Shown here in pieces: positions 1-64,000 of a stretch of DNA of 64,000 bases (its first letter is position 1; each line of letters opens with the position of its first letter). This DNA is from Ectothiorhodospiraceae bacterium. Lineage in GTDB: Bacteria; Pseudomonadota; Gammaproteobacteria; Nitrococcales; Aquisalimonadaceae. The position numbers and the translations under genes were made by a program. The notes below the pieces were generated by a model, which did not search any database, was not told the origin of the DNA, and saw nothing but the letters and a program-made list of their open reading frames with translations. The stretch spans positions 248,001 through 312,000 of the forward strand of contig JAFIFU010000001.1 of assembly GCA_020831885.1 (NCBI GenBank), given 5' to 3'.

Positions 1-1
1 C

Positions 2-646
2 AGCGGCGACCGGGTGGATATCGTCATTCACGGCCGCGGCGGTCACGGTGGATTGAATCCCCACGGCTGCATCGATCCGATCCGCATTGCGGCGGAGCTG
101 ATCCACAGGGCCCACACCATCGTCAGTCGCGAGGTGGATCCACTCAGCCCGGCGGTACTGAGCATCTGTGCCATGGAGAGCGGGCAGTTGAGCGGTTTCA
201 ACGTGATTCCGGACACCGCCCGCCTGGCCGGCACGATCCGGGCGCTGGACGAGCCGGCTGCCGACGCGGTGCGGGACGGGTTGCGGCGCCTGTGCCGGAG
301 CCTCGAGGACTACCATGGTGCGCGCATCGAGCTCGCCATCGACACCAGGTTCCTGGCCACGGTGAACGATCCGCAGGCGACCGAGACAGCCCGCGGGGTG
401 ATTGAAAGCCGGTTCGGCGCCGATGCCCTGGAACCCGGCTACAAGCCCAGCATGGGCAGCGAGGATTTCGCCTTCCTGCTGGCGGAGTGTCCGGGCGCCT
501 ACATCCATGTCGGCTCCGGCGACGACGCGCACCCTCACGGCTTGCATAACCAGCACTACGACTTCAATGATCGCATCATCCCCCACGGCGTCACGTTGCT
601 GGTGGGGCTGGCCCGCGCATCTCTGGATCGGCAGCAGGCCGGGTGA
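2..646 (+). CDS. M20 family amidohydrolase, C-terminal part (5' end outside window)
   Basis: The reading frame is open from the window edge, so only the last ~214 residues are present. They show the M20/hippurate-hydrolase pattern: a GRGGHG turn at the start of the dimerisation domain, then an MGSEDF segment and a C-terminal LHNQHYDFND motif that carries a metal-ligand histidine in the family. Such enzymes remove an acyl group from an amino acid or amine (hippurate, N-acyl amino acids, indole-acetyl conjugates). The stop overlaps a possible GTG of the next gene, and two acyl-CoA ligases follow. I infer that the acid released here is activated by one of them. The substrate cannot be told. Confidence 0.85.
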   Translation, partial: SGDRVDIVIHGRGGHGGLNPHGCIDPIRIAAELIHRAHTIVSREVDPLSPAVLSICAMESGQLSGFNVIPDTARLAGTIRALDEPAADAVRDGLRRLCRSLEDYHGARIELAIDTRFLATVNDPQATETARGVIESRFGADALEPGYKPSMGSEDFAFLLAECPGAYIHVGSGDDAHPHGLHNQHYDFNDRIIPHGVTLLVGLARASLDRQQAG

Positions 647-684
647 GTCTGACCGGCGCCAGTCCCTTGCGGAGGAACCGTTCA

Positions 685-2295
685 ATGCAATCGACCATGA
701 TGGATGCCCCGCTGCGGGTGGACCAGTTGCTGGAGCGCGCCGGCCGGGTTTTCTCGGGAGTGGAGGTGGTGACCCAGCGTCCGGATCGCAGCCGCCACCG
801 TTACACCTATGGCGACTTCTACCGCCGTGCCCGAGCGTTGGCGGAGATGCTGGTGACAGCGGGGTTGCGCCCCGGCGACCGGGTGGCCACGCTCATGTGG
901 AACAATTACGCCCACCTGGAAGCGTACTATGGCGTGCCGGCGGCGGCAGGGGTGGTTCACACCCTGAATCTGCGGCTGCATCCGGACGAGATCGCCTGGA
1001 TCGTCAATCATGCGGAGGACCGCTTTCTTATCGTCGACGACGTGCTGCTGCCCCTGTATGAACAGTTCCGTGACCAGGTGGACCTGGAGCGGGTGCTGGT
1101 TGTCCCCTTCAGCGGCGAACCGGTGCCGGCGGGCTACGACAGTTATGAGGATTTCCTGAGCCGGGCCAGCGGTGATTTCGAGTACGTGGAGAAGGACGAA
1201 CGGGCCGCCGCCGCCATGTGCTACACCTCCGGCACCACCGGCCGGCCCAAGGGCGTGATGTACTCCCACCGGTCTATCTGCATCCAGGCCCTGGCCTCGG
1301 CGCTGCCGGACGCCATCAACCTGTCCTGCCATGACAGCGCCTTGCCCGTCGTGCCCATGTTCCATGCCAACGGCTGGTCCCTGCCGTATGCCGCGGCCAT
1401 GGTGGGTGCCCGCCAGGTACTGCCGGGGCCGCATCTGGATACAGAGAGCCTGCTGCGCCTGTTCGCCGAGGAGCGCGTGACCCTGACGGCGGGTGTTCCC
1501 GCCATCTGGCTCGGGGTGCTGCAGGCCCTGGATGCGGAACCGGAGCGCTGGAAGCTCGCCGGCCTGAGAGTGCTCTCGGGCGGTTCCGCCATTCCGGAAG
1601 CCCAGATCCGCGGCTTCGAACGCCACGGTCTCCATGTGTCCCAGGGTTGGGGCATGACGGAGACCCAGTCCCTGGCCACCACGCTGGCGGTGCGGCCGGA
1701 GGTGGCGGCCCGGGGCAAGGATGCGGAGTTTGCCTGCCGGGCCCGTATGGGGATCATCTCTCCGCTGCTGGAGGCGCGGCTGATTGACGATGACGGCAAT
1801 GAAGCGCCTTGGGACGGCGAAGCCGTGGGCGAGTTGCAGGTGCGGGGACCCTGGGTGACCGGCCGTTATCACGGCATGCCTGCCGGCAACGACAAGTTCG
1901 CCGACAACGGCCAGTGGCTGCGCACCGGCGATGTGGCCAGTATTGATCCCATGGGGTCCATCCGCCTGGTGGATCGCACCAAGGATCTGATCAAGTCCGG
2001 CGGCGAGTGGATCAGCTCCGTGGAGCTGGAAAATGCCATCATGAGTCATCCGGACGTGGCCGAGGCCACGGTCATCGCCGTGCCCCACGAGAAATGGGGA
2101 CAGCGACCGCTGGCGGTGGTTGTTCCCAAGCAGGGCGATCAGGTGGACAAGGCCGAACTCAACGCCTTTCTGGAGCAACGCTTTGCCCGCTGGATGCTTC
2201 CGGATGACTACATCTTCGCCGACGAGATCCCCAAGACCTCCACCGGCAAGTTCAGCAAGAAGACGGTACGGGAACGCTTCGGCCTTCCCGATTGA
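685..2295 (+). CDS. AMP-forming fatty-acid/acyl-CoA ligase
   Basis: A 536-residue ANL-superfamily enzyme that adenylates a carboxylic acid and transfers it to coenzyme A. The P-loop-like A3 motif is seen as [12 protein letters not shown], followed by the QGWGMTET motif, the TGD hinge and a C-terminal lysine in [10 protein letters not shown]. The sequence resembles medium/long-chain acyl-CoA synthetases of the AlkK type. A GTG at 643 would overlap the upstream stop and add 14 residues. I prefer ATG 685 because GGAGGA (671-676) sits eight bases before it. It lies in one operon with the amidohydrolase upstream and a second ligase 73 bases downstream. Confidence 0.88.
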
Positions 2296-2368
2296 GCTGG
2301 CCGGCGTTTGCCGTTGACGCCGGATCCGTTACGATGACAGCCGGTTCATGTTCTCGGCGAGGTGATGC

Positions 2369-3913
2369 ATGACGCAGGCGGTGGATTGGCTGCGACGGCG
2401 TGCCGATCTGTCACCGGAGCAGGTGGCACTGGTGGACGCGGGCAGCGGCGAGCGGCGCAGTTACCGGGACTGGAATCAGGAGGTGGACCGCACCGCCTGG
2501 TGGCTGCATGAGGCGCTGGCGCTGAGACAGGGCGACCGGCTGGCGGTCCTGGCCAGCAACAGTTTCGCCTACCTGGATCTCTGGTTCGCCTGCAATAAGA
2601 CCGGCGCCGTTCTGCAGAACCTGAACTGGCGCCTTTCGGTGGATGAGCTGGCCGCCCTCATCGCCGATGCGACCCCGGCGGTGTTGTGCTACAGCGCCGA
2701 GTTCGGCGATGTCGTCCGCCAACTGATGGGACGCCCGGAGTGCCGGACGGTGGTCCGCTGGGTGGCTATGGAGCAGCCCGTGGACGAAGGCCATCATGTC
2801 CTGGGCCAGCGGGATGCCCATCCGGATGAACCGTTCGCCATGCCGCCCATGACCCACGACGCCCCTTGGGTGATCTGCTATACCGGTGGCACCACCGGGT
2901 TGCCCAAGGGGGCCATCCTCACCCACGGCACCGTCACCTGGAACGCGGTGAACACAGTGATGAGCTGGGGTATCGGCCCGGAGGACACGGCGATTCTCAA
3001 TGCACCGTTGTTCCATACCGGTGCGCTCAACGTGTTCACGTCACCGCTGATCCAGGCCGGCGGCTGCAGCATCGTCTGCAGGGGGTTCGATCCGGATCAG
3101 GTGTTCGACCTGGTGGAGCAGGGTGCCGCCAACCTGTTTTTCGGCGTGCCCACCATGTTCACCGTGTTGCAGAATCATCCGCGCTGGCATGCGGTGGATT
3201 TTTCCCGACTGAAGCTGGTCATCAGCGGCGGTGCGCCCTGCCCGATGCCGGTGTTCCAGCGTTTCTGGGAGCGGGGCGTGGATTTCAAGACGGGCTACGG
3301 TCTCACCGAGGCCGGCCCCAACACCTTCTGGTTGCCGCCGGAGCAGGTGCGCCGGAAGCCCGGAGCGGTCGGTTACCCCCTGTTTCATGTGGACGTGCGG
3401 CTGCGTGCCCTGGACGGCGAGGGTGAACCGCCAGTGGGGGAGGCAGGGGAACTGCTGATCCGCGGGCCGCATCGCACGCCGGGGTACTGGAACAACCCTG
3501 AAGCCACTGCCGGAGCCATCGATGCCGAGGGTTGGCTACATACCGGGGACCTGGCCAGCCGGGATGCGGACGGGGCGTACACCGTCGTCGGCCGGGTGAA
3601 GGATATGTACATCTCCGGCGGGGAGAATGTGTACCCGGCGGAAATCGAGAGCGTGCTGCATGCCCATCCCGCCATCGCCGAAGCGGCCGTGTTCGGTATT
3701 CCGGATGACACCTGGGGGGAGGTCGGTTGCGCCGCGGTGGTTCTTCGCGGCACGGAGCGCCCGGATGGGGAAACGCTCCGTGCCTGGCTGAAGGAACGCC
3801 TGGCCGGATACAAAGTGCCGCGGCGCGTGGAGTTCATCGACAGCCTGCCCACCACCGGTGCCGGCAAAGTGGACAAACGCACCCTCCGGCAGCGCTACGG
3901 ATCCCGTGGCTAA
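2369..3913 (+). CDS. AMP-forming acyl-CoA ligase (second copy of the family)
   Basis: A 514-residue ANL ligase distinct from its neighbour. It has YTGGTTGLPKGA as the ATP-binding A3 motif, GYGLTEAG as A5, a GWLHTGD hinge region and a C-terminal GAGKVDKR lysine motif. Members of this group activate fatty, aromatic or feruloyl-type acids as CoA thioesters, and substrate cannot be assigned from motifs alone. The start is supported by GAGGTGA at 2359-2365. Paired ligases after an M20 hydrolase suggest a catabolic operon with two acid products or two chain-length ranges. Confidence 0.87.
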   Translation: MTQAVDWLRRRADLSPEQVALVDAGSGERRSYRDWNQEVDRTAWWLHEALALRQGDRLAVLASNSFAYLDLWFACNKTGAVLQNLNWRLSVDELAALIADATPAVLCYSAEFGDVVRQLMGRPECRTVVRWVAMEQPVDEGHHVLGQRDAHPDEPFAMPPMTHDAPWVICYTGGTTGLPKGAILTHGTVTWNAVNTVMSWGIGPEDTAILNAPLFHTGALNVFTSPLIQAGGCSIVCRGFDPDQVFDLVEQGAANLFFGVPTMFTVLQNHPRWHAVDFSRLKLVISGGAPCPMPVFQRFWERGVDFKTGYGLTEAGPNTFWLPPEQVRRKPGAVGYPLFHVDVRLRALDGEGEPPVGEAGELLIRGPHRTPGYWNNPEATAGAIDAEGWLHTGDLASRDADGAYTVVGRVKDMYISGGENVYPAEIESVLHAHPAIAEAAVFGIPDDTWGEVGCAAVVLRGTERPDGETLRAWLKERLAGYKVPRRVEFIDSLPTTGAGKVDKRTLRQRYGSRG

Positions 3914-3973
3914 GGCCTGCGGCGGCACCCTTGCGGCGGAAGGTCCGCAACGGAACCATCCGCTCCCGCGGCC

Positions 3974-4870
3974 TCAGCGCAACTGTACCTGTTCCAGCCC
4001 CTGCCGGCCGGCCCAGTCCCGGGCGAACTGCCAGGCCACCCGCCCGCTCCGCGAGCCCCGACCCAGCGCGTAACGCAGTGCCTCCTCGCGGATCCGGGCC
4101 ACGTCATCAGTGGCGGCACCCAGTTCCCGCAGCCAGCTCCAGACGATATCCAGGTAGGCATCCTGACTGAACGGATGAAATGACACCCACAGGCCGAAGC
4201 GCTCGGACAGGGATATCTTCTCCTCCACCGCCTCGCCGTGGTGGATCTCGCCATCGATGTTGCGGGCCTCCTCGTTTTCCGTCAGGTACTCGGGCAGCAG
4301 GTGGCGGCGGTTGGATGTGGCGTAGATCAGCACGTTCTCAGGAGCGGCGGTCACGGAACCGTCCAGGACCGCCTTCAACGCCTTGTAGCTGCCGTCATCG
4401 GCCTCGAAGCTGAGGTCGTCGCAGAACAGGATGAAGTGCTCGGGCCGGTCCCAGACCAGTTCCAGGATATCCGGCAGGTCCACCAGCTCGTCCTTGTCCA
4501 CCTGGATCAGGCGGAGGCCGTCCGCCGCGTACGCGTTCAGCATCGCCTTCACCAGGGAGGATTTGCCGGTGCCCCGGGATCCCCAGAGCAGCGCATTATT
4601 GGCCGGCAGGCCCTTGACGAACTGCCGCGTGTTCCGTTCCAGCAGTTCCCGTTGCCGGTCCACGTTACGTAACTGATCCGGGCGCAGTTCATGGGGGTGG
4701 CGCACCGGTTCCAGGCCGCCATACCCGCCCCGCCGTCGCCAGCGAAAGGCGATGGCGGCATCCCAGTCGGTGGTGGCGGGCGGCGCCGGCAGGATCTGTT
4801 CCAGCCGCGCCAGCAGCCCGTGGGCGCGTTCCAGCAGGGATTTCATTTCGGGTTCACCGCGCACGTCCAT
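3974..4870 (-). CDS. DUF815 family P-loop ATPase
   Basis: A 298-residue AAA-type ATPase of the DUF815 family. The Walker A motif is GSRGTGKSS, the Walker B-like strand is FILFCDDLSF, and a sensor-1-like YATSNRRHL follows. The SERFG and SFHPF segments are typical of this family. The biochemical role is unknown; the family is conserved and often described only as ATP-binding. It begins six bases after the end of the DUF2058 gene on the same strand, so the two are probably co-transcribed. Confidence 0.85.
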   Translation of the reverse strand: MDVRGEPEMKSLLERAHGLLARLEQILPAPPATTDWDAAIAFRWRRRGGYGGLEPVRHPHELRPDQLRNVDRQRELLERNTRQFVKGLPANNALLWGSRGTGKSSLVKAMLNAYAADGLRLIQVDKDELVDLPDILELVWDRPEHFILFCDDLSFEADDGSYKALKAVLDGSVTAAPENVLIYATSNRRHLLPEYLTENEEARNIDGEIHHGEAVEEKISLSERFGLWVSFHPFSQDAYLDIVWSWLRELGAATDDVARIREEALRYALGRGSRSGRVAWQFARDWAGRQGLEQVQLR

Positions 4871-4876
4871 GGGCTG

Positions 4877-5431
4877 TCACCATTGCAGATCGTCGGGGAT
4901 CGGAAAGTCCCGGTATGGATCATCGTCTTCCGGCGTATCGCTGGTGGGCTCCACCCGGTAGACGAACAGCGCGGGGTCCCGCTCCAACAACTTTCCGGTG
5001 ACCTCGGTGGGCACCAGATGGTAACGGCTGGCGTAACGCACGATCGCCAGCGTGCCGCCGCTGAGCGCCTGCTGCTGTGCCGCCGTGACCTCCAGCTTCC
5101 GCACCTTGTTGTCCTGGGTGAAGTGGAAGGGGATATCGCCGTCCCGCATGGACTGGGCGTGGCGTTTGAGCAGATCCTCGATCTGTGCCTTGACCGATTT
5201 CTGCTGTTTCTCCGCTTCCTTCCGCTGGTTCAGCGCCCGATCCCGCTCCGCCTTGCGGCGACGTTCCTCGACCAGTCGCTGCTTCTCCGGATCGGTGGGG
5301 GCGGCCTTGGCCTTCTTGCCGCCCTTGCGTTGTTGTTGTCGTTGCTGCTGCAGTTCCTTCCTGGTCTGTTTGAGCTTCTTCTGGTCCGCCAGGCCAGCCT
5401 TCAGTAACTGTTCTCTCAGTGCGTCACTCAT
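4877..5431 (-). CDS. DUF2058 family protein (YaiL-like)
   Basis: A 184-residue protein matching the DUF2058/YaiL family. It starts MSDALREQLLKAGL and continues into a long, highly charged lysine/arginine/glutamine-rich segment (about residues 18-80) that should form a coiled coil. A compact C-terminal half follows. The family is described as nucleoprotein/polynucleotide-associated, but no activity is established. It lies 18 bases downstream of the antiporter gene and directly upstream of the DUF815 ATPase, probably as one transcript. Confidence 0.85.
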   Translation of the reverse strand: MSDALREQLLKAGLADQKKLKQTRKELQQQRQQQRKGGKKAKAAPTDPEKQRLVEERRRKAERDRALNQRKEAEKQQKSVKAQIEDLLKRHAQSMRDGDIPFHFTQDNKVRKLEVTAAQQQALSGGTLAIVRYASRYHLVPTEVTGKLLERDPALFVYRVEPTSDTPEDDDPYRDFPIPDDLQW

Positions 5432-5449
5432 CGGTCCAACCCCGTGGGA

Positions 5450-7189
5450 TCACTGTTTCTTGCGTTCCGGGCGCCGGATCTTCAGACCGACCTGTACGAT
5501 TCTGTCGCCCTGGATCTCCCGCACCACGAACTGCACGTTGTTCAGGTTCACGCGGTCACCCACCACCGCGCGTTTACGGAACACATTGTACAGGTAGCTG
5601 CCGATGGTCTGCTGCGGGTCGGCATCCTCCGGGAGTTGGAAGGCATATGCCGAGGCCAGGGCCACCAGCGGTGTCTCGCCGTTGATGACGAAATCGCCGA
5701 AGAACACATGCTCCTCCAGCCGTGCCGGTCCGTGTTCGGCCACCAGCAGCCTGTCCAGCTCGGTGACCTTGTCCGGCGGCGTCAGCAGGTACAGGGCGTC
5801 GTCGGCCGTCAGTACTTCCTGCTCCGGTTGGGGTACCGGTCGTCCATTACGGATCAGCATCGCCACCTGGCAACCTTTCGGGAGGTTCAGCCGGTGAATC
5901 GGGCGATAGATGGCAGGGCTGTCCTCTTCCACCGTATAGACCACCAGCTCATAGTCGGCCTGGCCGGGGAGATCCAGCTCGGTGCGATGCAGGATGCGGG
6001 AACGCGGGGGCACTTCCAACTGTAACCAGCGCGCCAGGGGCGCCACCGTCCAGCCCTGAACCACCAGCGAGAGCAGCACCACGAAAAAGGCGATGTTGAA
6101 ATAAAGGGCGGCGTTCTCCAGGCCCGCCAGCAGCGGGAACAGACCCAGCAGGATGGGGACGGCACCCCGCAGGCCGACCCAACTGATAAACAGTTGCTCG
6201 CGCCACGGGAAGCGGAAGGGTAACAGGCAGATGACCACCGCCAGCGGTCGGGCCAACAGGATAAGAACCGCGGCCACCACCAGCGCCACCGGTGCCACCA
6301 CCGCCAGGTCGCTGGGTGTGACCAGCAGTCCGAGCATGAGGAACATGACAATCTGGGCGAGCCAGGCCATGCCATCGTGAAAGCGGCGGATGTTCTGGGC
6401 GCTCTGCAGCCTGCGGTTGCCCAGGACAATGCCGGCCAGGTAGACCGCCAGGAAACCACTGCCGTTGAGTATCGAGGTGAGTCCGAACAGGAGCAAGGCG
6501 CCGGCGATGGCCAGCAGCGGATACAGGCCGGGGGTGAGCCGGATCCGGTTCAGCAGCCAGCCAAGGAGCACGCCGCCGGCGAGCCCGGCCACGCCGCCCA
6601 GGCCGATCTGCAGGAGGAACTCCACCAGCAGGTCCAGTCCGGGGTTGTCATGCAGGCCCAGTGCCAGTTCCACCAGCACGATGGTCAGGAAGATGGCCAT
6701 GGGATCGTTACTGCCGGATTCGATCTCCAGCGTGGCGCCAATGCGCTGTTTCAGCTCCAGACCATGGGCGTGCAGCAGGTAGAACACGGCGGCAGCGTCG
6801 GTGGAACCGACGATGGCGCCGATCAGCAGGCCCACCACCAGGGGCAGGTCGAAAACCCAGGCCGTGATCAGGCCGGTGGCGGCGACGGTGATCACCACCC
6901 CGAGGGAGGCCAGGGTGACGGCCGGGCGCAGCCCGACGCGGAAGCTTTCCACCTTGGTGCGCAATCCACCGTCGAACAGGATCACCGCCAGTGCCAGCGT
7001 CCCGATCAGGTGTGCCGTCTGGTAATCGTCAAACACCACGCCGCCGGGGCCCTGTTCGCCGACCAGCATGCCGATGACCAGGAACACCAGCAGCAGCGGG
7101 GCGCCAATGCGACTGGACACCACGCTGGCCAGGATGCTGGCCAGGAAGAGCAGACCGGCGACAAAGATGATCTGGTTGGTCAGTTCCAA
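5450..7189 (-). CDS. nhaP2: NhaP2/CvrA-type K+(Na+)/H+ antiporter
   Basis: A 579-residue CPA1 antiporter with about 12-13 hydrophobic segments in the first ~390 residues, including the GSTDAAAVF and SGSNDPMA motifs that mark the ion-binding core. A cytosolic RCK_C (TrkA_C)-like domain follows, then a CorC/HlyC-type C-terminal domain. Length and domain order match E. coli CvrA (NhaP2), which exchanges cytoplasmic K+ for H+ and supports growth at low osmolarity or under alkali-cation stress. A consensus -10 box lies about 40 bases upstream of its ATG on this strand. Confidence 0.9.
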   Translation of the reverse strand: MELTNQIIFVAGLLFLASILASVVSSRIGAPLLLVFLVIGMLVGEQGPGGVVFDDYQTAHLIGTLALAVILFDGGLRTKVESFRVGLRPAVTLASLGVVITVAATGLITAWVFDLPLVVGLLIGAIVGSTDAAAVFYLLHAHGLELKQRIGATLEIESGSNDPMAIFLTIVLVELALGLHDNPGLDLLVEFLLQIGLGGVAGLAGGVLLGWLLNRIRLTPGLYPLLAIAGALLLFGLTSILNGSGFLAVYLAGIVLGNRRLQSAQNIRRFHDGMAWLAQIVMFLMLGLLVTPSDLAVVAPVALVVAAVLILLARPLAVVICLLPFRFPWREQLFISWVGLRGAVPILLGLFPLLAGLENAALYFNIAFFVVLLSLVVQGWTVAPLARWLQLEVPPRSRILHRTELDLPGQADYELVVYTVEEDSPAIYRPIHRLNLPKGCQVAMLIRNGRPVPQPEQEVLTADDALYLLTPPDKVTELDRLLVAEHGPARLEEHVFFGDFVINGETPLVALASAYAFQLPEDADPQQTIGSYLYNVFRKRAVVGDRVNLNNVQFVVREIQGDRIVQVGLKIRRPERKKQ

Positions 7190-7229
7190 ACCCTGTGGCT
7201 CCGTGGCAGTTCCCCGGACAAAAGGCGGG

Positions 7230-7235
7230 ATTATA
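7230..7235 (-). promoter_or_regulatory. Candidate sigma-70 -10 box for the antiporter operon
   Basis: Read on the minus strand this is a perfect TATAAT, placed 41 bases upstream of the nhaP2 ATG. No good -35 hexamer is seen 16-18 bases further upstream, so the assignment rests on the -10 box and its position. Confidence 0.5.
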
Positions 7236-7547
7236 GCGCCTGAAACGCGGGAAACGGGTTCTCATTGCCGCGCCGGCGGCCCCGGCACAGCGGTGCCGCT
7301 TGCCTGATGCTCACCGCTGGATGGTGGCCCGGGTGCCGTTCGCCGCAACGGCATCATCGTGGCCCCCGCCAGGCTAGTAGTATGCCTGAGTCGGTGGCCC
7401 CCGGGCCTCCGGCCTCTACCCCGGGCACCTCCACGGGTTCCACGCCATCGACGCGGCGACCCCGGCCTCCGTTGATTGCCAATCCGGTGGCGCGGCGTCC
7501 CCCCGTTGCCACTGGAGACCTTGTCAGGAACGCCAACGCAGCGCGCT

Positions 7548-7594
7548 CGAAGGGCTCCGCAGAGCACCATGCGAATAAATCAGTGCTTCCCTTG
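7548..7594 (+). repeat. Dispersed double-hairpin repeat, copy A
   Basis: A 47-base unit that matches the reverse complement of 44092-44138 at 41 of 47 positions. It has a GC-rich GGGCTCCGCAGAGC hairpin-like part, then a GCGAAT...CTTCCC part that degenerates the GGGAA-N11-TTCCC palindrome of the other copies. It is intergenic. Confidence 0.75.
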
Positions 7595-7653
7595 CAAGGC
7601 CTGGCATCGGAGGCCGCCGGGATGTCGGGGAATTATTCAGGTTTTCCCGTCGT

Positions 7654-7682
7654 TTAGCCCCGGCGGTTTCCGGTGTTATACT
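7654..7682 (+). promoter_or_regulatory. Weak candidate promoter upstream of the KamA-like gene
   Basis: TATACT at 7677-7682 is five of six to the sigma-70 -10 consensus, but the hexamer 17 bases upstream (TTAGCC) matches only three of six. It would give a leader of roughly 220 bases before the GTG start. Confidence 0.3.
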
Positions 7683-7909
7683 TGGGCGACACATTATCAT
7701 TATTGGTTGCTCCGGCGCCGTCTGATGCGGCCGTCGGTCGGCGCCATCCGCCCGGCCAGGTTCCGGATCGACGGAACCGTCTCGATGCCCGATTTCTGAA
7801 AGGGCGAATCAAGGATGTTTCTGGGTTAGACGATCGGCACAGGCCTGATCGTCGGGGAAGCCGACGCCGCAGCAGGCCCACAACGGAAAGCCATAGGGAG
7901 GACGTGCCC

Positions 7910-9280
7910 GTGAATCAGTCCATACAACTGCAGACCCCGAGGGGCGAGAACGTGCTGGAGCCGCGTCGTTTCCAGGTGTTCACCACCCGGAACATGGATC
8001 AGATTCCCGGCATTCAGCGCATGTCGGAAGAGGCGCGTTTCGCCATGCGGGTGGTGGCGAACGTCCTGCCATTCCGGGTGAACGAGTACGTGCTGAATGA
8101 GTTGATCGACTGGGACAAGGTTCCTGACGACCCGATCTACCAGCTCACCATCCCGCAGCGGGGTATGCTGGCGCCGGAGCATTTTGATCGCATGGCGGAT
8201 GTCCTGCGACGGGATGCCGACCGGGCAGAGGTCCAGCGCGTGGCGTGGGAGATCCGCAACGAGCTGAATCCGCATCCGGCCGGGCAGATGGACCTGAACG
8301 TCCCCCGACAAGGTGGCGAGAAGCTGGAGGGCATGCAGCACAAATACCGTGAAACCGTGCTGTTCTTCCCCAGCCAGGGTCAGGTCTGCCATTCCTACTG
8401 CACCTTCTGTTTCCGGTGGGCGCAGTTCGTGGGCGACAAGGATCTGCGTTTCGCCTCCAACGAGGCGGATCAGCTCATCGCGTATCTGCATCACCAGCCG
8501 GAAGTCAGCGATCTGCTGCTGACCGGCGGCGACCCCATGGTGATGAAGACCAAGAACCTGGCTCAGTACCTGGAGCCCCTGATGGAGGCCGGGCTGGACC
8601 ATGTGCAGACGGTGCGCATCGGCACCAAGGCTCTGACATTCTGGCCCCAGCGGTTCGTCTCCGACAAGGACGCTGATGCGTTGTTGCGCCTGCTGGAACG
8701 CCTGGTGGCCAGTGGCAAGCATGTGGCGCTCATGGCCCATTACAACCACCCTCAGGAGCTGTCCACCGATGTGGCGCGGGAGGCGATCCGCCGCATACGG
8801 GATACCGGCGCTGAGATCCGTTCACAGGGTCCGCTGCTCAACCACATCAACAACGATGCCGATGCCTGGGCCCGGATGTGGCGCGAACAGGTGCGGTTGG
8901 GGATTATTCCCTATTACATGTTCGTGGAGCGCGATACCGGCGCCCGCAGGTATTTCGAGGTGCCGCTGGCCCGTGCCTGGGATGTGTACCGCCAGGCCAT
9001 GCAGCAGGTGTCCGGCCTGGGGCGGACCGCCCGTGGCCCGTCCATGAGCGCCGATCCGGGCAAGGTGGAGATCCAGGGTGTCACCGAGGTCCACGGAGAG
9101 AAGGTGTTCGTGTTGCGCTTCATTCAGGGACGCAACCCGGAATGGGTGCAGCGGCCGTTCTTCGCCAAGTACGATCCGGAGGCCACCTGGCTGAATCATC
9201 TCAAGCCGGCTTTCGGGGAAGAGAAATTCTTCTGGGAGGACGATTACCAGCGGATCGTTGCCGAAAAGACCGGCGCCTGA
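7910..9280 (+). CDS. KamA-family (lysine 2,3-aminomutase-like) radical SAM protein
   Basis: A 456-residue protein with the radical SAM CxxxCxxC cluster site at C160, C164 and C167 (CHSYCTFC). A TGGDPMVM segment follows, equivalent to the family's LTGGDPL motif, and a late SADPGK segment is a plausible remnant of the PLP-lysine motif. Lysine 2,3-aminomutases move an amino group using SAM and PLP, but this sequence lacks the usual arginine-rich stretch after the cluster and the PGGGGK motif, so it is a divergent clade with unknown substrate. The start is GTG 7910, placed eight bases after GGGAGG (7896-7901). It stands alone between two convergent or divergent units. Confidence 0.78.
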   Translation: MNQSIQLQTPRGENVLEPRRFQVFTTRNMDQIPGIQRMSEEARFAMRVVANVLPFRVNEYVLNELIDWDKVPDDPIYQLTIPQRGMLAPEHFDRMADVLRRDADRAEVQRVAWEIRNELNPHPAGQMDLNVPRQGGEKLEGMQHKYRETVLFFPSQGQVCHSYCTFCFRWAQFVGDKDLRFASNEADQLIAYLHHQPEVSDLLLTGGDPMVMKTKNLAQYLEPLMEAGLDHVQTVRIGTKALTFWPQRFVSDKDADALLRLLERLVASGKHVALMAHYNHPQELSTDVAREAIRRIRDTGAEIRSQGPLLNHINNDADAWARMWREQVRLGIIPYYMFVERDTGARRYFEVPLARAWDVYRQAMQQVSGLGRTARGPSMSADPGKVEIQGVTEVHGEKVFVLRFIQGRNPEWVQRPFFAKYDPEATWLNHLKPAFGEEKFFWEDDYQRIVAEKTGA

Positions 9281-9285
9281 CCAAG

Positions 9286-9326
9286 GGCCGGGAGGCTGGC
9301 CGCTGCGGTGACCCCGCCTCCCGGCC
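9286..9326. terminator. Hairpin between convergent KamA-like and efflux genes
   Basis: A perfect 10-base inverted repeat: GGCCGGGAGG at 9286-9295 and CCTCCCGGCC at 9317-9326. It starts five bases after the KamA-like stop and lies between converging transcripts. There is no clear U-tract on either strand, so it may terminate both directions weakly or protect mRNA ends. Confidence 0.5.
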
Positions 9327-9395
9327 TGGCGGCGCCCGGCCCGCCGGGGTGGATCCGCTGCCCGGTGGGCCAGGGCTGGCCCTTGCAGGCGGTGG

Positions 9396-11006
9396 CTACC
9401 GCAGAATCACCTCGGTATGGCCGGGTGCGGCAATCCCGCGGCGCATGAGCAGCGTCCCGCTCTGCCGGTACAGGTCGATCAGGGCCAGACGGTAGGCCAC
9501 CATGGTTTCCACTTCCTCCAATCTGCTTTCCAGGAGGTCCCGCTGTGCCTGGGCCACGTTCAGTGCCGTGGTGGCGCCCACGCGGAAGCGGGCTTCCTCG
9601 GCCCGCAGCACCTCCTGCTGCAACGCCCGGGTGGCCCGGGTTGCCGTGATCTGCTGTCGGCTGCGTTCCACTTCCAGCCAGGCGACGCGCACGTCCAGTG
9701 CCGCCAGCTGGGTCATGTTGGCCACGCTTTCCACCGCCTGCTGGCGGCCCAGCTCGGCACGCTGCTGTGTGGCCCGGGGGGCACGGTTGCCCAGCGGGGC
9801 CTCGAAGCGGAGGCCGGCCTGCAGATCATAGCCGGGGCCGTCCATGTCCCGGGCGGCGGCGCCGAAGGAGTCGGCGTAGCCGGATTTCCCCAGCGTGAGA
9901 AAGAGATCCAGTCTGGGTAGCAGGCCGTTCCGGGTCTGCACAACCTCCAGTTCACCCCGCTGCACCCGCAGGCGTGCCTCGTTCAGGTCCGGTCGCAGAC
10001 GCTGCGCCAGCAGCAGGTAGGCGGTGACATCATCCTGGGGCAGTTCCGGCAGTTCCGGCTCATCCAGCGGTTCCAGGGGTTGGTCCCAGTCACTACCCGG
10101 CGGGTTCATCAGCCGGAGCAGTTCAAGCCGTCCACGTTCGCTCTGGCTCTGGGCATTGATCAGTCCCTGGCGGCGCAGGGCCACCTCGGCCCGGGCCGCC
10201 GTCTCCTCGGTTTCCGGCAGATCACCCACCTCGATGCGGCGCAGGGTGTCGTTCAACTGCCGTTCCGCCACCGACAGGGCCTCCTGGAAAATCCGGGTGC
10301 GCTGCCGCGCCAGGACATACTCCCAATAGGCGGTTTCCACGTCGGAGACCAGTGCCTCCGAGAAGCCGCGCAGCTCGTAGATGGAGGCTTGCGTGTCCAG
10401 CCGGGCCTGGCGTAGCTGGGCCAGGTTGGATTCGATGCTGGCACCACGTAGCAGGGCCTGGGTCAGGCTGAGCCCGGCCCGCGTATCGTACTGTTCCACG
10501 GCCCGGTTGGAATCCCGGCGCACGCCGGCCAGGCTGAGCTGAAGCTCGGTGCCGGTGGGGAGTTCCTGGCGGATGCCCAGCTCCAGCCGCTCCGTTTCGG
10601 AGCGTTGCTGGAACGGCTGCTGGTCGGTTTCCACCGGCTGACGCACCGTGCGATCGCGCCCGACGGAGAGTTCGCCGAACAGGGCGGGATCGAAGCGGGC
10701 GCGTTCCACGGCTTCGAAAGTGCCGGCCATGACAGGCTCCAGTTGCTGGACGTTCAGGGAGCGGTTGTGGCGCAGGCTGAGGAAGACCGCGTTCTCCACC
10801 GTCAGTGCCAGCGGTTCATGCCGCTGGGGGCTCTCGTCCGGGCGCCAGTCGGCGGGCAGTTGAAGGTCCAGGCCGGTGGCCATGCGACCGCTGCCGGGGA
10901 CCATGGGGTCCAGACTGTCCACGTCCGGGTCCGCTGCGGACAGGGGCTGGCACAGGGTGAGCAGGATGGCGGCAAGCGGTATCAGCGCAGGGCGGTGTCC
11001 GGTCAT
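9396..11006 (-). CDS. TolC-family outer-membrane efflux channel
   Basis: A 536-residue protein with an N-terminal signal sequence (hydrophobic run ending PLSAADP, about residues 8-25) and two TolC/OEP repeats rich in long amphipathic helices. These form the outer-membrane barrel and periplasmic tunnel. Segments such as LSLTQALLRG and the repeated RAEVALRRQ-type helices fit the family. It is the last gene of a three-gene operon and overlaps the permease gene by four bases (ATGA), which points to an exit duct for that pump. Confidence 0.87.
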   Translation of the reverse strand: MTGHRPALIPLAAILLTLCQPLSAADPDVDSLDPMVPGSGRMATGLDLQLPADWRPDESPQRHEPLALTVENAVFLSLRHNRSLNVQQLEPVMAGTFEAVERARFDPALFGELSVGRDRTVRQPVETDQQPFQQRSETERLELGIRQELPTGTELQLSLAGVRRDSNRAVEQYDTRAGLSLTQALLRGASIESNLAQLRQARLDTQASIYELRGFSEALVSDVETAYWEYVLARQRTRIFQEALSVAERQLNDTLRRIEVGDLPETEETAARAEVALRRQGLINAQSQSERGRLELLRLMNPPGSDWDQPLEPLDEPELPELPQDDVTAYLLLAQRLRPDLNEARLRVQRGELEVVQTRNGLLPRLDLFLTLGKSGYADSFGAAARDMDGPGYDLQAGLRFEAPLGNRAPRATQQRAELGRQQAVESVANMTQLAALDVRVAWLEVERSRQQITATRATRALQQEVLRAEEARFRVGATTALNVAQAQRDLLESRLEEVETMVAYRLALIDLYRQSGTLLMRRGIAAPGHTEVILR

Positions 11007-14000
11007 GTCGCAGGTTCCTGGGCTGCGGGTTTGTGCATCCGGTCGCGGTGAACCAGCGTGTACAGCGCCGGAATGAGAAGCAGCGTGATCACCGTGGAGC
11101 TCAGCAGGCCGCCGATCACGGCCCGGGCCATCGGTGCCTGGGCCTCGCCACCCTCACCCCAACCCAGGGCCAGCGGCATCAGCGCCAGGATGGTGGTGAG
11201 CGAGGTCATCAGGATGGGGCGAAGGCGCCGGCGTGCGGCTTCCATCACCGCATCCCGGACCGATGCGCCGTCGCCCCGGTGAAGACGCGCACTCTGGTCC
11301 ACCAGGAGAATAGCGTTGTTGACCGCGATGCCCACCAGCATGATGCAGCCGATCAGGGACTGGACGTTGAGCGTGGTGCCGGTGACCAGGAGCATGAGCA
11401 CCACGCCGATGGCGGCCAACGGCACCGCGAACATGACGATGAGGGGGTCGCGGAGCGATTCGTACAGGCTGGCCATGACCATGTAGACCAGCGCCGCCGC
11501 CAGCAGCAGGGCCAGGCCCAGCTCGCTGAAGGCCGCTTCCTGTTCCTCATAGTCCCCGGCGAAGGTCAGATCCACGTTGCGGGGCAAGGGGAGTTCCGCC
11601 AGGCGCGCCCGTGCGTCGGTCACCACCGAACCGAGATCACGCCCGGCAATGTTGGCGGAGACGGTGTTCATTCGCTGCTGCTCCTTGCGGAAAATCTGGA
11701 TCGGCCCAGTGCCCGTCTCGAAGCGCACGAGATTCCGAAGTGCCACCGGTTCGCCGTTGCGGCCGGGCAGGGTGAGGTTGAGAATATCGTCGAGATCCAT
11801 CTGTTCGGCGTCCCGTAACTGGACCCAGATGCGGTGTTCGCTGCCCGCGTCCCGGAATTGTCCCGCGCTGCTGCCGGCAATGGCGGTTTCCACGGTCCGG
11901 GCCACGTCCGCCACGCTCACTCCCAGGTCCGCCGCCCGACGGCGGTCGATCCGGAGCAGTTGCTGGGGCATGCCTTCCTCCCGGGCCAGGCGCACATCGG
12001 TGATGCCATCCACGTCCCGCAGCAGCGCGGCCACGTCGGCGGACAGCCGATCCAGCACATCCAGCTCGAAGCCGCGCACCTCCACGGCCAGTCGTTCGCC
12101 TTCCTCGGTTCCCAGGCCGCGCATCACCATGCCCTGGCTGGCACGCACCCGCACCGTGGTGCCCGGGATCCCGGCAAGCACCGGGCGCAGCGCGGCGGCG
12201 ATCTGTTCACTGGAGCGGCTGCGGCGGTCCAGACCGTATAACTGGATCTGGATCGCGGCGGTCGCGGGGGACGAAGCACGGAAGCCGGAGGCGCCGACGC
12301 TGACGATCATGTGCTCGGTTTCCGGAACCGCGTCCCGGAGCAGTGTCTCGATGTGTCGCACACGCTGGTCCAGCACATCCAGGCGCGTACCGGGTTCCAT
12401 CTCGATGGAGATGCGCAGTTCGCCCTCATCCGTGGGGGGCATGAACTCGCTGCCCAGGTGCGGCACCAGGGCGAGGGCTCCTATCAGCGTCAGGGCTCCC
12501 AGCCCCAGGGCCGACGCCCGGTGGTTCAGGGTCCAGCCCAGCGCTCGCTGATGCACGTCTTCCAGTCGTTGCACGATGGTTCCACAGGCGCCTGCAAGCC
12601 GCCGGATTGGCGAGGGAGGAGGGTGTCGGCGCTCCCCCCACCGGGCCATCAGCATGGGCACCAGGGTGAGCGCAACCAGCAGGGAGCAGAACAGGGCGAA
12701 GGCCACCACGAAGGCCAGTTGCCGGAACAGGACGCCGGCCAGTTCCTGGGCAAAGAACATGGGTAGAAAAATGGCCATGGTGGTGAGTGTGCTGGCAATC
12801 ACCGCGGGGGTCACCTCTCCGGTGCCGCTCACGGCGGCCGCATTCGCCGTTGTGCCGCGTTCGCTGCGGTGGCGGGTAATGTTCTCGATCACCACAATGG
12901 CATTGTCCACCATCAGACCCACACCCAGGGCCAGACCGCCAAGCGTCATGAGGTTCAGCGTGAAACCACCGAAGTGAATCAACATGAACGTGGCGATGAC
13001 CGAAACGGGGATGGCGGTGGCCGCCACCAGTGTGCTGCGAATGCTGCGCAGGAAGAACAGCAGCACCAGAACGGCCAGTGTGCCGCCGTAGAGGATGGAG
13101 CGGCTGACGTTGGCGATGGAGCGCTCGATGAAGCGGGCGTTGTCCACGGCGGCCACGATGTTGAACTGTGGGAAATCCCGGTTCAGGCTGGCCAGCTCAC
13201 GCTTGACCGCGTCCGCCACCTGGACGGTGTTGGCGTCCGACTGTTTGCGGACCGCCAGGCGCACACCCGGCTCGCCGTTGAGGCGGATGATGCGCGTGAT
13301 CCGCTGGTGTGTGTCGCGAATCCGGGCCACCTGATTGAGGTGGATCGGGGCGCCGTCGCGCACGTCCAGAACGGTGGCGCCGACCTCCTCCAGGCTGCGG
13401 AACTCCCCCGGGGTGCGCAGGCGCACGTCGAAGCGCCCGGCCTGGATCTCCCCCGCCGGCACCACCACATTGGCGTCCCGGATGGACTGGCGGATGCTGT
13501 CCAGTCCCAGTCCGAAGGCCAGCAGGCGGTCCATATCCACCTCCACCCGGATCTCCCGCTCCAGGCCGCCCCAGACGTCCACCGCGGCCACGCCCGGAAC
13601 CCGCTCCAGGCGCGGCCGAATGCGGTCATCAATGATCTGGCGGGCCTCGATGGGGTCCAGTTGACTGGACACGCCCAGCAGCAGGATGGGCGCCATGGCG
13701 GTATCGAATTTTCGCACCCGCGGGCGGTCGGCCTCATCCGGCAGGTTGCCGATAATCCGGTCCAGGCGATCTCGGACCTCGTTTGTGGCCTCATCCAGGT
13801 TCGTACCCCAACTGAACGAGACCCGCACATTGCTGTTGCCCTCGGAGGAGGTGGAACTGACTTCCTCCACGCCGGGAACGGCCGACACCGCCTCCTCCAC
13901 CGGGCGGGTGATCAGTTGTTCCACCTCCTCCGGGCCGGCGTTTTCATAGCTGGTGGTGACAGTCAAGGTGGGATAGGTGATGTCCGGCAGCAGATCGATG

Positions 14001-14098
14001 GGCAGGCGGCCCAGTGCGAACACCCCCAGGGTCACCACGATCAGCGTGATCATGGAGGTGAAGACCGGCCGGCCGACGGTGTAGCCGGCGATGTTCAT
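11003..14098 (-). CDS. RND efflux permease (HAE1/AcrB-like)
   Basis: A 1031-residue inner-membrane RND transporter with the standard plan: one helix, a large periplasmic loop, helices 2-6, one helix, a second large loop, helices 8-12. In TM4 the family's acidic pair reads [10 protein letters not shown], so the first aspartate is kept and the second position is Asn. Proton-driven export of hydrophobic or amphiphilic compounds, or of lipid-like molecules, is expected; the substrate is unknown. It overlaps both the adaptor and outer-membrane genes by four bases, giving tight translational coupling. Confidence 0.9.
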
Positions 14099-15270
14099 TG
14101 CCGGGCCCCGTTGTCGCCGGGAATGCTGACCCGTCCCCCGTCGGCCAGCAGATGCTGTCCCAGCGTCACCACCCGGCCCTCCAGCGACGGTTGGCGGATC
14201 TCCACGTAATCGTCCTCGCGCAGTCCCGTTTCCACCGGCACCCAGCGGGCCGTGTCGGCCTCATGTGCCACCAGGAACACGCCGCGCCGTCCGTCCCGCT
14301 CCACCAGGGCGTCCAGGGGAATGCGCTGGGCCCGGTCCCGGGCATCCACCTGGATGCGTGCCTGAACGAACATCCCGGGCTTGAGCAGGCCGTCAACGTT
14401 GGGAACCCGGATCTCCACCCGCGCCTGACGGGAAGCCTCACGGAAGACAGGGGCCAGCCGCTGGATCTCGCCTGCAAACCGCCTGCCGGGCAGGGCATCG
14501 CTGGTGATCTCCGCCGCCTGACCGGTATGGAGTCTCATGTAGTCGGCCTCGGTGGCGAAGACCACCGCCCGCAGCGGATCCAGGGCCACCAGGGAGACAA
14601 TGGGATTGTTGGCCTGCAGGATGGTGCCTTCGTCGGCGTAGCGTTCCGCGACAAGCCGCGTGTCGTCGGCTCCCTGCCAGGTGGCGCGCACGGTGGTGTA
14701 GGACAGGCGGATTTCCGCCGTGCGGAGGGCGGCTTCCCGTTGTGCGATCTGGGAGCGGGCCAGGTCCACCCGGGCCTCGTGGGCCCGGACATCGGTGGCC
14801 GCGGCATCCAGCTCCGCCTGGGATGCGACGCGCTGCTCCCGTAGTTCCTGTATCCGGCCCAGGGAGCGCCGCGCCGCTTCCAGGGAAGCCTCTGCCTCCG
14901 CCAGGTTGGCCCGTGCCACGGCCAGTTCGGCACGGGCCTGGGCCAGATCCTGGGTGACTTCCTCATCGTCCAGTCTGGCGATGACCTGACCCCGCTCCAC
15001 CGTGTCCCCCAGATCCGCCAGCAGCTCCTCCAGGCGCCCGCCGATGCGTGTTGAAACATCGAACTGGGCCGCCGCCGTCAGCGAGCCGGTGAAACTGGTC
15101 CACTGGCGGATGGGGCCGTGGCTGACCGGCGCCACCTCCACTGCCACCGCCCGTTGCTGGCCGGTGAGTGCCGGGCCGGTGATTTCCCCCACCTCATCGC
15201 CGTGGAGCCACCACCAGCCGGCGCCCGCGATGATCGCCACAGCCAGTACAAGCCACGCCAGTCTGCTCAT
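14095..15270 (-). CDS. RND efflux periplasmic adaptor (membrane fusion protein)
   Basis: A 391-residue HlyD/AcrA-type adaptor. An N-terminal membrane anchor (about residues 4-24) is followed by a barrel-sandwich/lipoyl half-motif (SLTAAAQFDVSTRIGG), a long alpha-hairpin rich in E/A/R (about residues 95-165), then beta-barrel and membrane-proximal domains. The frame stays open far upstream, but that extension has no family character. ATG 15270 begins just before the anchor helix and is the sensible start. It is first in the operon and overlaps the permease start by four bases. Confidence 0.88.
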   Translation of the reverse strand: MSRLAWLVLAVAIIAGAGWWWLHGDEVGEITGPALTGQQRAVAVEVAPVSHGPIRQWTSFTGSLTAAAQFDVSTRIGGRLEELLADLGDTVERGQVIARLDDEEVTQDLAQARAELAVARANLAEAEASLEAARRSLGRIQELREQRVASQAELDAAATDVRAHEARVDLARSQIAQREAALRTAEIRLSYTTVRATWQGADDTRLVAERYADEGTILQANNPIVSLVALDPLRAVVFATEADYMRLHTGQAAEITSDALPGRRFAGEIQRLAPVFREASRQARVEIRVPNVDGLLKPGMFVQARIQVDARDRAQRIPLDALVERDGRRGVFLVAHEADTARWVPVETGLREDDYVEIRQPSLEGRVVTLGQHLLADGGRVSIPGDNGARQ

Positions 15271-15410
15271 GTTCCGTCCCACCCGACTTCCGCCCGGCGG
15301 CACGAGGCGCGCGCCGGAATGATTCCACCGGGGATCATGATGCCACAGCCCGGGGCCGCCCCCGGGGCCTGGCGCGACGGTTTTGCATTTCTTTACGGTA
15401 GGGGTGTCTG

Positions 15411-16016
15411 TCAGGCGGGTTCGGCGGCCCCGTTCCGCCTGACCAGTCGGTATCCCTGTTCCTGAAACCCGGCTTCGTGGGGTACGGTGAAATCGGCCTG
15501 CTCGGGCCATACCCACTGGTCCGCCGTGAACAACTCCCGCCGCATCTCTGTCAGGTCGCAATGCCAGGGCGGACCATTGCGCCACGGTGTTTGAGCGAAC
15601 AACGCATACAGCGTGCCGCCGGGCTTCAGCCAGCGGTGCAGGCGTTCCGCATAGGCCTGACGCTGATCCTTGGTGATCGCACACAGACAGGTCTGTTCGT
15701 AGATGGCGTCGAAGGGGCGGTCGGGCTCCCATTGGAACAGGTCGTCCAGCACCAGTTCCGCATGCAGCCCCTGCCCGGCCAGGCGCTGGCGCAGGGCGTC
15801 CAACGGTGCCGGGACAATGTCCACCGCGGTGACGGCGGCGCCGTGGCGGGCCAGCCATTCCACCTCGTAGCCGCTGCCGCAACCGGGCACCAGGATGCGT
15901 TCAGGCAACCGCTCCAGCCCGCCGAACCAGTGTTGCAGCGCCGGGCTGACGTCGCCCCGGTCCCAGCCCGTTTTCTGTTCCGCCCAGCGCTGTGTCCAGT
16001 AGTTCTCGTGATTCAT
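15411..16016 (-). CDS. Thiopurine-methyltransferase-like SAM methyltransferase
   Basis: A 201-residue class I methyltransferase of the TPMT/TehB-like group. The SAM-binding motif I is VPGCGSGYEVEWLA (about residues 43-56), with motif II acid in VTAVDI and post-motif residues in YEQTCLCAI, which is typical of TPMT-family proteins. Bacterial TPMTs act on tellurite/selenite or on thiol and halide nucleophiles, and the true substrate is not evident here. It is upstream of the efflux operon on the same strand with a 140-base gap, so co-transcription is possible but not shown. Confidence 0.85.
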   Translation of the reverse strand: MNHENYWTQRWAEQKTGWDRGDVSPALQHWFGGLERLPERILVPGCGSGYEVEWLARHGAAVTAVDIVPAPLDALRQRLAGQGLHAELVLDDLFQWEPDRPFDAIYEQTCLCAITKDQRQAYAERLHRWLKPGGTLYALFAQTPWRNGPPWHCDLTEMRRELFTADQWVWPEQADFTVPHEAGFQEQGYRLVRRNGAAEPA

Positions 16017-16083
16017 GTCTCGTCCCGTAACTCTCTGCCGGAGTTGAAGTTCGCCGGCGCTGGCGTTACCCTTCGCCGGCTCA

Positions 16084-16105
16084 GGGAAACGCTGATCGCG
16101 TTCCC
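16084..16105 (-). repeat. Partial copy D of the dispersed repeat core
   Basis: On the minus strand this reads as an imperfect palindrome with arms GGGAA and TTCCC around GATCAGCG, matching the second hairpin of copies A-C. The first GC-rich hairpin is not clearly preserved. It is intergenic, upstream of miaB. Confidence 0.5.
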
Positions 16106-16124
16106 CAGCCAGCCACAGTATTGT

Positions 16125-16146
16125 CGGTGCGTCGTCTGGCGCACCG
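16125..16146. other. Small perfect hairpin upstream of miaB
   Basis: CGGTGCG at 16125-16131 pairs with CGCACCG at 16140-16146 around an eight-base loop. It ends 33 bases before the miaB start and has no U-tract. It could lie in the miaB leader or end the upstream region. Confidence 0.4.
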
Positions 16147-16179
16147 GGGTTACATCCTACCAGGGTTCGCAGCTTGCCA

Positions 16180-17544
16180 ATGACACGCCGGGTTTATGTA
16201 AAGACACACGGTTGCCAGATGAACGAGTACGATTCCGCGAAGATGGCGGACGTGCTGGGCGCCGAGCGCGGCTTCGTGCGGGTGGACACGCCCGAGGAGG
16301 CCGATCTGATTCTGCTGAACACCTGCTCCATTCGCGAGAAAGCCCAGGAGAAAGTGTTCTCGCAGCTCGGTCACTGGAAGCCGCTGAAGGATGCCAACCC
16401 GGACCTGGTGATCGGCGTGGGCGGCTGCGTGGCCAGTCAGGAAGGTGAGGCGTTGCAGAAGCGTGCGCCCTATGTGGATCTGGTGTTCGGTCCGCAGACC
16501 CTGCACCGGCTACCGGAAATGTATGACCGGGTAGTGGAAACCCACAGACCCCAGGTGGATGTCTCCTTTCCCGAGATCGAGAAGTTCGATCGCCTGCCCG
16601 AGGCCCGGGCGGAGGGCCCTACGGCGTTCGTCTCCATCATGGAAGGGTGCAGCAAGTACTGCAGCTTCTGCGTGGTGCCCTATACCCGGGGCGAGGAAAT
16701 CAGCCGGCCCTTCGACGATGTGATCGCCGAAGTGGCGGAACTGGCGGAACAGGGGGTGCGGGAGGTGACCCTTCTGGGCCAGAACGTGAACGCCTACCAG
16801 GGCGACATGGCCGATGGCACGGTGGCCGACCTGGCGCTGTTGGTGAACTTCCTGGCCGCCATCGACGGGATCGAGCGCATCCGTTACACCACCTCCCATC
16901 CGGTGGAGTTCTCCGACAGCCTGATCGAGGCCTACCGGGAGGTGCCGGAGCTGGCGGACCATCTGCACCTGCCGGTGCAGAGCGGATCGGACTTCGTTCT
17001 CAAGCTGATGAAGCGGGGCCACACCATCGACGCGTTCAAGGACAAGATCCGCCGTGTGCGGGAGATCCGCCCTGACATCAGCATCGGTTCGGATTTCATC
17101 GTGGGATTCCCCGGCGAGGACGACGAGAGTTTCGAGGAAACCATGGAGCTGGTTGAGGAGATCGGTTTCGACCATTCCTTCAGCTTCATCTACAGTCCGC
17201 GCCCGGGCACGCCGGCGTCAGAGCTGGCCGACAGCACCCCCATGGAGGTGAAGAAACAGCGTCTGCAGCGCCTGCAGGCGGCACTGGAAACCAATGCCCG
17301 GCGCATCAGCCAGGGCATGGTGGGCAGCGTACAACGTGTGCTGGTGGATGGTGTCTCCCGCAAGGACGATAATGAGATTGCGGGCCGGACCAGCAATAAC
17401 CGCGTCGTGAATTTCCCCGGTCACCGCCGGCTGATCGGACATTTTGTCAGGGTACGTATTACCGAGGCCATGCCGCATTCGCTGCGCGGCGAACTGGTGG
17501 AGCTGGACGACGACCGGCTTGATGCCGACGCCGCCACCGCCTGA
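16180..17544 (+). CDS. miaB: tRNA-2-methylthio-N6-dimethylallyladenosine synthase MiaB
   Basis: A 454-residue methylthiotransferase that adds a methylthio group to i6A37 of tRNAs reading codons that start with U. It has both cluster sites: N-terminal cysteines C12 ([11 protein letters not shown]), C49 and C83, and the radical SAM triad C157, C161, C164 (CSKYCSFC). A C-terminal TRAM domain runs from about residue 380. A TTG two codons upstream (16174) is possible; ATG 16180 gives the family's normal N-terminus. It heads the conserved miaB-ybeZ-ybeY-ybeX-lnt block. Confidence 0.95.
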
Positions 17545-17565
17545 ACCCGGGCCTCAGGAGCAGTC

Positions 17566-18540
17566 TTGAACAGCGAACACCCCGATTCCCTGGATTTCAC
17601 CCTGGAACCTGCCGACAACCAGCGGCTGGCCAATCTCTGCGGACAGTTCGATGAAAACCTGCGCCAGGTGGAGCGCCGGTTGGGGGTGGAGATCTCCAAT
17701 CGGGCGCACCGCTTCCGCGTGATCGGCGACACGCCGGCGGTCAAGGCCGCCGAGGCGGTGCTGCAGGCGCTCTATCGGGCCACCGCCACCGAGGAACTGT
17801 CGCCGGAGGAAGTGCATCTCCATCTGCAGCATTCCGGGGTGGAGGCCCGCATGCAGGTCGAGCGGCCCGTTCCGCAGGAGGTGGTGGTCCGCACCCGGAA
17901 GGCGGAGATCCGGGGTCGGGGACCGAACCAGCAGACCTACCTGCAGAATATTCTGAGCAACGACCTGAACTTCGGCATCGGCCCCGCCGGTACCGGAAAG
18001 ACCTACCTGGCGGTGGCCGCCGCCGTGCACGCGCTGGAGACGGAGCAGGTGCGCCGCCTGGTGCTGGTGCGCCCGGCGGTGGAAGCGGGCGAGCGGCTGG
18101 GCTTCCTGCCCGGCGACCTGGCCCAGAAGGTGGATCCGTACCTGCGTCCGCTGTACGACGCCCTGTTCGAGATGCTGGGCTTCGAGCGGGTGGGCAAGCT
18201 CATCGAACGCAACGTGATCGAGGTGGCTCCGCTGGCGTACATGCGCGGTCGCACACTGAACAGTTCGTTCATTATTCTTGACGAGGCGCAGAACACCACC
18301 CTGGAACAGATGAAGATGTTCCTCACCCGGATCGGTTTCGGCTCAACGGCGGTGGTCACCGGTGATGTGACCCAGGTGGATCTGCCCCGGGGCACGCCCT
18401 CGGGCCTGCGTCAGGCCATCGAGATCCTCAAGGACGTGGATGGGGTGAGTTTCACGTTCTTCACGGCAGCCGATGTGGTGCGCCACCCTCTGGTGCAGCG
18501 CATTGTGCAGGCCTATGAACGGCATACCACGGAAAACTAG
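17566..18540 (+). CDS. ybeZ: PhoH-family ATPase YbeZ
   Basis: A 324-residue PhoH-like protein with an N-terminal KH-like segment, the Walker A motif GPAGTGKTYLA (from about residue 138) and a Walker B segment IILDEAQNTT. YbeZ proteins are RNA-associated ATPases working with the endoribonuclease YbeY. The start is TTG 17566, five bases after AGGAG (17556-17560); no better in-frame start exists. It follows miaB by 21 bases. Its stop is directly followed by a large inverted repeat before ybeY. Confidence 0.93.
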   Translation: MNSEHPDSLDFTLEPADNQRLANLCGQFDENLRQVERRLGVEISNRAHRFRVIGDTPAVKAAEAVLQALYRATATEELSPEEVHLHLQHSGVEARMQVERPVPQEVVVRTRKAEIRGRGPNQQTYLQNILSNDLNFGIGPAGTGKTYLAVAAAVHALETEQVRRLVLVRPAVEAGERLGFLPGDLAQKVDPYLRPLYDALFEMLGFERVGKLIERNVIEVAPLAYMRGRTLNSSFIILDEAQNTTLEQMKMFLTRIGFGSTAVVTGDVTQVDLPRGTPSGLRQAIEILKDVDGVSFTFFTAADVVRHPLVQRIVQAYERHTTEN

Positions 18541-18644
18541 TGTCCCGTAACACAGGCTCGTTACCTTTGTGGGGTCCCGTCCGCGTTCCGGCCAAGGCGG
18601 CGGCTCCCCCGCTCACAAGGACAACGAACCTGAGTTGCGGGACA
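18541..18644. repeat. 104-base element with 31-base imperfect inverted repeats
   Basis: Left arm 18541-18571 (starting TGTCCCGTAACACAGG) and the reverse complement of right arm 18614-18644 agree at 25 of 31 positions around a 42-base centre. It begins at the base after the ybeZ stop and separates ybeZ from ybeY, which are usually closely spaced. It resembles a small non-autonomous palindromic element; no transposase or target duplication is seen. Confidence 0.65.
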
Positions 18645-18703
18645 CGGGGCAGGACGCGCAAGTTGATCGCGTTCCCGGTTCAGTTCAGCGCGACCTGCAG
18701 GCC

Positions 18704-19165
18704 ATGATCCTCGATCTGGACGTTCAATACGCCTCCGAAGCCCCCGGACTCCCCGACGAGGCCGCATTCCGCCGATGGGCTGAAGCCGCGCTGTCCGGTC
18801 GTGGGGGGCACGCCGCGCTGGTCATTCGTCTGGTGGACGAGGACGAGGGGCGTGCCCTCAACCGCGATTACCGTGGTAAGGACTACGCCACCAACGTGCT
18901 GTCCTTTCCCTTTGAGCCGCCGCCCGGGCTGGAACTCCCCATCCTCGGTGATCTGGCCATCTGCGTCCCGGTGGTGCTGAGGGAGGCCGCCGGGCAGGGC
19001 AAGGCGCCGGATGCCCACTGGGCGCATCTCACGGTGCACGGCATTTTGCACCTGCTGGGCTATGATCATCAGGAGGACGCGGAAGCGGAGGAGATGGAGG
19101 TACTGGAACGACGGGTGCTGGCGGCACTGGGTTTTCCGGATCCCTACGGTCAGAATCCCCTGTAG
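18704..19165 (+). CDS. ybeY: Endoribonuclease YbeY
   Basis: A 153-residue single-strand-specific metalloendoribonuclease used in 16S rRNA 3' maturation and 70S quality control. The zinc ligands are in [11 protein letters not shown], with H112, H116 and H122. The substrate-binding [15 protein letters not shown] segment is also present. The frame is open further upstream, but that part runs through the inverted-repeat element and is not conserved. ATG 18704 gives the normal YbeY length. Confidence 0.94.
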
Positions 19166-19284
19166 TATGCTCAAGACACCGTGCCCGGAGGCGTCCCGCC
19201 CGAGGCACCGTGGTTCCCAAACCGGATTCATCATCGGTAGTGGAGGCTGCTAGACTGTTCCGGCTTCGGCACACAAGTGATCAA

Positions 19285-19324
19285 GCGTGAAGCGTGGGTC
19301 TCCCCGGAGATCGACGCTTCACGC
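19285..19324 (+). terminator. Long perfect-armed hairpin in the ybeY-ybeX gap
   Basis: GCGTGAAGCGT (19285-19295) pairs perfectly with ACGCTTCACGC (19314-19324), and inside them TCTCC pairs with GGAGA across a small internal loop. It is followed by CTGATTTCTT, a weak U-rich run. It ends 32 bases before the ybeX ATG, so it could attenuate read-through or structure the ybeX leader. Confidence 0.55.
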
Positions 19325-19356
19325 CTGATTTCTTGGTGGAACGGCAACGACAACGC

Positions 19357-20229
19357 ATGAGCGAGGACCGATCTAGTAACGGAAGTCAACGCACCTGGCT
19401 GGAACGCATTGGCCAGGCGCTGTCCGGGGAACCCAGGGACCGGGAAGACCTGGTGGGCGTGCTCCGGGATGCACAAGGGCGCGGACTGCTGGATTTCGAC
19501 CAGTTGGCCATGATCGAGGGGGTGCTACACGTCTCGGAGATGCAGGTGCGGGATATCATGATCCCCCGCTCCCAGATGGTGGTCCTGCGCCGGGATGCGG
19601 AGCCCGCCGAACTGCTGGCTCCGGTGATCGAATCCGGCCACTCCCGGTTTCCGGTGGTGGGGGAGAGCCGTGACGACGTCATCGGCATCCTGATCGCCAA
19701 GGATCTCCTGCGCTACGTCGCCGAGGGCGGCAACGGGCGTTTCAATATGCGTGAGCTCATGCGCCCGGCGCTGTTCGTGCCGGAAAGCAAGCGCCTGGAT
19801 GTCATGCTCAAGGAATTCCGCAGCAGTCGGAATCACCTTGCCGTCGTGGTGGACGAATACGGCGGCGTGGCCGGCATGGTGACCATCGAGGACGTGCTCG
19901 AGCAGATTGTGGGCGAGATCGATGACGAGCATGATTTCGACGAGGACAGCTACATACTCAGCCAACGTGAGGGCAGCAGCATCGTCAAGGCGCTAACCCC
20001 CATCGAGGATTTCAACGAACACTTCGGCACCGGATTCAGTGATGAGGAGTTCGATACCATCGGCGGCCTGGTGGCTCATCACTTCGGTCACGTGCCGCGC
20101 CGGGGCGAATCCGTGGTCATCGGCCATCAGCGTTTCGAGGTGATTCGGGCCGACTCGCGCCGCATCCATCTGCTGATGGTCAGCGAACTGCCGCCGGAGT
20201 CCGAGGGCGTGTATTCCCAGCCGCAATGA
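19357..20229 (+). CDS. ybeX: CorC/HlyC-family CBS-domain protein YbeX
   Basis: A 290-residue soluble protein with two CBS domains (about residues 60-185, including the MIPRSQMV start) and a C-terminal CorC/HlyC transporter-associated domain (from about residue 205). It lacks membrane helices. YbeX is linked to magnesium/cobalt homeostasis and ribosome function. ATG 19357 gives the family N-terminus. The upstream in-frame extension runs through the hairpin and is rejected. Its stop overlaps the lnt start (ATGA at 20226-20229). Confidence 0.92.
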   Translation: MSEDRSSNGSQRTWLERIGQALSGEPRDREDLVGVLRDAQGRGLLDFDQLAMIEGVLHVSEMQVRDIMIPRSQMVVLRRDAEPAELLAPVIESGHSRFPVVGESRDDVIGILIAKDLLRYVAEGGNGRFNMRELMRPALFVPESKRLDVMLKEFRSSRNHLAVVVDEYGGVAGMVTIEDVLEQIVGEIDDEHDFDEDSYILSQREGSSIVKALTPIEDFNEHFGTGFSDEEFDTIGGLVAHHFGHVPRRGESVVIGHQRFEVIRADSRRIHLLMVSELPPESEGVYSQPQ

Positions 20230-21746
20230 CCTTCCCTCACACGCGTACACAGGGCTGGTTTGCCAGCCGATGGGTCCTGCTTGCCGCCGTACTGGCGGGG
20301 GCGCTGATCCCACTGGCTTTCGCACCGCTGCACCAGGCCTGGGTGGCGGTGATCTCGCCTGCCGTGCTGTTCGCGATCCTGGCGCGTGCGCCGCGGCGGC
20401 TGGGTCTCTGGGCGGCGTACTGGTACGGGGTGGGCTATTTCGGGGCCGGCGGGCACTGGATCTACGTCAGCGTCGGCGAATTCGGGGGCGGGCCGTGGGT
20501 GGCCCTGGTGTTCTGCGTGGTGCTTGCGCTGGCGTTCGGACTGCTCATCTGGTGCGTGGCCCGGATCTGGTACGGTTTGCGCCCCGGTGGCGATCTGCCC
20601 GCGCTGGTGGTGGCCCTGCCGGCCTGTTGGCTGCTTGTTGAATGGGTACGGAGCTGGTTGTTCACCGGCACCACGTGGATCCAGCTCGGCTATAGCCAGA
20701 CGGACACCTGGCTCTCCGGCCTGGCGCCGGTGGTCGGCGCGCTGGGACTCAGCCTGGTGCTGGCCGTGCTTGCCGGGCTCCTGGCCTGGACCATGCTGAA
20801 TCCGGGGAGGCTCAGCGCCGGTGTGTTCGCGCTGGCAGTGGTCGGCAGCCTGTTGCTCGGGGCCGTTGTCGCGCGGGACTGGACGGAGCCTGCCGGTGAG
20901 CCGGTGCGCATCGCCCTGCTGCAGGGGAACGTGCCGCAAGATGAAAAATGGCTGCCCGAGAATCGCGAGGCCATCATGGCCCGCTACGAACGGCTGACGA
21001 CCCGCTTCTGGGGTGCGGACGTCATCATCTGGCCGGAGACGGCGGTTCCCGCTTTCTACCACCAGGTGGTGTCCGATTATCTGGCACCGCTGGCGGCGGA
21101 GGCGGAGAACCGGGGCAGCGATCTGCTGATCGGCCTTCCCGCCTGGGATCGCGAATCCAACAGTGTCTACAACTCCGTGGTGTCCCTGGGCACCGAGATC
21201 GACTTCTATCACAAGCGGCACCTGGTGCCGTTTGGGGAGTACGTCCCGTTCAGGAATGCCTTCGGCGGGTTGCTGGACGTGTTCGGGGCCCCCATTGCCG
21301 ATTTCACGCCGGGCTGGCGGGCCAACACGCTGCGTCTCGGGGATCAGCCCATGGCGGTCTTCATCTGCTACGAAATCACCTTTCCCGGCCAGGTGCGGGA
21401 CTTCCTGCCGGAGGCCACGGTGCTGGTGAACGTCTCCAACGATGCCTGGTTCGGGGGGTCGGTGGGCCCCCATCAGCATTTCCAGAAGGCGCGAATGCGC
21501 GCCCTGGAAACCGGGAGGCCGCTGGTGCGCTCCACCAACACGGGTATTACCGCGGCGGTGGACCCCCGGGGTCGGGTGACGGCGCGGGCTCCCCAGTTTG
21601 TCGTGGACGCGCTGCTGGTGGAGGTCACCCCCCGGAAGGGCACCACGCCTTATATCCGCTGGGGCGATGCCCCGGTGCTGGGCCTGATGAGCCTGATGCT
21701 GCTTGCCGCGGCCGGGCTGCGGTGGACAGAACGGCGCTCCGCCTGA
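20226..21746 (+). CDS. lnt: Apolipoprotein N-acyltransferase Lnt
   Basis: A 506-residue inner-membrane enzyme that adds the third acyl chain to the N-terminal cysteine of lipoproteins. Several transmembrane helices precede residue ~215, then comes a nitrilase-type domain with the catalytic triad E271 (IIWPETAVP), K330 (FYHKRHLVPFGEY) and C381 (FICYEITFP). It is coupled to ybeX by a four-base overlap. Its stop codon falls inside the first hairpin of repeat copy B. Confidence 0.95.
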   Translation: MTFPHTRTQGWFASRWVLLAAVLAGALIPLAFAPLHQAWVAVISPAVLFAILARAPRRLGLWAAYWYGVGYFGAGGHWIYVSVGEFGGGPWVALVFCVVLALAFGLLIWCVARIWYGLRPGGDLPALVVALPACWLLVEWVRSWLFTGTTWIQLGYSQTDTWLSGLAPVVGALGLSLVLAVLAGLLAWTMLNPGRLSAGVFALAVVGSLLLGAVVARDWTEPAGEPVRIALLQGNVPQDEKWLPENREAIMARYERLTTRFWGADVIIWPETAVPAFYHQVVSDYLAPLAAEAENRGSDLLIGLPAWDRESNSVYNSVVSLGTEIDFYHKRHLVPFGEYVPFRNAFGGLLDVFGAPIADFTPGWRANTLRLGDQPMAVFICYEITFPGQVRDFLPEATVLVNVSNDAWFGGSVGPHQHFQKARMRALETGRPLVRSTNTGITAAVDPRGRVTARAPQFVVDALLVEVTPRKGTTPYIRWGDAPVLGLMSLMLLAAAGLRWTERRSA

Positions 21747-21774
21747 GCGCCATGGGAATAGATCAGCGCTTCCC
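21733..21774 (+). repeat. Dispersed double-hairpin repeat, copy B
   Basis: The first hairpin has perfect arms GGCGCTC (21733-21739) and GAGCGCC (21745-21751). The second is GGGAA...TTCCC (21754-21774). The first hairpin overlaps the end of lnt and its TGA, the rest is intergenic. It shares the CTCCGC and GATCAGCGCTTCCC core with copies A and C. Confidence 0.75.
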
Positions 21775-21789
21775 TGGCCTTGCGCCGGG

Positions 21790-24916
<3,127 letters not shown>

Positions 24917-25099
24917 GGCCCGTTCACACGCCCCCGGATCCCGACGATCCGCACGCTGACCCGCAGGGGCAGACATGAGGTTTGCGTCGTCTGTACCCGG
25001 AACGCGGGGATATCCCGGTGAAGGCGGCGCCATTAGCCGGAAATCAGGCAATGGCATGAGGCGATGTGGTGATCACCCTTCTCCATCCGGTGGCATGAC

Positions 25100-25600
25100 A
25101 TGTGGCGATTGATTGCGATCCTGGGGGTTTCCATCCTGCTGCCGGCCCTGGCGGCATGCGGCTGGCATCTGCGGGGTTCCGGCCCCGGGGCGGTGTCTCT
25201 GGAGGGTGTGCGGATCAGTGTGGACAGCCGCATGGGCCGGGACGATCTCTACCGTGAAGTCCACGTCTCCCTCCAGGCCGCCGGTGCGGAGCTGGTCCCC
25301 GCGCAGGACGGGGTACCGTCGCTGGTGCTTGAGAACGAGTCGCGGCAGCGGCGGGCGATTTCCGGAACCCGGGCCGACGAGGTCCGGGAATACGAACTGC
25401 GCTACCGCCTCAGTTGGCGGCTCAGGGATGGTGATGGCGAGGACCTCCAGGTGGACACCTTCGAGCAGTTGCGGGAATACCGACGGGACGAACAGCAGGT
25501 GCTGGGAAGTGAAGGGCAGGAGGACGCCATCGTGGCCGAGTTCCGCCGGGACGCCGCGTTTCTGCTGGTGGACCGTGTCCAGGCCCTGCTGGGGGAGTGA
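25100..25600 (+). CDS. lptE: LPS-assembly lipoprotein LptE
   Basis: A 166-residue outer-membrane lipoprotein that plugs the LptD barrel and helps deliver LPS to the cell surface. It has a signal peptide with lipobox LAAC, the lipidated cysteine being C20, then GWHLRG, which is typical of LptE/RlpB. It follows leuS after 183 bases in which I see nothing distinctive, and overlaps holA by one base (TGATG). The conserved leuS-lptE-holA order supports the call. Confidence 0.9.
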   Translation: MWRLIAILGVSILLPALAACGWHLRGSGPGAVSLEGVRISVDSRMGRDDLYREVHVSLQAAGAELVPAQDGVPSLVLENESRQRRAISGTRADEVREYELRYRLSWRLRDGDGEDLQVDTFEQLREYRRDEQQVLGSEGQEDAIVAEFRRDAAFLLVDRVQALLGE

Positions 25601-26628
25601 TGCGCGCGCGACCCGAACAGCTCTCCGCGGTGCTCCGGAAGGGATTGGCGCCTGTCTACCTGCTCACCGGCGATGAGCCGCTTCAGTTGCGGGAGGCCCA
25701 GGATGCCGTTCGTGCGGCTGCGCGGGCTGCCGGTTACGGGGAACGGGAGGTGCTGGAGGTGGAGGCCGGTTTCGACTGGGACCGCCTCGGTGCCATGGCC
25801 GACAGCCTCTCCTTGTTTGGTGACCGGCGCCTGGTGGAACTGCGCATGCCCGGCGGCCGGCCCGGGCAGCAGGGTGGGAAGGCCTTGGCCGCCTACTGCG
25901 AACGCCCTGCCGAGGACACGGTGCTCATGATAAGCAGCGGCCGGCTGGAGCCGAAGGTGCGCAAATCCGCAGCCTGGGTGAAGGCCATCGATCAGGTCGG
26001 TGTGGTGGTGGAGATCTGGCCCATCGGGCCTGCGGAACTGCCCCGATGGCTGACCGCCCGCATGCAGGCGGCGGGGTTGCGCCCCACCACGGACGCGGCT
26101 GCGCTGCTGGCGGAACGCAGCGAGGGCAACCTGATGGCGGCCGCCCAGGAAGTGGACAAGTTGCGGCTGCTGCTCGGCCAGGGGGAGGTCACTCTGGAGA
26201 CGGTGCAGGCGGCGGTGGCCGACAGCGCCCGGTACGACGTGTTCGACCTGTGCCTGGCCGCGCTTCAGGGCGACAGCCGTCGCGTTGTGCGGATCCTGAA
26301 CGGCCTGCATGAGGAGGGGGTGGAGCCTGTGCTCGTGCTGTGGGCCCTGGCGCGGGAACTGCGTGTGCTGGTCCGGTTGAGCGCCCCCGGTTCGAACCCG
26401 GAGGAGGTGTTGCGCCGGGAACGGGCCTTCGGGCCACGCAAGACGGCGCTGCCGGCTGCTGCGCGGCGGGGCCGACCGGCACGCTGGCAGGCGCTGCTGG
26501 CCCGCGCCGCCCGGGTGGATCGTGTCATCAAGGGGGCGGCGGCGGGCCGCCCGTGGGACGAACTGTTACACTTGAGTCTTGCCATCGCCGGCACCAGAAC
26601 GGTCGCCGTGCGCACTCTGATTGAGTAG
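25600..26628 (+). CDS. holA: DNA polymerase III delta subunit
   Basis: A 342-residue clamp-loader subunit that opens the beta clamp. The N-terminal domain has [12 protein letters not shown], the degenerate P-loop region of HolA, and the C-terminal collar domain has SARYDVFDL and [10 protein letters not shown]. The start is ATG 25600, which overlaps the lptE stop and lies about five bases after GGGGAG (25590-25595). A GTG one codon earlier is less likely. Confidence 0.93.
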
Positions 26629-26632
26629 AGCC

Positions 26633-27901
26633 ATGTCCGACATTCACAACATCACGCAATACATACACGACCTGGGGCGACGCGCCCGGGCGGCCGGCCG
26701 CCTCATGGCCCGTGCCGACAGCGGTGCCAAGGACCGGGCGCTGAACGCCATTGCCGATATCATCCTCGCCCGGACGGATGCGCTGGCCGAGGCCAATGCC
26801 GCGGATATGGAGGCGGGCCGGGCCAACGGGCTGGATCCGGCACTGCTGGACCGGCTGGAGCTGACGGAGGCGCGTATCCAGGGTATGGCCGAGGGACTGC
26901 GGCAGATCGCGGCGCTCCCCGACCCGGTGGGTGGGATCTCCGATCTCAACTACCGGCCCACGGGCATCCAGGTGGGGCGTATGCGGGTGCCGCTGGGGGT
27001 GATCGGCATCATCTACGAATCCCGTCCCAACGTCACCGCGGATGCGGCCGGCCTGTGTCTGAAGTCCGGCAACGCCGCGATCCTGCGCGGCGGCTCGGAG
27101 GCCCTGCGCTCCAACCAGGCAGTGGCCGCCTGTATCCACGCGGGTCTGGAGGCTGCCGGCCTGCCGGCGGATGCCGTGCAGGTGGTGGACACCACGGATC
27201 GGGAGGCCGTGGGCGCGTTGATCACCATGAGCCACTTCGTGGACGTGATCGTGCCCCGGGGTGGCAAGGGGCTGATCGAGCGGATCAGCCGTGAAGCGAC
27301 AGTGCCGGTGATCAAGCATCTGGACGGTGTCTGCCACGTTTACATCGACGACCGGGCGGACCTGGAAAAGGCTGTCAGGGTGGCCTTCAACGCCAAGACC
27401 CAGCGGTACGGCACCTGCAACACCATGGAGACCTTGCTGGTTCATGACGCCGTTGCCCACCAGGTGCTGCCCCGACTGGCCGCCTTGTACCGGGACGCGG
27501 GTGTGGAGCTGCGTGGCTGTGAACGCAGCCGCACGCTGGTGGCGGACATGGCTGAGGCCACCGAGGCCGATTGGGCGGCGGAGTACCTGGCACCGGTGCT
27601 GGCGGTGCGCATCGTCGACGACCTGGATCAGGCGCTGGACCATATCGCCCGCTGGAGTTCGGCGCACACCGAGGCCATCGTTACCGAGGATTTCAGCCGT
27701 GCCCGCCGCTTCCTGCGGGAGGTGGATTCCAGCTCGGTCATGGTCAACGCATCGACCCGTTTTGCCGATGGTTTCGAGTACGGACTCGGGGCGGAGATCG
27801 GTATCAGCACGGATAAGCTCCATGCCCGCGGGCCGGTGGGGTTGGAGGGGTTGACCAGCCAGAAGTGGGTGGTGTTGGGTGATGGTCACGTGCGCGACTG
27901 A
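26633..27901 (+). CDS. proA: Gamma-glutamyl phosphate reductase
   Basis: A 422-residue NADPH-dependent enzyme of proline synthesis that reduces gamma-glutamyl phosphate to the semialdehyde. It has the aldehyde-dehydrogenase-like fold with the catalytic cysteine in [11 protein letters not shown], and [11 protein letters not shown] in the cofactor domain. ATG 26633 gives the family's length. It sits between holA and nadD, with its TGA directly abutting the nadD ATG. The proA-nadD pairing is also found in Pseudomonas. Confidence 0.95.
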
Positions 27902-28546
27902 ATGGGTACCCTGACAGGCATTTTCGGCGGTACGTTCGATCCCGTCCATAACGCTCATCTGCGGGTGGCGTTGGATGTGGTGGAGGCGGGCGCACTGGTA
28001 GAGCTGCGCCTGATCCCCTGTCACATCCCCCCGCACCGGGAATCCCCGGCGGTGGACGCCGCCACCCGCCTGCACATGCTTCGCATGGCGGTCCGGGGAG
28101 AGCCCCGCTTCGTGGTGGACGATCGTGAGTTGCGTCGGGATACGCCTTCCTGGACCGTGGATACCCTGCGTACCCTGCGCGCCGATTTTCCGGATCGGCA
28201 TTTCTGTCTGTTGATGGGGTCCGACAGCTTTCGGGGGCTGCCCACCTGGTCACGCTGGCGTGAACTGGGTGAATTCGCGCATATCGTCGTCATGCAGCGG
28301 CCCGATCCGGGGCGTCCCGTGCCGGACGCCCTGGCCGAGTGGCTGCGGGGCAGAGAGGCGGACGGCTGGGGGGCGCTGCGCCGTGAACGGAGCGGTCGGG
28401 TGCTGTTCCAGCCGGTGGCCCAGTTGGCCATCTCCGCCACCGACATCCGCGAGCGCCTGGCCCGGGGCGGCTCGATCCGCTACCTGGTGCCGGACGCGGT
28501 ATGGGATCATATTCAGCAGGAAGGTCTGTACCTGACGCCATCCTGA
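27902..28546 (+). CDS. nadD: Nicotinate-nucleotide adenylyltransferase
   Basis: A 214-residue nucleotidyltransferase that makes nicotinate adenine dinucleotide from NaMN and ATP in NAD synthesis. The nucleotide-binding motif GGTFDPVHNAHL is at residues 9-20, with the C-terminal ISATDIRERL segment of the family. Its ATG follows the proA stop with no spacer, implying translational coupling. Confidence 0.95.
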   Translation: MGTLTGIFGGTFDPVHNAHLRVALDVVEAGALVELRLIPCHIPPHRESPAVDAATRLHMLRMAVRGEPRFVVDDRELRRDTPSWTVDTLRTLRADFPDRHFCLLMGSDSFRGLPTWSRWRELGEFAHIVVMQRPDPGRPVPDALAEWLRGREADGWGALRRERSGRVLFQPVAQLAISATDIRERLARGGSIRYLVPDAVWDHIQQEGLYLTPS

Positions 28547-28573
28547 ATCCGGACGCGGAGCGGCGTCGGCGTT

Positions 28574-29032
28574 GTGCGCCCGGCGTCGGGTGTGGAGAGG
28601 CGATACGGATTCTGTAACAGCGGCGAAGGGCCGCGGAGGTGTGTCATCAGCAAGGATCAGAAAACGGGGGCGCCGGCGCTGTCACTGGACCAGTTGCAGA
28701 CACTGGTACTGGACGCGCTGGAGGAAATCAAGGCGGTGGAACCGGTGGTGTTGGATGTGCGCGGGAAGACCGGAATCACGGATCTCATGGTGGTGGTCTC
28801 CGGCACCTCCAATCGGCACGTGAAGGCGATCGCCGATACGGTGGTGGAGCACGTGAAGCAGCAGGGTCTTCGCCCGATGGGGGTGGAAGGTGAAGAGGCG
28901 GCCGATTGGATTCTGGTGGACCTGGGGGACGCCGTTGTGCATGTCATGCTGCCCCGGGTCCGGGAGTTGTACCGGCTGGAGCGGATCTGGGGCGTGGATG
29001 CCATGCCCGATTCCGGGGAAGAGCGTGCCTGA
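28574..29032 (+). CDS. rsfS: Ribosomal silencing factor RsfS
   Basis: A member of the RsfS/YbeB/Iojap family, which binds uL14 on the 50S subunit and blocks subunit joining during starvation. Family segments VLDVRGKTGITD, SGTSNRHVKAIAD and GVEGEEAADWILVDLGD are present. The start is uncertain: canonical GTG codons exist at 28574 and 28592 but have no ribosome binding site. A strong GGAGG (28635-28639) stands six bases before an in-frame ATC at 28646, giving a natural-looking 128-residue protein beginning (M)SKDQK. The true gene may therefore start at 28646. Confidence 0.88.
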   Translation: MRPASGVERRYGFCNSGEGPRRCVISKDQKTGAPALSLDQLQTLVLDALEEIKAVEPVVLDVRGKTGITDLMVVVSGTSNRHVKAIADTVVEHVKQQGLRPMGVEGEEAADWILVDLGDAVVHVMLPRVRELYRLERIWGVDAMPDSGEERA

Positions 29033-29125
29033 TCAGCGCTGCCCACCGGGCTCCGGTCCTGTCACGGCGCCCGGTACGCGGGTTTGGGCCGCGCCTCCGG
29101 CAACTTGCCACGCCTGGCGGCCCCC

Positions 29126-29593
29126 GTGCGGTTCCATCTGATCGCCATCGGTCAGAGGATGCCGCGCTGGGTCGCGGAGGGTTTTGAGGATTATGCCGGC
29201 CGCATGCCGCCGGAGTGCCGGCTGGAACTGACGGCGCTGGCCCCCGGGGACCGTGGCAAGGGGGCTAACCCCGCCCGGGCCCGCCAGGTGGAGGCCCGCC
29301 GCCTGTTGGATGCCGTGCCCAAGGGTGCTCTGACCGTTGCGCTGGATCCCGACGGCCGGCAATGGTCCACCGAAGCACTGTCGGAACAGTTCGCCGGTTG
29401 GTTGCAGGGAGGTCGCGACGTCGCTCTGCTGGTGGGTGGTCCGGACGGTCTGGCTCCGGACATCCTGCAACGGGCTGAGCAGCGCTGGAGCCTGTCGCGC
29501 TTGACGCTGCCGCACATGCTGGTCAGGGTGATCGTCGCGGAGCAGCTTTACCGCGCCTGGAGCATCCTGTCCAATCATCCGTACCATCGCTGA
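29126..29593 (+). CDS. rlmH: 23S rRNA pseudouridine-1915 N3-methyltransferase
   Basis: A 155-residue SPOUT methyltransferase that modifies position 1915 of 23S rRNA in helix 69. The SAM-binding trefoil knot is visible as [11 protein letters not shown] and [14 protein letters not shown], with the terminal SNHPYHR motif. GTG 29126 gives exactly the length of E. coli RlmH and its [13 protein letters not shown] start; the ORF could be extended further but without family similarity. It follows rsfS in the conserved order. Confidence 0.94.
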
Positions 29594-29606
29594 CAGAGGA
29601 TTACCT

Positions 29607-30206
29607 ATGGAGTCCGGCAATCCTGACATCTATCTGGCTTCCCGTTCGCCACGGCGACAGGAGCTTCTGCGTCAGATCGGCGTGCCTTACCGGCAGCTTG
29701 ACGTCGTTGTGGATGAAAGCGCCCATGAGGACGAAAGTCCGGAGGTGCATGTGCTGCGCCTGGCGCTGGAGAAGGCCCGCGCGGGCTGGCACACGGTGGA
29801 GAACGGCGAGTCGCCCCTGCCGGTGCTCGGTGCCGACACCATCGTCGTGCTGGATGATGAGGTTCTGGGTAAGCCGTCCGACCGCGACCAGGCCATGACC
29901 ATGCTCAGGGCACTGTCCGGGAACACCCACCGGGTACTGACCGGGGTGGCCCTGGTGGATGACCGGGAAGCCACCCGCATCAGTGTCAACAACGTCACGT
30001 TCCGGGAGCTCAGTGATGCGGAGATCCAGCGCTACTGGGAAACCGGTGAACCGGCGGACAAGGCCGGCGGCTACGCGATCCAGGGGCGGGGAGCGGTGTT
30101 CGTGTCCCACCTGGAAGGCAGCTACTCCGGTGTCATGGGTCTGCCCCTGTTCGAAGTGGCCGACCTGCTGGACGAATTCGACCTGGACTACCGGCGCGGC
30201 TGGTAG
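29607..30206 (+). CDS. maf: Maf-family nucleoside triphosphate pyrophosphatase
   Basis: A 199-residue Maf protein that hydrolyses dTTP/UTP or modified nucleotides to monophosphates. The signature [11 protein letters not shown] is near the N-terminus, with [10 protein letters not shown] (catalytic aspartate) and KPSDRDQA later, and a QGRGAVFV segment. It is closer to the YhdE type than to YceF. AGAGGA precedes the ATG by about eight bases. rng follows within 30 bases, a common maf-rng pairing. Confidence 0.9.
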
Positions 30207-30233
30207 GTGCCGGGATACCACAAGAAGAATCCC

Positions 30234-31706
30234 ATGTCTGAGGAAATCCTGATCAATTGTACCCCGCAGGAAACCCGCGTGGCCGTGGTGGAGAACGGCG
30301 TGCTGCAGGAGGTCTGCGTCGAACGGGAGAGTCGCCGGGGTCTGGTCGGGAATATCTACAAGGGCCGGGTACAGCGGGTGCTGCCCGGGATGCAGGCCGC
30401 CTTCATCGAAGTCGGACTGCAGCGTACCGCCTTTCTCCATGCATCGGACATCGCCATACCCGAGGATCAGCCGCTGCCGGATGGGGAGCGGCGCAGTGTG
30501 CCGGACATCCAGCTGCTGCTGCGGGACGGCCAGGAAGTGGTGGTGCAGGTGGTCAAGGACCCCCTGGGCACCAAGGGTGCCCGGCTTACCACCCACCTCA
30601 CGATTCCGTCCCGGAACCTGGTGCTGTTACCGCGGAACCGGAACGTGGGGGTCTCCGCCCGTATCGAGGACGACAGCGAGCGCGGCCGCCTGCGGGACAT
30701 CGGCCAGCGTTTTCTCACGGAGGGTGATCCCTGTGGCTACATTATCCGGACCGCCGCCGAGCAGGTGGACGATGCGGCGCTGGAGGCGGATCGCCGCTTT
30801 TTGCTGAAGCTCTGGGAGTCGGTCCAGCGCCGCATCGCGGAAGCGCCGGTGGGCTCCTGCGTGCACGAAGACCTGCCGCTGGTCCTGCGCGCACTGCGTG
30901 ACCAGGTCACCATGGAGGTGGAGCGTATCCGGGTGGACTCCCGGGAGAACTTCCAGAAGGTCCATGAGTTCTGTCAGCAGTTCTTCCCCGACATGACCGA
31001 GCGCCTGGAATACTACCCGGGGGAGCGGCCGTTGTTCGACCTCTACGGTGTGGAGCAGGAGATCCAGCGGGCGCTGTCCCGCAAGGTGGAACTCAAGTCC
31101 GGCGGCTACCTGATCATCGACCAGACCGAGGCCATGACCACCGTGGATGTGAACACGGGTGGCTATGTGGGGCGGCGCAATCTCGAGGAGACCATCTTCA
31201 AGACCAACCTGGAGGCCGCCCAGTCCATCGCCCGCCAGGTGCGCCTGCGGAACCTGGGAGGCATCATCATCCTCGATTTCATCGACATGGAGGATGCGGA
31301 ACACAAGCGGCAGGTGCTGCGGGCCCTGGAGAAGGCTCTGGAACGGGATCACGCGAAAACCCAGATCAGCGGGGTCTCCGCCCTGGGGCTCGTGGAGATG
31401 ACCCGGAAACGGACCCGGGAGAGCCTGGAACATGTCCTCTGTGAACCCTGTCCAACCTGTGGTGGGCGCGGGACGCTGAAGACGGCGGAAACCGTCTGCT
31501 ATGAAATCTTCCGCGAGATCATGCGGGAGGCCCGGCAGTTTGATGCGGAGAGACTGCTGGTGTTGGCTGCGCCTGCGGTGGTGGATCTGATGCTGGACGA
31601 GGAAAGCATCGGTGTCGCGGAACTGGAGGAGTTCATCGGTCGCCCCATCACCCTCCAGGCTGAACCCCTGTACGCCCAGGACCAGTTCGACGTGGTGCTG
31701 ATGTAA
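30234..31706 (+). CDS. rng: Ribonuclease G
   Basis: A 490-residue endoribonuclease that matures the 5' end of 16S rRNA and turns over some mRNAs. It has an N-terminal S1 domain (GNIYKGRVQRVLPGMQAAF), the RNase H-like and 5'-sensor regions, the catalytic acids in DVNTGGYVG and DFIDMEDAEHK, and the CEPCPTCGGRG zinc-link. ATG 30234 gives the same length as E. coli RNase G. The short distance to maf implies one transcript. Confidence 0.95.
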   Translation: MSEEILINCTPQETRVAVVENGVLQEVCVERESRRGLVGNIYKGRVQRVLPGMQAAFIEVGLQRTAFLHASDIAIPEDQPLPDGERRSVPDIQLLLRDGQEVVVQVVKDPLGTKGARLTTHLTIPSRNLVLLPRNRNVGVSARIEDDSERGRLRDIGQRFLTEGDPCGYIIRTAAEQVDDAALEADRRFLLKLWESVQRRIAEAPVGSCVHEDLPLVLRALRDQVTMEVERIRVDSRENFQKVHEFCQQFFPDMTERLEYYPGERPLFDLYGVEQEIQRALSRKVELKSGGYLIIDQTEAMTTVDVNTGGYVGRRNLEETIFKTNLEAAQSIARQVRLRNLGGIIILDFIDMEDAEHKRQVLRALEKALERDHAKTQISGVSALGLVEMTRKRTRESLEHVLCEPCPTCGGRGTLKTAETVCYEIFREIMREARQFDAERLLVLAAPAVVDLMLDEESIGVAELEEFIGRPITLQAEPLYAQDQFDVVLM

Positions 31707-31811
31707 CGCAGGGCCCTTGGCCGTCGTGTCGGCTGCAGGTGTGCGCATGCTGGTTCGTCCCATGCTGCCCCGGCACGCCGTGCCCTGCCTGCGCATCTGC
31801 GGAGGAATGCG

Positions 31812-34800
31812 GTGAGTCTGTTCCGCTTGACGGAAGCCCGGCGCCAGGATGGCTTCATCCGTATCAGCCTGTATGTGTTGGCGGGCGGCCTCGTGCTGCT
31901 GGCCGTCCTGCTCACGGCCTTGCGGCTGGCGCTGGGGCTGGCCCCCGAGTTCCGCCAGGGGCTGACCGCCTGGGTTTCCGATGCCGTCGGCCACGAGGTG
32001 CATGTGGGCAGCTTCAGTGCGCGTCTGCACGGGTTGAAGCTGCATCTGGTTCTGAACGAGGTTCGTCTGGGGCCGGAAGATGAAGCCGGGCTGGAGCTGG
32101 GTGAACTGCGACTGGCGCTCAATACCCGCGAATCCCTGCGTCACCGGGATCTGCGCCTGGGCGACATGATCGTCAGCGGTCTGGAACTGACGGCGGAACG
32201 ACAACCCGATGGCCGGCTGAATCTGGTGGGTATCGGCCCCCGGGAGCTGGATCTGCCGCCGCTGGAGCTGCTGGATGACCTGCTGCTGCAGCCCTTCACC
32301 GTCGTGCTGGAGGATGCCGGCCTGCGGTTGCACGACATCGCCCGGGGGCGATGGCACGTGTTCCCGGAACTGGAGGCCCGACTGCTCAATCTGGAGGACG
32401 GGCGGCGTCAGCTCAGCGGCCGCCTTCAGGGGACCGGCCACTGGATGGAGCAACTGGCCTTCATTGCGGAATGGGGTGGCGCGGGCGTTGCCAGTGTGGT
32501 CGACGCCCCGGTGGATTATTACCTGACCATCCGCGGCCTGCGCACCCGCCTGGTGGAGGAACTGCTCACCCCCGCCGGCCAGGTGCCCTATGTCGCCGGT
32601 AGCGGTGATGTGGAGCTTTGGGGACGCATGGATGCCGGGCTCCCCGGGCTCGGCGGCGAGACGGACCAGCGGGGCCTGAGCGGCTCGGTACAAGTGCAGG
32701 CACGTTCCGGCGAGCTGGTGTTTCCCCGTCTGTTCCGCGCGCCGATCCCCCACGATCATGTGCATGCAACCGCCCGCTGGCGACTGGACGCGGACGGCTG
32801 GCAGGTGGACGTGGACGAGGCCCGGGGGGGTAACGAGGACGGCGACGTTGCCGCAACCGTGCGGGTGGCGCAACGGCGCGGGGACCCGGGGCCTTTCCTG
32901 GATATCCGGGCGCATGCCGAAGGCCGGCCGGGGAACGCACACCATACCGGACGCTACCTGCCGGCGTTCATCATGCCTCCGGTGCTGGTGGACTGGCTGG
33001 ATAGGGCCATCGCCGGTGGAACCGCCCCCCGGGCCGATGTGATCTTCTTTGGGCATGCCCGGGACTTTCCCTTTGAGGGCGGCCAGGGGGTGTTTCGCGT
33101 GGAGGCCGATGCCCGGGATGTGACCCTGGACTACTGGCCGGGCTGGCCCGCTGTGGAAGCGCTGAACGGCCGTTTGCTGTTCAACGCCCGGGAAATGCGC
33201 ATTCTGGCGGACGCCGGCACCATCGGAGGGGTCCGGGCCGAGCAGGCCGAGGCCCGCATCCCGGTTCTGGGCAAGACGCCCCTGGCCATCAGCGGCCGGT
33301 TTCTCGGGCAGGGCGATGATCTGCTCGGTTTCCTCCGCGCCATGCCGCTCACCGGCCAGGGGCTCGGGCAGGTTCTGGATCAGTTGCGTCTGGGCGGTGA
33401 GCACCGGTTGGATCTGGGGCTGGTGATCCCCTTTCACGGCCTGCCGGTGGAAGTCGACGGCGCTGTCAGTCTGCATGACGGCACTTTGCGCTGGCTGGAG
33501 CGGGATCTGCTTGTGGAAAGCCTCCGGGGTGAGGTGCACTTCGATCAGTTCGGTGTGCGCAGCGACCGGGTCACGGGTCGTCTGGCCGGCGCGGAGGTGC
33601 ATCTGGATACGGAAACCCTGCGTGACGGGGACAGCAGCCGTATCCGGCTGGTGGCCGGACTGTCCGGGCTCCCCGTGGAGCTGATCGCGCAGCAGATTCC
33701 GACACTGGATTTCCTTCAAGGGGACGGTGACTTCCGCATCCAGGCGGATCTCCCGGGGTTTCGCGGGCCGCCGCCATCACCGTTGGTGGAACTGGAGTTC
33801 CGTTCCGATCTGCGGGGGGTCGCATCCCGGCTTCCTGCTCCGGTGGACAAGGCTGCCGATGATGTCTCCCCTTTCAGCCTTCGGTTCGGTGTCGGGGAAG
33901 GCGGTGCCGGGCCGATCCGGTTCCAGGTGGGGGAGCGCCTCTCCGGCGTGCTGTTGCCCGGGCCGGATGGGCGGCCGGAGCGTATGGGACTGCGCCTGGG
34001 CGGCGGGTCTGCCACGCTTCCCCCCGCCCAGGGGCTCCATATCAGCGGACATGCGCCGGAGGTGGGGCTGGATGACTGGGTGCGCTGGCTTGGTCAGAGT
34101 GCCGACCGGACGGCAAACGGGCTGCCACTGCAGCGCCTGGACATCACTGCCGGGACGCTGCTGATCCGGGAGCTGGCTCTTCCGGACGTTTCGGTCCTCC
34201 TGACACGTGACAACGAGGACTGGGAACTCCTCCTGGGCGGAAGCAGCGTCAGCGGGGAGGGGCGCTGGAGTCCACTGCGGGGGGGGCTGCTGCGCGCGCA
34301 TCTGAACCATCTGCGATTGCCCACGCTGCCTCCCGCCATCCGTGATACCGGCCAGGGTGACACCGAGTCACCGGCCCTGTGGCCAGACCAATGGCCGTTC
34401 GCGGAAGTGCGAATCCGGCGTCTGTATTACCAGGACAACGACGTCGGGCGCGTGGAACTGGATGCCGAACCCGTGGACGGTGGGTACCGGATGAACACGC
34501 TCCTGATTGAGGGTTCCGATTTTTCCCTGCGGGCGGATGGGGAATGGCGGGCGGATCGGGAACGGGGGAACTCGCGCCTGTCCTACCGGTTACGCAGTGA
34601 GAATCTGGGTGCCACGGCGTCCGCACTGGGGTACGCCGATCTGTTGCGCGAAGGACGTGGGCGCGCCTCCGGTGATCTGTCCTGGGCCGGTTTGCCCACG
34701 GACTACGGTCTGGAGGTTCTGGAGGGGGATTTGCGGGCGACGCTGCGGGACGGCCGGCTGCTGCTGGTGGAGCCGGGTGCCGGCCGGTTGCTCGGGCTGT

Positions 34801-35246
34801 TCAGTGTGGCGCTGCTGCCGCGGCGGCTGATGATGAACTTCTCCGACGTGGTGGAAGAGGGCTTCGCCTTCGATACGATCCGTGCCGATCTGAAACTGGA
34901 AGGTGGCGTGATCGAACCCCGGCAGCTGGTCATGAGCGGACCTGCTGCCCAGGTGGAGGTCTCCGGGCGCCTGGATCTTGTTCAACGGGCGTACGATCAG
35001 ACCGTACTGGTGGCGCCGCGTACCTCGGGGACGCTGCCCCTGATCGGCGGCCTCCTGGGAGGTCCGCCGGTTGCCGCAGCGCTGCTGGTGACGCAGCAGG
35101 TTTTTCGTGACACGCTGGACCGGGCAGTGGGTGCCGAGTACCGGGTCACCGGGCCGTTCAATGATCCGGACATCGAGCGCATTCAGCGCGGTTCCGGCGA
35201 TGAGCACCGTCGCGGGCCGGATCCGCTGGATATGGATGGTCCCTGA
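31812..35246 (+). CDS. yhdP: YhdP family AsmA-like envelope protein
   Basis: A 1144-residue protein with one N-terminal transmembrane helix (about residues 20-42) and a very long periplasmic region with DUF3971 and AsmA-like C-terminal domains. These fold into the bridge shape of the RBG lipid-transfer superfamily. YhdP, with TamB and YdbH, moves phospholipids between inner and outer membrane. The start is GTG 31812, preceded by GGAGGA (31801-31806). The gene lies between rng and the amidase as in other gammaproteobacteria. Confidence 0.92.
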   Translation: MSLFRLTEARRQDGFIRISLYVLAGGLVLLAVLLTALRLALGLAPEFRQGLTAWVSDAVGHEVHVGSFSARLHGLKLHLVLNEVRLGPEDEAGLELGELRLALNTRESLRHRDLRLGDMIVSGLELTAERQPDGRLNLVGIGPRELDLPPLELLDDLLLQPFTVVLEDAGLRLHDIARGRWHVFPELEARLLNLEDGRRQLSGRLQGTGHWMEQLAFIAEWGGAGVASVVDAPVDYYLTIRGLRTRLVEELLTPAGQVPYVAGSGDVELWGRMDAGLPGLGGETDQRGLSGSVQVQARSGELVFPRLFRAPIPHDHVHATARWRLDADGWQVDVDEARGGNEDGDVAATVRVAQRRGDPGPFLDIRAHAEGRPGNAHHTGRYLPAFIMPPVLVDWLDRAIAGGTAPRADVIFFGHARDFPFEGGQGVFRVEADARDVTLDYWPGWPAVEALNGRLLFNAREMRILADAGTIGGVRAEQAEARIPVLGKTPLAISGRFLGQGDDLLGFLRAMPLTGQGLGQVLDQLRLGGEHRLDLGLVIPFHGLPVEVDGAVSLHDGTLRWLERDLLVESLRGEVHFDQFGVRSDRVTGRLAGAEVHLDTETLRDGDSSRIRLVAGLSGLPVELIAQQIPTLDFLQGDGDFRIQADLPGFRGPPPSPLVELEFRSDLRGVASRLPAPVDKAADDVSPFSLRFGVGEGGAGPIRFQVGERLSGVLLPGPDGRPERMGLRLGGGSATLPPAQGLHISGHAPEVGLDDWVRWLGQSADRTANGLPLQRLDITAGTLLIRELALPDVSVLLTRDNEDWELLLGGSSVSGEGRWSPLRGGLLRAHLNHLRLPTLPPAIRDTGQGDTESPALWPDQWPFAEVRIRRLYYQDNDVGRVELDAEPVDGGYRMNTLLIEGSDFSLRADGEWRADRERGNSRLSYRLRSENLGATASALGYADLLREGRGRASGDLSWAGLPTDYGLEVLEGDLRATLRDGRLLLVEPGAGRLLGLFSVALLPRRLMMNFSDVVEEGFAFDTIRADLKLEGGVIEPRQLVMSGPAAQVEVSGRLDLVQRAYDQTVLVAPRTSGTLPLIGGLLGGPPVAAALLVTQQVFRDTLDRAVGAEYRVTGPFNDPDIERIQRGSGDEHRRGPDPLDMDGP

Positions 35247-35284
35247 CGTTTCGGGAAGTTGTCGCAGTACCGAGGGAGGCATGC

Positions 35285-36130
35285 ATGGCCGATAACCTGA
35301 ATCGTAGTCAGCGTGTCGCTGCCATTCAGATGGCGTCAGGGCCGCGGGTGGAGGGCAACCTGCATGAAGTGCGGCGGCTGATTGCCATGGCGGCGGGTCA
35401 GGGCGCCTCGCTGGTGGTGTTGCCGGAAAACGTGGTCCTGATGGGTATGCGGGAGACCGACAAGCTCGCGCACCGTGAACATCCGGGCAAAGGGCCACTG
35501 CAGGCGTTCTTCGCCGAGCAGGCGGAACATCACCGGGTCTGGATTGTCGCCGGCACCATCCCCATGTTCGGTCCCGAGGAGAACCGTGCGCGGCAGAGCT
35601 GCCTGTTATTCGATGATCAGGGCAGGCAGGTGGCCCGGTATGACAAGATCCACCTGTTTGATGTGGAGGTGGAGGGCGACACCGTGTATCGGGAGAGCGC
35701 CAGCCTGGCGCCGGGTGACCGCGTGGTGGTGGTCGATACACCCTTCGGCCGCATGGGGCTGTCTGTCTGCTACGATCTCCGCTTCCCGGAGTTCTACCGG
35801 ATAATGGCCGACCAGGGCGTGGAACTCATCGTGGTCCCGTCTGCCTTTACAGCCAGGACCGGCGAAGCCCACTGGAGCACCCTGATACGTGCCCGGGCCA
35901 TCGAGAACCTCAGTTATGTGGTGGCCGCCGCTCAGGGCGGCTATCACGTCAACGGTCGGGAAACCCACGGCGACAGTATGATCGTCGACCCGTGGGGCCA
36001 GGTGCTGGACCGGCTGCCCCGGGGTTCCGGTGTGGTGATGGCGGACCTGGATCTGGAACGGCTGCGCAGCGTGCGCAAGCGCTTCCCGGCCCTGGATCAT
36101 CGCCGATTCCGCTGCCGCGCCGGCAGTTGA
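35285..36130 (+). CDS. Nitrilase-superfamily amidase (deaminated glutathione amidase / Nit2-like)
   Basis: A 281-residue carbon-nitrogen hydrolase with the complete catalytic triad: E48 (VVLPENVVL), K121 (RYDKIHLFD) and C162 (SVCYDLRFPE). The closest family pattern is Nit1/Nit2: deaminated glutathione amidase or omega-amidase, a metabolite-repair activity. Motifs do not separate the two. GAGGGAGG lies just before the ATG (35272-35279). It is part of the yhdP-nit-tldD run. Confidence 0.9.
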   Translation: MADNLNRSQRVAAIQMASGPRVEGNLHEVRRLIAMAAGQGASLVVLPENVVLMGMRETDKLAHREHPGKGPLQAFFAEQAEHHRVWIVAGTIPMFGPEENRARQSCLLFDDQGRQVARYDKIHLFDVEVEGDTVYRESASLAPGDRVVVVDTPFGRMGLSVCYDLRFPEFYRIMADQGVELIVVPSAFTARTGEAHWSTLIRARAIENLSYVVAAAQGGYHVNGRETHGDSMIVDPWGQVLDRLPRGSGVVMADLDLERLRSVRKRFPALDHRRFRCRAGS

Positions 36131-36159
36131 CCCGGTATCACAGCAAGCACAGGTGAGAC

Positions 36160-37599
36160 ATGCAGCAACCCCTGGACATCGCACGCCAGACCTTATTCGC
36201 CCCGGCCGGCATCGGGGAATCGGAACTGGAGCAGGTTTTCGCGCGCCTGATGACACCCAGCGTGGACATGGCCGATCTGTATTTTCAGAGTTCCCGCCAG
36301 GAATCCTGGGTGCTGGAGGACGGCATCATCAAGCAGGGCAGCCACAATATCGACCAGGGCGTGGGGGTGCGCGCTATCAGTGGCGAGAAGACCGGCTTCG
36401 CGTATTCGGATGACATTGTCATGCCGGCGCTGCTGGAAGCCTCCGGTGCTGCCCGGGCCATTGCCCGCTCCGGTGAGTCCGGCCGGCTCAAGGCCTGGCA
36501 GGCGGGCCGGGGCCGCGGTCTGTATGCTCCGGTGGACCCGCTGGAAACCCTGTCCACCGAGCGGAAGGTCGCCTTGCTGCGGCAGGTGGATGCGGAGGCC
36601 CGTCGCCAGGACCACCGGGTGGAACAGGTGGTGGTCAGCCTCACCGGTCTACACGATGTGGTACTGATCGCAGACAGCGACGGCCGGCTGAATGCCGATG
36701 TGCGCCCGCTGGTGCGGTTGAACGTGATGGTACTGGTGGTTCAGGACGGCCGCCGGGAGAACGGCTCCGCCGGTGGCGGCGGGCGCGTGGGCTATGAGTA
36801 TTTCCTGGAAGAGGATCGTGCCCAGGCGTACGCCCGCGAGGCCGTACGTCAGGCGCTGGTGAACCTGGAGGCGGTGGATGCCCCTGCCGGGACGATGCCG
36901 GTGGTGCTCGGGCCGGGTTGGCCCGGTGTACTGCTGCACGAGGCCATCGGTCACGGTCTGGAGGGGGATTTCAACCGCAAGGGAACGTCGGCCTTCTCCG
37001 GGAGGTTGGGAGAGCGGGTTGCGTCCGAGCATTGCACCGTGGTGGACGACGGTACCCTGGCCGGCCGCCGGGGATCGCTCAACGTGGACGACGAAGGCCA
37101 GCCCACCCAGTGCACCACTCTGATTGAAAACGGGATTCTGCGCGGATACATGCAGGATCGCATGAATGCGCGACTGATGGACATGGCACCGACCGGCAAC
37201 GGGCGCCGGGAATCCTATGCCCATCTGCCCATGCCGCGGATGACCAACACCTACATGCTGAACGGGCCACATGACCCGGAGGAGATCATCCGGAGTGTGG
37301 ACCGGGGGCTGTACGCCGTGAATTTCGGTGGCGGTCAGGTGGACATCACCTCGGGCAAATTCGTGTTCTCCGCCAGCGAGGCCTACCTGATCGAGAAGGG
37401 CCGGATCACCCGGCCGGTGAAGGGAGCCACACTGATAGGCAATGGACCGGACGTGCTCACCCGGGTCAGCATGGTGGGCAACGACATGAAGCTGGACTCC
37501 GGCATCGGCGTCTGCGGCAAGGACGGCCAGAGCGTGCCGGTGGGTGTGGGGCAGCCCACCCTGAAGGTGGATGCGCTGACTGTGGGTGGAACCTCGTAG
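36160..37599 (+). CDS. tldD: Metalloprotease TldD
   Basis: A 479-residue subunit of the TldD/TldE (PmbA) zinc protease, which trims unstructured peptides and processes microcin B17 and CcdA. The metal-binding HEAIGH is at residues 260-265 ([13 protein letters not shown]), and a third ligand cysteine is expected in the C-terminal part. The partner pmbA follows after only 22 bases, so both halves of the heterodimer come from one transcript. Confidence 0.95.
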
Positions 37600-37621
37600 G
37601 AACAGGACAGGTAAGGATTTC

Positions 37622-38977
37622 ATGCAGACAAACTTGACCCGTACGGGCAGCACACTGCCTTCCGAAGCCGAGCTGACGCGGCTGGTGGAACAGGCGCTGA
37701 ATGAGGCAAAGCGCTGCGGGGCCACCCAGGCGGAAGCCTCGGCCAGCGTGGCCATCGGTCTGGCGGTGGATGTGCGTCAGCGTGAGGTGGACACTCTGGA
37801 GCACCAGCGCGACCGCTCACTGGCGGTTGCGGTCTACTTCGGGCACCGGCAGGGGACGGCCAGCTCGGCCGATTTCTCCCCCGCCTCGGTGCGGGCCACG
37901 GTGGAAGCCGCCTGCGCCATTGCCAGGCACACCTCGGAGGATCCGGCCCAGGGGCTGGCTGACCCGGACTTGCTGGCGAGGGATGTCCCGGACCTGGATC
38001 TGGATCACCCCTGGGAGCTGGAGGCCGATGGTGCCATCGAACTGGCGCTGGAGTGCGAGCGTGCCGCCCTGGATGCGGATCGGCGCATCACCAACTCCGA
38101 CGGTGCCGGCGTCTCATCCCATTCCTCCGTGCGCGTCTACGGGAATACCCATGGGTTCCTCGGTGCGGTGCGCAGCACCCGTCACGGGATCAATTGCCGG
38201 GTGATCGCCAGTGATGATGCGGGGATGCAGCGCGATTACTGGTACACGGTGAACCGCGTTCCGTCCGGCCTGGAGGCCGCGGAAGCGGTAGGTCGGAAGG
38301 CGGCCCAACAGGCCCTGCGCAGACTTGGCAGCCGCCGCCTGACCACACGCAAGGTGCCCGTTATCTACCACGCCCCCGTGGCCCGCGGGTTGCTGGGGCA
38401 CTTCGTTGCAGCGGTCAGCGGCGGGGCCCTCTACCGGAAGGCCAGTTTTCTGCTGGATACCCTGGGGGAACAGGTGTTCGCCGATTGGGTCCAGCTCACC
38501 GAGCATCCCCATCTGCCGCGGGGGCTGGGCAGTGCTGCTTTTGATCAGGAGGGCGTGGCGACCCGGGAGCGGGATCTGGTGCGCAACGGCATGCTGCAGG
38601 GCTACGTGCTGAGCAGTTATGCCGCCCGCAAGCTGGGCATGGTCAGCACCGGGAATGCCGGCGGTGTGCACAACCTGCGCTTGGAGCCGGGTGAGCGGGA
38701 TCTCAACGGTCTGCTGGCCGCGATGGGCGACGGGCTTCTGGTGACGGAGCTCATGGGACAGGGCGTGAACCTGGTGACCGGGGATTACTCCCGTGGCGCC
38801 GCAGGTTTCTGGGTCGAGAACGGGGAGATCGCGTATCCGGTGGAGGAGATCACTGTCGCCGGGAACCTGCGCGATATTTTCCTGGGTCTCCAGGCTGCGG
38901 GTACCGACATGGATACCCGTGGAGGCATTCACACGGGGTCCGTGCTCGTGGACGAGATGACCGTGGCCGGGGAGTAG
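37622..38977 (+). CDS. pmbA: Metalloprotease subunit PmbA (TldE)
   Basis: A 451-residue partner of TldD that shapes the protease chamber but lacks the HExxxH site. The IFLGLQAAGTDMD and TGSVLVDEMTVAG segments are typical C-terminal family blocks. ATG 37622 follows TAAGGA (37611-37616); a possible earlier start overlaps tldD and lacks a site. The gene yjgA, which in Pseudomonas lies between tldD and pmbA, is not here. Confidence 0.94.
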   Translation: MQTNLTRTGSTLPSEAELTRLVEQALNEAKRCGATQAEASASVAIGLAVDVRQREVDTLEHQRDRSLAVAVYFGHRQGTASSADFSPASVRATVEAACAIARHTSEDPAQGLADPDLLARDVPDLDLDHPWELEADGAIELALECERAALDADRRITNSDGAGVSSHSSVRVYGNTHGFLGAVRSTRHGINCRVIASDDAGMQRDYWYTVNRVPSGLEAAEAVGRKAAQQALRRLGSRRLTTRKVPVIYHAPVARGLLGHFVAAVSGGALYRKASFLLDTLGEQVFADWVQLTEHPHLPRGLGSAAFDQEGVATRERDLVRNGMLQGYVLSSYAARKLGMVSTGNAGGVHNLRLEPGERDLNGLLAAMGDGLLVTELMGQGVNLVTGDYSRGAAGFWVENGEIAYPVEEITVAGNLRDIFLGLQAAGTDMDTRGGIHTGSVLVDEMTVAGE

Positions 38978-38988
38978 CGGGCGGGGAT

Positions 38989-39333
38989 TCAGGACCCCGG
39001 TTCGGCTTTCTGCTTCCGGAGCCGCGCCAGGTGCTTCGTGACCAGCGCACGGAATCGGGGGGTTTCACCCGCGTCCTCGTAAATCGGGTCGCCCTGATCA
39101 TCCTCCGCCACGACGCGCCGCCCCTGCACGTAGGGGAAGGCTGCCTCCAGGTCGTCCAGCGCCGCGGAGAGCAGATCGGTGATCAGATCGGCCTCGGATC
39201 GGCCGGGGTACATCTCGCGCAACGCCGCCAGTTTCGCCGCATCGTGTATCGGCAGCCGCACCCGGTATTCGTGATCTGTGCGCACCTCGCTGGCGGTCTG
39301 TTCCCAGGTTTCGATCAGCTGCTTGATTCTCAT
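38989..39333 (-). CDS. Small conserved protein of unknown function
   Basis: A 114-residue acidic/basic mixed protein starting MRIKQLIETWEQTAS. It contains LPIHDAAKLAALREMYPGRS and a DLITDLLSAALDDLE helix, with a charged tail. It resembles short proteins labelled pilin assembly or type 1 pili tip component in Pseudomonas and relatives, but nothing here (no signal peptide, no pilin helix) supports that name. The middle part could form a ribbon-helix-helix-like fold. It converges with pmbA and lies 68 bases downstream of the HPr gene. Confidence 0.75.
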   Translation of the reverse strand: MRIKQLIETWEQTASEVRTDHEYRVRLPIHDAAKLAALREMYPGRSEADLITDLLSAALDDLEAAFPYVQGRRVVAEDDQGDPIYEDAGETPRFRALVTKHLARLRKQKAEPGS

Positions 39334-39401
39334 CGTGGTATTCCTCCGGCGGGACAGATCGGGCTGGATTCTCTGGAAGGTTAGCCAATCCCGGGCACGT
39401 G

Positions 39402-39671
39402 TTAGTCGGATTCGCCGAACCGTTCCGACACCAGCGCCTCCAGTGCGTCCAGGGCCTGGTCGGCATCGTCACCATCGGCAATCAGTGTGATCCGTGTGCC
39501 CTTGCCTGCGGCCAGCATCATCACGCCCATAATGCTCTTGCCATTGACTTCCCGCTGATCGCGGCGCACCCGCACCTGGCAATCGAACTGGGATGCCAGC
39601 GCGACCAGCCGGGCGGCGGCGCGGGCGTGCAGCCCGAGCCGGTTGACGATGGTTACCGTGCGTTCCTGCAA
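39402..39671 (-). CDS. ptsO: HPr-family phosphocarrier (NPr-like)
   Basis: An 89-residue HPr that relays phosphate from enzyme I to EIIA proteins. TTG 39671 is chosen because AGGAG lies seven bases before it and it places the two regulatory sites at exactly canonical numbers: H15 in GLHARAA and S46 in NGKSIMGVM. ATG 39686 would add five residues. Intact Ser46 next to an HPr kinase gene is significant, since that residue is the kinase target. It is the last phosphotransferase gene of the cluster; enzyme I is not in the window. Confidence 0.9.
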   Translation of the reverse strand: MQERTVTIVNRLGLHARAAARLVALASQFDCQVRVRRDQREVNGKSIMGVMMLAAGKGTRITLIADGDDADQALDALEALVSERFGESD

Positions 39672-39712
39672 ACCTGAGCTCCTCATTGTTCCCTGGCAAC
39701 CCCCGTGGCGCC

Positions 39713-40111
39713 TCAGCAGTATTTGGCCTCCACCAGCAGAACGCCGTCCCGTCCTCCTGCGATGGCCTTGTTGCTGAGCTCGTCCAGGGGGAGTTGCGGA
39801 TAGTTGAATATCCGCAACAGCATGGGCAGATTGACGCCGGCCACAACGTTCACATGCTCCAGCCCCATGAGCCGGCAGGCGATATTGCTTGGCGTGGCGC
39901 CGAAGGCGTCGGTGAGCACCAGAACGCCGTCGCCACGGTCCAGTTCCTCCAGCAGTCGGCGGGAGCGCTCCGCAAGCAGGTCAGGGTCCTGCTCCGGTGT
40001 GATGGCCAGTGTCCTGACCAGGAGCGGAACCCGCCCCATGGTGTCCCTGGCCGTGGCGAGCAGTTCCTGCCCGATCCGGTTGTGGGTGACCAGCAGCACG
40101 CCGACGCTCAT
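39713..40111 (-). CDS. Mannose-family PTS EIIA protein
   Basis: A 132-residue EIIA-Man/fructose-type domain with the phosphorylatable histidine H10 (LLVTHNRIGQEL) and a DAFGATPSN segment characteristic of the fold. No EIIB, EIIC or EIID sugar-transport genes accompany it, so it most likely has a regulatory role fed by the HPr downstream. It overlaps the rapZ stop by four bases, indicating co-translation within the rpoN-to-HPr run. Confidence 0.9.
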   Translation of the reverse strand: MSVGVLLVTHNRIGQELLATARDTMGRVPLLVRTLAITPEQDPDLLAERSRRLLEELDRGDGVLVLTDAFGATPSNIACRLMGLEHVNVVAGVNLPMLLRIFNYPQLPLDELSNKAIAGGRDGVLLVEAKYC

Positions 40112-40971
40112 GACAACTCCCGGTGCCGGACGCTGACCAGTCCCCGTGAGTGGCGGAAATGCGCGCCCAGGCGCTCACTGAGGTAAACCGAGCGGTGCTG
40201 CCCCCCGGTGCAGCCGATGGCCACGGTCAGGTAGCTGCGGTTCTCCCGCTCGAAGTGCGGAAACCATTCGGCAAGAAAATCCCGGATCTGCGTGTACATG
40301 CGTTCCACGGCGGGCTGCTGTTCCAGGTAGCGCTGCACCGCGTCGTCCCGGGCCCGGGGGCGGCGGGGGGCCAGGTTCCCGGGGGGGTTGGGGCGGGCGC
40401 GGGCCTGGCTCACGAAGTCGGCATCCTGGGGGACGCCGTGTTTGTACCCGAAGGATTGGAACAGGATCGACAGGGCCTCGGTACGGGTGCCCAATCGGTC
40501 CTGGATCAGGCTGCGGAGCTGGTGAATCGTGGTGGAGGTGGTGTCCACCACCAGGTCGGCCTTGGCCTGAATGGGGCTGAGCAACTCGCGTTCCAGTTCA
40601 ATGGCGTCGGCCAGCGGCCGCTTGTCCACGCTCAGGGGGTGTCGCCGGCGGGTCTCGCTGAAACGCTTGATCAGGGTGGCATCATCCGCGTTCAGAAAGA
40701 CGATTTCCGTGCGAATGCCTTCCGCCGCCAGCGTATCCAGCATCTGCGGGAAACCGGCCAGATCCCCCGCGGGATTACGTGCATCGATGCCCACGGCGAA
40801 TTGTCCCTCGGTGCCGCTCATCTCCCGCAGATGGTGGCCGAGCCCCGTGAGCAGTGCGATGGGGAGGTTGTCCACGCAGTAGTAGCCGGCGTCCTCCAGT
40901 GTGTGCAGCGCGACGGTCTTGCCGGACCCGGACAGGCCGCTGATGATAACCAGGCGCGTGGTGTCAGGCAT
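40108..40971 (-). CDS. rapZ: RNase adapter / nucleotide-binding protein RapZ
   Basis: A 287-residue protein with an N-terminal P-loop (GLSGSGKT, residues 12-19), VDNLP, and the C-terminal GCTGGQHRSVYLSERL block. In E. coli it directs RNase E to the small RNA GlmZ and so sets amino-sugar synthesis. It overlaps both neighbours (eight bases with hprK, four with the EIIA gene). This window carries RNase G; RNase E is not seen. Confidence 0.94.
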   Translation of the reverse strand: MPDTTRLVIISGLSGSGKTVALHTLEDAGYYCVDNLPIALLTGLGHHLREMSGTEGQFAVGIDARNPAGDLAGFPQMLDTLAAEGIRTEIVFLNADDATLIKRFSETRRRHPLSVDKRPLADAIELERELLSPIQAKADLVVDTTSTTIHQLRSLIQDRLGTRTEALSILFQSFGYKHGVPQDADFVSQARARPNPPGNLAPRRPRARDDAVQRYLEQQPAVERMYTQIRDFLAEWFPHFERENRSYLTVAIGCTGGQHRSVYLSERLGAHFRHSRGLVSVRHRELS

Positions 40972-41500
40972 CGGACTCAGCTCCTTCGCTATGTGCTGTC
41001 TGCCGCTGCTGCCACTGGCGTACGGCGGTTTCCAGCAACAGAGGCATGGACCGCCCGGGTGCGCCGGGAAGCAACAGGCATGGCCGAGGCCGCCCCAGCA
41101 GGGCCTGCTGCTGCCAACGGCCGTGCAGGCGCGGCCAGCGGTTCCAGTCGTCGGGGTCGGGAAACAGCAACCGGATGACGATATCCACTTCGGTGGACGG
41201 CGTCAGCGCATCGGGCCCGAACAGGGCCGCCACGTCGATGATTCCCAGTCCGCGGACTTCCAGCAGGCCGCGCAAGGCCTGCGGACAGTGGCCAAAGACA
41301 CGACCATCCGGCTCCACCCGAAGTTCCACCGCGTCATCGGCCACCAGGCGGTGGCCCCGGTCCAGCATTCCCAGGGCCAGTTCGCTCTTGCCACTGCCGC
41401 TTTCCCCCTGGATCAGAACGCCGCTGCCCAGCGCCCGGAGCAGGACGCCGGGAACCGTGGACTGAATATGCCTGGTGGACGGCATGGGAGCGTGGGCCAT
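40964..41500 (-). CDS. hprK: HPr kinase/phosphorylase, short catalytic form
   Basis: A 178-residue protein containing only the catalytic domain: Walker A GESGSGKS at residues 32-39, RLVADD, and the HprK signature EVRGLGIIDV at 81-90. The N-terminal domain of ~300-residue HprK/P proteins is absent, a form best known in alphaproteobacteria. It should phosphorylate Ser46 of the HPr three genes downstream. Its ATG follows the ptsN stop directly. Confidence 0.9.
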   Translation of the reverse strand: MAHAPMPSTRHIQSTVPGVLLRALGSGVLIQGESGSGKSELALGMLDRGHRLVADDAVELRVEPDGRVFGHCPQALRGLLEVRGLGIIDVAALFGPDALTPSTEVDIVIRLLFPDPDDWNRWPRLHGRWQQQALLGRPRPCLLLPGAPGRSMPLLLETAVRQWQQRQTAHSEGAESDA

Positions 41501-41968
41501 CTAGTCCGCGCGGTCATCCCAGTCGGCAATCAGTTGCCTGGCCGACGCCGGATCATTGGTGGAACGCAACCGCTGACACAGGCCGGCATCACTGAACATC
41601 TCCGCCAGGCGGGCCAGGATCTGCAGATGCTCATCGGTAAAGTGTTCGGGGACCACCAGCGCAAACAGCAGGTCCACCGGCTGGTGGTCGAAGGCGTCGA
41701 AATCGATACCGTCCCGGAGCTTGATGAAGGCGCCGTGGGCCCGGGTGCTGCCCTCGATCCGGGCATGGGGTAGGGCGACCCCACGTCCCAAGCCGGTACT
41801 GCCGAGTTTTTCCCGGCTGATCAGCTTGTTGAAGATGGTGGTGGCATTCAGCGCTTCGTCAGCCAGGGCGACCATCTCGCTCAGCACCTCAAGACCGCGC
41901 TTCTTGCTGTTCGCCCCGACCTCGCAGGCGATACGGTCTTCGGATATCAGGTCTGCAATCTTGATCAT
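41501..41968 (-). CDS. ptsN: Nitrogen-regulatory EIIA protein PtsN
   Basis: A 155-residue EIIA-Ntr with the phosphorylation histidine H68 in VALPHARIEG. PtsN links phosphotransferase state to potassium transport and nitrogen/stress control, and its gene classically follows rpoN and hpf. ATG 41968 (MIKIADLIS) is the family start; an earlier in-frame start adds a proline-rich, non-conserved segment. The TGA abuts the hprK ATG. Confidence 0.93.
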   Translation of the reverse strand: MIKIADLISEDRIACEVGANSKKRGLEVLSEMVALADEALNATTIFNKLISREKLGSTGLGRGVALPHARIEGSTRAHGAFIKLRDGIDFDAFDHQPVDLLFALVVPEHFTDEHLQILARLAEMFSDAGLCQRLRSTNDPASARQLIADWDDRAD

Positions 41969-42059
41969 GCCGCCTTCAGGGGTTGTGGAAGGGGGCGGAG
42001 CGGCCGGCGCCGCCCCGGAACAGGGCACGGGGGTACCGCCCGCCCGTGCATTCAGGTCG

Positions 42060-42410
42060 CTATTCAGCCGCCTCCTGCGGGCTTTCCTCCGTCATCGCCT
42101 TGGCGCTGGCACCCTCGCTGCGATGGTGGTCCCGCACCTTCTCCTTGTGCTTCTTCACCTGGCGATCCAGTTTGTCCACCAATCCGTCAATGGCAGCATA
42201 CATGTCTTCCGAAGTGGCTTCCGCGAACAGCTTCGCACCGCTGATGTCCATCGTGGCTTCCGCCTTTTGCATCAGCTTTTCCACGGTCAGGATGGCGTGC
42301 ACATCCACCACGTTGTCGAAGTGCCGCTCAAGCCGCTGGAACTTCTCGTTGACGTAGTCCCGAAGCGCATCGGTCAGTTCCACATGATGGCCGGTGACGT
42401 CGATCTGCAT
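42060..42410 (-). CDS. hpf: Ribosome hibernation promoting factor (short HPF)
   Basis: A 116-residue protein that binds the 30S subunit and promotes 100S dimers in stationary phase. The N-terminal MQIDVTGHHVELTDALRDYV and the EDMYAAIDGLVDKLDRQ block are typical. The length is that of the short form, needing a partner such as RMF, plus an acidic 20-residue tail. It follows rpoN by 15 bases. Confidence 0.94.
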   Translation of the reverse strand: MQIDVTGHHVELTDALRDYVNEKFQRLERHFDNVVDVHAILTVEKLMQKAEATMDISGAKLFAEATSEDMYAAIDGLVDKLDRQVKKHKEKVRDHHRSEGASAKAMTEESPQEAAE

Positions 42411-42425
42411 GATGATCTCCTTGCA

Positions 42426-43931
42426 TCAGGCGATGCGTTTACGCTCATTGGACGATGGGATCGCCATGGATTCCCGATACTTTGCCACGGTACGGCGTGC
42501 CACGTTAATGCCTTCCGTCTTGAGGATCTCGGCCAGCTTGCTGTCGCTGAGCGGTCTGCGGGCGTCCTCGTCGCCGATCAGCCGCTTGATCCGTGCCCGA
42601 ATCGCCGTCGCGGAGGCCTCCTGCCCGTCCACCGTGTGAACATGGCTGGAGAAAAAGTACTTGAATTCGAATGTGCCCCGAGGCGTGTACATGTATTTTT
42701 GCGTGGTCACGCGGGAAATGGTGGATTCATGCATGTCCACCTCCTCGGCCACCTCCCGGAGTACCAGCGGTTTCATGGCCTCTTCGCCGTGCTCCAGGAA
42801 TTCCTGCTGATGACGGACAATGCAACCGGCCACCTTGAGCAGGGTCTCGTTACGACTGCGCAGGCTCTTGATCAGCCACCGGGCTTCCTGCAGGTGCTGC
42901 CGGAGCGTGGTGTTCTGCTCGCTACTGTCGGCGCGGCGCACCAGGCTGGCGTAATAGCTGTTCACACGGATGCGGGGCGTCGCTTCTGGATTCAGTTCCA
43001 CCCGCCAACCCTCGGGGGCCCGGCGCACGAAGACATCCGGGGTCACGTACTCGGTGGTACTGGAGCTGATCTGCGAGCCCGGTCGGGGGTCCAGCGTGCG
43101 GATCAGCGCCAGCACCTGCTGCAGTTCATCCTGGCTCAGCTTCATGCGCCGCATGAGCTGCGCCAACTGGCGGGAACCGAGCAGATCCAGATGGCGATCC
43201 ACCAGCAGCCGAGCCTCAACCAGCCAGGGTGTTCCGGTGGGCAGGTTGTCCAGCTGCAGCAGCAAGGCTTCGCGCGGATCCAGCGATGCGACGCCCAGGG
43301 GATCGAAGCGCTGGATCAGGTGGCGGATCGCCTCGACCTCGTCTGTTTCCACGCCCCATTCGGGGGGGAGTGCGGCGAGGATGTCGTCGATGGAGCAGGC
43401 CAGATAACCATCATCACGCACGGCGTCGATGATCGCCTCGGCAATGGCCAGGTCCCGGTCACTGAGCCGCGAGAGTTCAGCCTGTTCGCGGAGGTGGTCC
43501 TGCAGGCTGAGACCGCCCTGGGTCCGCATCTCCCACGCTTCCCGCTGGTCCTCGGAATCCGGAGCGCTGTAGCTGGTGGCACCGTCATAGATGTCGCCCC
43601 AGTCCGAGTCCAGCGGCAGTTCCTCCGGAATGTCGCTGGATACCGCCCTTTCCGTCTCTCCCACCTCACGCTCCGCGGCCTCCCGCCGGCTGTCATCGGT
43701 CTGTGCCGCGTCCTGGGATTCGGTGGTTTCGCTGTCGCCGTCCGCCTGGTCGATCTCGTCCTGACCGTCTTCCCCGCCTTCTGCCGGCTCCAGCATGAGA
43801 TTGGAATCCAGAGCCTGCTGGATCTCCGTATGCAGTTCCAGCGTGGAGAGCTGCAACAGCCGTATGGCCTGCTGCAGTTGCGGGGTCATGGTCAGTGATT
43901 GTCCGAGGCGGAGCTGTAGGGACTGTTTCAT
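42426..43931 (-). CDS. rpoN: RNA polymerase sigma-54 factor
   Basis: A 501-residue sigma-54. Region I (first ~50 residues, Q/L-rich, MTPQLQQAIRLLQL) receives the activator, region II (about 50-115) is very acidic, and region III carries the core-binding and HTH parts, ending in the RpoN box ARRTVAKYRE at 478-487. It transcribes genes that need AAA+ enhancer-binding activators. It is downstream of lptB as in E. coli, with repeat copy C in the 246-base gap between them. Confidence 0.96.
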   Translation of the reverse strand: MKQSLQLRLGQSLTMTPQLQQAIRLLQLSTLELHTEIQQALDSNLMLEPAEGGEDGQDEIDQADGDSETTESQDAAQTDDSRREAAEREVGETERAVSSDIPEELPLDSDWGDIYDGATSYSAPDSEDQREAWEMRTQGGLSLQDHLREQAELSRLSDRDLAIAEAIIDAVRDDGYLACSIDDILAALPPEWGVETDEVEAIRHLIQRFDPLGVASLDPREALLLQLDNLPTGTPWLVEARLLVDRHLDLLGSRQLAQLMRRMKLSQDELQQVLALIRTLDPRPGSQISSSTTEYVTPDVFVRRAPEGWRVELNPEATPRIRVNSYYASLVRRADSSEQNTTLRQHLQEARWLIKSLRSRNETLLKVAGCIVRHQQEFLEHGEEAMKPLVLREVAEEVDMHESTISRVTTQKYMYTPRGTFEFKYFFSSHVHTVDGQEASATAIRARIKRLIGDEDARRPLSDSKLAEILKTEGINVARRTVAKYRESMAIPSSNERKRIA

Positions 43932-44091
43932 GGATTCTGTCTGCCGGCCTCCTTGGCGAAAAACCGGGTTTGCAAAGTTGTCGGATGGCCGGGCCCGGTT
44001 GCGGGCACCGGTTTGTCTATGGGGCCATCCTAGCCCAAATCGCAGAGGCTGAGAACAAGGGTTGGCGCGGGATTTGCTTTTCGGATTCTGT

Positions 44092-44138
44092 CAAGGGACG
44101 CGCTGATCGATTCCCATGGCGCTCTGCGGAGCCCTTCG
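44092..44138 (-). repeat. Dispersed double-hairpin repeat, copy C
   Basis: The reverse complement matches copy A at 41 of 47 positions. Read on the minus strand it runs GGGCTCCGCAGAGCGCC, then GGGAATCGATCAGCGCGTCCC. It lies between lptB and rpoN, downstream of the lptB stop on the coding strand. Confidence 0.75.
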
Positions 44139-44177
44139 CGTGCGCTGACAAGGCGCGTTCGCAGGCAATGGTCGTGG

Positions 44178-44903
44178 TCAGAGGCGGAAGCCTTCTCCCA
44201 GGTAGACCTCCCGCACCTGGCGGTTGTCCAGGATCTGGTCGGCGCTGCCCTCGGCGATGACGCCGCCGCCGCTGAGGATGTAGGCGCGCTGGCAAATGCC
44301 CAGCGTCTCGCGCACATTATGGTCCGTGATAAGAACGCCGATGCCGCGCTCCGCAAGCTGGCGGATGATGCCCTGGATGTCCAGGACCGAGATCGGGTCG
44401 ACTCCGGCGAAGGGTTCGTCCAGCAGGATGAAACGCGGATTGGCCGCCAGGGCGCGGGCGATTTCCACCCGTCGGCGTTCTCCCCCGGAGAGGCTGATTC
44501 CCATCTGGTCGTGGAGATGGGCGACGTGGAACTCCTCCAGCAGTTGCTCCATGCGTTCCCGGCGTTCCTCCCGGCTCAGCTCGGGCCGGGTCTCGAGAAT
44601 GGCCATGATATTGTCCGCCACCGACAGTTTGCGGAAAACGGAGGCCTCCTGCGGCAGGTACCCCACACCCTTGCGGGCCCGCACGTGCATGGGCAATTGC
44701 GTGATGTCCTCATCGTCTAGGAGTATCCGGCCGTCATCGGCGGGAATCAGTCCGACCACCATGTAGAAACAGGTGGTTTTCCCGGCGCCGTTCGGACCCA
44801 GCAGGCCCACCACCTCGCCGCTACTCACGTGCATGGACGCGCCCTGCACCACGGTGCGTTTGCGATACCGCTTCTTCAGGTTGACGACACGCAGGGTACT
44901 CAT
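44178..44903 (-). CDS. lptB: LPS-export ABC ATPase LptB
   Basis: A 241-residue ATPase that powers LPS extraction with LptF and LptG. Walker A is GPNGAGKT at 36-43, the signature LSGGERRR, and Walker [14 protein letters not shown]. The length is identical to E. coli LptB. ATG 44903 overlaps the lptA stop (TGATG). The lptFG genes are not in this window. Confidence 0.95.
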
Positions 44904-45403
44904 CAATCCTCGTCGTCAGGGAACAGCGTGATGCGGATGCGGCGGCCGGTTTCCTTGTCTCCGCGGGCATCCGCCACCTCGGTTTCCAGGTTGTAGTGGA
45001 TGGTCTCGCCGGTGAATTCGTTCCGGCCCTGGGTGAGCCGGCCGCCATCCAGCAGGATGATCCGCTCCGGTCCGCTGGCATGATATTCCATGCGGGGGGC
45101 TTCGGCGCGCAGGATCTCGCCATCCCCGTCCGGTTGCTGGGTGTATACCGCGGGATCCCCTTCCACCACAACGTGGTCCAGTTCCCGGGCACGGGTATGC
45201 ACAGTCATCCGATCGCCGGTGATCTGACGCAGGCCCCGGGTCAGCACCACGTCGCCGGTATAGACGCTCACCCCGGAGACGTTGTCGATTTCCGCCCGGT
45301 CGGCGTCCAGGGTGATCGGTTCGCCGTTCCCCGCCACCGACGGCGGCGTTGCCCCCAGGAGCAACGCCGCGAGCAGCAGCTCAGTCGTTTTGCGCCGGTA
45401 CAT
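44903..45403 (-). CDS. lptA: Periplasmic LPS-transport bridge protein LptA
   Basis: A 166-residue periplasmic protein with a signal peptide (residues ~1-24, ending SVAG) and an OstA-like beta-jellyroll that forms the LPS bridge between LptC and Lpt[15 protein letters not shown] and [12 protein letters not shown] fit the family. It overlaps the lptC end by 23 bases and lptB by one base, so the three are tightly coupled. Confidence 0.92.
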
Positions 45404-45959
45404 AGATCCCCTTCACGTCAGAACGCAGCCGGAACAGATCCCGGTCCAGGTACGCCTCCGCACCGATGCCACTGACCCGGGCTCCTTCGCGATAGTACAC
45501 GGCGAAACGGTCCGTTTCCGCATAGTGCTCTGCGGGCCGGGCGTAAACCTCGCTGGTGTCCACGTTTGCCTCCAGGTTGTCCGGACCGGCCGCCCGGCGC
45601 AGGGTGACCTCACCCTCCAGGTGGGCCTGGGTCACGTTGTCCCAGGCCCGTCCGCGCTCGGCGCGGAGGTGCCAGGGTTCCCCGGTTTCGGTGAACAGGG
45701 TAAGCCAGGGTGTTTCCAGCAACCACAGATCGTCGTCCATAAAGTGAGTCATCCGCGGAGAGCGCAATCGGTAGGTGGCCACTCCGGATTCGTCGGTCAC
45801 GTCCAGCACGAGCTGTTGGACGAAATAATCGGGGCGACGTTCACGCTCCAGCAGTTCCGTGTCCGGACGCGGGTCCGGCTCGCCTTCATCCAGTATCCAC
45901 CAGCCGGCCACGGCAATGACGCCTGCCGCCACCAGGCGGAAAACCCAGCGTCTAGTCAT
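45381..45959 (-). CDS. lptC: LPS export protein LptC
   Basis: A 192-residue bitopic protein with one N-terminal helix (about residues 8-24) and a periplasmic jellyroll that accepts LPS from LptB2FG and passes it to LptA. The sequence is weakly conserved, as usual for LptC, and the position between kdsC and lptA is decisive. It overlaps both neighbours. Confidence 0.9.
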   Translation of the reverse strand: MTRRWVFRLVAAGVIAVAGWWILDEGEPDPRPDTELLERERRPDYFVQQLVLDVTDESGVATYRLRSPRMTHFMDDDLWLLETPWLTLFTETGEPWHLRAERGRAWDNVTQAHLEGEVTLRRAAGPDNLEANVDTSEVYARPAEHYAETDRFAVYYREGARVSGIGAEAYLDRDLFRLRSDVKGIYVPAQND

Positions 45960-46509
45960 TCAGATAACGCTCCAGCAGCGGATCCAGCAGCCCCTGGGCA
46001 TGCAGGATGAGTTCACAGGCCTCGCGGACCGCGCCACTGCCGCCCGCCCGGCGGCTGCACCAGTGACTGTGCCGGGCCAGCAGCGGGTGGCCGTTGGGCA
46101 CGGTCAGGGACAGCCCGGCCCGGCGAAGCACCTTTAAATCGATGAGGTCGTCGCCCATGTAGGCGGCCTGTTCGCCGTGCAGCGCCAGTTTCTGCAGCAA
46201 CCCGTTCCAGGCCGCCAGCTTGTCCGTGACGCCCATGTACAGGTGGGGGATGCCCAGGTCCCGGGCGCGGTGCGCCAGCGGGATCGATCGGCGCGCCGTG
46301 ATGATGGCCACGGCAAGGCCGGCATCCAGCAGCATCCGGATACCCAGGCCGTCCAGAATGTTAAAGGGCTTCAGGCTTTCGCCTCCGGGGCCGTACCACA
46401 CCGTGCCGTCGGTGAGCACGCCATCCACGTCCAGGCCCAGCAGGCGAATGCCCGCCGCTCGTTGCAGGATCGTGTCATCGGGAGGGTCGAAACAGGCTGG
46501 ATGCTTCAT
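45952..46509 (-). CDS. kdsC: 3-deoxy-D-manno-octulosonate-8-phosphate phosphatase
   Basis: A 185-residue HAD phosphatase that makes Kdo from Kdo-8-phosphate for LPS. HAD motif I is LLGLDVDGVLTDG, and motif III/IV acids are in AYMGDDLIDL. ATG 46509 overlaps the kdsD stop by one codon position (ATGA); a GTG one codon earlier is possible. It is part of the kdsD-kdsC-lptCAB order. Confidence 0.94.
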   Translation of the reverse strand: MKHPACFDPPDDTILQRAAGIRLLGLDVDGVLTDGTVWYGPGGESLKPFNILDGLGIRMLLDAGLAVAIITARRSIPLAHRARDLGIPHLYMGVTDKLAAWNGLLQKLALHGEQAAYMGDDLIDLKVLRRAGLSLTVPNGHPLLARHSHWCSRRAGGSGAVREACELILHAQGLLDPLLERYLND

Positions 46510-47540
46510 CACACCACCCCGGCGCGGAGCAGGTCGTGCATGTTCAGGGCGCCGGCCACCCGGCCATCCCCGTCCAGCACCACCACGCCGTTGATCTTGT
46601 GGCTCTCCATCAACTGCAAGGCCTCGGCGGCCAGTGCGCCCAGACGCATGGTGACCGGTTCCCGGGTCATGACCTCGCCAACGCGCACGGCGTGGACATC
46701 CACGCCCCGGTCCAGGCTGCGGCGCAGGTCTCCGTCCGTGAATACGCCCAGCAGACGGTCCGCGGTATCCAGCACCAGTGTCATGCCCAGACCCTTGCGG
46801 CTCATCTCCACCAGGGCTTCCTTCACCGGCGCCTCCGGGCTGACCCGGGGCAGGGCTTCACCGGTGTGGACGAGATCGTCGATCAGCAGCAACAGTCGCC
46901 GGCCCAGGCGGCCACCGGGGTGGGAGCGGGCGAAATCCTCGGCAGTGAATCCGCGGGCCTCCAGCAGTGCAACCGCCAGGGCATCGCCCATGGCCAGCGC
47001 GGCCGTGGTGCTGGAGGTGGGTGCCAGGTTCAGTGGACAGGCTTCCTGCGCCACGCTCACATCGATATTCACCGAGGCGGTCCGTGCCAGCGTCGATTCC
47101 GGGTTGCCCGTAAGGCTGATCAGCGGTACGCCCAGGCGTTTGATCAGCGGGAGGATGGTGACGATTTCGTCGGTTTCGCCGGAGTTGGACATGGCCAGCA
47201 CCACGTCGCCGGTGGTGATCATTCCCAGGTCGCCATGACTGGCCTCGCCAGGGTGCACGAAGAAGGCGGGGGAACCGGTGCTGGCAAGGGTTGCGGCAAT
47301 CTTGCTGCCGATATGGCCGGATTTGCCCATGCCCAGCACGACGATGCGGCCCTGGCACCCGAGCATGTGGCGGCAGGCGCGGACGAAGGCATCATCGACG
47401 CGGTCCAGCAGCGCGCGCACGGCATCGGCTTCCACCGCCAGCACGTGACGGCCCAGTTCCCGCAGTCTGTCGTCGCTGATTTCGTGGCCGATGCGCTGCT
47501 CGATCATCCTCCGTTCCCGTCCTGGATTCCGCTGGGACAT
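46509..47540 (-). CDS. kdsD: Arabinose-5-phosphate isomerase
   Basis: A 343-residue enzyme that converts ribulose-5-phosphate to arabinose-5-phosphate, the first step to Kdo. The SIS sugar-isomerase domain comes first (GMGKSGHIGSKIAATLAST, SNSGETDE, SHPGGRLGRRLL), then two CBS domains (from about residue 210). ATG 47540 follows GGAAGG by six bases on this strand. The adjacent yrbG gene and the kds-lpt order are as in E. coli. Confidence 0.95.
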   Translation of the reverse strand: MSQRNPGRERRMIEQRIGHEISDDRLRELGRHVLAVEADAVRALLDRVDDAFVRACRHMLGCQGRIVVLGMGKSGHIGSKIAATLASTGSPAFFVHPGEASHGDLGMITTGDVVLAMSNSGETDEIVTILPLIKRLGVPLISLTGNPESTLARTASVNIDVSVAQEACPLNLAPTSSTTAALAMGDALAVALLEARGFTAEDFARSHPGGRLGRRLLLLIDDLVHTGEALPRVSPEAPVKEALVEMSRKGLGMTLVLDTADRLLGVFTDGDLRRSLDRGVDVHAVRVGEVMTREPVTMRLGALAAEALQLMESHKINGVVVLDGDGRVAGALNMHDLLRAGVV

Positions 47541-47620
47541 GGTGAACCTTCCGGAAAGCTTCAGCGTGCCCACAAGTATGCCTGATTACCGCCATTCCGA
47601 GAGACACAGTCTGTCAGGAG

Positions 47621-48571
47621 TCAGCGCCAGGTGAAGAGGGCGAGTTGGTAGAGGGGGTAGCTGACCAGCAGCACGACCGCCAGGGGACGGCCGATACGGT
47701 TGCGGAACACCACCGCCAGTGTGACCGTCAGGGTGAGCGCCGCCATCAGGCCGTAATCACGGTACAGCACGGCTGCCGGCAGCTCCGCCGGGCGGATCAT
47801 GGCCGCGATGCCCATCACCGCCAGCAGGTTGAACAGGTTCGATCCCAGGATGTTTCCCAGGACCATGGAGTACAGCCTCCGCCGCGCCGCCGCGATGGCC
47901 GTGGCCAGCTCCGGCAGGCTGGTGCCCAGGGCCACGATGGTGAGACCGATGATCAGGTCGCTGACGCCGGCAAGGGTGGCCAGCGTCACCGCGGACCAGA
48001 CCAGGCCCTGGGCGCTGGCCAGCAGGAGCAGCAGACTGCCGACTCCCCAGGCCAGCGTGCGGGCCAGGGGCGCGGGTGAGGGCTCCGGCAGATCGTCGTC
48101 GTGGATGGCGGCGGGCTCCCGCAGGCTGGCCCGGACCAGCCAGACCATGACCAGCCCCAGGGCCATCAGCAGGATGAGACCATCGATCCGGCCCAGGCCG
48201 CCGTCCAGCAGAAGCAGCGGTGCCAGGGCCGTGGTGATGAACAGCGCGGTGAGTTCGCGCCGCACCTCCCGCCCTTCCACCAGCAGTGGCGCGACCAGTG
48301 CCGCGCAGCTCAGGATCAGAGCGATATTGGCGACGTTCGACCCCAGTGCGTTGCCGATGGCAAGCCCGGTATTTCCGCCCAGGGCGGCCAGACCGGATAC
48401 CAGGATCTCCGGTGCGGAGGTGCCGAAGCCGATGATGACCAGGCCCACCAGCACCGGCGCCATGCCCAGCCGAAGGGCCAGATTGCCGGCGGCGGCCACG
48501 AAACGATCGGCGCTCCAGGCGAGGATCAGGAAGCAGAGCAGGATGACGGCCAGGTGCAGCAGTATGCTCAT
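47621..48571 (-). CDS. yrbG: CaCA-family calcium/sodium exchanger YrbG
   Basis: A 316-residue inner-membrane exchanger with about ten helices and the two inverted alpha-repeats, GFGTSAPEILVSG and ALGTSLPELATAI. Ca2+/H+ or Na+/Ca2+ exchange is inferred from the family. ATG 48571 begins with a hydrophobic first helix. The gene is divergent from mlaF and upstream of kdsD, as in E. coli. Confidence 0.92.
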   Translation of the reverse strand: MSILLHLAVILLCFLILAWSADRFVAAAGNLALRLGMAPVLVGLVIIGFGTSAPEILVSGLAALGGNTGLAIGNALGSNVANIALILSCAALVAPLLVEGREVRRELTALFITTALAPLLLLDGGLGRIDGLILLMALGLVMVWLVRASLREPAAIHDDDLPEPSPAPLARTLAWGVGSLLLLLASAQGLVWSAVTLATLAGVSDLIIGLTIVALGTSLPELATAIAAARRRLYSMVLGNILGSNLFNLLAVMGIAAMIRPAELPAAVLYRDYGLMAALTLTVTLAVVFRNRIGRPLAVVLLVSYPLYQLALFTWR

Positions 48572-48655
48572 GGGTGAACGTCCCTGTCCCGGGGAGGCGC
48601 CATGGTACCCGTTCGCCAAGGGGTGACGCCACGCGGATGTTGCCACCCCGCGACG

Positions 48656-48684
48656 TTGACTACCCGGGGGGCTTCACTGATACT
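48656..48684 (+). promoter_or_regulatory. Strong sigma-70-like promoter for the mla operon
   Basis: TTGACT at 48656-48661, a 17-base spacer and GATACT at 48679-48684, five and four of six to the -35 and -10 consensus. It lies 55 bases upstream of the mlaF ATG in the divergent yrbG-mlaF gap. Confidence 0.65.
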
Positions 48685-48738
48685 CGCCCACTTGTTTTCC
48701 TGCAGTTGCCGACATCGATGCCTTTGCAAGCTGACCAC

Positions 48739-49545
48739 ATGGCCTCGGACATCCTGGTGGATGTCAAGGATCTCTGCTTTCGCCGTGGCGAGCGGGTGAT
48801 CTTCGATGGTGTGGATGTGCAGATCCGCAAGGGGCAGGTCACCGCCATCATGGGGCCGAGTGGTACCGGCAAGACCACGCTGCTGCGCCTGATCGGCGGG
48901 CAGCTCCGACCGGATCGGGGCACCATCACGGTACTCGGGCACGACGTGCACCGGCTGGGTCGTGATGCACTGTTCCGGTTGCGCCGGCGCATGGGCATGC
49001 TGTTCCAGAGTGGCGCGCTGTTCACCCATTTGTCGGTTTTCGATAATGTGGCTTTCCCGCTGCGGGAGCATACCGATCTGCCGGAGCCGCTGATACATGA
49101 CCTGGTGCTGATGAAGCTGCAGGCCGTGGGCCTGCGCGGTGCCCGTGATCTGATGCCCAGCGAATTGTCCGGTGGCATGGCGCGCCGTGTGGCGCTGGCC
49201 CGGGCGGTGGCGCTGGATCCCACCATCATGATGTATGACGAACCCTTCGCCGGGCAGGATCCGATCTCCATGGGGGTGCTGGTCTCGCTGATCCGTCGCC
49301 TGAACGACGCACTGGGGCTGAGCAGCGTTGTCGTCTCCCATGATGTGGTGGAAACCGCGCAGATCGCGGACCGTATCTACGTGCTCTCCGAAGGGCGCGT
49401 GGTGGAATCCGGCTCCCCCGGGGATCTTGGGCGCAGCGACTCCGCCTGGGTGAGGCAGTTCATGCAGGCCTTGCCCGACGGCCCGGTGCCCTTCCATTAT
49501 CCCGGCCCGAGTCTGGAGGAGGATCTCCTGGGGGCGCGCCGATGA
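48739..49545 (+). CDS. mlaF: Phospholipid transport ATPase MlaF
   Basis: A 268-residue ABC ATPase of the MlaFEDB complex, which moves phospholipids between the membranes. Walker A is GPSGTGKT, the signature LSGGMARR and Walker [18 protein letters not shown] 48739 ([11 protein letters not shown]) gives the length of E. coli MlaF; ATG 48718 would add seven residues, and neither has a clear Shine-Dalgarno. It overlaps mlaE by four bases. Confidence 0.94.
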
Positions 49546-50318
49546 CAGGCCTGCTGGCGCTGCTCGGACGCAAGACGCTGGACAGTTTCAGCCGTCTTGG
49601 GCGGGGTACGCTGTTTCTGTTGCGCGCCATGGCCGGCCTGCCCAGCCTTTTGCCGCGCCCGGGGCTGGTGATCCAGCAACTGTATTCCATCGGGGTGCTG
49701 TCGCTGCTGATCATTGTGGTATCCGGGATTTTCGTGGGTATGGTGCTGGCGCTGCAGGGCTACAATACCCTGGTGAATTTCGGCGCCGAGCAATCGCTGG
49801 GCGTGCTTGTGGCCCTGTCGCTGCTGCGGGAGCTCGGGCCAGTGGTGACTGCGCTGCTGTTCGCCGGTCGCGCCGGTTCGGCTCTGACCGCGGAAATCGG
49901 GCTCATGAAGACCACGGAGCAGCTCTCCGGTATGGAGATGATGGCCGTGGACCCCATCAAGCGCGTGGTGGCCCCGCGGTTGCTGGCGGGTTTTCTGGCG
50001 ATGCCGCTGCTGGCGGTCATCTTCAGCTTTCTGGGGATCATGGGCGCCTATGTGGTCAGCGTGGCGACGCTGGGCGTGGATGATGGGGCGTTCTGGTCGC
50101 AGATGCAGTCGGCTGTGGACTTCCGCGAGGATGTGATGAACGGCGTGATCAAAAGCCTGGTGTTCGGTTTTGTGGCAAGCTGGATCGCGGTGTTCGAGGG
50201 CTATGACGCGGAACCCACCTCTGAAGGGGTGAGTCGGGCCACCACGCGTACCGTGGTGCATACCTCGCTGGCGGTGCTGGGGCTGGATTTCGTCCTTACC
50301 GCCGTGATGTTCGGGTGA
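49542..50318 (+). CDS. mlaE: Phospholipid transport permease MlaE
   Basis: A 258-residue MlaE-family integral membrane subunit with about five hydrophobic helices. The [20 protein letters not shown] coupling-helix segment is the family hallmark and also carries the EIG motif after it. It forms the central transport cavity with MlaD and is coupled to mlaF by a four-base overlap. Confidence 0.94.
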
Positions 50319-50330
50319 ACGGGGGCCGCG

Positions 50331-50798
50331 ATGGCGAAGCAGCGAATCATCGAGATCTGGGTCGGACTGTTCGTGGCGGCGGGCTTTGCCGCCCTGTTCG
50401 GCCTGGCCATGCAGGTGAGCAATATCCCGGTGTTCCAGACGACGGAAGGCTATGATGTCTACCTGCGCTTCGAGAACGTTGGCGGGCTGCGGCCGCGGGC
50501 GCCGGTGACCATGTCCGGTGTCCGGGTGGGCCGGGTGAAGTCCATCGAACTGGACGAGAACACCTATCAGGCCCTGGTGACCATCACCATCGAATCCCGG
50601 TTTGACCGCATTCCCGAAGACACCTCGGCCAGCATTTTCACCTCGGGTCTGCTCGGGGAGCAGTACATCGCCCTGGATCCGGGCGGTACCGACTGGTTCC
50701 TGGAGGCCGGCGACGAGATCGCCCTGACCCAGGGCGCACTGGTGCTGGAGCGACTGATCGGGCGGTTTCTGACCAGCATGGGTCAGGACGACAACTGA
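50331..50798 (+). CDS. mlaD: MCE-domain substrate-binding protein MlaD
   Basis: A 155-residue protein with one N-terminal helix (about residues 8-30) and a single MCE domain (GGLRPRAPVTMSGVRVGRV, LLGEQYIAL). It forms the hexameric ring in the periplasm. It is shorter than the 183-residue E. coli protein at the C-terminus. The next gene is mlaB, two bases later, where mlaC would normally be. Confidence 0.93.
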   Translation: MAKQRIIEIWVGLFVAAGFAALFGLAMQVSNIPVFQTTEGYDVYLRFENVGGLRPRAPVTMSGVRVGRVKSIELDENTYQALVTITIESRFDRIPEDTSASIFTSGLLGEQYIALDPGGTDWFLEAGDEIALTQGALVLERLIGRFLTSMGQDDN

Positions 50799-50799
50799 T

Positions 50800-51168
50800 A
50801 TGGGCCGGCGGCGGGGTGACGCGGATCTGCGGCTGGAGGCGATCGCCCCGGGGCGCCATGCCCTGCGCGGGGATCTGTCCGTGGAGACCGCGCGCATGTT
50901 CTGGGAACAGGGCCATCGCCTGCTGGGCGGTACGGGGCTCGTGCTGGATCTGGCCGGTGTGGAACGGGCCGATAGTGCCGGGTTGGCCGCTCTGGTGGCC
51001 CTGACCCGGGAAGCCCGGGCGGGCGGAATCCGTCTGAGCTTTGTTAACATACCGGCCCAGTTGAGGAACCTGGCGTCCGTATCCGGTGTGGAAGCACTGC
51101 TTCCGCTGGAGGCCGCCGGGAGGGAAACCAGCCCTGAGGGGCACCATCAGACAGAGTCGAGCCCATGA
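50800..51168 (+). CDS. mlaB: STAS-domain protein MlaB
   Basis: A 122-residue STAS domain protein that stabilises and controls the MlaF ATPase in the cytoplasm. LDLAGVERADSAGLAALVAL is the STAS core with the conserved serine after the aspartate. It starts two bases after the mlaD stop and overlaps the start of ibaG by four bases. No reading frame for mlaC exists between mlaD and mlaB. Confidence 0.88.
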   Translation: MGRRRGDADLRLEAIAPGRHALRGDLSVETARMFWEQGHRLLGGTGLVLDLAGVERADSAGLAALVALTREARAGGIRLSFVNIPAQLRNLASVSGVEALLPLEAAGRETSPEGHHQTESSP

Positions 51169-51410
51169 TGGAACCGGATCGCGTCAAGCAACTCATCGAG
51201 AATGGTATGCCCGGAAGCCGTGCCGAGGTCTCCGGCGATGGCCACCACTTCCAGGCGGTGATCATCAGCCCGGACTTCGAAGGCAAGCCCATACTGGAGC
51301 GGCACCGGATGGTCAAGGCGGCGTTGAAGGAGCATTTCGACTCCGGTGAACTGCACGCCCTGTCCATGCAGACCCTAACGCCCGGGCAGTGGGAGGAACG
51401 GCGGCAATAG
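51165..51410 (+). CDS. ibaG: BolA-family protein IbaG
   Basis: An 81-residue BolA/IbaG protein. It interacts with monothiol glutaredoxins in Fe-S or redox handling and influences acid stress and cell shape. The fold core GDGHHFQAVIISPDFEGK and LSMQTLTP are visible. It is in its usual place between mlaB and murA; the two leading ATGs (51165, 51168) cannot be distinguished. Confidence 0.93.
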   Translation: MMEPDRVKQLIENGMPGSRAEVSGDGHHFQAVIISPDFEGKPILERHRMVKAALKEHFDSGELHALSMQTLTPGQWEERRQ

Positions 51411-52721
<1,311 letters not shown>

Positions 52722-52746
52722 CGGTCGGACGACAACGGCAGAACCG

Positions 52747-53388
52747 ATGAGCGACATATTGACCATTGCGCTGTCCAAAGGGCGCATTCTGGAGGACACA
52801 CTGCCCCTGCTGGCCGAGGCGGGTATCGAGCCGGCGGAACCGCCGGGGCGCAGTCGCAAGCTGGTGCTGGATACCAACCGCGAAGGGGTCAAGATCGTGA
52901 TCCTCCGCGCCACGGACGTGCCCACCTACGTTCAGTACGGCGCTGCGGATCTGGGGGTGGCCGGCAAGGACGTACTCATGGAGCACGGTGGCCGTGATCT
53001 GTACGAGCCGCTGGATTTGGGGATCGCCCGCTGCCGCATGATGGTGGCCGGCAAGCCTGGGGCCAACGAGGGGCACGACGCCCTGCGGGTGGCCACCAAG
53101 TTCGTCAACATCACCCGGCGTTACTTTGCGGAGCAGGGGCGTCAGGTGGAGACGGTGAAACTCTACGGTTCCATGGAGCTGGCGCCACTGGCCGGGCTCG
53201 CTGACCTGATCGTGGATCTGGTGGACACCGGCAACACACTGAAGGCCAACGGCCTTGAGCCGCTGGAGCATATCGCCGATATCAGCTCCCGACTTATCGT
53301 GAACCGGGCGGCGATGAAAATGAAGCACCGTCGGATCAAAGGGCTGATCGACCGGCTTGCCGCCGCCGTGAACGCACGCTCGACCTGA
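52747..53388 (+). CDS. hisG: ATP phosphoribosyltransferase, short form HisGS
   Basis: A 213-residue catalytic subunit of the first step of histidine synthesis. It has ALSKGRI at the N-terminus and the PRPP-binding [14 protein letters not shown] loop. At this length the C-terminal regulatory domain is missing, so it belongs to the HisGS type that needs HisZ for activity and feedback. hisZ is not in the window. ATG 52747 gives the normal start. Confidence 0.95.
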
Positions 53389-53400
53389 GAGAGGTAGGTC

Positions 53401-54714
53401 ATGCTGGACATTGCGCGCTTGAGTACCACCCAGCCGGATTTCTGGGAGGCATTACGCCGGCTCATCGCCTGGCAGCCGGAGCACGAGACCCGCGTCGGTG
53501 AGGCCGTCAACGAGATCCTGCAAGCGGTGCAGGACGAGGGGGACACGGCCGTCCTGCGCTACACAAAACGCTTCGATCGCCTGGAGGCCGATTCCCTGGC
53601 CGACCTGGAGCTGGGTCAGGAGCGGTTGCGTCTGGCCTTCGAGGATCTGCCTCGGGAGCAGCGGCAGGCCCTGGAATTCGCCGCCGGGCGCATCCGGGCC
53701 TATGCGGAACGGCAGAAGGGGGAGTCCTGGCGCATCGAGGAAGCGGACGGAACCGTGCTCGGGCAGAAGGTCACCCCGCTGGACCGCGTGGGCCTGTATG
53801 TCCCGGGCGGGAAGGCCGCTTATCCGTCGTCCGTACTCATGAACGCCGTCCCGGCCCACGTGGCGGGCGTGGAAGAGATCATCATGGTGGTACCGGCCCC
53901 GGGCGGCGAGATATCGCCCACGGTGCTGGCCGCCGCCTGGCTCGGGGGTGTTTCCCGGGTGTTCACCGTGGGGGGTGCGCAGGCGGTGGCCGCCCTGGCC
54001 TACGGAACCGAGACGATCCCCGCTGTGGACAAGATCGTCGGGCCCGGCAATGCCTACGTGGCGGAGGCCAAACGCCGGGTGTTCGGCACGGTGGGCATCG
54101 ACATGATCGCCGGCCCTTCCGAGATCCTGATCGTCTGCGACGGCCAGACCGACCCCGACTGGATTGCCATGGACCTTTTCTCCCAGGCCGAGCACGACGA
54201 GGAGGCCCAGGCCATCCTCGTCTGTCCGGAACCGCTCTACCTGGATCAGGTGCAGAGTTCCATCGAACGGCTGCTGCCGCAGATGGAACGTTCCGACATC
54301 ATCCGCACCTCCCTCTCCGGGCGCGGGGCGCTGATTTGCGTGCGGGATCTGGTGGAGGCCGAACAGGTGGTGAACTACGTGGCGCCGGAGCATCTGGAGC
54401 TTTCCGTGGCCGAACCGGAGAAAATGGCGGCCCGCATCCGCCACGCCGGGGCGATCTTCCTGGGACGCCACAGCTCCGAGACGCTGGGCGATTATGTGGC
54501 CGGACCAAACCATGTCCTGCCCACATCCCGGACCGCGCGCTTTGCCTCGCCGCTGGGCGTTTACGACTTCCAGAAGCGCAGCAGTATCATCCACTGCTCC
54601 CCGGCGGGCGCCGAGACGCTGGGCCGGTGGGCCAGCGTGCTGGCGCGCAGCGAAGGGCTGACCGCGCATGCCCAGTCGGCGGAATACCGTACGGAGGGCG
54701 AGGGGCGTGAGTGA
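53401..54714 (+). CDS. hisD: Histidinol dehydrogenase
   Basis: A 437-residue zinc enzyme performing the last two oxidations to histidine. [12 protein letters not shown] and [13 protein letters not shown] (zinc-ligand region) are present, as is [10 protein letters not shown]. Starts 12 bases after hisG; GAGAGAGGTAGGT precedes the ATG. Ends overlapping the hisC start by eight bases. Confidence 0.96.
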
Positions 54715-55795
54715 TCCGGAATCGCTGATCCGGACCCTGATCCGGCCGGCCGTGCAGGACATGCAGGCCTACCATGTGCCCCCGTCCCGGGGGCTGGTCA
54801 AGCTGGATGCCATGGAAAACCCGTTCGGCTGGCCGAAGGAACTGGTTGATGCCTGGGTGGAACGGCTGCGGGGGGTCCAGCTGAACCGTTACCCGGATCC
54901 GTCCGCGTCCGCGCTCAAGCAGCAGATGCGCCGGGTTCTGGGGGTCCCGGGGAATGCGGAGTTGCTCCTCGGTAATGGTTCCGACGAACTGATCCAGTTG
55001 CTGGGCATGGCCCTCGGGGGGGAGAGGCGCACGGTTCTCACTGTCGGGCCGAGTTTCGCCATGTACCGGCTTATCGCCCTGTTCACCGGCATGGCGTACG
55101 TGGAGGTCCCGCTACGCGCCGGTGACTTCGCGTTGGATACCGAGGCCACGCTGACCGCGGTCGACGCGCATCGTCCGGCCATCATTTACCTGGCTTATCC
55201 GAACAATCCCACCGGCAACGCCTTCGACCGCCAGGCGGTGGAATCGGTGGTCCGGGCCGCCCCGGGGGTGGTGGTTCTGGACGAGGCGTATCATGCGTTC
55301 TGTGGCGAGAGCTTCGCCGGTGACCTGGCCCGCTACCCGAACCTGCTGGTGATGCGGACGGTTTCCAAGATGGGGCTGGCGGGGTTGCGTCTGGGGTATC
55401 TGATGGGGCATCCGGCCTGGCTGGAACAACTCGAGAAATGCCGCCTTCCCTATAACGTGGGTGTGCTCACCCAGTTGAGTGCCCGGTTCGCACTGGAGCA
55501 TGTGGAGGTGCTGGATGCCCAGACCGCCCGCATCCGGGAGGAGAGGGAACGCCTGCTGGCCGGGCTGCAGGCAATGGATCATCTGCGGGTCTGGCCCAGT
55601 CAGGCCAATTTCATCACCTTCCGGGTGCCGGCGGGCCGCGCCCGGGCCATCCACCAGTCCATCCGGGAGCAGGGCGTGCTCATCAAGCTGCTGGACGGGT
55701 CACACCCGATGCTGGAGGACTGCCTGCGCGTGACCGTCGGCACGCCGGATGAGAACCGCCAGTTCCTTCAGGCGCTGACCCGCGCCATACAATAG
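54707..55795 (+). CDS. hisC: Histidinol-phosphate aminotransferase
   Basis: A 362-residue PLP-dependent class I/II aminotransferase. The N-terminal [23 protein letters not shown] and the PLP lysine in [15 protein letters not shown] are visible. The start is GTG 54707, overlapping hisD; in-frame earlier codons lie deeper in hisD. This is the third gene of murA-hisG-hisD-hisC, an order also seen in Pseudomonas. Confidence 0.95.
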
Positions 55796-55810
55796 GGCGT
55801 ACCCGGGGGC

Positions 55811-56992
55811 TCAGCGAAGCTCCCGCGCCGCCGGGCGCTCGCGGACTGTCAGGCTCCATTCCCGGCGCTCGCCCTGGCTGAGCCCGTTGACCGTGACCGT
55901 TTCTCCAGGAGGCTGATCCGTTACCAGGTGCAGCAGATCCTGCACATTGGTCACCGCGTGGTCGTTGATTCGCAGGATAATATCCCCCGGGGTCAGTCCC
56001 GCCTCCTGCGCCGGGCCGTCGCGGAGAACGCCGGCCACCACCACACCGTTGCTGCTGTCCAGATCGAACGAGGCCGCCAGTTCCGGCGTCAGGTTCTGCA
56101 CCTCCACCCCGGCCCATCCGCGGATCACCCGCCCGTGTTCGATGATGCTCTCCATCACGCCACGGGCAAGCCGCCCCGGGATGGCGAAGCCGATGCCATG
56201 GGAGCCGCCGGACCGGGTGAAGATCGCCGTGTTCACGCCCACCAGCTCGCCATGAGCGTTGATCAGGGCACCGCCGGAGTTGCCGGGGTTGATCGCGGCA
56301 TCGGTCTGGATGAAGTTCTCGAAGGTGGAAAGCCCCAGTTGGCTGCGGCCGGTGGCGCTGACGATTCCCTGGGTGACTGTCTGTCCCACGCCGAAGGGGT
56401 TGCCGATTGCCAGGACCACGTCGCCCACCCGGAGCTCTTCCGAGTGTCCCAGGGTGATCACCGGCAACCCGCCCAGCTCGATCTGCAGGACGGCAAGGTC
56501 GGTCTCCGGGTCCGCGCCCACCACCTGGGCTTCGGCGGAACGGCCGTCGTTCAGCGCCACCTGGATCTCGTCGGCGCCGTCGATGACGTGATTGTTGGTG
56601 AGCACATAGCCCGATGCGGAGATGATGACACCGGACCCGAGGTTGGTCTCCCTGCGCTCCCGCTCCTGCTCCCGTTCACCGAAGAAGCGCCGGAACAGGG
56701 GGTCGTCGTAGAACGGGTGTTCCGGCCGGGTGACGCGCTTTGCGGTGAATATGTTCACCACCGCCGGTGCTGCCGCCTCCACCGCATCGGCATAAGAGGC
56801 CGGACCGGCCTGTCGCAGCGGCCGGCCGTCCTCGGTGTCCACCGGTGGCGCCTGGCGGAGTTCCACCACCCGCGCCGGCACGGGGTCCCGCGGGCCGAGA
56901 AGATCGGGAAACATCCAGAGAATCCCCGCGGCCACGGCGATGCCGAAGAGGAAATACACCATCACGGTACGGAAGAAGCGGCGCGTGTGCAT
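55811..56992 (-). CDS. DegS/AlgW-type periplasmic serine protease
   Basis: A 393-residue S1C protease anchored by one N-terminal helix (about residues 8-27). The triad is H135 (TNNHV), D165 (DPETDLAVL) and S239 (NPGNSGGALI), followed by a single PDZ domain (from about residue 285). One PDZ plus a membrane anchor fits DegS/AlgW, which senses misfolded outer-membrane proteins and starts cleavage of the anti-sigma-E factor. Next to hisC, as algW is in Pseudomonas. Its stop is 15 bases from the hisC stop, in convergent orientation. Confidence 0.9.
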   Translation of the reverse strand: MHTRRFFRTVMVYFLFGIAVAAGILWMFPDLLGPRDPVPARVVELRQAPPVDTEDGRPLRQAGPASYADAVEAAAPAVVNIFTAKRVTRPEHPFYDDPLFRRFFGEREQERERRETNLGSGVIISASGYVLTNNHVIDGADEIQVALNDGRSAEAQVVGADPETDLAVLQIELGGLPVITLGHSEELRVGDVVLAIGNPFGVGQTVTQGIVSATGRSQLGLSTFENFIQTDAAINPGNSGGALINAHGELVGVNTAIFTRSGGSHGIGFAIPGRLARGVMESIIEHGRVIRGWAGVEVQNLTPELAASFDLDSSNGVVVAGVLRDGPAQEAGLTPGDIILRINDHAVTNVQDLLHLVTDQPPGETVTVNGLSQGERREWSLTVRERPAARELR

Positions 56993-57237
56993 CCTGAACC
57001 CGGTCAGTCGGAAATATTGCCCTGTCTCAGGGGTGGTGCTTGCAACGGGCCCGCCGCCGGCAGGCCGGCAGCGCCTGATGGGCGGGCCGGATGCGACGGC
57101 GCCTGACGGATTTCGCAGGCCGCGTGCCCGATACCGAAAACCTTGTCAGTCGCGGACCCGATGCGGGTATTCTACCGCATTTACCGATTTTGGCTTTCAG
57201 CCGGCGGCCCCATGTCTCAGCCGATGGGAGGAGCAGG

Positions 57238-57996
57238 ATGATCACCCGGGATGAACTCACGACGTATCTGGACGAACTGCTTCAGGTGCCGCGGTTTCAG
57301 GATTATGCCCCCAACGGGCTGCAGGTGGAGGGGCGGGTGGAAATCCGCCGGCTGATCTCCGGAGTGACCGCCTGTCAGGCCCTGCTGGACGAGGCCGTGG
57401 CCTGGCAGGCCGACGCCGTGCTGGTCCACCACGGCTATTTCTGGAAAGGTGAGGGCGCCTGCGTGACCGGGATGAAGGCGCGCCGATTGCGTACCCTCCT
57501 GTTGGCCGATATCAATCTGCTGGCTTTTCATCTGCCTCTGGATGCCCACCCCGAGCTGGGGAACAATGCGCAGTTGGCCAAGCGGCTCGGGCTTGAGATC
57601 CAGGGGACGTTCAATACCGGTACGGCGCTGGATCTGGGGTTTCTAGGCCGGTTGCCGGAGCCGGAGCCGCTGGCCGGCTTCGCCCGCCGGGTTGCCGGGG
57701 CGCTGGGGCGGGAGCCCCTGGTGGTGTCCGGGGGCGCGCGACCGGTGCAGTGCATGGCCTGGTGTACCGGAGCGGCGCAGGGGTACATCGAGCTGGCTGC
57801 CGACTGCGGGGTGGACCTGTATCTCTCCGGGGAGATCTCGGAGCCCACTGTCCATGTGGCCCGGGAGCGCGGTGTGCATTACGTCGCGGCTGGCCATCAT
57901 GCCACCGAGCGTTACGGGGCGCTGGCGCTGGGCGAACATCTGGCGGCGCGTTTCGGGCTGGTGCACCGGTTTGTGGACATCGACAGCCCCGCCTGA
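57238..57996 (+). CDS. Nif3-like dinuclear metal-centre protein
   Basis: A 252-residue Nif3/DUF34 family (YbgI-like) protein. Metal ligands are in LVHHGYFW near the middle of the N-terminal half, HLPLDAHP, and in the C-terminal GHHATERYG. Related proteins form hexameric rings; GTP cyclohydrolase-type activity has been suggested, but the function is unresolved. ATG 57238 is preceded by GGGAGGAGCAGG. It lies between degS and the pet operon. Confidence 0.9.
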   Translation: MITRDELTTYLDELLQVPRFQDYAPNGLQVEGRVEIRRLISGVTACQALLDEAVAWQADAVLVHHGYFWKGEGACVTGMKARRLRTLLLADINLLAFHLPLDAHPELGNNAQLAKRLGLEIQGTFNTGTALDLGFLGRLPEPEPLAGFARRVAGALGREPLVVSGGARPVQCMAWCTGAAQGYIELAADCGVDLYLSGEISEPTVHVARERGVHYVAAGHHATERYGALALGEHLAARFGLVHRFVDIDSPA

Positions 57997-58091
57997 CCAG
58001 CGGAATGCCCGCTCCTGTGGTTGTATGGCGACGGCCCGGCTTGACCTGTCCTGCCCGATGTTGGATCCTTGTGCGCCGTGCCGGCGGGGTG

Positions 58092-58110
58092 GCGGGCAGG
58101 TTTTGCCCGC
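58092..58110 (+). terminator. Hairpin between the Nif3-like gene and petA
   Basis: GCGGGCA (58092-58098) pairs with TGCCCGC (58104-58110) around a five-base loop. No U-tract follows. About 95 bases after the Nif3-like stop, so it could mark the end of that transcript before petA. Confidence 0.4.
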
Positions 58111-58187
58111 ATGATGCGAGCGTTCCTCAGACGGTTACCGTATCAATTCAATTCCAGTTCCAGTTCAACCCAATTCAGGGGGCGTAA

Positions 58188-58781
58188 ATGAATCAGGATG
58201 GCGCGGATAAGAGCAGACGCCGTTTTCTGACTGCGGCCACGACCGTGGTCGGCGGTGTCGGCGCGGCCTTCTTGGCAGTCCCGTTTCTCGCGTACTGGAG
58301 GCCCAGCGCCAAAGCGCAGGCAGCGGGCGCTCCGGTGGAGGTGGACATCAGTCAGCTGGAAGTCGGGCAGCTGATCAACGTGAAATGGCGTGGCAGCCCG
58401 GTCTGGGTGTTCAAACGCACCGAACAGAACATCGATGATCTGCCGCGACTGGACAACCTGCTGCGTGACCCTGATTCCGCGATTGATCAGCAGCCGGAAT
58501 ACGCCCGGAACAAGCACCGGTCGATCCGGCCGGAGATCATGGTGCTGATCGGAATCTGCACCCACCTGGGCTGCTCGCCGCTGTTCCATCCGGACAGCCG
58601 GCCACAGGGTATGGCCCGGGATTGGCACGGCGGCTTTTTCTGCCCCTGTCACGGCTCCTACTTTGATCTGGCTGGCCGCGTGTACACCGGGGTGCCCGCG
58701 CCCACCAACCTGGTGGTGCCGCCGTACCATTTCATCGATGATGACACCGTCCTGATTGGTGAAGACGAGGGGGCTGCCTGA
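58188..58781 (+). CDS. petA: Ubiquinol-cytochrome c reductase iron-sulfur subunit
   Basis: A 197-residue Rieske protein of complex III. It has a twin-arginine-type N-terminus (KSRRRFLTAA), a membrane anchor (residues ~15-36), and the two Rieske boxes CTHLGC (C124, H126, C129) and CPCHGS (C152, C154, H155) that bind the 2Fe-2S cluster. It passes electrons from ubiquinol to cytochrome c1. The stop overlaps the petB ATG by one base. Confidence 0.96.
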   Translation: MNQDGADKSRRRFLTAATTVVGGVGAAFLAVPFLAYWRPSAKAQAAGAPVEVDISQLEVGQLINVKWRGSPVWVFKRTEQNIDDLPRLDNLLRDPDSAIDQQPEYARNKHRSIRPEIMVLIGICTHLGCSPLFHPDSRPQGMARDWHGGFFCPCHGSYFDLAGRVYTGVPAPTNLVVPPYHFIDDDTVLIGEDEGAA

Positions 58782-60016
58782 TGAATCAGACCAAGAGCGG
58801 TGGCCTGATGGGCTGGATCGACGAGCGTTTTCCAGCCACCAAGATGTGGAATGAGCACCTGGCTCAGTACTACGCGCCAAAGAATTTCAATTTCTGGTAC
58901 TACTTCGGATCGCTGGCGCTGCTGGTGCTGGTCATCCAGATTCTGTCCGGAATCTGGCTGACCATGAACTACGTTCCCTCCGGGACCGAGGCCTTCACGT
59001 CCGTGGAGTACATCATGCGGGACGTGGAGTGGGGCTGGTTGATCCGGTACATCCACACCACCGGCGCTTCCGCGTTTTTCGTGGTGGTTTACCTGCACAT
59101 GTTCCGCGCGCTCATGTACGGCTCCTATCAGAAGCCGCGGGAGTTGCTGTGGATTTTCGGCTGCCTGATCCTGGTGGCGCTGATGGCCGAGGCCTTCATG
59201 GGCTACATGCTGCCCTGGGGGCAGATGTCCTACTGGGGCGCCCAGGTCATCATCAACCTGTTCGCCGCCGTGCCGGTGATCGGGCCTGAGCTGGCAACCT
59301 GGATCCGGGGGGATTTCATCATCTCCGAGATCACGCTGAACCGCTTCTTCGCTCTGCACGTGGTGGGCGTGCCGCTGGCTATCATCTTCCTGGTCGTGGC
59401 CCACATTCTGGCGCTGCACGAGGTGGGTTCCAACAACCCTGATGGCGTCGAGATCAAGAAGAACAAGGACAAGAACGGCAATCCCAGTGACGGCATCCCG
59501 TTCCATCCCTACTACACGGTGAAGGACCTGTTCGGCGTGGCCGTGTTCCTGATCTTTTTCTCCATCGTCGTGTTCTTCATCCCGGACTTTTTCGGGCTGT
59601 TCATCGAGCCGCCGAACTTCGAGCCGGCCAACCCGCTGGTTACGCCTGACCATATCGCGCCGGTCTGGTACTTCGCGCCGTACTACGCCATCCTCCGCGC
59701 CATTCCAGACACCTTCGGCGGCGTGGTTGCCATGGGGGCGGCCATCGTCATCCTGTTCTTCCTGCCCTGGCTGGACCGCGGTCGCGTGCGTTCAATCCGT
59801 TACCGGGGGCTGTCGTTCAAGATCGCACTGGCCGTGTTCGCCATCGGCTTCGTGCTGCTCACCTACCTGGGCACGCAGCCGGCCACCGGATTGAACACGC
59901 TGCTCAGCCGGGTCGGCACCGTGATCTACTTCGGCTACTTCATCTTCCTGTTCGTCTATACCGCCTTCGGCCTCGAGCAGACCAAGCCGGTTCCGGAAAG
60001 GGTGACAATGAAATGA
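58781..60016 (+). CDS. petB: Cytochrome b of the bc1 complex
   Basis: A 411-residue integral membrane protein with eight expected helices. It carries histidine ligands for hemes bL and bH in helices B and D (for example GASAFFVVVYLHMFRALMYG has the first pair's region). The Qo-site segment reads PDHIAPVWYF, a PEW-like motif altered to PVW. It is in the pet operon and overlaps petC by four bases. Confidence 0.96.
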   Translation: MNQTKSGGLMGWIDERFPATKMWNEHLAQYYAPKNFNFWYYFGSLALLVLVIQILSGIWLTMNYVPSGTEAFTSVEYIMRDVEWGWLIRYIHTTGASAFFVVVYLHMFRALMYGSYQKPRELLWIFGCLILVALMAEAFMGYMLPWGQMSYWGAQVIINLFAAVPVIGPELATWIRGDFIISEITLNRFFALHVVGVPLAIIFLVVAHILALHEVGSNNPDGVEIKKNKDKNGNPSDGIPFHPYYTVKDLFGVAVFLIFFSIVVFFIPDFFGLFIEPPNFEPANPLVTPDHIAPVWYFAPYYAILRAIPDTFGGVVAMGAAIVILFFLPWLDRGRVRSIRYRGLSFKIALAVFAIGFVLLTYLGTQPATGLNTLLSRVGTVIYFGYFIFLFVYTAFGLEQTKPVPERVTMK

Positions 60017-60741
60017 GAAAGCTGCTTCTGACGTTGGCACTTGCCCTGATTCCCGGACTCCTGATGGCGGCGCCCAAGGGCGGCAACTACATGAGCGTGG
60101 ATGTCGACCCCCACGACAAGCAGTCGCTCCAGCGTGGCGCCATGCTGTTCGCCAATTACTGCATGGCCTGCCATGAAGCGAGTCTGATGCGTTACAACCG
60201 TATCGGTCAGGATCTGGGGCTGGATGACGCGCTGGTGGAGCAATACCTGATCTTCAAGCCGGAGCAGCAGGCCCATGACGTGATGACCAACGTCATGACC
60301 GAGGCGGACGCGGAGCAGTGGTTCGGCGCTCCGGCGCCGGATCTGACACTGTACGCGCGCCGTCATGGCCCGGATCGGGTCTATACCTTTCTCAATGGCT
60401 TCTATCGCGACGATGATCAGCCGTTCGGAGTGAACAACATCGTGGTGAGCGGCGTTTCCATGCCCCACGTCCTGCAGGATCTCCAGGGGCTTCCGGAGCC
60501 GCGTTACGAGGAACGGGACGGGCGCATGGTCGTGGTGGGGGTCGAGGAGGCCACCAACGGGCGTTTGAGCCCGGAAGAGTATCGCGCGCTCACCCGGGAC
60601 CTGACCAATTTCATGGACTACATGGCGGAGCCGGTCAAGGCGGAGCGTGAGCGTCTGGGGGTCCGGGTGCTGGTGTTCCTCTTCATTTTCCTGATCGTGA
60701 CCTACCTGTTGAAACGCGAATACTGGAAGGACGTACACTGA
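60013..60741 (+). CDS. petC: Cytochrome c1
   Basis: A 242-residue c1 subunit. The signal sequence covers residues ~1-20; the heme site is CMACH (C50, C53, H54), an axial methionine candidate is in VSGVSMPHVL, and a C-terminal anchor helix is at about 218-234. It completes the bc1 operon petABC. A hairpin follows. Confidence 0.96.
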   Translation: MRKLLLTLALALIPGLLMAAPKGGNYMSVDVDPHDKQSLQRGAMLFANYCMACHEASLMRYNRIGQDLGLDDALVEQYLIFKPEQQAHDVMTNVMTEADAEQWFGAPAPDLTLYARRHGPDRVYTFLNGFYRDDDQPFGVNNIVVSGVSMPHVLQDLQGLPEPRYEERDGRMVVVGVEEATNGRLSPEEYRALTRDLTNFMDYMAEPVKAERERLGVRVLVFLFIFLIVTYLLKREYWKDVH

Positions 60742-60750
60742 ATGCCGACC

Positions 60751-60778
60751 GGCGGGGCGACAATCGGGTGGCCCCGCC
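60751..60778 (+). terminator. Hairpin downstream of petC
   Basis: Perfect eight-base arms GGCGGGGC (60751-60758) and GCCCCGCC (60771-60778) with a 12-base loop, nine bases after the petC stop. There is only a short TT after the stem, so it may be a partial terminator between pet and ssp genes. Confidence 0.5.
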
Positions 60779-60806
60779 TTGGCAAGCTTGACCGAGGGAG
60801 CCCCTG

Positions 60807-61430
60807 ATGGCGGCCGTGAACAAGCGCTCCGTGATGACCCTGTTCTCCGGGTCAACCTGCCCTTACTGCCATCGAGTCCGGTTCGTACTCGCGGAAAAGG
60901 GAATCACTGCGGATATCCACCTGATCGATCCGGACCGGCAGGCCGAGGATCTGGCGGATCTGAACCCCTACGGGACCGTACCCACCCTGGTGGATCGCGA
61001 CCTGGCCCTGTACGACACGCGCATTATCGTCGAGTACCTGGATGAGCGGTTCCCGCATCCGCCGTTGATGCCGGTGGATCCGGTGTCCCGGGCCAAGGCC
61101 CGTCTCGCCCTGTTCCGTATCGAGCAGGACTGGTACGGATTGCTTGCCGAACTGGAGAACGGCTCCAGAACGGCGGCGGACAAGGCGCGGAAGGCCCTGC
61201 GTGAGAGCCTGATCGCCAGCGATGAGTTGTTCCGTCAGGCGGAGTATTTCCTTAGCGAGGAATTCTCAGTGATGGACTGCGCCCTGGCGCCGTTGCTGTG
61301 GAGGCTGTCACGCCACGGTGTGGCGTTGGAGGGGGAGGCTCCCGCGCTGGAAGCCTACTGCGACCGCCTGTTCCAGCGGGACTCCTTCCAGCAGAGCCTG
61401 ACCGAAGCCGAACGCACCATGCGCAGTTGA
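60807..61430 (+). CDS. sspA: Stringent starvation protein A
   Basis: A 207-residue GST-fold protein that binds RNA polymerase and modulates transcription in starvation and acid stress. The thioredoxin-like half has SGSTCPYCHRVRFVLAEKG and the helical half is from about residue 90. ATG 60807 follows GAGGGAG. It comes directly after petC, and sspB follows, as in many gammaproteobacteria. Confidence 0.94.
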   Translation: MAAVNKRSVMTLFSGSTCPYCHRVRFVLAEKGITADIHLIDPDRQAEDLADLNPYGTVPTLVDRDLALYDTRIIVEYLDERFPHPPLMPVDPVSRAKARLALFRIEQDWYGLLAELENGSRTAADKARKALRESLIASDELFRQAEYFLSEEFSVMDCALAPLLWRLSRHGVALEGEAPALEAYCDRLFQRDSFQQSLTEAERTMRS

Positions 61431-61486
61431 GTTTCGCGTCAATCGGAGTGTACTCGGACTCGTTTCCTGGACAGTAGGTTGGCAAC

Positions 61487-61912
61487 ATGTCTGTCTCCAT
61501 GACGTCGAGCAGGCCGTATCTGGTTCGCGCCCTCTACGACTGGATCGTCGATAACGGGCTGACCCCGTACCTTCTGGTGGATGCGGCCAATCAGGATGTG
61601 CAGGCACCCATGGAATACGCCGATAACGGGCGCCTGGTGCTGAACATCTCCCCAAGAGCGGTACGGGATCTGGACCTGGGGCAGGACGACATCCTGTTTA
61701 GCGGGCGTTTCGGTGGTCGCCCGTTTGACGTGCGGGTGCCGGTCCAGGCCGTACTCGCCATCTATGCGCGGGAGAACGGGCAGGGCATGCTGTTCGGCGA
61801 GGGCGATGACCCCTCATCCCCACCGCCCGGTCCGGGGCGTGAGGGGCCGGATGACGGTGGCAGTGGCGGTGGCGGTGGCGGTGGCAAACCCCGTCTGCGG
61901 GTCGTGAAGTAG
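61487..61912 (+). CDS. sspB: ClpXP adaptor SspB
   Basis: A 141-residue adaptor that tethers ssrA-tagged proteins to ClpXP. The folded domain covers residues ~8-110 (RPYLVRALYDWIVDN, NISPRAVRDL, ILFSGRFGG). A glycine-rich linker then leads to the C-terminal ClpX-binding motif LRVVK. The linker is made of GGTGGC-type repeats in DNA (61856-61885). An ATG at 61499 is a possible alternative start. Confidence 0.94.
   Translation: MSVSMTSSRPYLVRALYDWIVDNGLTPYLLVDAANQDVQAPMEYADNGRLVLNISPRAVRDLDLGQDDILFSGRFGGRPFDVRVPVQAVLAIYARENGQGMLFGEGDDPSSPPPGPGREGPDDGGSGGGGGGGKPRLRVVK
61856..61885 (+). repeat. GGTGGC tandem hexamers in sspB
   Basis: Thirty bases composed of near-identical GGTGGC or GGCGGT units, encoding Gly with one Ser. 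They sit in the flexible linker, where copy-number change would only alter linker length. Confidence 0.7.
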
Positions 61913-61926
61913 CCGGCCGCCGGTCT

Positions 61927-63498
<1,572 letters not shown>

Positions 63499-63502
<4 letters not shown>

Positions 63503-64000
63503 CGTGCGGGGTCGGCCTCCACGCTCACGCCCCCTCCGTGTATCCGGGCCAGGGGCAGTTGCCGGTGGACCTGGCCGCTGCCGTCGATCCATAGCCTGCC
63601 GCTGGCGCCGGCCAGCTCGGCATCCGGATCCGCGCGCAGCCCTGCCAGTTGCGGCACCAGGCGGTACGCGTCCAGACCCAGCGCGTGCAGGCGGGCGTTG
63701 CTGCCGGTGGTCTCGGTATCCAGAGCCCGGGACAGCACGCTTTGCCTGGGTTCCGGGACCTCCGTTCCCAGCATCCAGGGGGTTTCCGTGAACAGGACGC
63801 CGATCAGATCGCGGTCCGCGTCGGACAACTGCCCGTTGTACAGGTGCGACGTGGCCATGACCGGAACCCCGATGGCGTGATGGAACCGCAGTTGCGGCCG
63901 CAACTGTCGGGCCTGGGCCGGGAAGGCGGCCATGAAAATCACGTCCACATCCTGCCGCCGACGGGGTTCGAACTCCAGATTGCGGCCGGTGACGCCGCGC
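63499..64000 (-). CDS. lpoA: Penicillin-binding protein activator LpoA, C-terminal part (5' end outside window)
   Basis: The last ~167 residues of a YraM/LpoA protein, with the frame open to the window edge. RRRQDVDVIFMAAFPAQARQ begins the periplasmic-binding-protein-like C-terminal domain, and DAYRLVPQL is a typical later segment. LpoA is an outer-membrane lipoprotein that activates PBP1A. The following yraN-diaA-yraP order supports the call. Confidence 0.9.

What the first reader, a model, noticed from the sequence alone, without database searches (positions are those of the whole stretch)
28574..29032. rsfS appears to start at ATC
A strong GGAGG lies at 28635-28639, six bases before an in-frame ATC at 28646, and translation from there would give a normal N-terminus (M)SKDQK. 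The only canonical in-frame starts, GTG 28574 and 28592, have no ribosome binding site and add a poorly conserved segment. ATC/ATT starts are rare, so this is either an unusual start or a sequence error (ATG read as ATC).
Basis: partly seen in the sequence, partly recalled or inferred. Interest (0 to 1): 0.5.

Follow-up and report, generated by a model that had tools for sequence, protein, structure and literature searches.

The report
Conserved AUC start codon in rsfS
The gene for a ribosome-silencing protein appears to begin at the very unusual start codon AUC in most members of one bacterial family, just as the gene for initiation factor IF3 does, which suggests that the two proteins that keep ribosome halves apart could share one translational control.

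Summary
In detail: rsfS (PF02410) has GGAGG at 28635-28639 and an in-frame ATC at 28646-28648, and its canonical in-frame starts (GTG 28574, 28592) have poor ribosome binding sites. A sequence error is effectively excluded. Of the 14 genomes held of the same family, 11 in four genera have ATC-AGC in frame at the gene start, 5-6 nt after GGAGG, one of them a complete single-contig genome (G003). In two of the 11 (G006, G012) no ATG, GTG or TTG lies between the in-frame stop and the ATC. The other three, one clade, have GTG. None of 127 loci outside the family shows the pattern. In the same family infC (IF3) starts at ATC in 13 of 13 genomes where it was found, so AUC is evidently usable there. 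New here: a hairpin with compensatory base changes ends 0-2 nt before the GGAGG in 10 of the 11 ATC genomes (chance rate 15%); it also occurs in an ATG-using genus of the order. Most likely rsfS starts with fMet at AUC, rescued by a near-perfect Shine-Dalgarno, and is held low by IF3 start-codon discrimination, as for infC and Streptomyces sigR. The start is strongly supported; IF3 control is inference, untested.

The parts
28646..29032 (+). rsfS coding sequence from the AUC start (128 aa plus stop), (M)SKDQKTGAP...
28646..28648 (+). ATC proposed start codon, followed by AGC
   Evidence: Conserved as ATC-AGC in 11 of 14 family genomes
28635..28641 (+). Extended Shine-Dalgarno GGAGGTG; GGAGG ends 6 nt before the ATC
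   Evidence: duplex energy -13.3 kcal/mol
28620..28634 (+). Leader hairpin GCGGC-GAAGG-GCCGC directly abutting GGAGG
   Evidence: hairpin at this place in 10 of 11 ATC genomes, with compensatory changes
28574..28645 (+). Rejected N-terminal extension from GTG 28574 or GTG 28592
   Evidence: Poor SD (-6.2, -1.7); segment not conserved and these GTGs absent at these places in relatives
27902..28546 (+). nadD, upstream gene (ends 99 nt before the ATC)
   Evidence: ORF list; identity recalled from gene order and sequence, not searched

Best explanation
rsfS in this organism, and in most of its family, is translated from an AUC codon read by the ordinary initiator tRNA (anticodon CAU), giving fMet-Ser-Lys-Asp... 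A near-perfect Shine-Dalgarno (GGAGGTG) 5-6 nt upstream compensates for the weak codon. Because AUC mispairs at the third base, IF3 should destabilise the initiation complex, so RsfS synthesis is kept low and rises when free IF3 falls, in parallel with IF3's own gene, which also starts with AUC here. A hairpin abutting the SD probably keeps the SD free of upstream pairing or tunes 30S loading. Shown by comparison: conserved ATC and SD, lack of canonical alternatives upstream in two genomes, infC ATC, hairpin. Inferred: actual initiation, IF3 repression, the hairpin's role. The confidence given is for the AUC start; for IF3 control it is about 0.55.
For: ATC-AGC with GGAGG 5-6 nt upstream in 11 of 14 family genomes across four genera (g1 3/3, g2 5/5, g3 2/2, g4 1/4). 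G006 and G012: 0 canonical starts between the in-frame stop and the ATC. SD energy -12.5 to -13.9 in the 11, -9.5 in the three GTG genomes. In g2, SD and start are 100% identical in 10 of 10 pairs, whereas the upstream 57 nt are 69-89% identical, with 1- or 2-nt gaps in 9 of 10 pairs, against no gaps downstream. infC starts at ATC in 13 of 13 genomes with an infC match (14 searched). Initiator tRNA with CAT anticodon in 5 of 5 genomes searched. Outside the family 0 of 127 loci have an Ile codon with SD -12 or better at or upstream of the profile start, and all have a canonical start. Precedent: IF3 represses the GTC start of Streptomyces sigR, and infC there is ATC (PMC5472188, passages). E. 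coli rsfS itself has a minor UUG start (PMC10917681, passages).
Against: No expression, proteomic or ribosome-profiling data. Nine of the 11 ATC genomes have some canonical in-frame codon upstream, all with much weaker SD. G007 has ATG 9 nt after the ATC (SD energy -9.9, but 14 nt from GGAGG by count), and G012 a TTG 33 nt after it (-10.1). ATC conservation is partly expected from high-GC codon choice if it were an internal Ile codon. Three genomes of genus g4 use GTG and so do without AUC. pcnB, recalled as the other E. coli AUU gene, shows no ATC start here. E. coli rsfS translation peaks in exponential phase and does not respond to polyamines. Nothing here tests IF3.
Confidence: 0.9

Rival explanations
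1. Sequence or assembly error: the codon is really ATG.
For: A single base change would give a standard start; many family genomes are draft assemblies.
Against: The same ATC in 11 separate assemblies of four genera, one a complete single-contig genome (G003).
Confidence: 0.01
2. Translation starts upstream at a canonical codon (GTG 28574 here) and the ATC is an internal Ile codon.
For: The frame is open upstream for 33 codons here; 9 of 11 ATC genomes have some canonical codon upstream.
Against: G006 and G012 have none; upstream codons sit at different places with weak SD; indels of 1-2 nt upstream of the SD among close relatives; a near-perfect SD would lie inside the coding region by accident in all 11.
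Confidence: 0.05
3. Translation starts downstream at a canonical codon (TTG 28694 here) and the SD-ATC motif serves something else.
For: Downstream canonical codons exist in every family genome; G012 has a TTG at +33 with SD energy -10.1, G007 an ATG at +9.
Against: The first downstream codon lies at +9 to +60 in the 11 ATC genomes, mostly with poor SD, and starts at +48 or later fall inside the first conserved RsfS segment, which E. coli RsfS (recalled) keeps.
Confidence: 0.03
4. AUC is used but is only drift: a weak codon tolerated because the SD is so strong, with no regulatory role of IF3.
For: A clade in g4 lives with GTG; other members of the order use ATG or have a strong-SD TTG.
Against: Retention across four genera although one base change gives AUG, and the parallel with infC in the same genomes.
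Confidence: 0.35

Closest known systems
infC (IF3) with AUU in E. coli and AUC in Streptomyces
   Same: Non-canonical Ile-type start codon with a functioning SD; the product is a ribosome anti-association factor; infC of this family also starts at ATC.
   Different: infC is autoregulated by its own product; rsfS would be controlled in trans. Regulation not shown here.
sigR of Streptomyces (GTC start, IF3-repressed; PMC5472188)
   Same: Conserved non-canonical start in one lineage, in a gene other than infC, under IF3 repression.
   Different: GTC instead of ATC; experimentally shown there, inferred here; no alternative long isoform is claimed here.
rsfS/ybeB of E. coli (UUG start; PMC10917681)
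   Same: Same gene, also a weak start codon.
   Different: UUG counts as canonical for IF3; AUC does not. The SD-adjacent hairpin was not examined in E. coli.

Membership tests
RsfS (ribosomal silencing factor) | Match to PF02410 over the curated cut-off | tested here: met
   108.2 bits against 21.6
RsfS (ribosomal silencing factor) | Binds uL14 on the 50S subunit and blocks subunit joining | not testable with these tools
   Known for E. coli and S. aureus (PMC13246957, passages)
IF3-sensitive genes with non-canonical starts (infC, sigR) | Start codon other than AUG/GUG/UUG, conserved in relatives | tested here: met
   11 of 14 family genomes
IF3-sensitive genes with non-canonical starts (infC, sigR) | Shine-Dalgarno at workable spacing | tested here: met
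   GGAGG 5-6 nt before the ATC in 11 of 11
IF3-sensitive genes with non-canonical starts (infC, sigR) | Initiation at that codon shown by protein or reporter data | not testable with these tools
   None available
IF3-sensitive genes with non-canonical starts (infC, sigR) | Expression falls with IF3 excess and rises in infC fidelity mutants | not testable with these tools
   Shown for sigR in PMC5472188 (passages), not here

The most novel reading that the evidence does not exclude
In this family the two anti-association factors, IF3 on the 30S and RsfS on the 50S, are under one IF3-sensed translational circuit: both genes start with AUC, so a fall in free IF3 raises both, and rsfS adds a conserved SD-abutting hairpin that makes AUC initiation efficient enough or adds a second control.
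Probability: 0.45. Interest if true: 0.75.

Novelty: new member of a known kind. Interest (0 to 1): 0.6.

Why it matters
Very few genes outside infC are known to use IF3-sensitive start codons, and gene finders that assume ATG, GTG or TTG cannot call them. A conserved AUC start in rsfS would add a gene whose product is functionally paired with IF3: both are raised together in an E. coli rimM mutant (PMC13246957, passages). It gives a concrete, testable case of cross-regulation between subunit anti-association factors, and corrects the N-terminus of RsfS in most of a family.

Tried and rejected
Sequence error, upstream GTG start and downstream TTG start were considered and rejected. A frameshift from the out-of-frame GTG at 28639 was rejected: in G012 that frame meets a stop after five codons (read from the sequence). 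pcnB as a second AUC gene: no ATC start seen; its start looks like GTG with weak SD, and in 4 of 13 the script found no hallmark residues, so this is loose. A special initiator tRNA: none seen; the one match in each of 5 genomes has CAT. 16S tail: 0 of 5 genomes matched although 9 of 14 control genomes did, so the anti-SD used is the recalled standard one. Genome-wide search for other AUC starts by motif: one search used a wrong spacing (N3 instead of N4) and says nothing about this; with the right spacing gave 19 matches against 16 for the reversed control. The one other long frame without a canonical start upstream (L225) lies out of frame inside a longer ATG ORF and has no Pfam match. The script failed (wrong residue pattern) and was replaced; one search read 14 minus-strand loci on the wrong strand and was replaced. 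The class sample is 88 loci; most are best-scoring listed rows among the 351 genomes with a match, not a random draw.

Full report
What is there. The ORF 28574-29032 encodes RsfS, between nadD (27902-28546) and the next gene (rlmH by recalled gene order). GGAGG lies at 28635-28639 and an in-frame ATC at 28646-28648. From the ATC the protein has 128 residues. The two canonical codons upstream, GTG 28574 and GTG 28592, have SD energies of -6.2 and -1.7 kcal/mol, against -13.3 for the ATC.

Chance. In a crude ORF set of the window, 3 of 724 internal Ile codons reach -13 or better. In the whole genome GGAGGTGNNNNATC occurs 19 times against 16 for the reversed control. So one such site alone proves little.

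Relatives. The family holds 14 genomes, all with rsfS. Eleven have ATC-AGC in frame at the gene start with GGAGG 5-6 nt upstream: g1 3 of 3, g2 5 of 5, g3 2 of 2, g4 1 of 4. SD energies are -12.5 to -13.9. G006 and G012 have no ATG, GTG or TTG between the in-frame stop and the ATC. G007 is the least certain, since an ATG follows 9 nt later. The other three of g4 have GTG with SD -9.5 and form one supported group in a PcnB tree of 13 genomes (1 change, 100/100; G013 lacked a full PcnB match and is not in it). The root of that tree is not known and G012 does not fall with the other g4 genomes in it (weak fork), so the direction of the change is open. Two of the ATC genomes appear to be Ectothiorhodospiraceae MAGs by the record titles of L032 and L033, whose contig lengths equal those of G002 and G001.

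Upstream is not coding. Among the five g2 genomes, SD plus start are identical in 10 of 10 pairs; the 57 nt upstream are 69-89% identical with gaps of 1-2 nt in 9 of 10 pairs; downstream 60-nt blocks show no gaps. Part of that upstream stretch is the end of nadD in some of them.

Outside the family. In 127 loci (39 of the order, 88 of the class) no Ile codon at or upstream of the profile start reaches SD -12; 126 have a canonical start within 60 nt and the last has an ATG at -66. Looser flagging marked 21 of these 127, mostly for CTG, internal or weak-SD codons.

Positive control. infC was matched in 13 of 14 genomes (not in G012), and in all 13 an ATC stands just after an in-frame stop with no canonical codon between, the frame continuing GCC/GCT; in G004 and G007 a GTG follows two codons later. 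So AUC initiation is evidently in use in these organisms, as reported for Streptomyces infC (PMC5472188, passages). The initiator tRNA carries CAT in 5 of 5 genomes.

A second feature. A hairpin ends 0-2 nt before GGAGG in 10 of 11 ATC genomes (not G004), and in 0 of the 3 GTG genomes. At 1500 GGAGG sites in the window and fetched loci, the rsfS sites themselves included, the rate is 15% for any such hairpin and 7.5% at -5 kcal/mol or better. Sequence differs while pairing is kept: with the register fitted per genome, pairs 1, 2, 3, 5 and 7 show changes on both sides, some only through the uncertain G007; individual z-scores are modest, -0.9 to -3.0 in the ten. The same arrangement is found in 10 of the 11 loci of genus g9 (family f4) that have a GGAGG near the start, and g9 uses ATG, so the hairpin is not tied to AUC. 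Here it is 28620-28634. In longer windows the minimum-energy fold does not always keep it.

Mechanism. The start is best explained as AUC initiation, compensated by a strong SD. That IF3 restrains it is inference from infC and from sigR, where IF3 excess lowers and fidelity mutants raise expression (PMC5472188, passages). An in vitro study found that IF3 disfavours weak third-base pairs, including AUU read by CAU (PMC10158994, passages); AUC with CAU was not in the passages seen. E. coli rsfS has UUG (PMC10917681, passages), and IF3 and RsfS rise together in a rimM mutant (PMC13246957, passages).

Prior reports. No paper describing an AUC or AUU start for rsfS was seen in the listings of searches of one open-access library; most subscription journals and arXiv are not covered, including a 2020 arXiv list of genes preferring non-AUG starts that I saw only as a reference in PMC9845219.

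Verdict. Real, conserved, not an error; a probable new member of the small class of genes with IF3-type non-canonical starts, pending experiment.

Noticed in passing
28620-28634 and L003, L004, L006, L011, L013, L016, L018-L020: Hairpin abutting the rsfS Shine-Dalgarno, kept by compensatory changes; also in an ATG-using genus of another family of the order.
   Followed up: partly
L065-L077: infC starts at ATC, not ATT as in E. coli, in 13 of 13 genomes with a match in this family.
   Followed up: yes
L079, L086, L089 (family f4, genus g14): rsfS there has a TTG with SD energy -12.2 near the gene start, so the true start and codon are uncertain.
   Followed up: no
L158-L170: A conserved stretch upstream of pcnB (around GTATTATAC...CTCAAGCACGG) that may be a promoter or leader element.
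   Followed up: no
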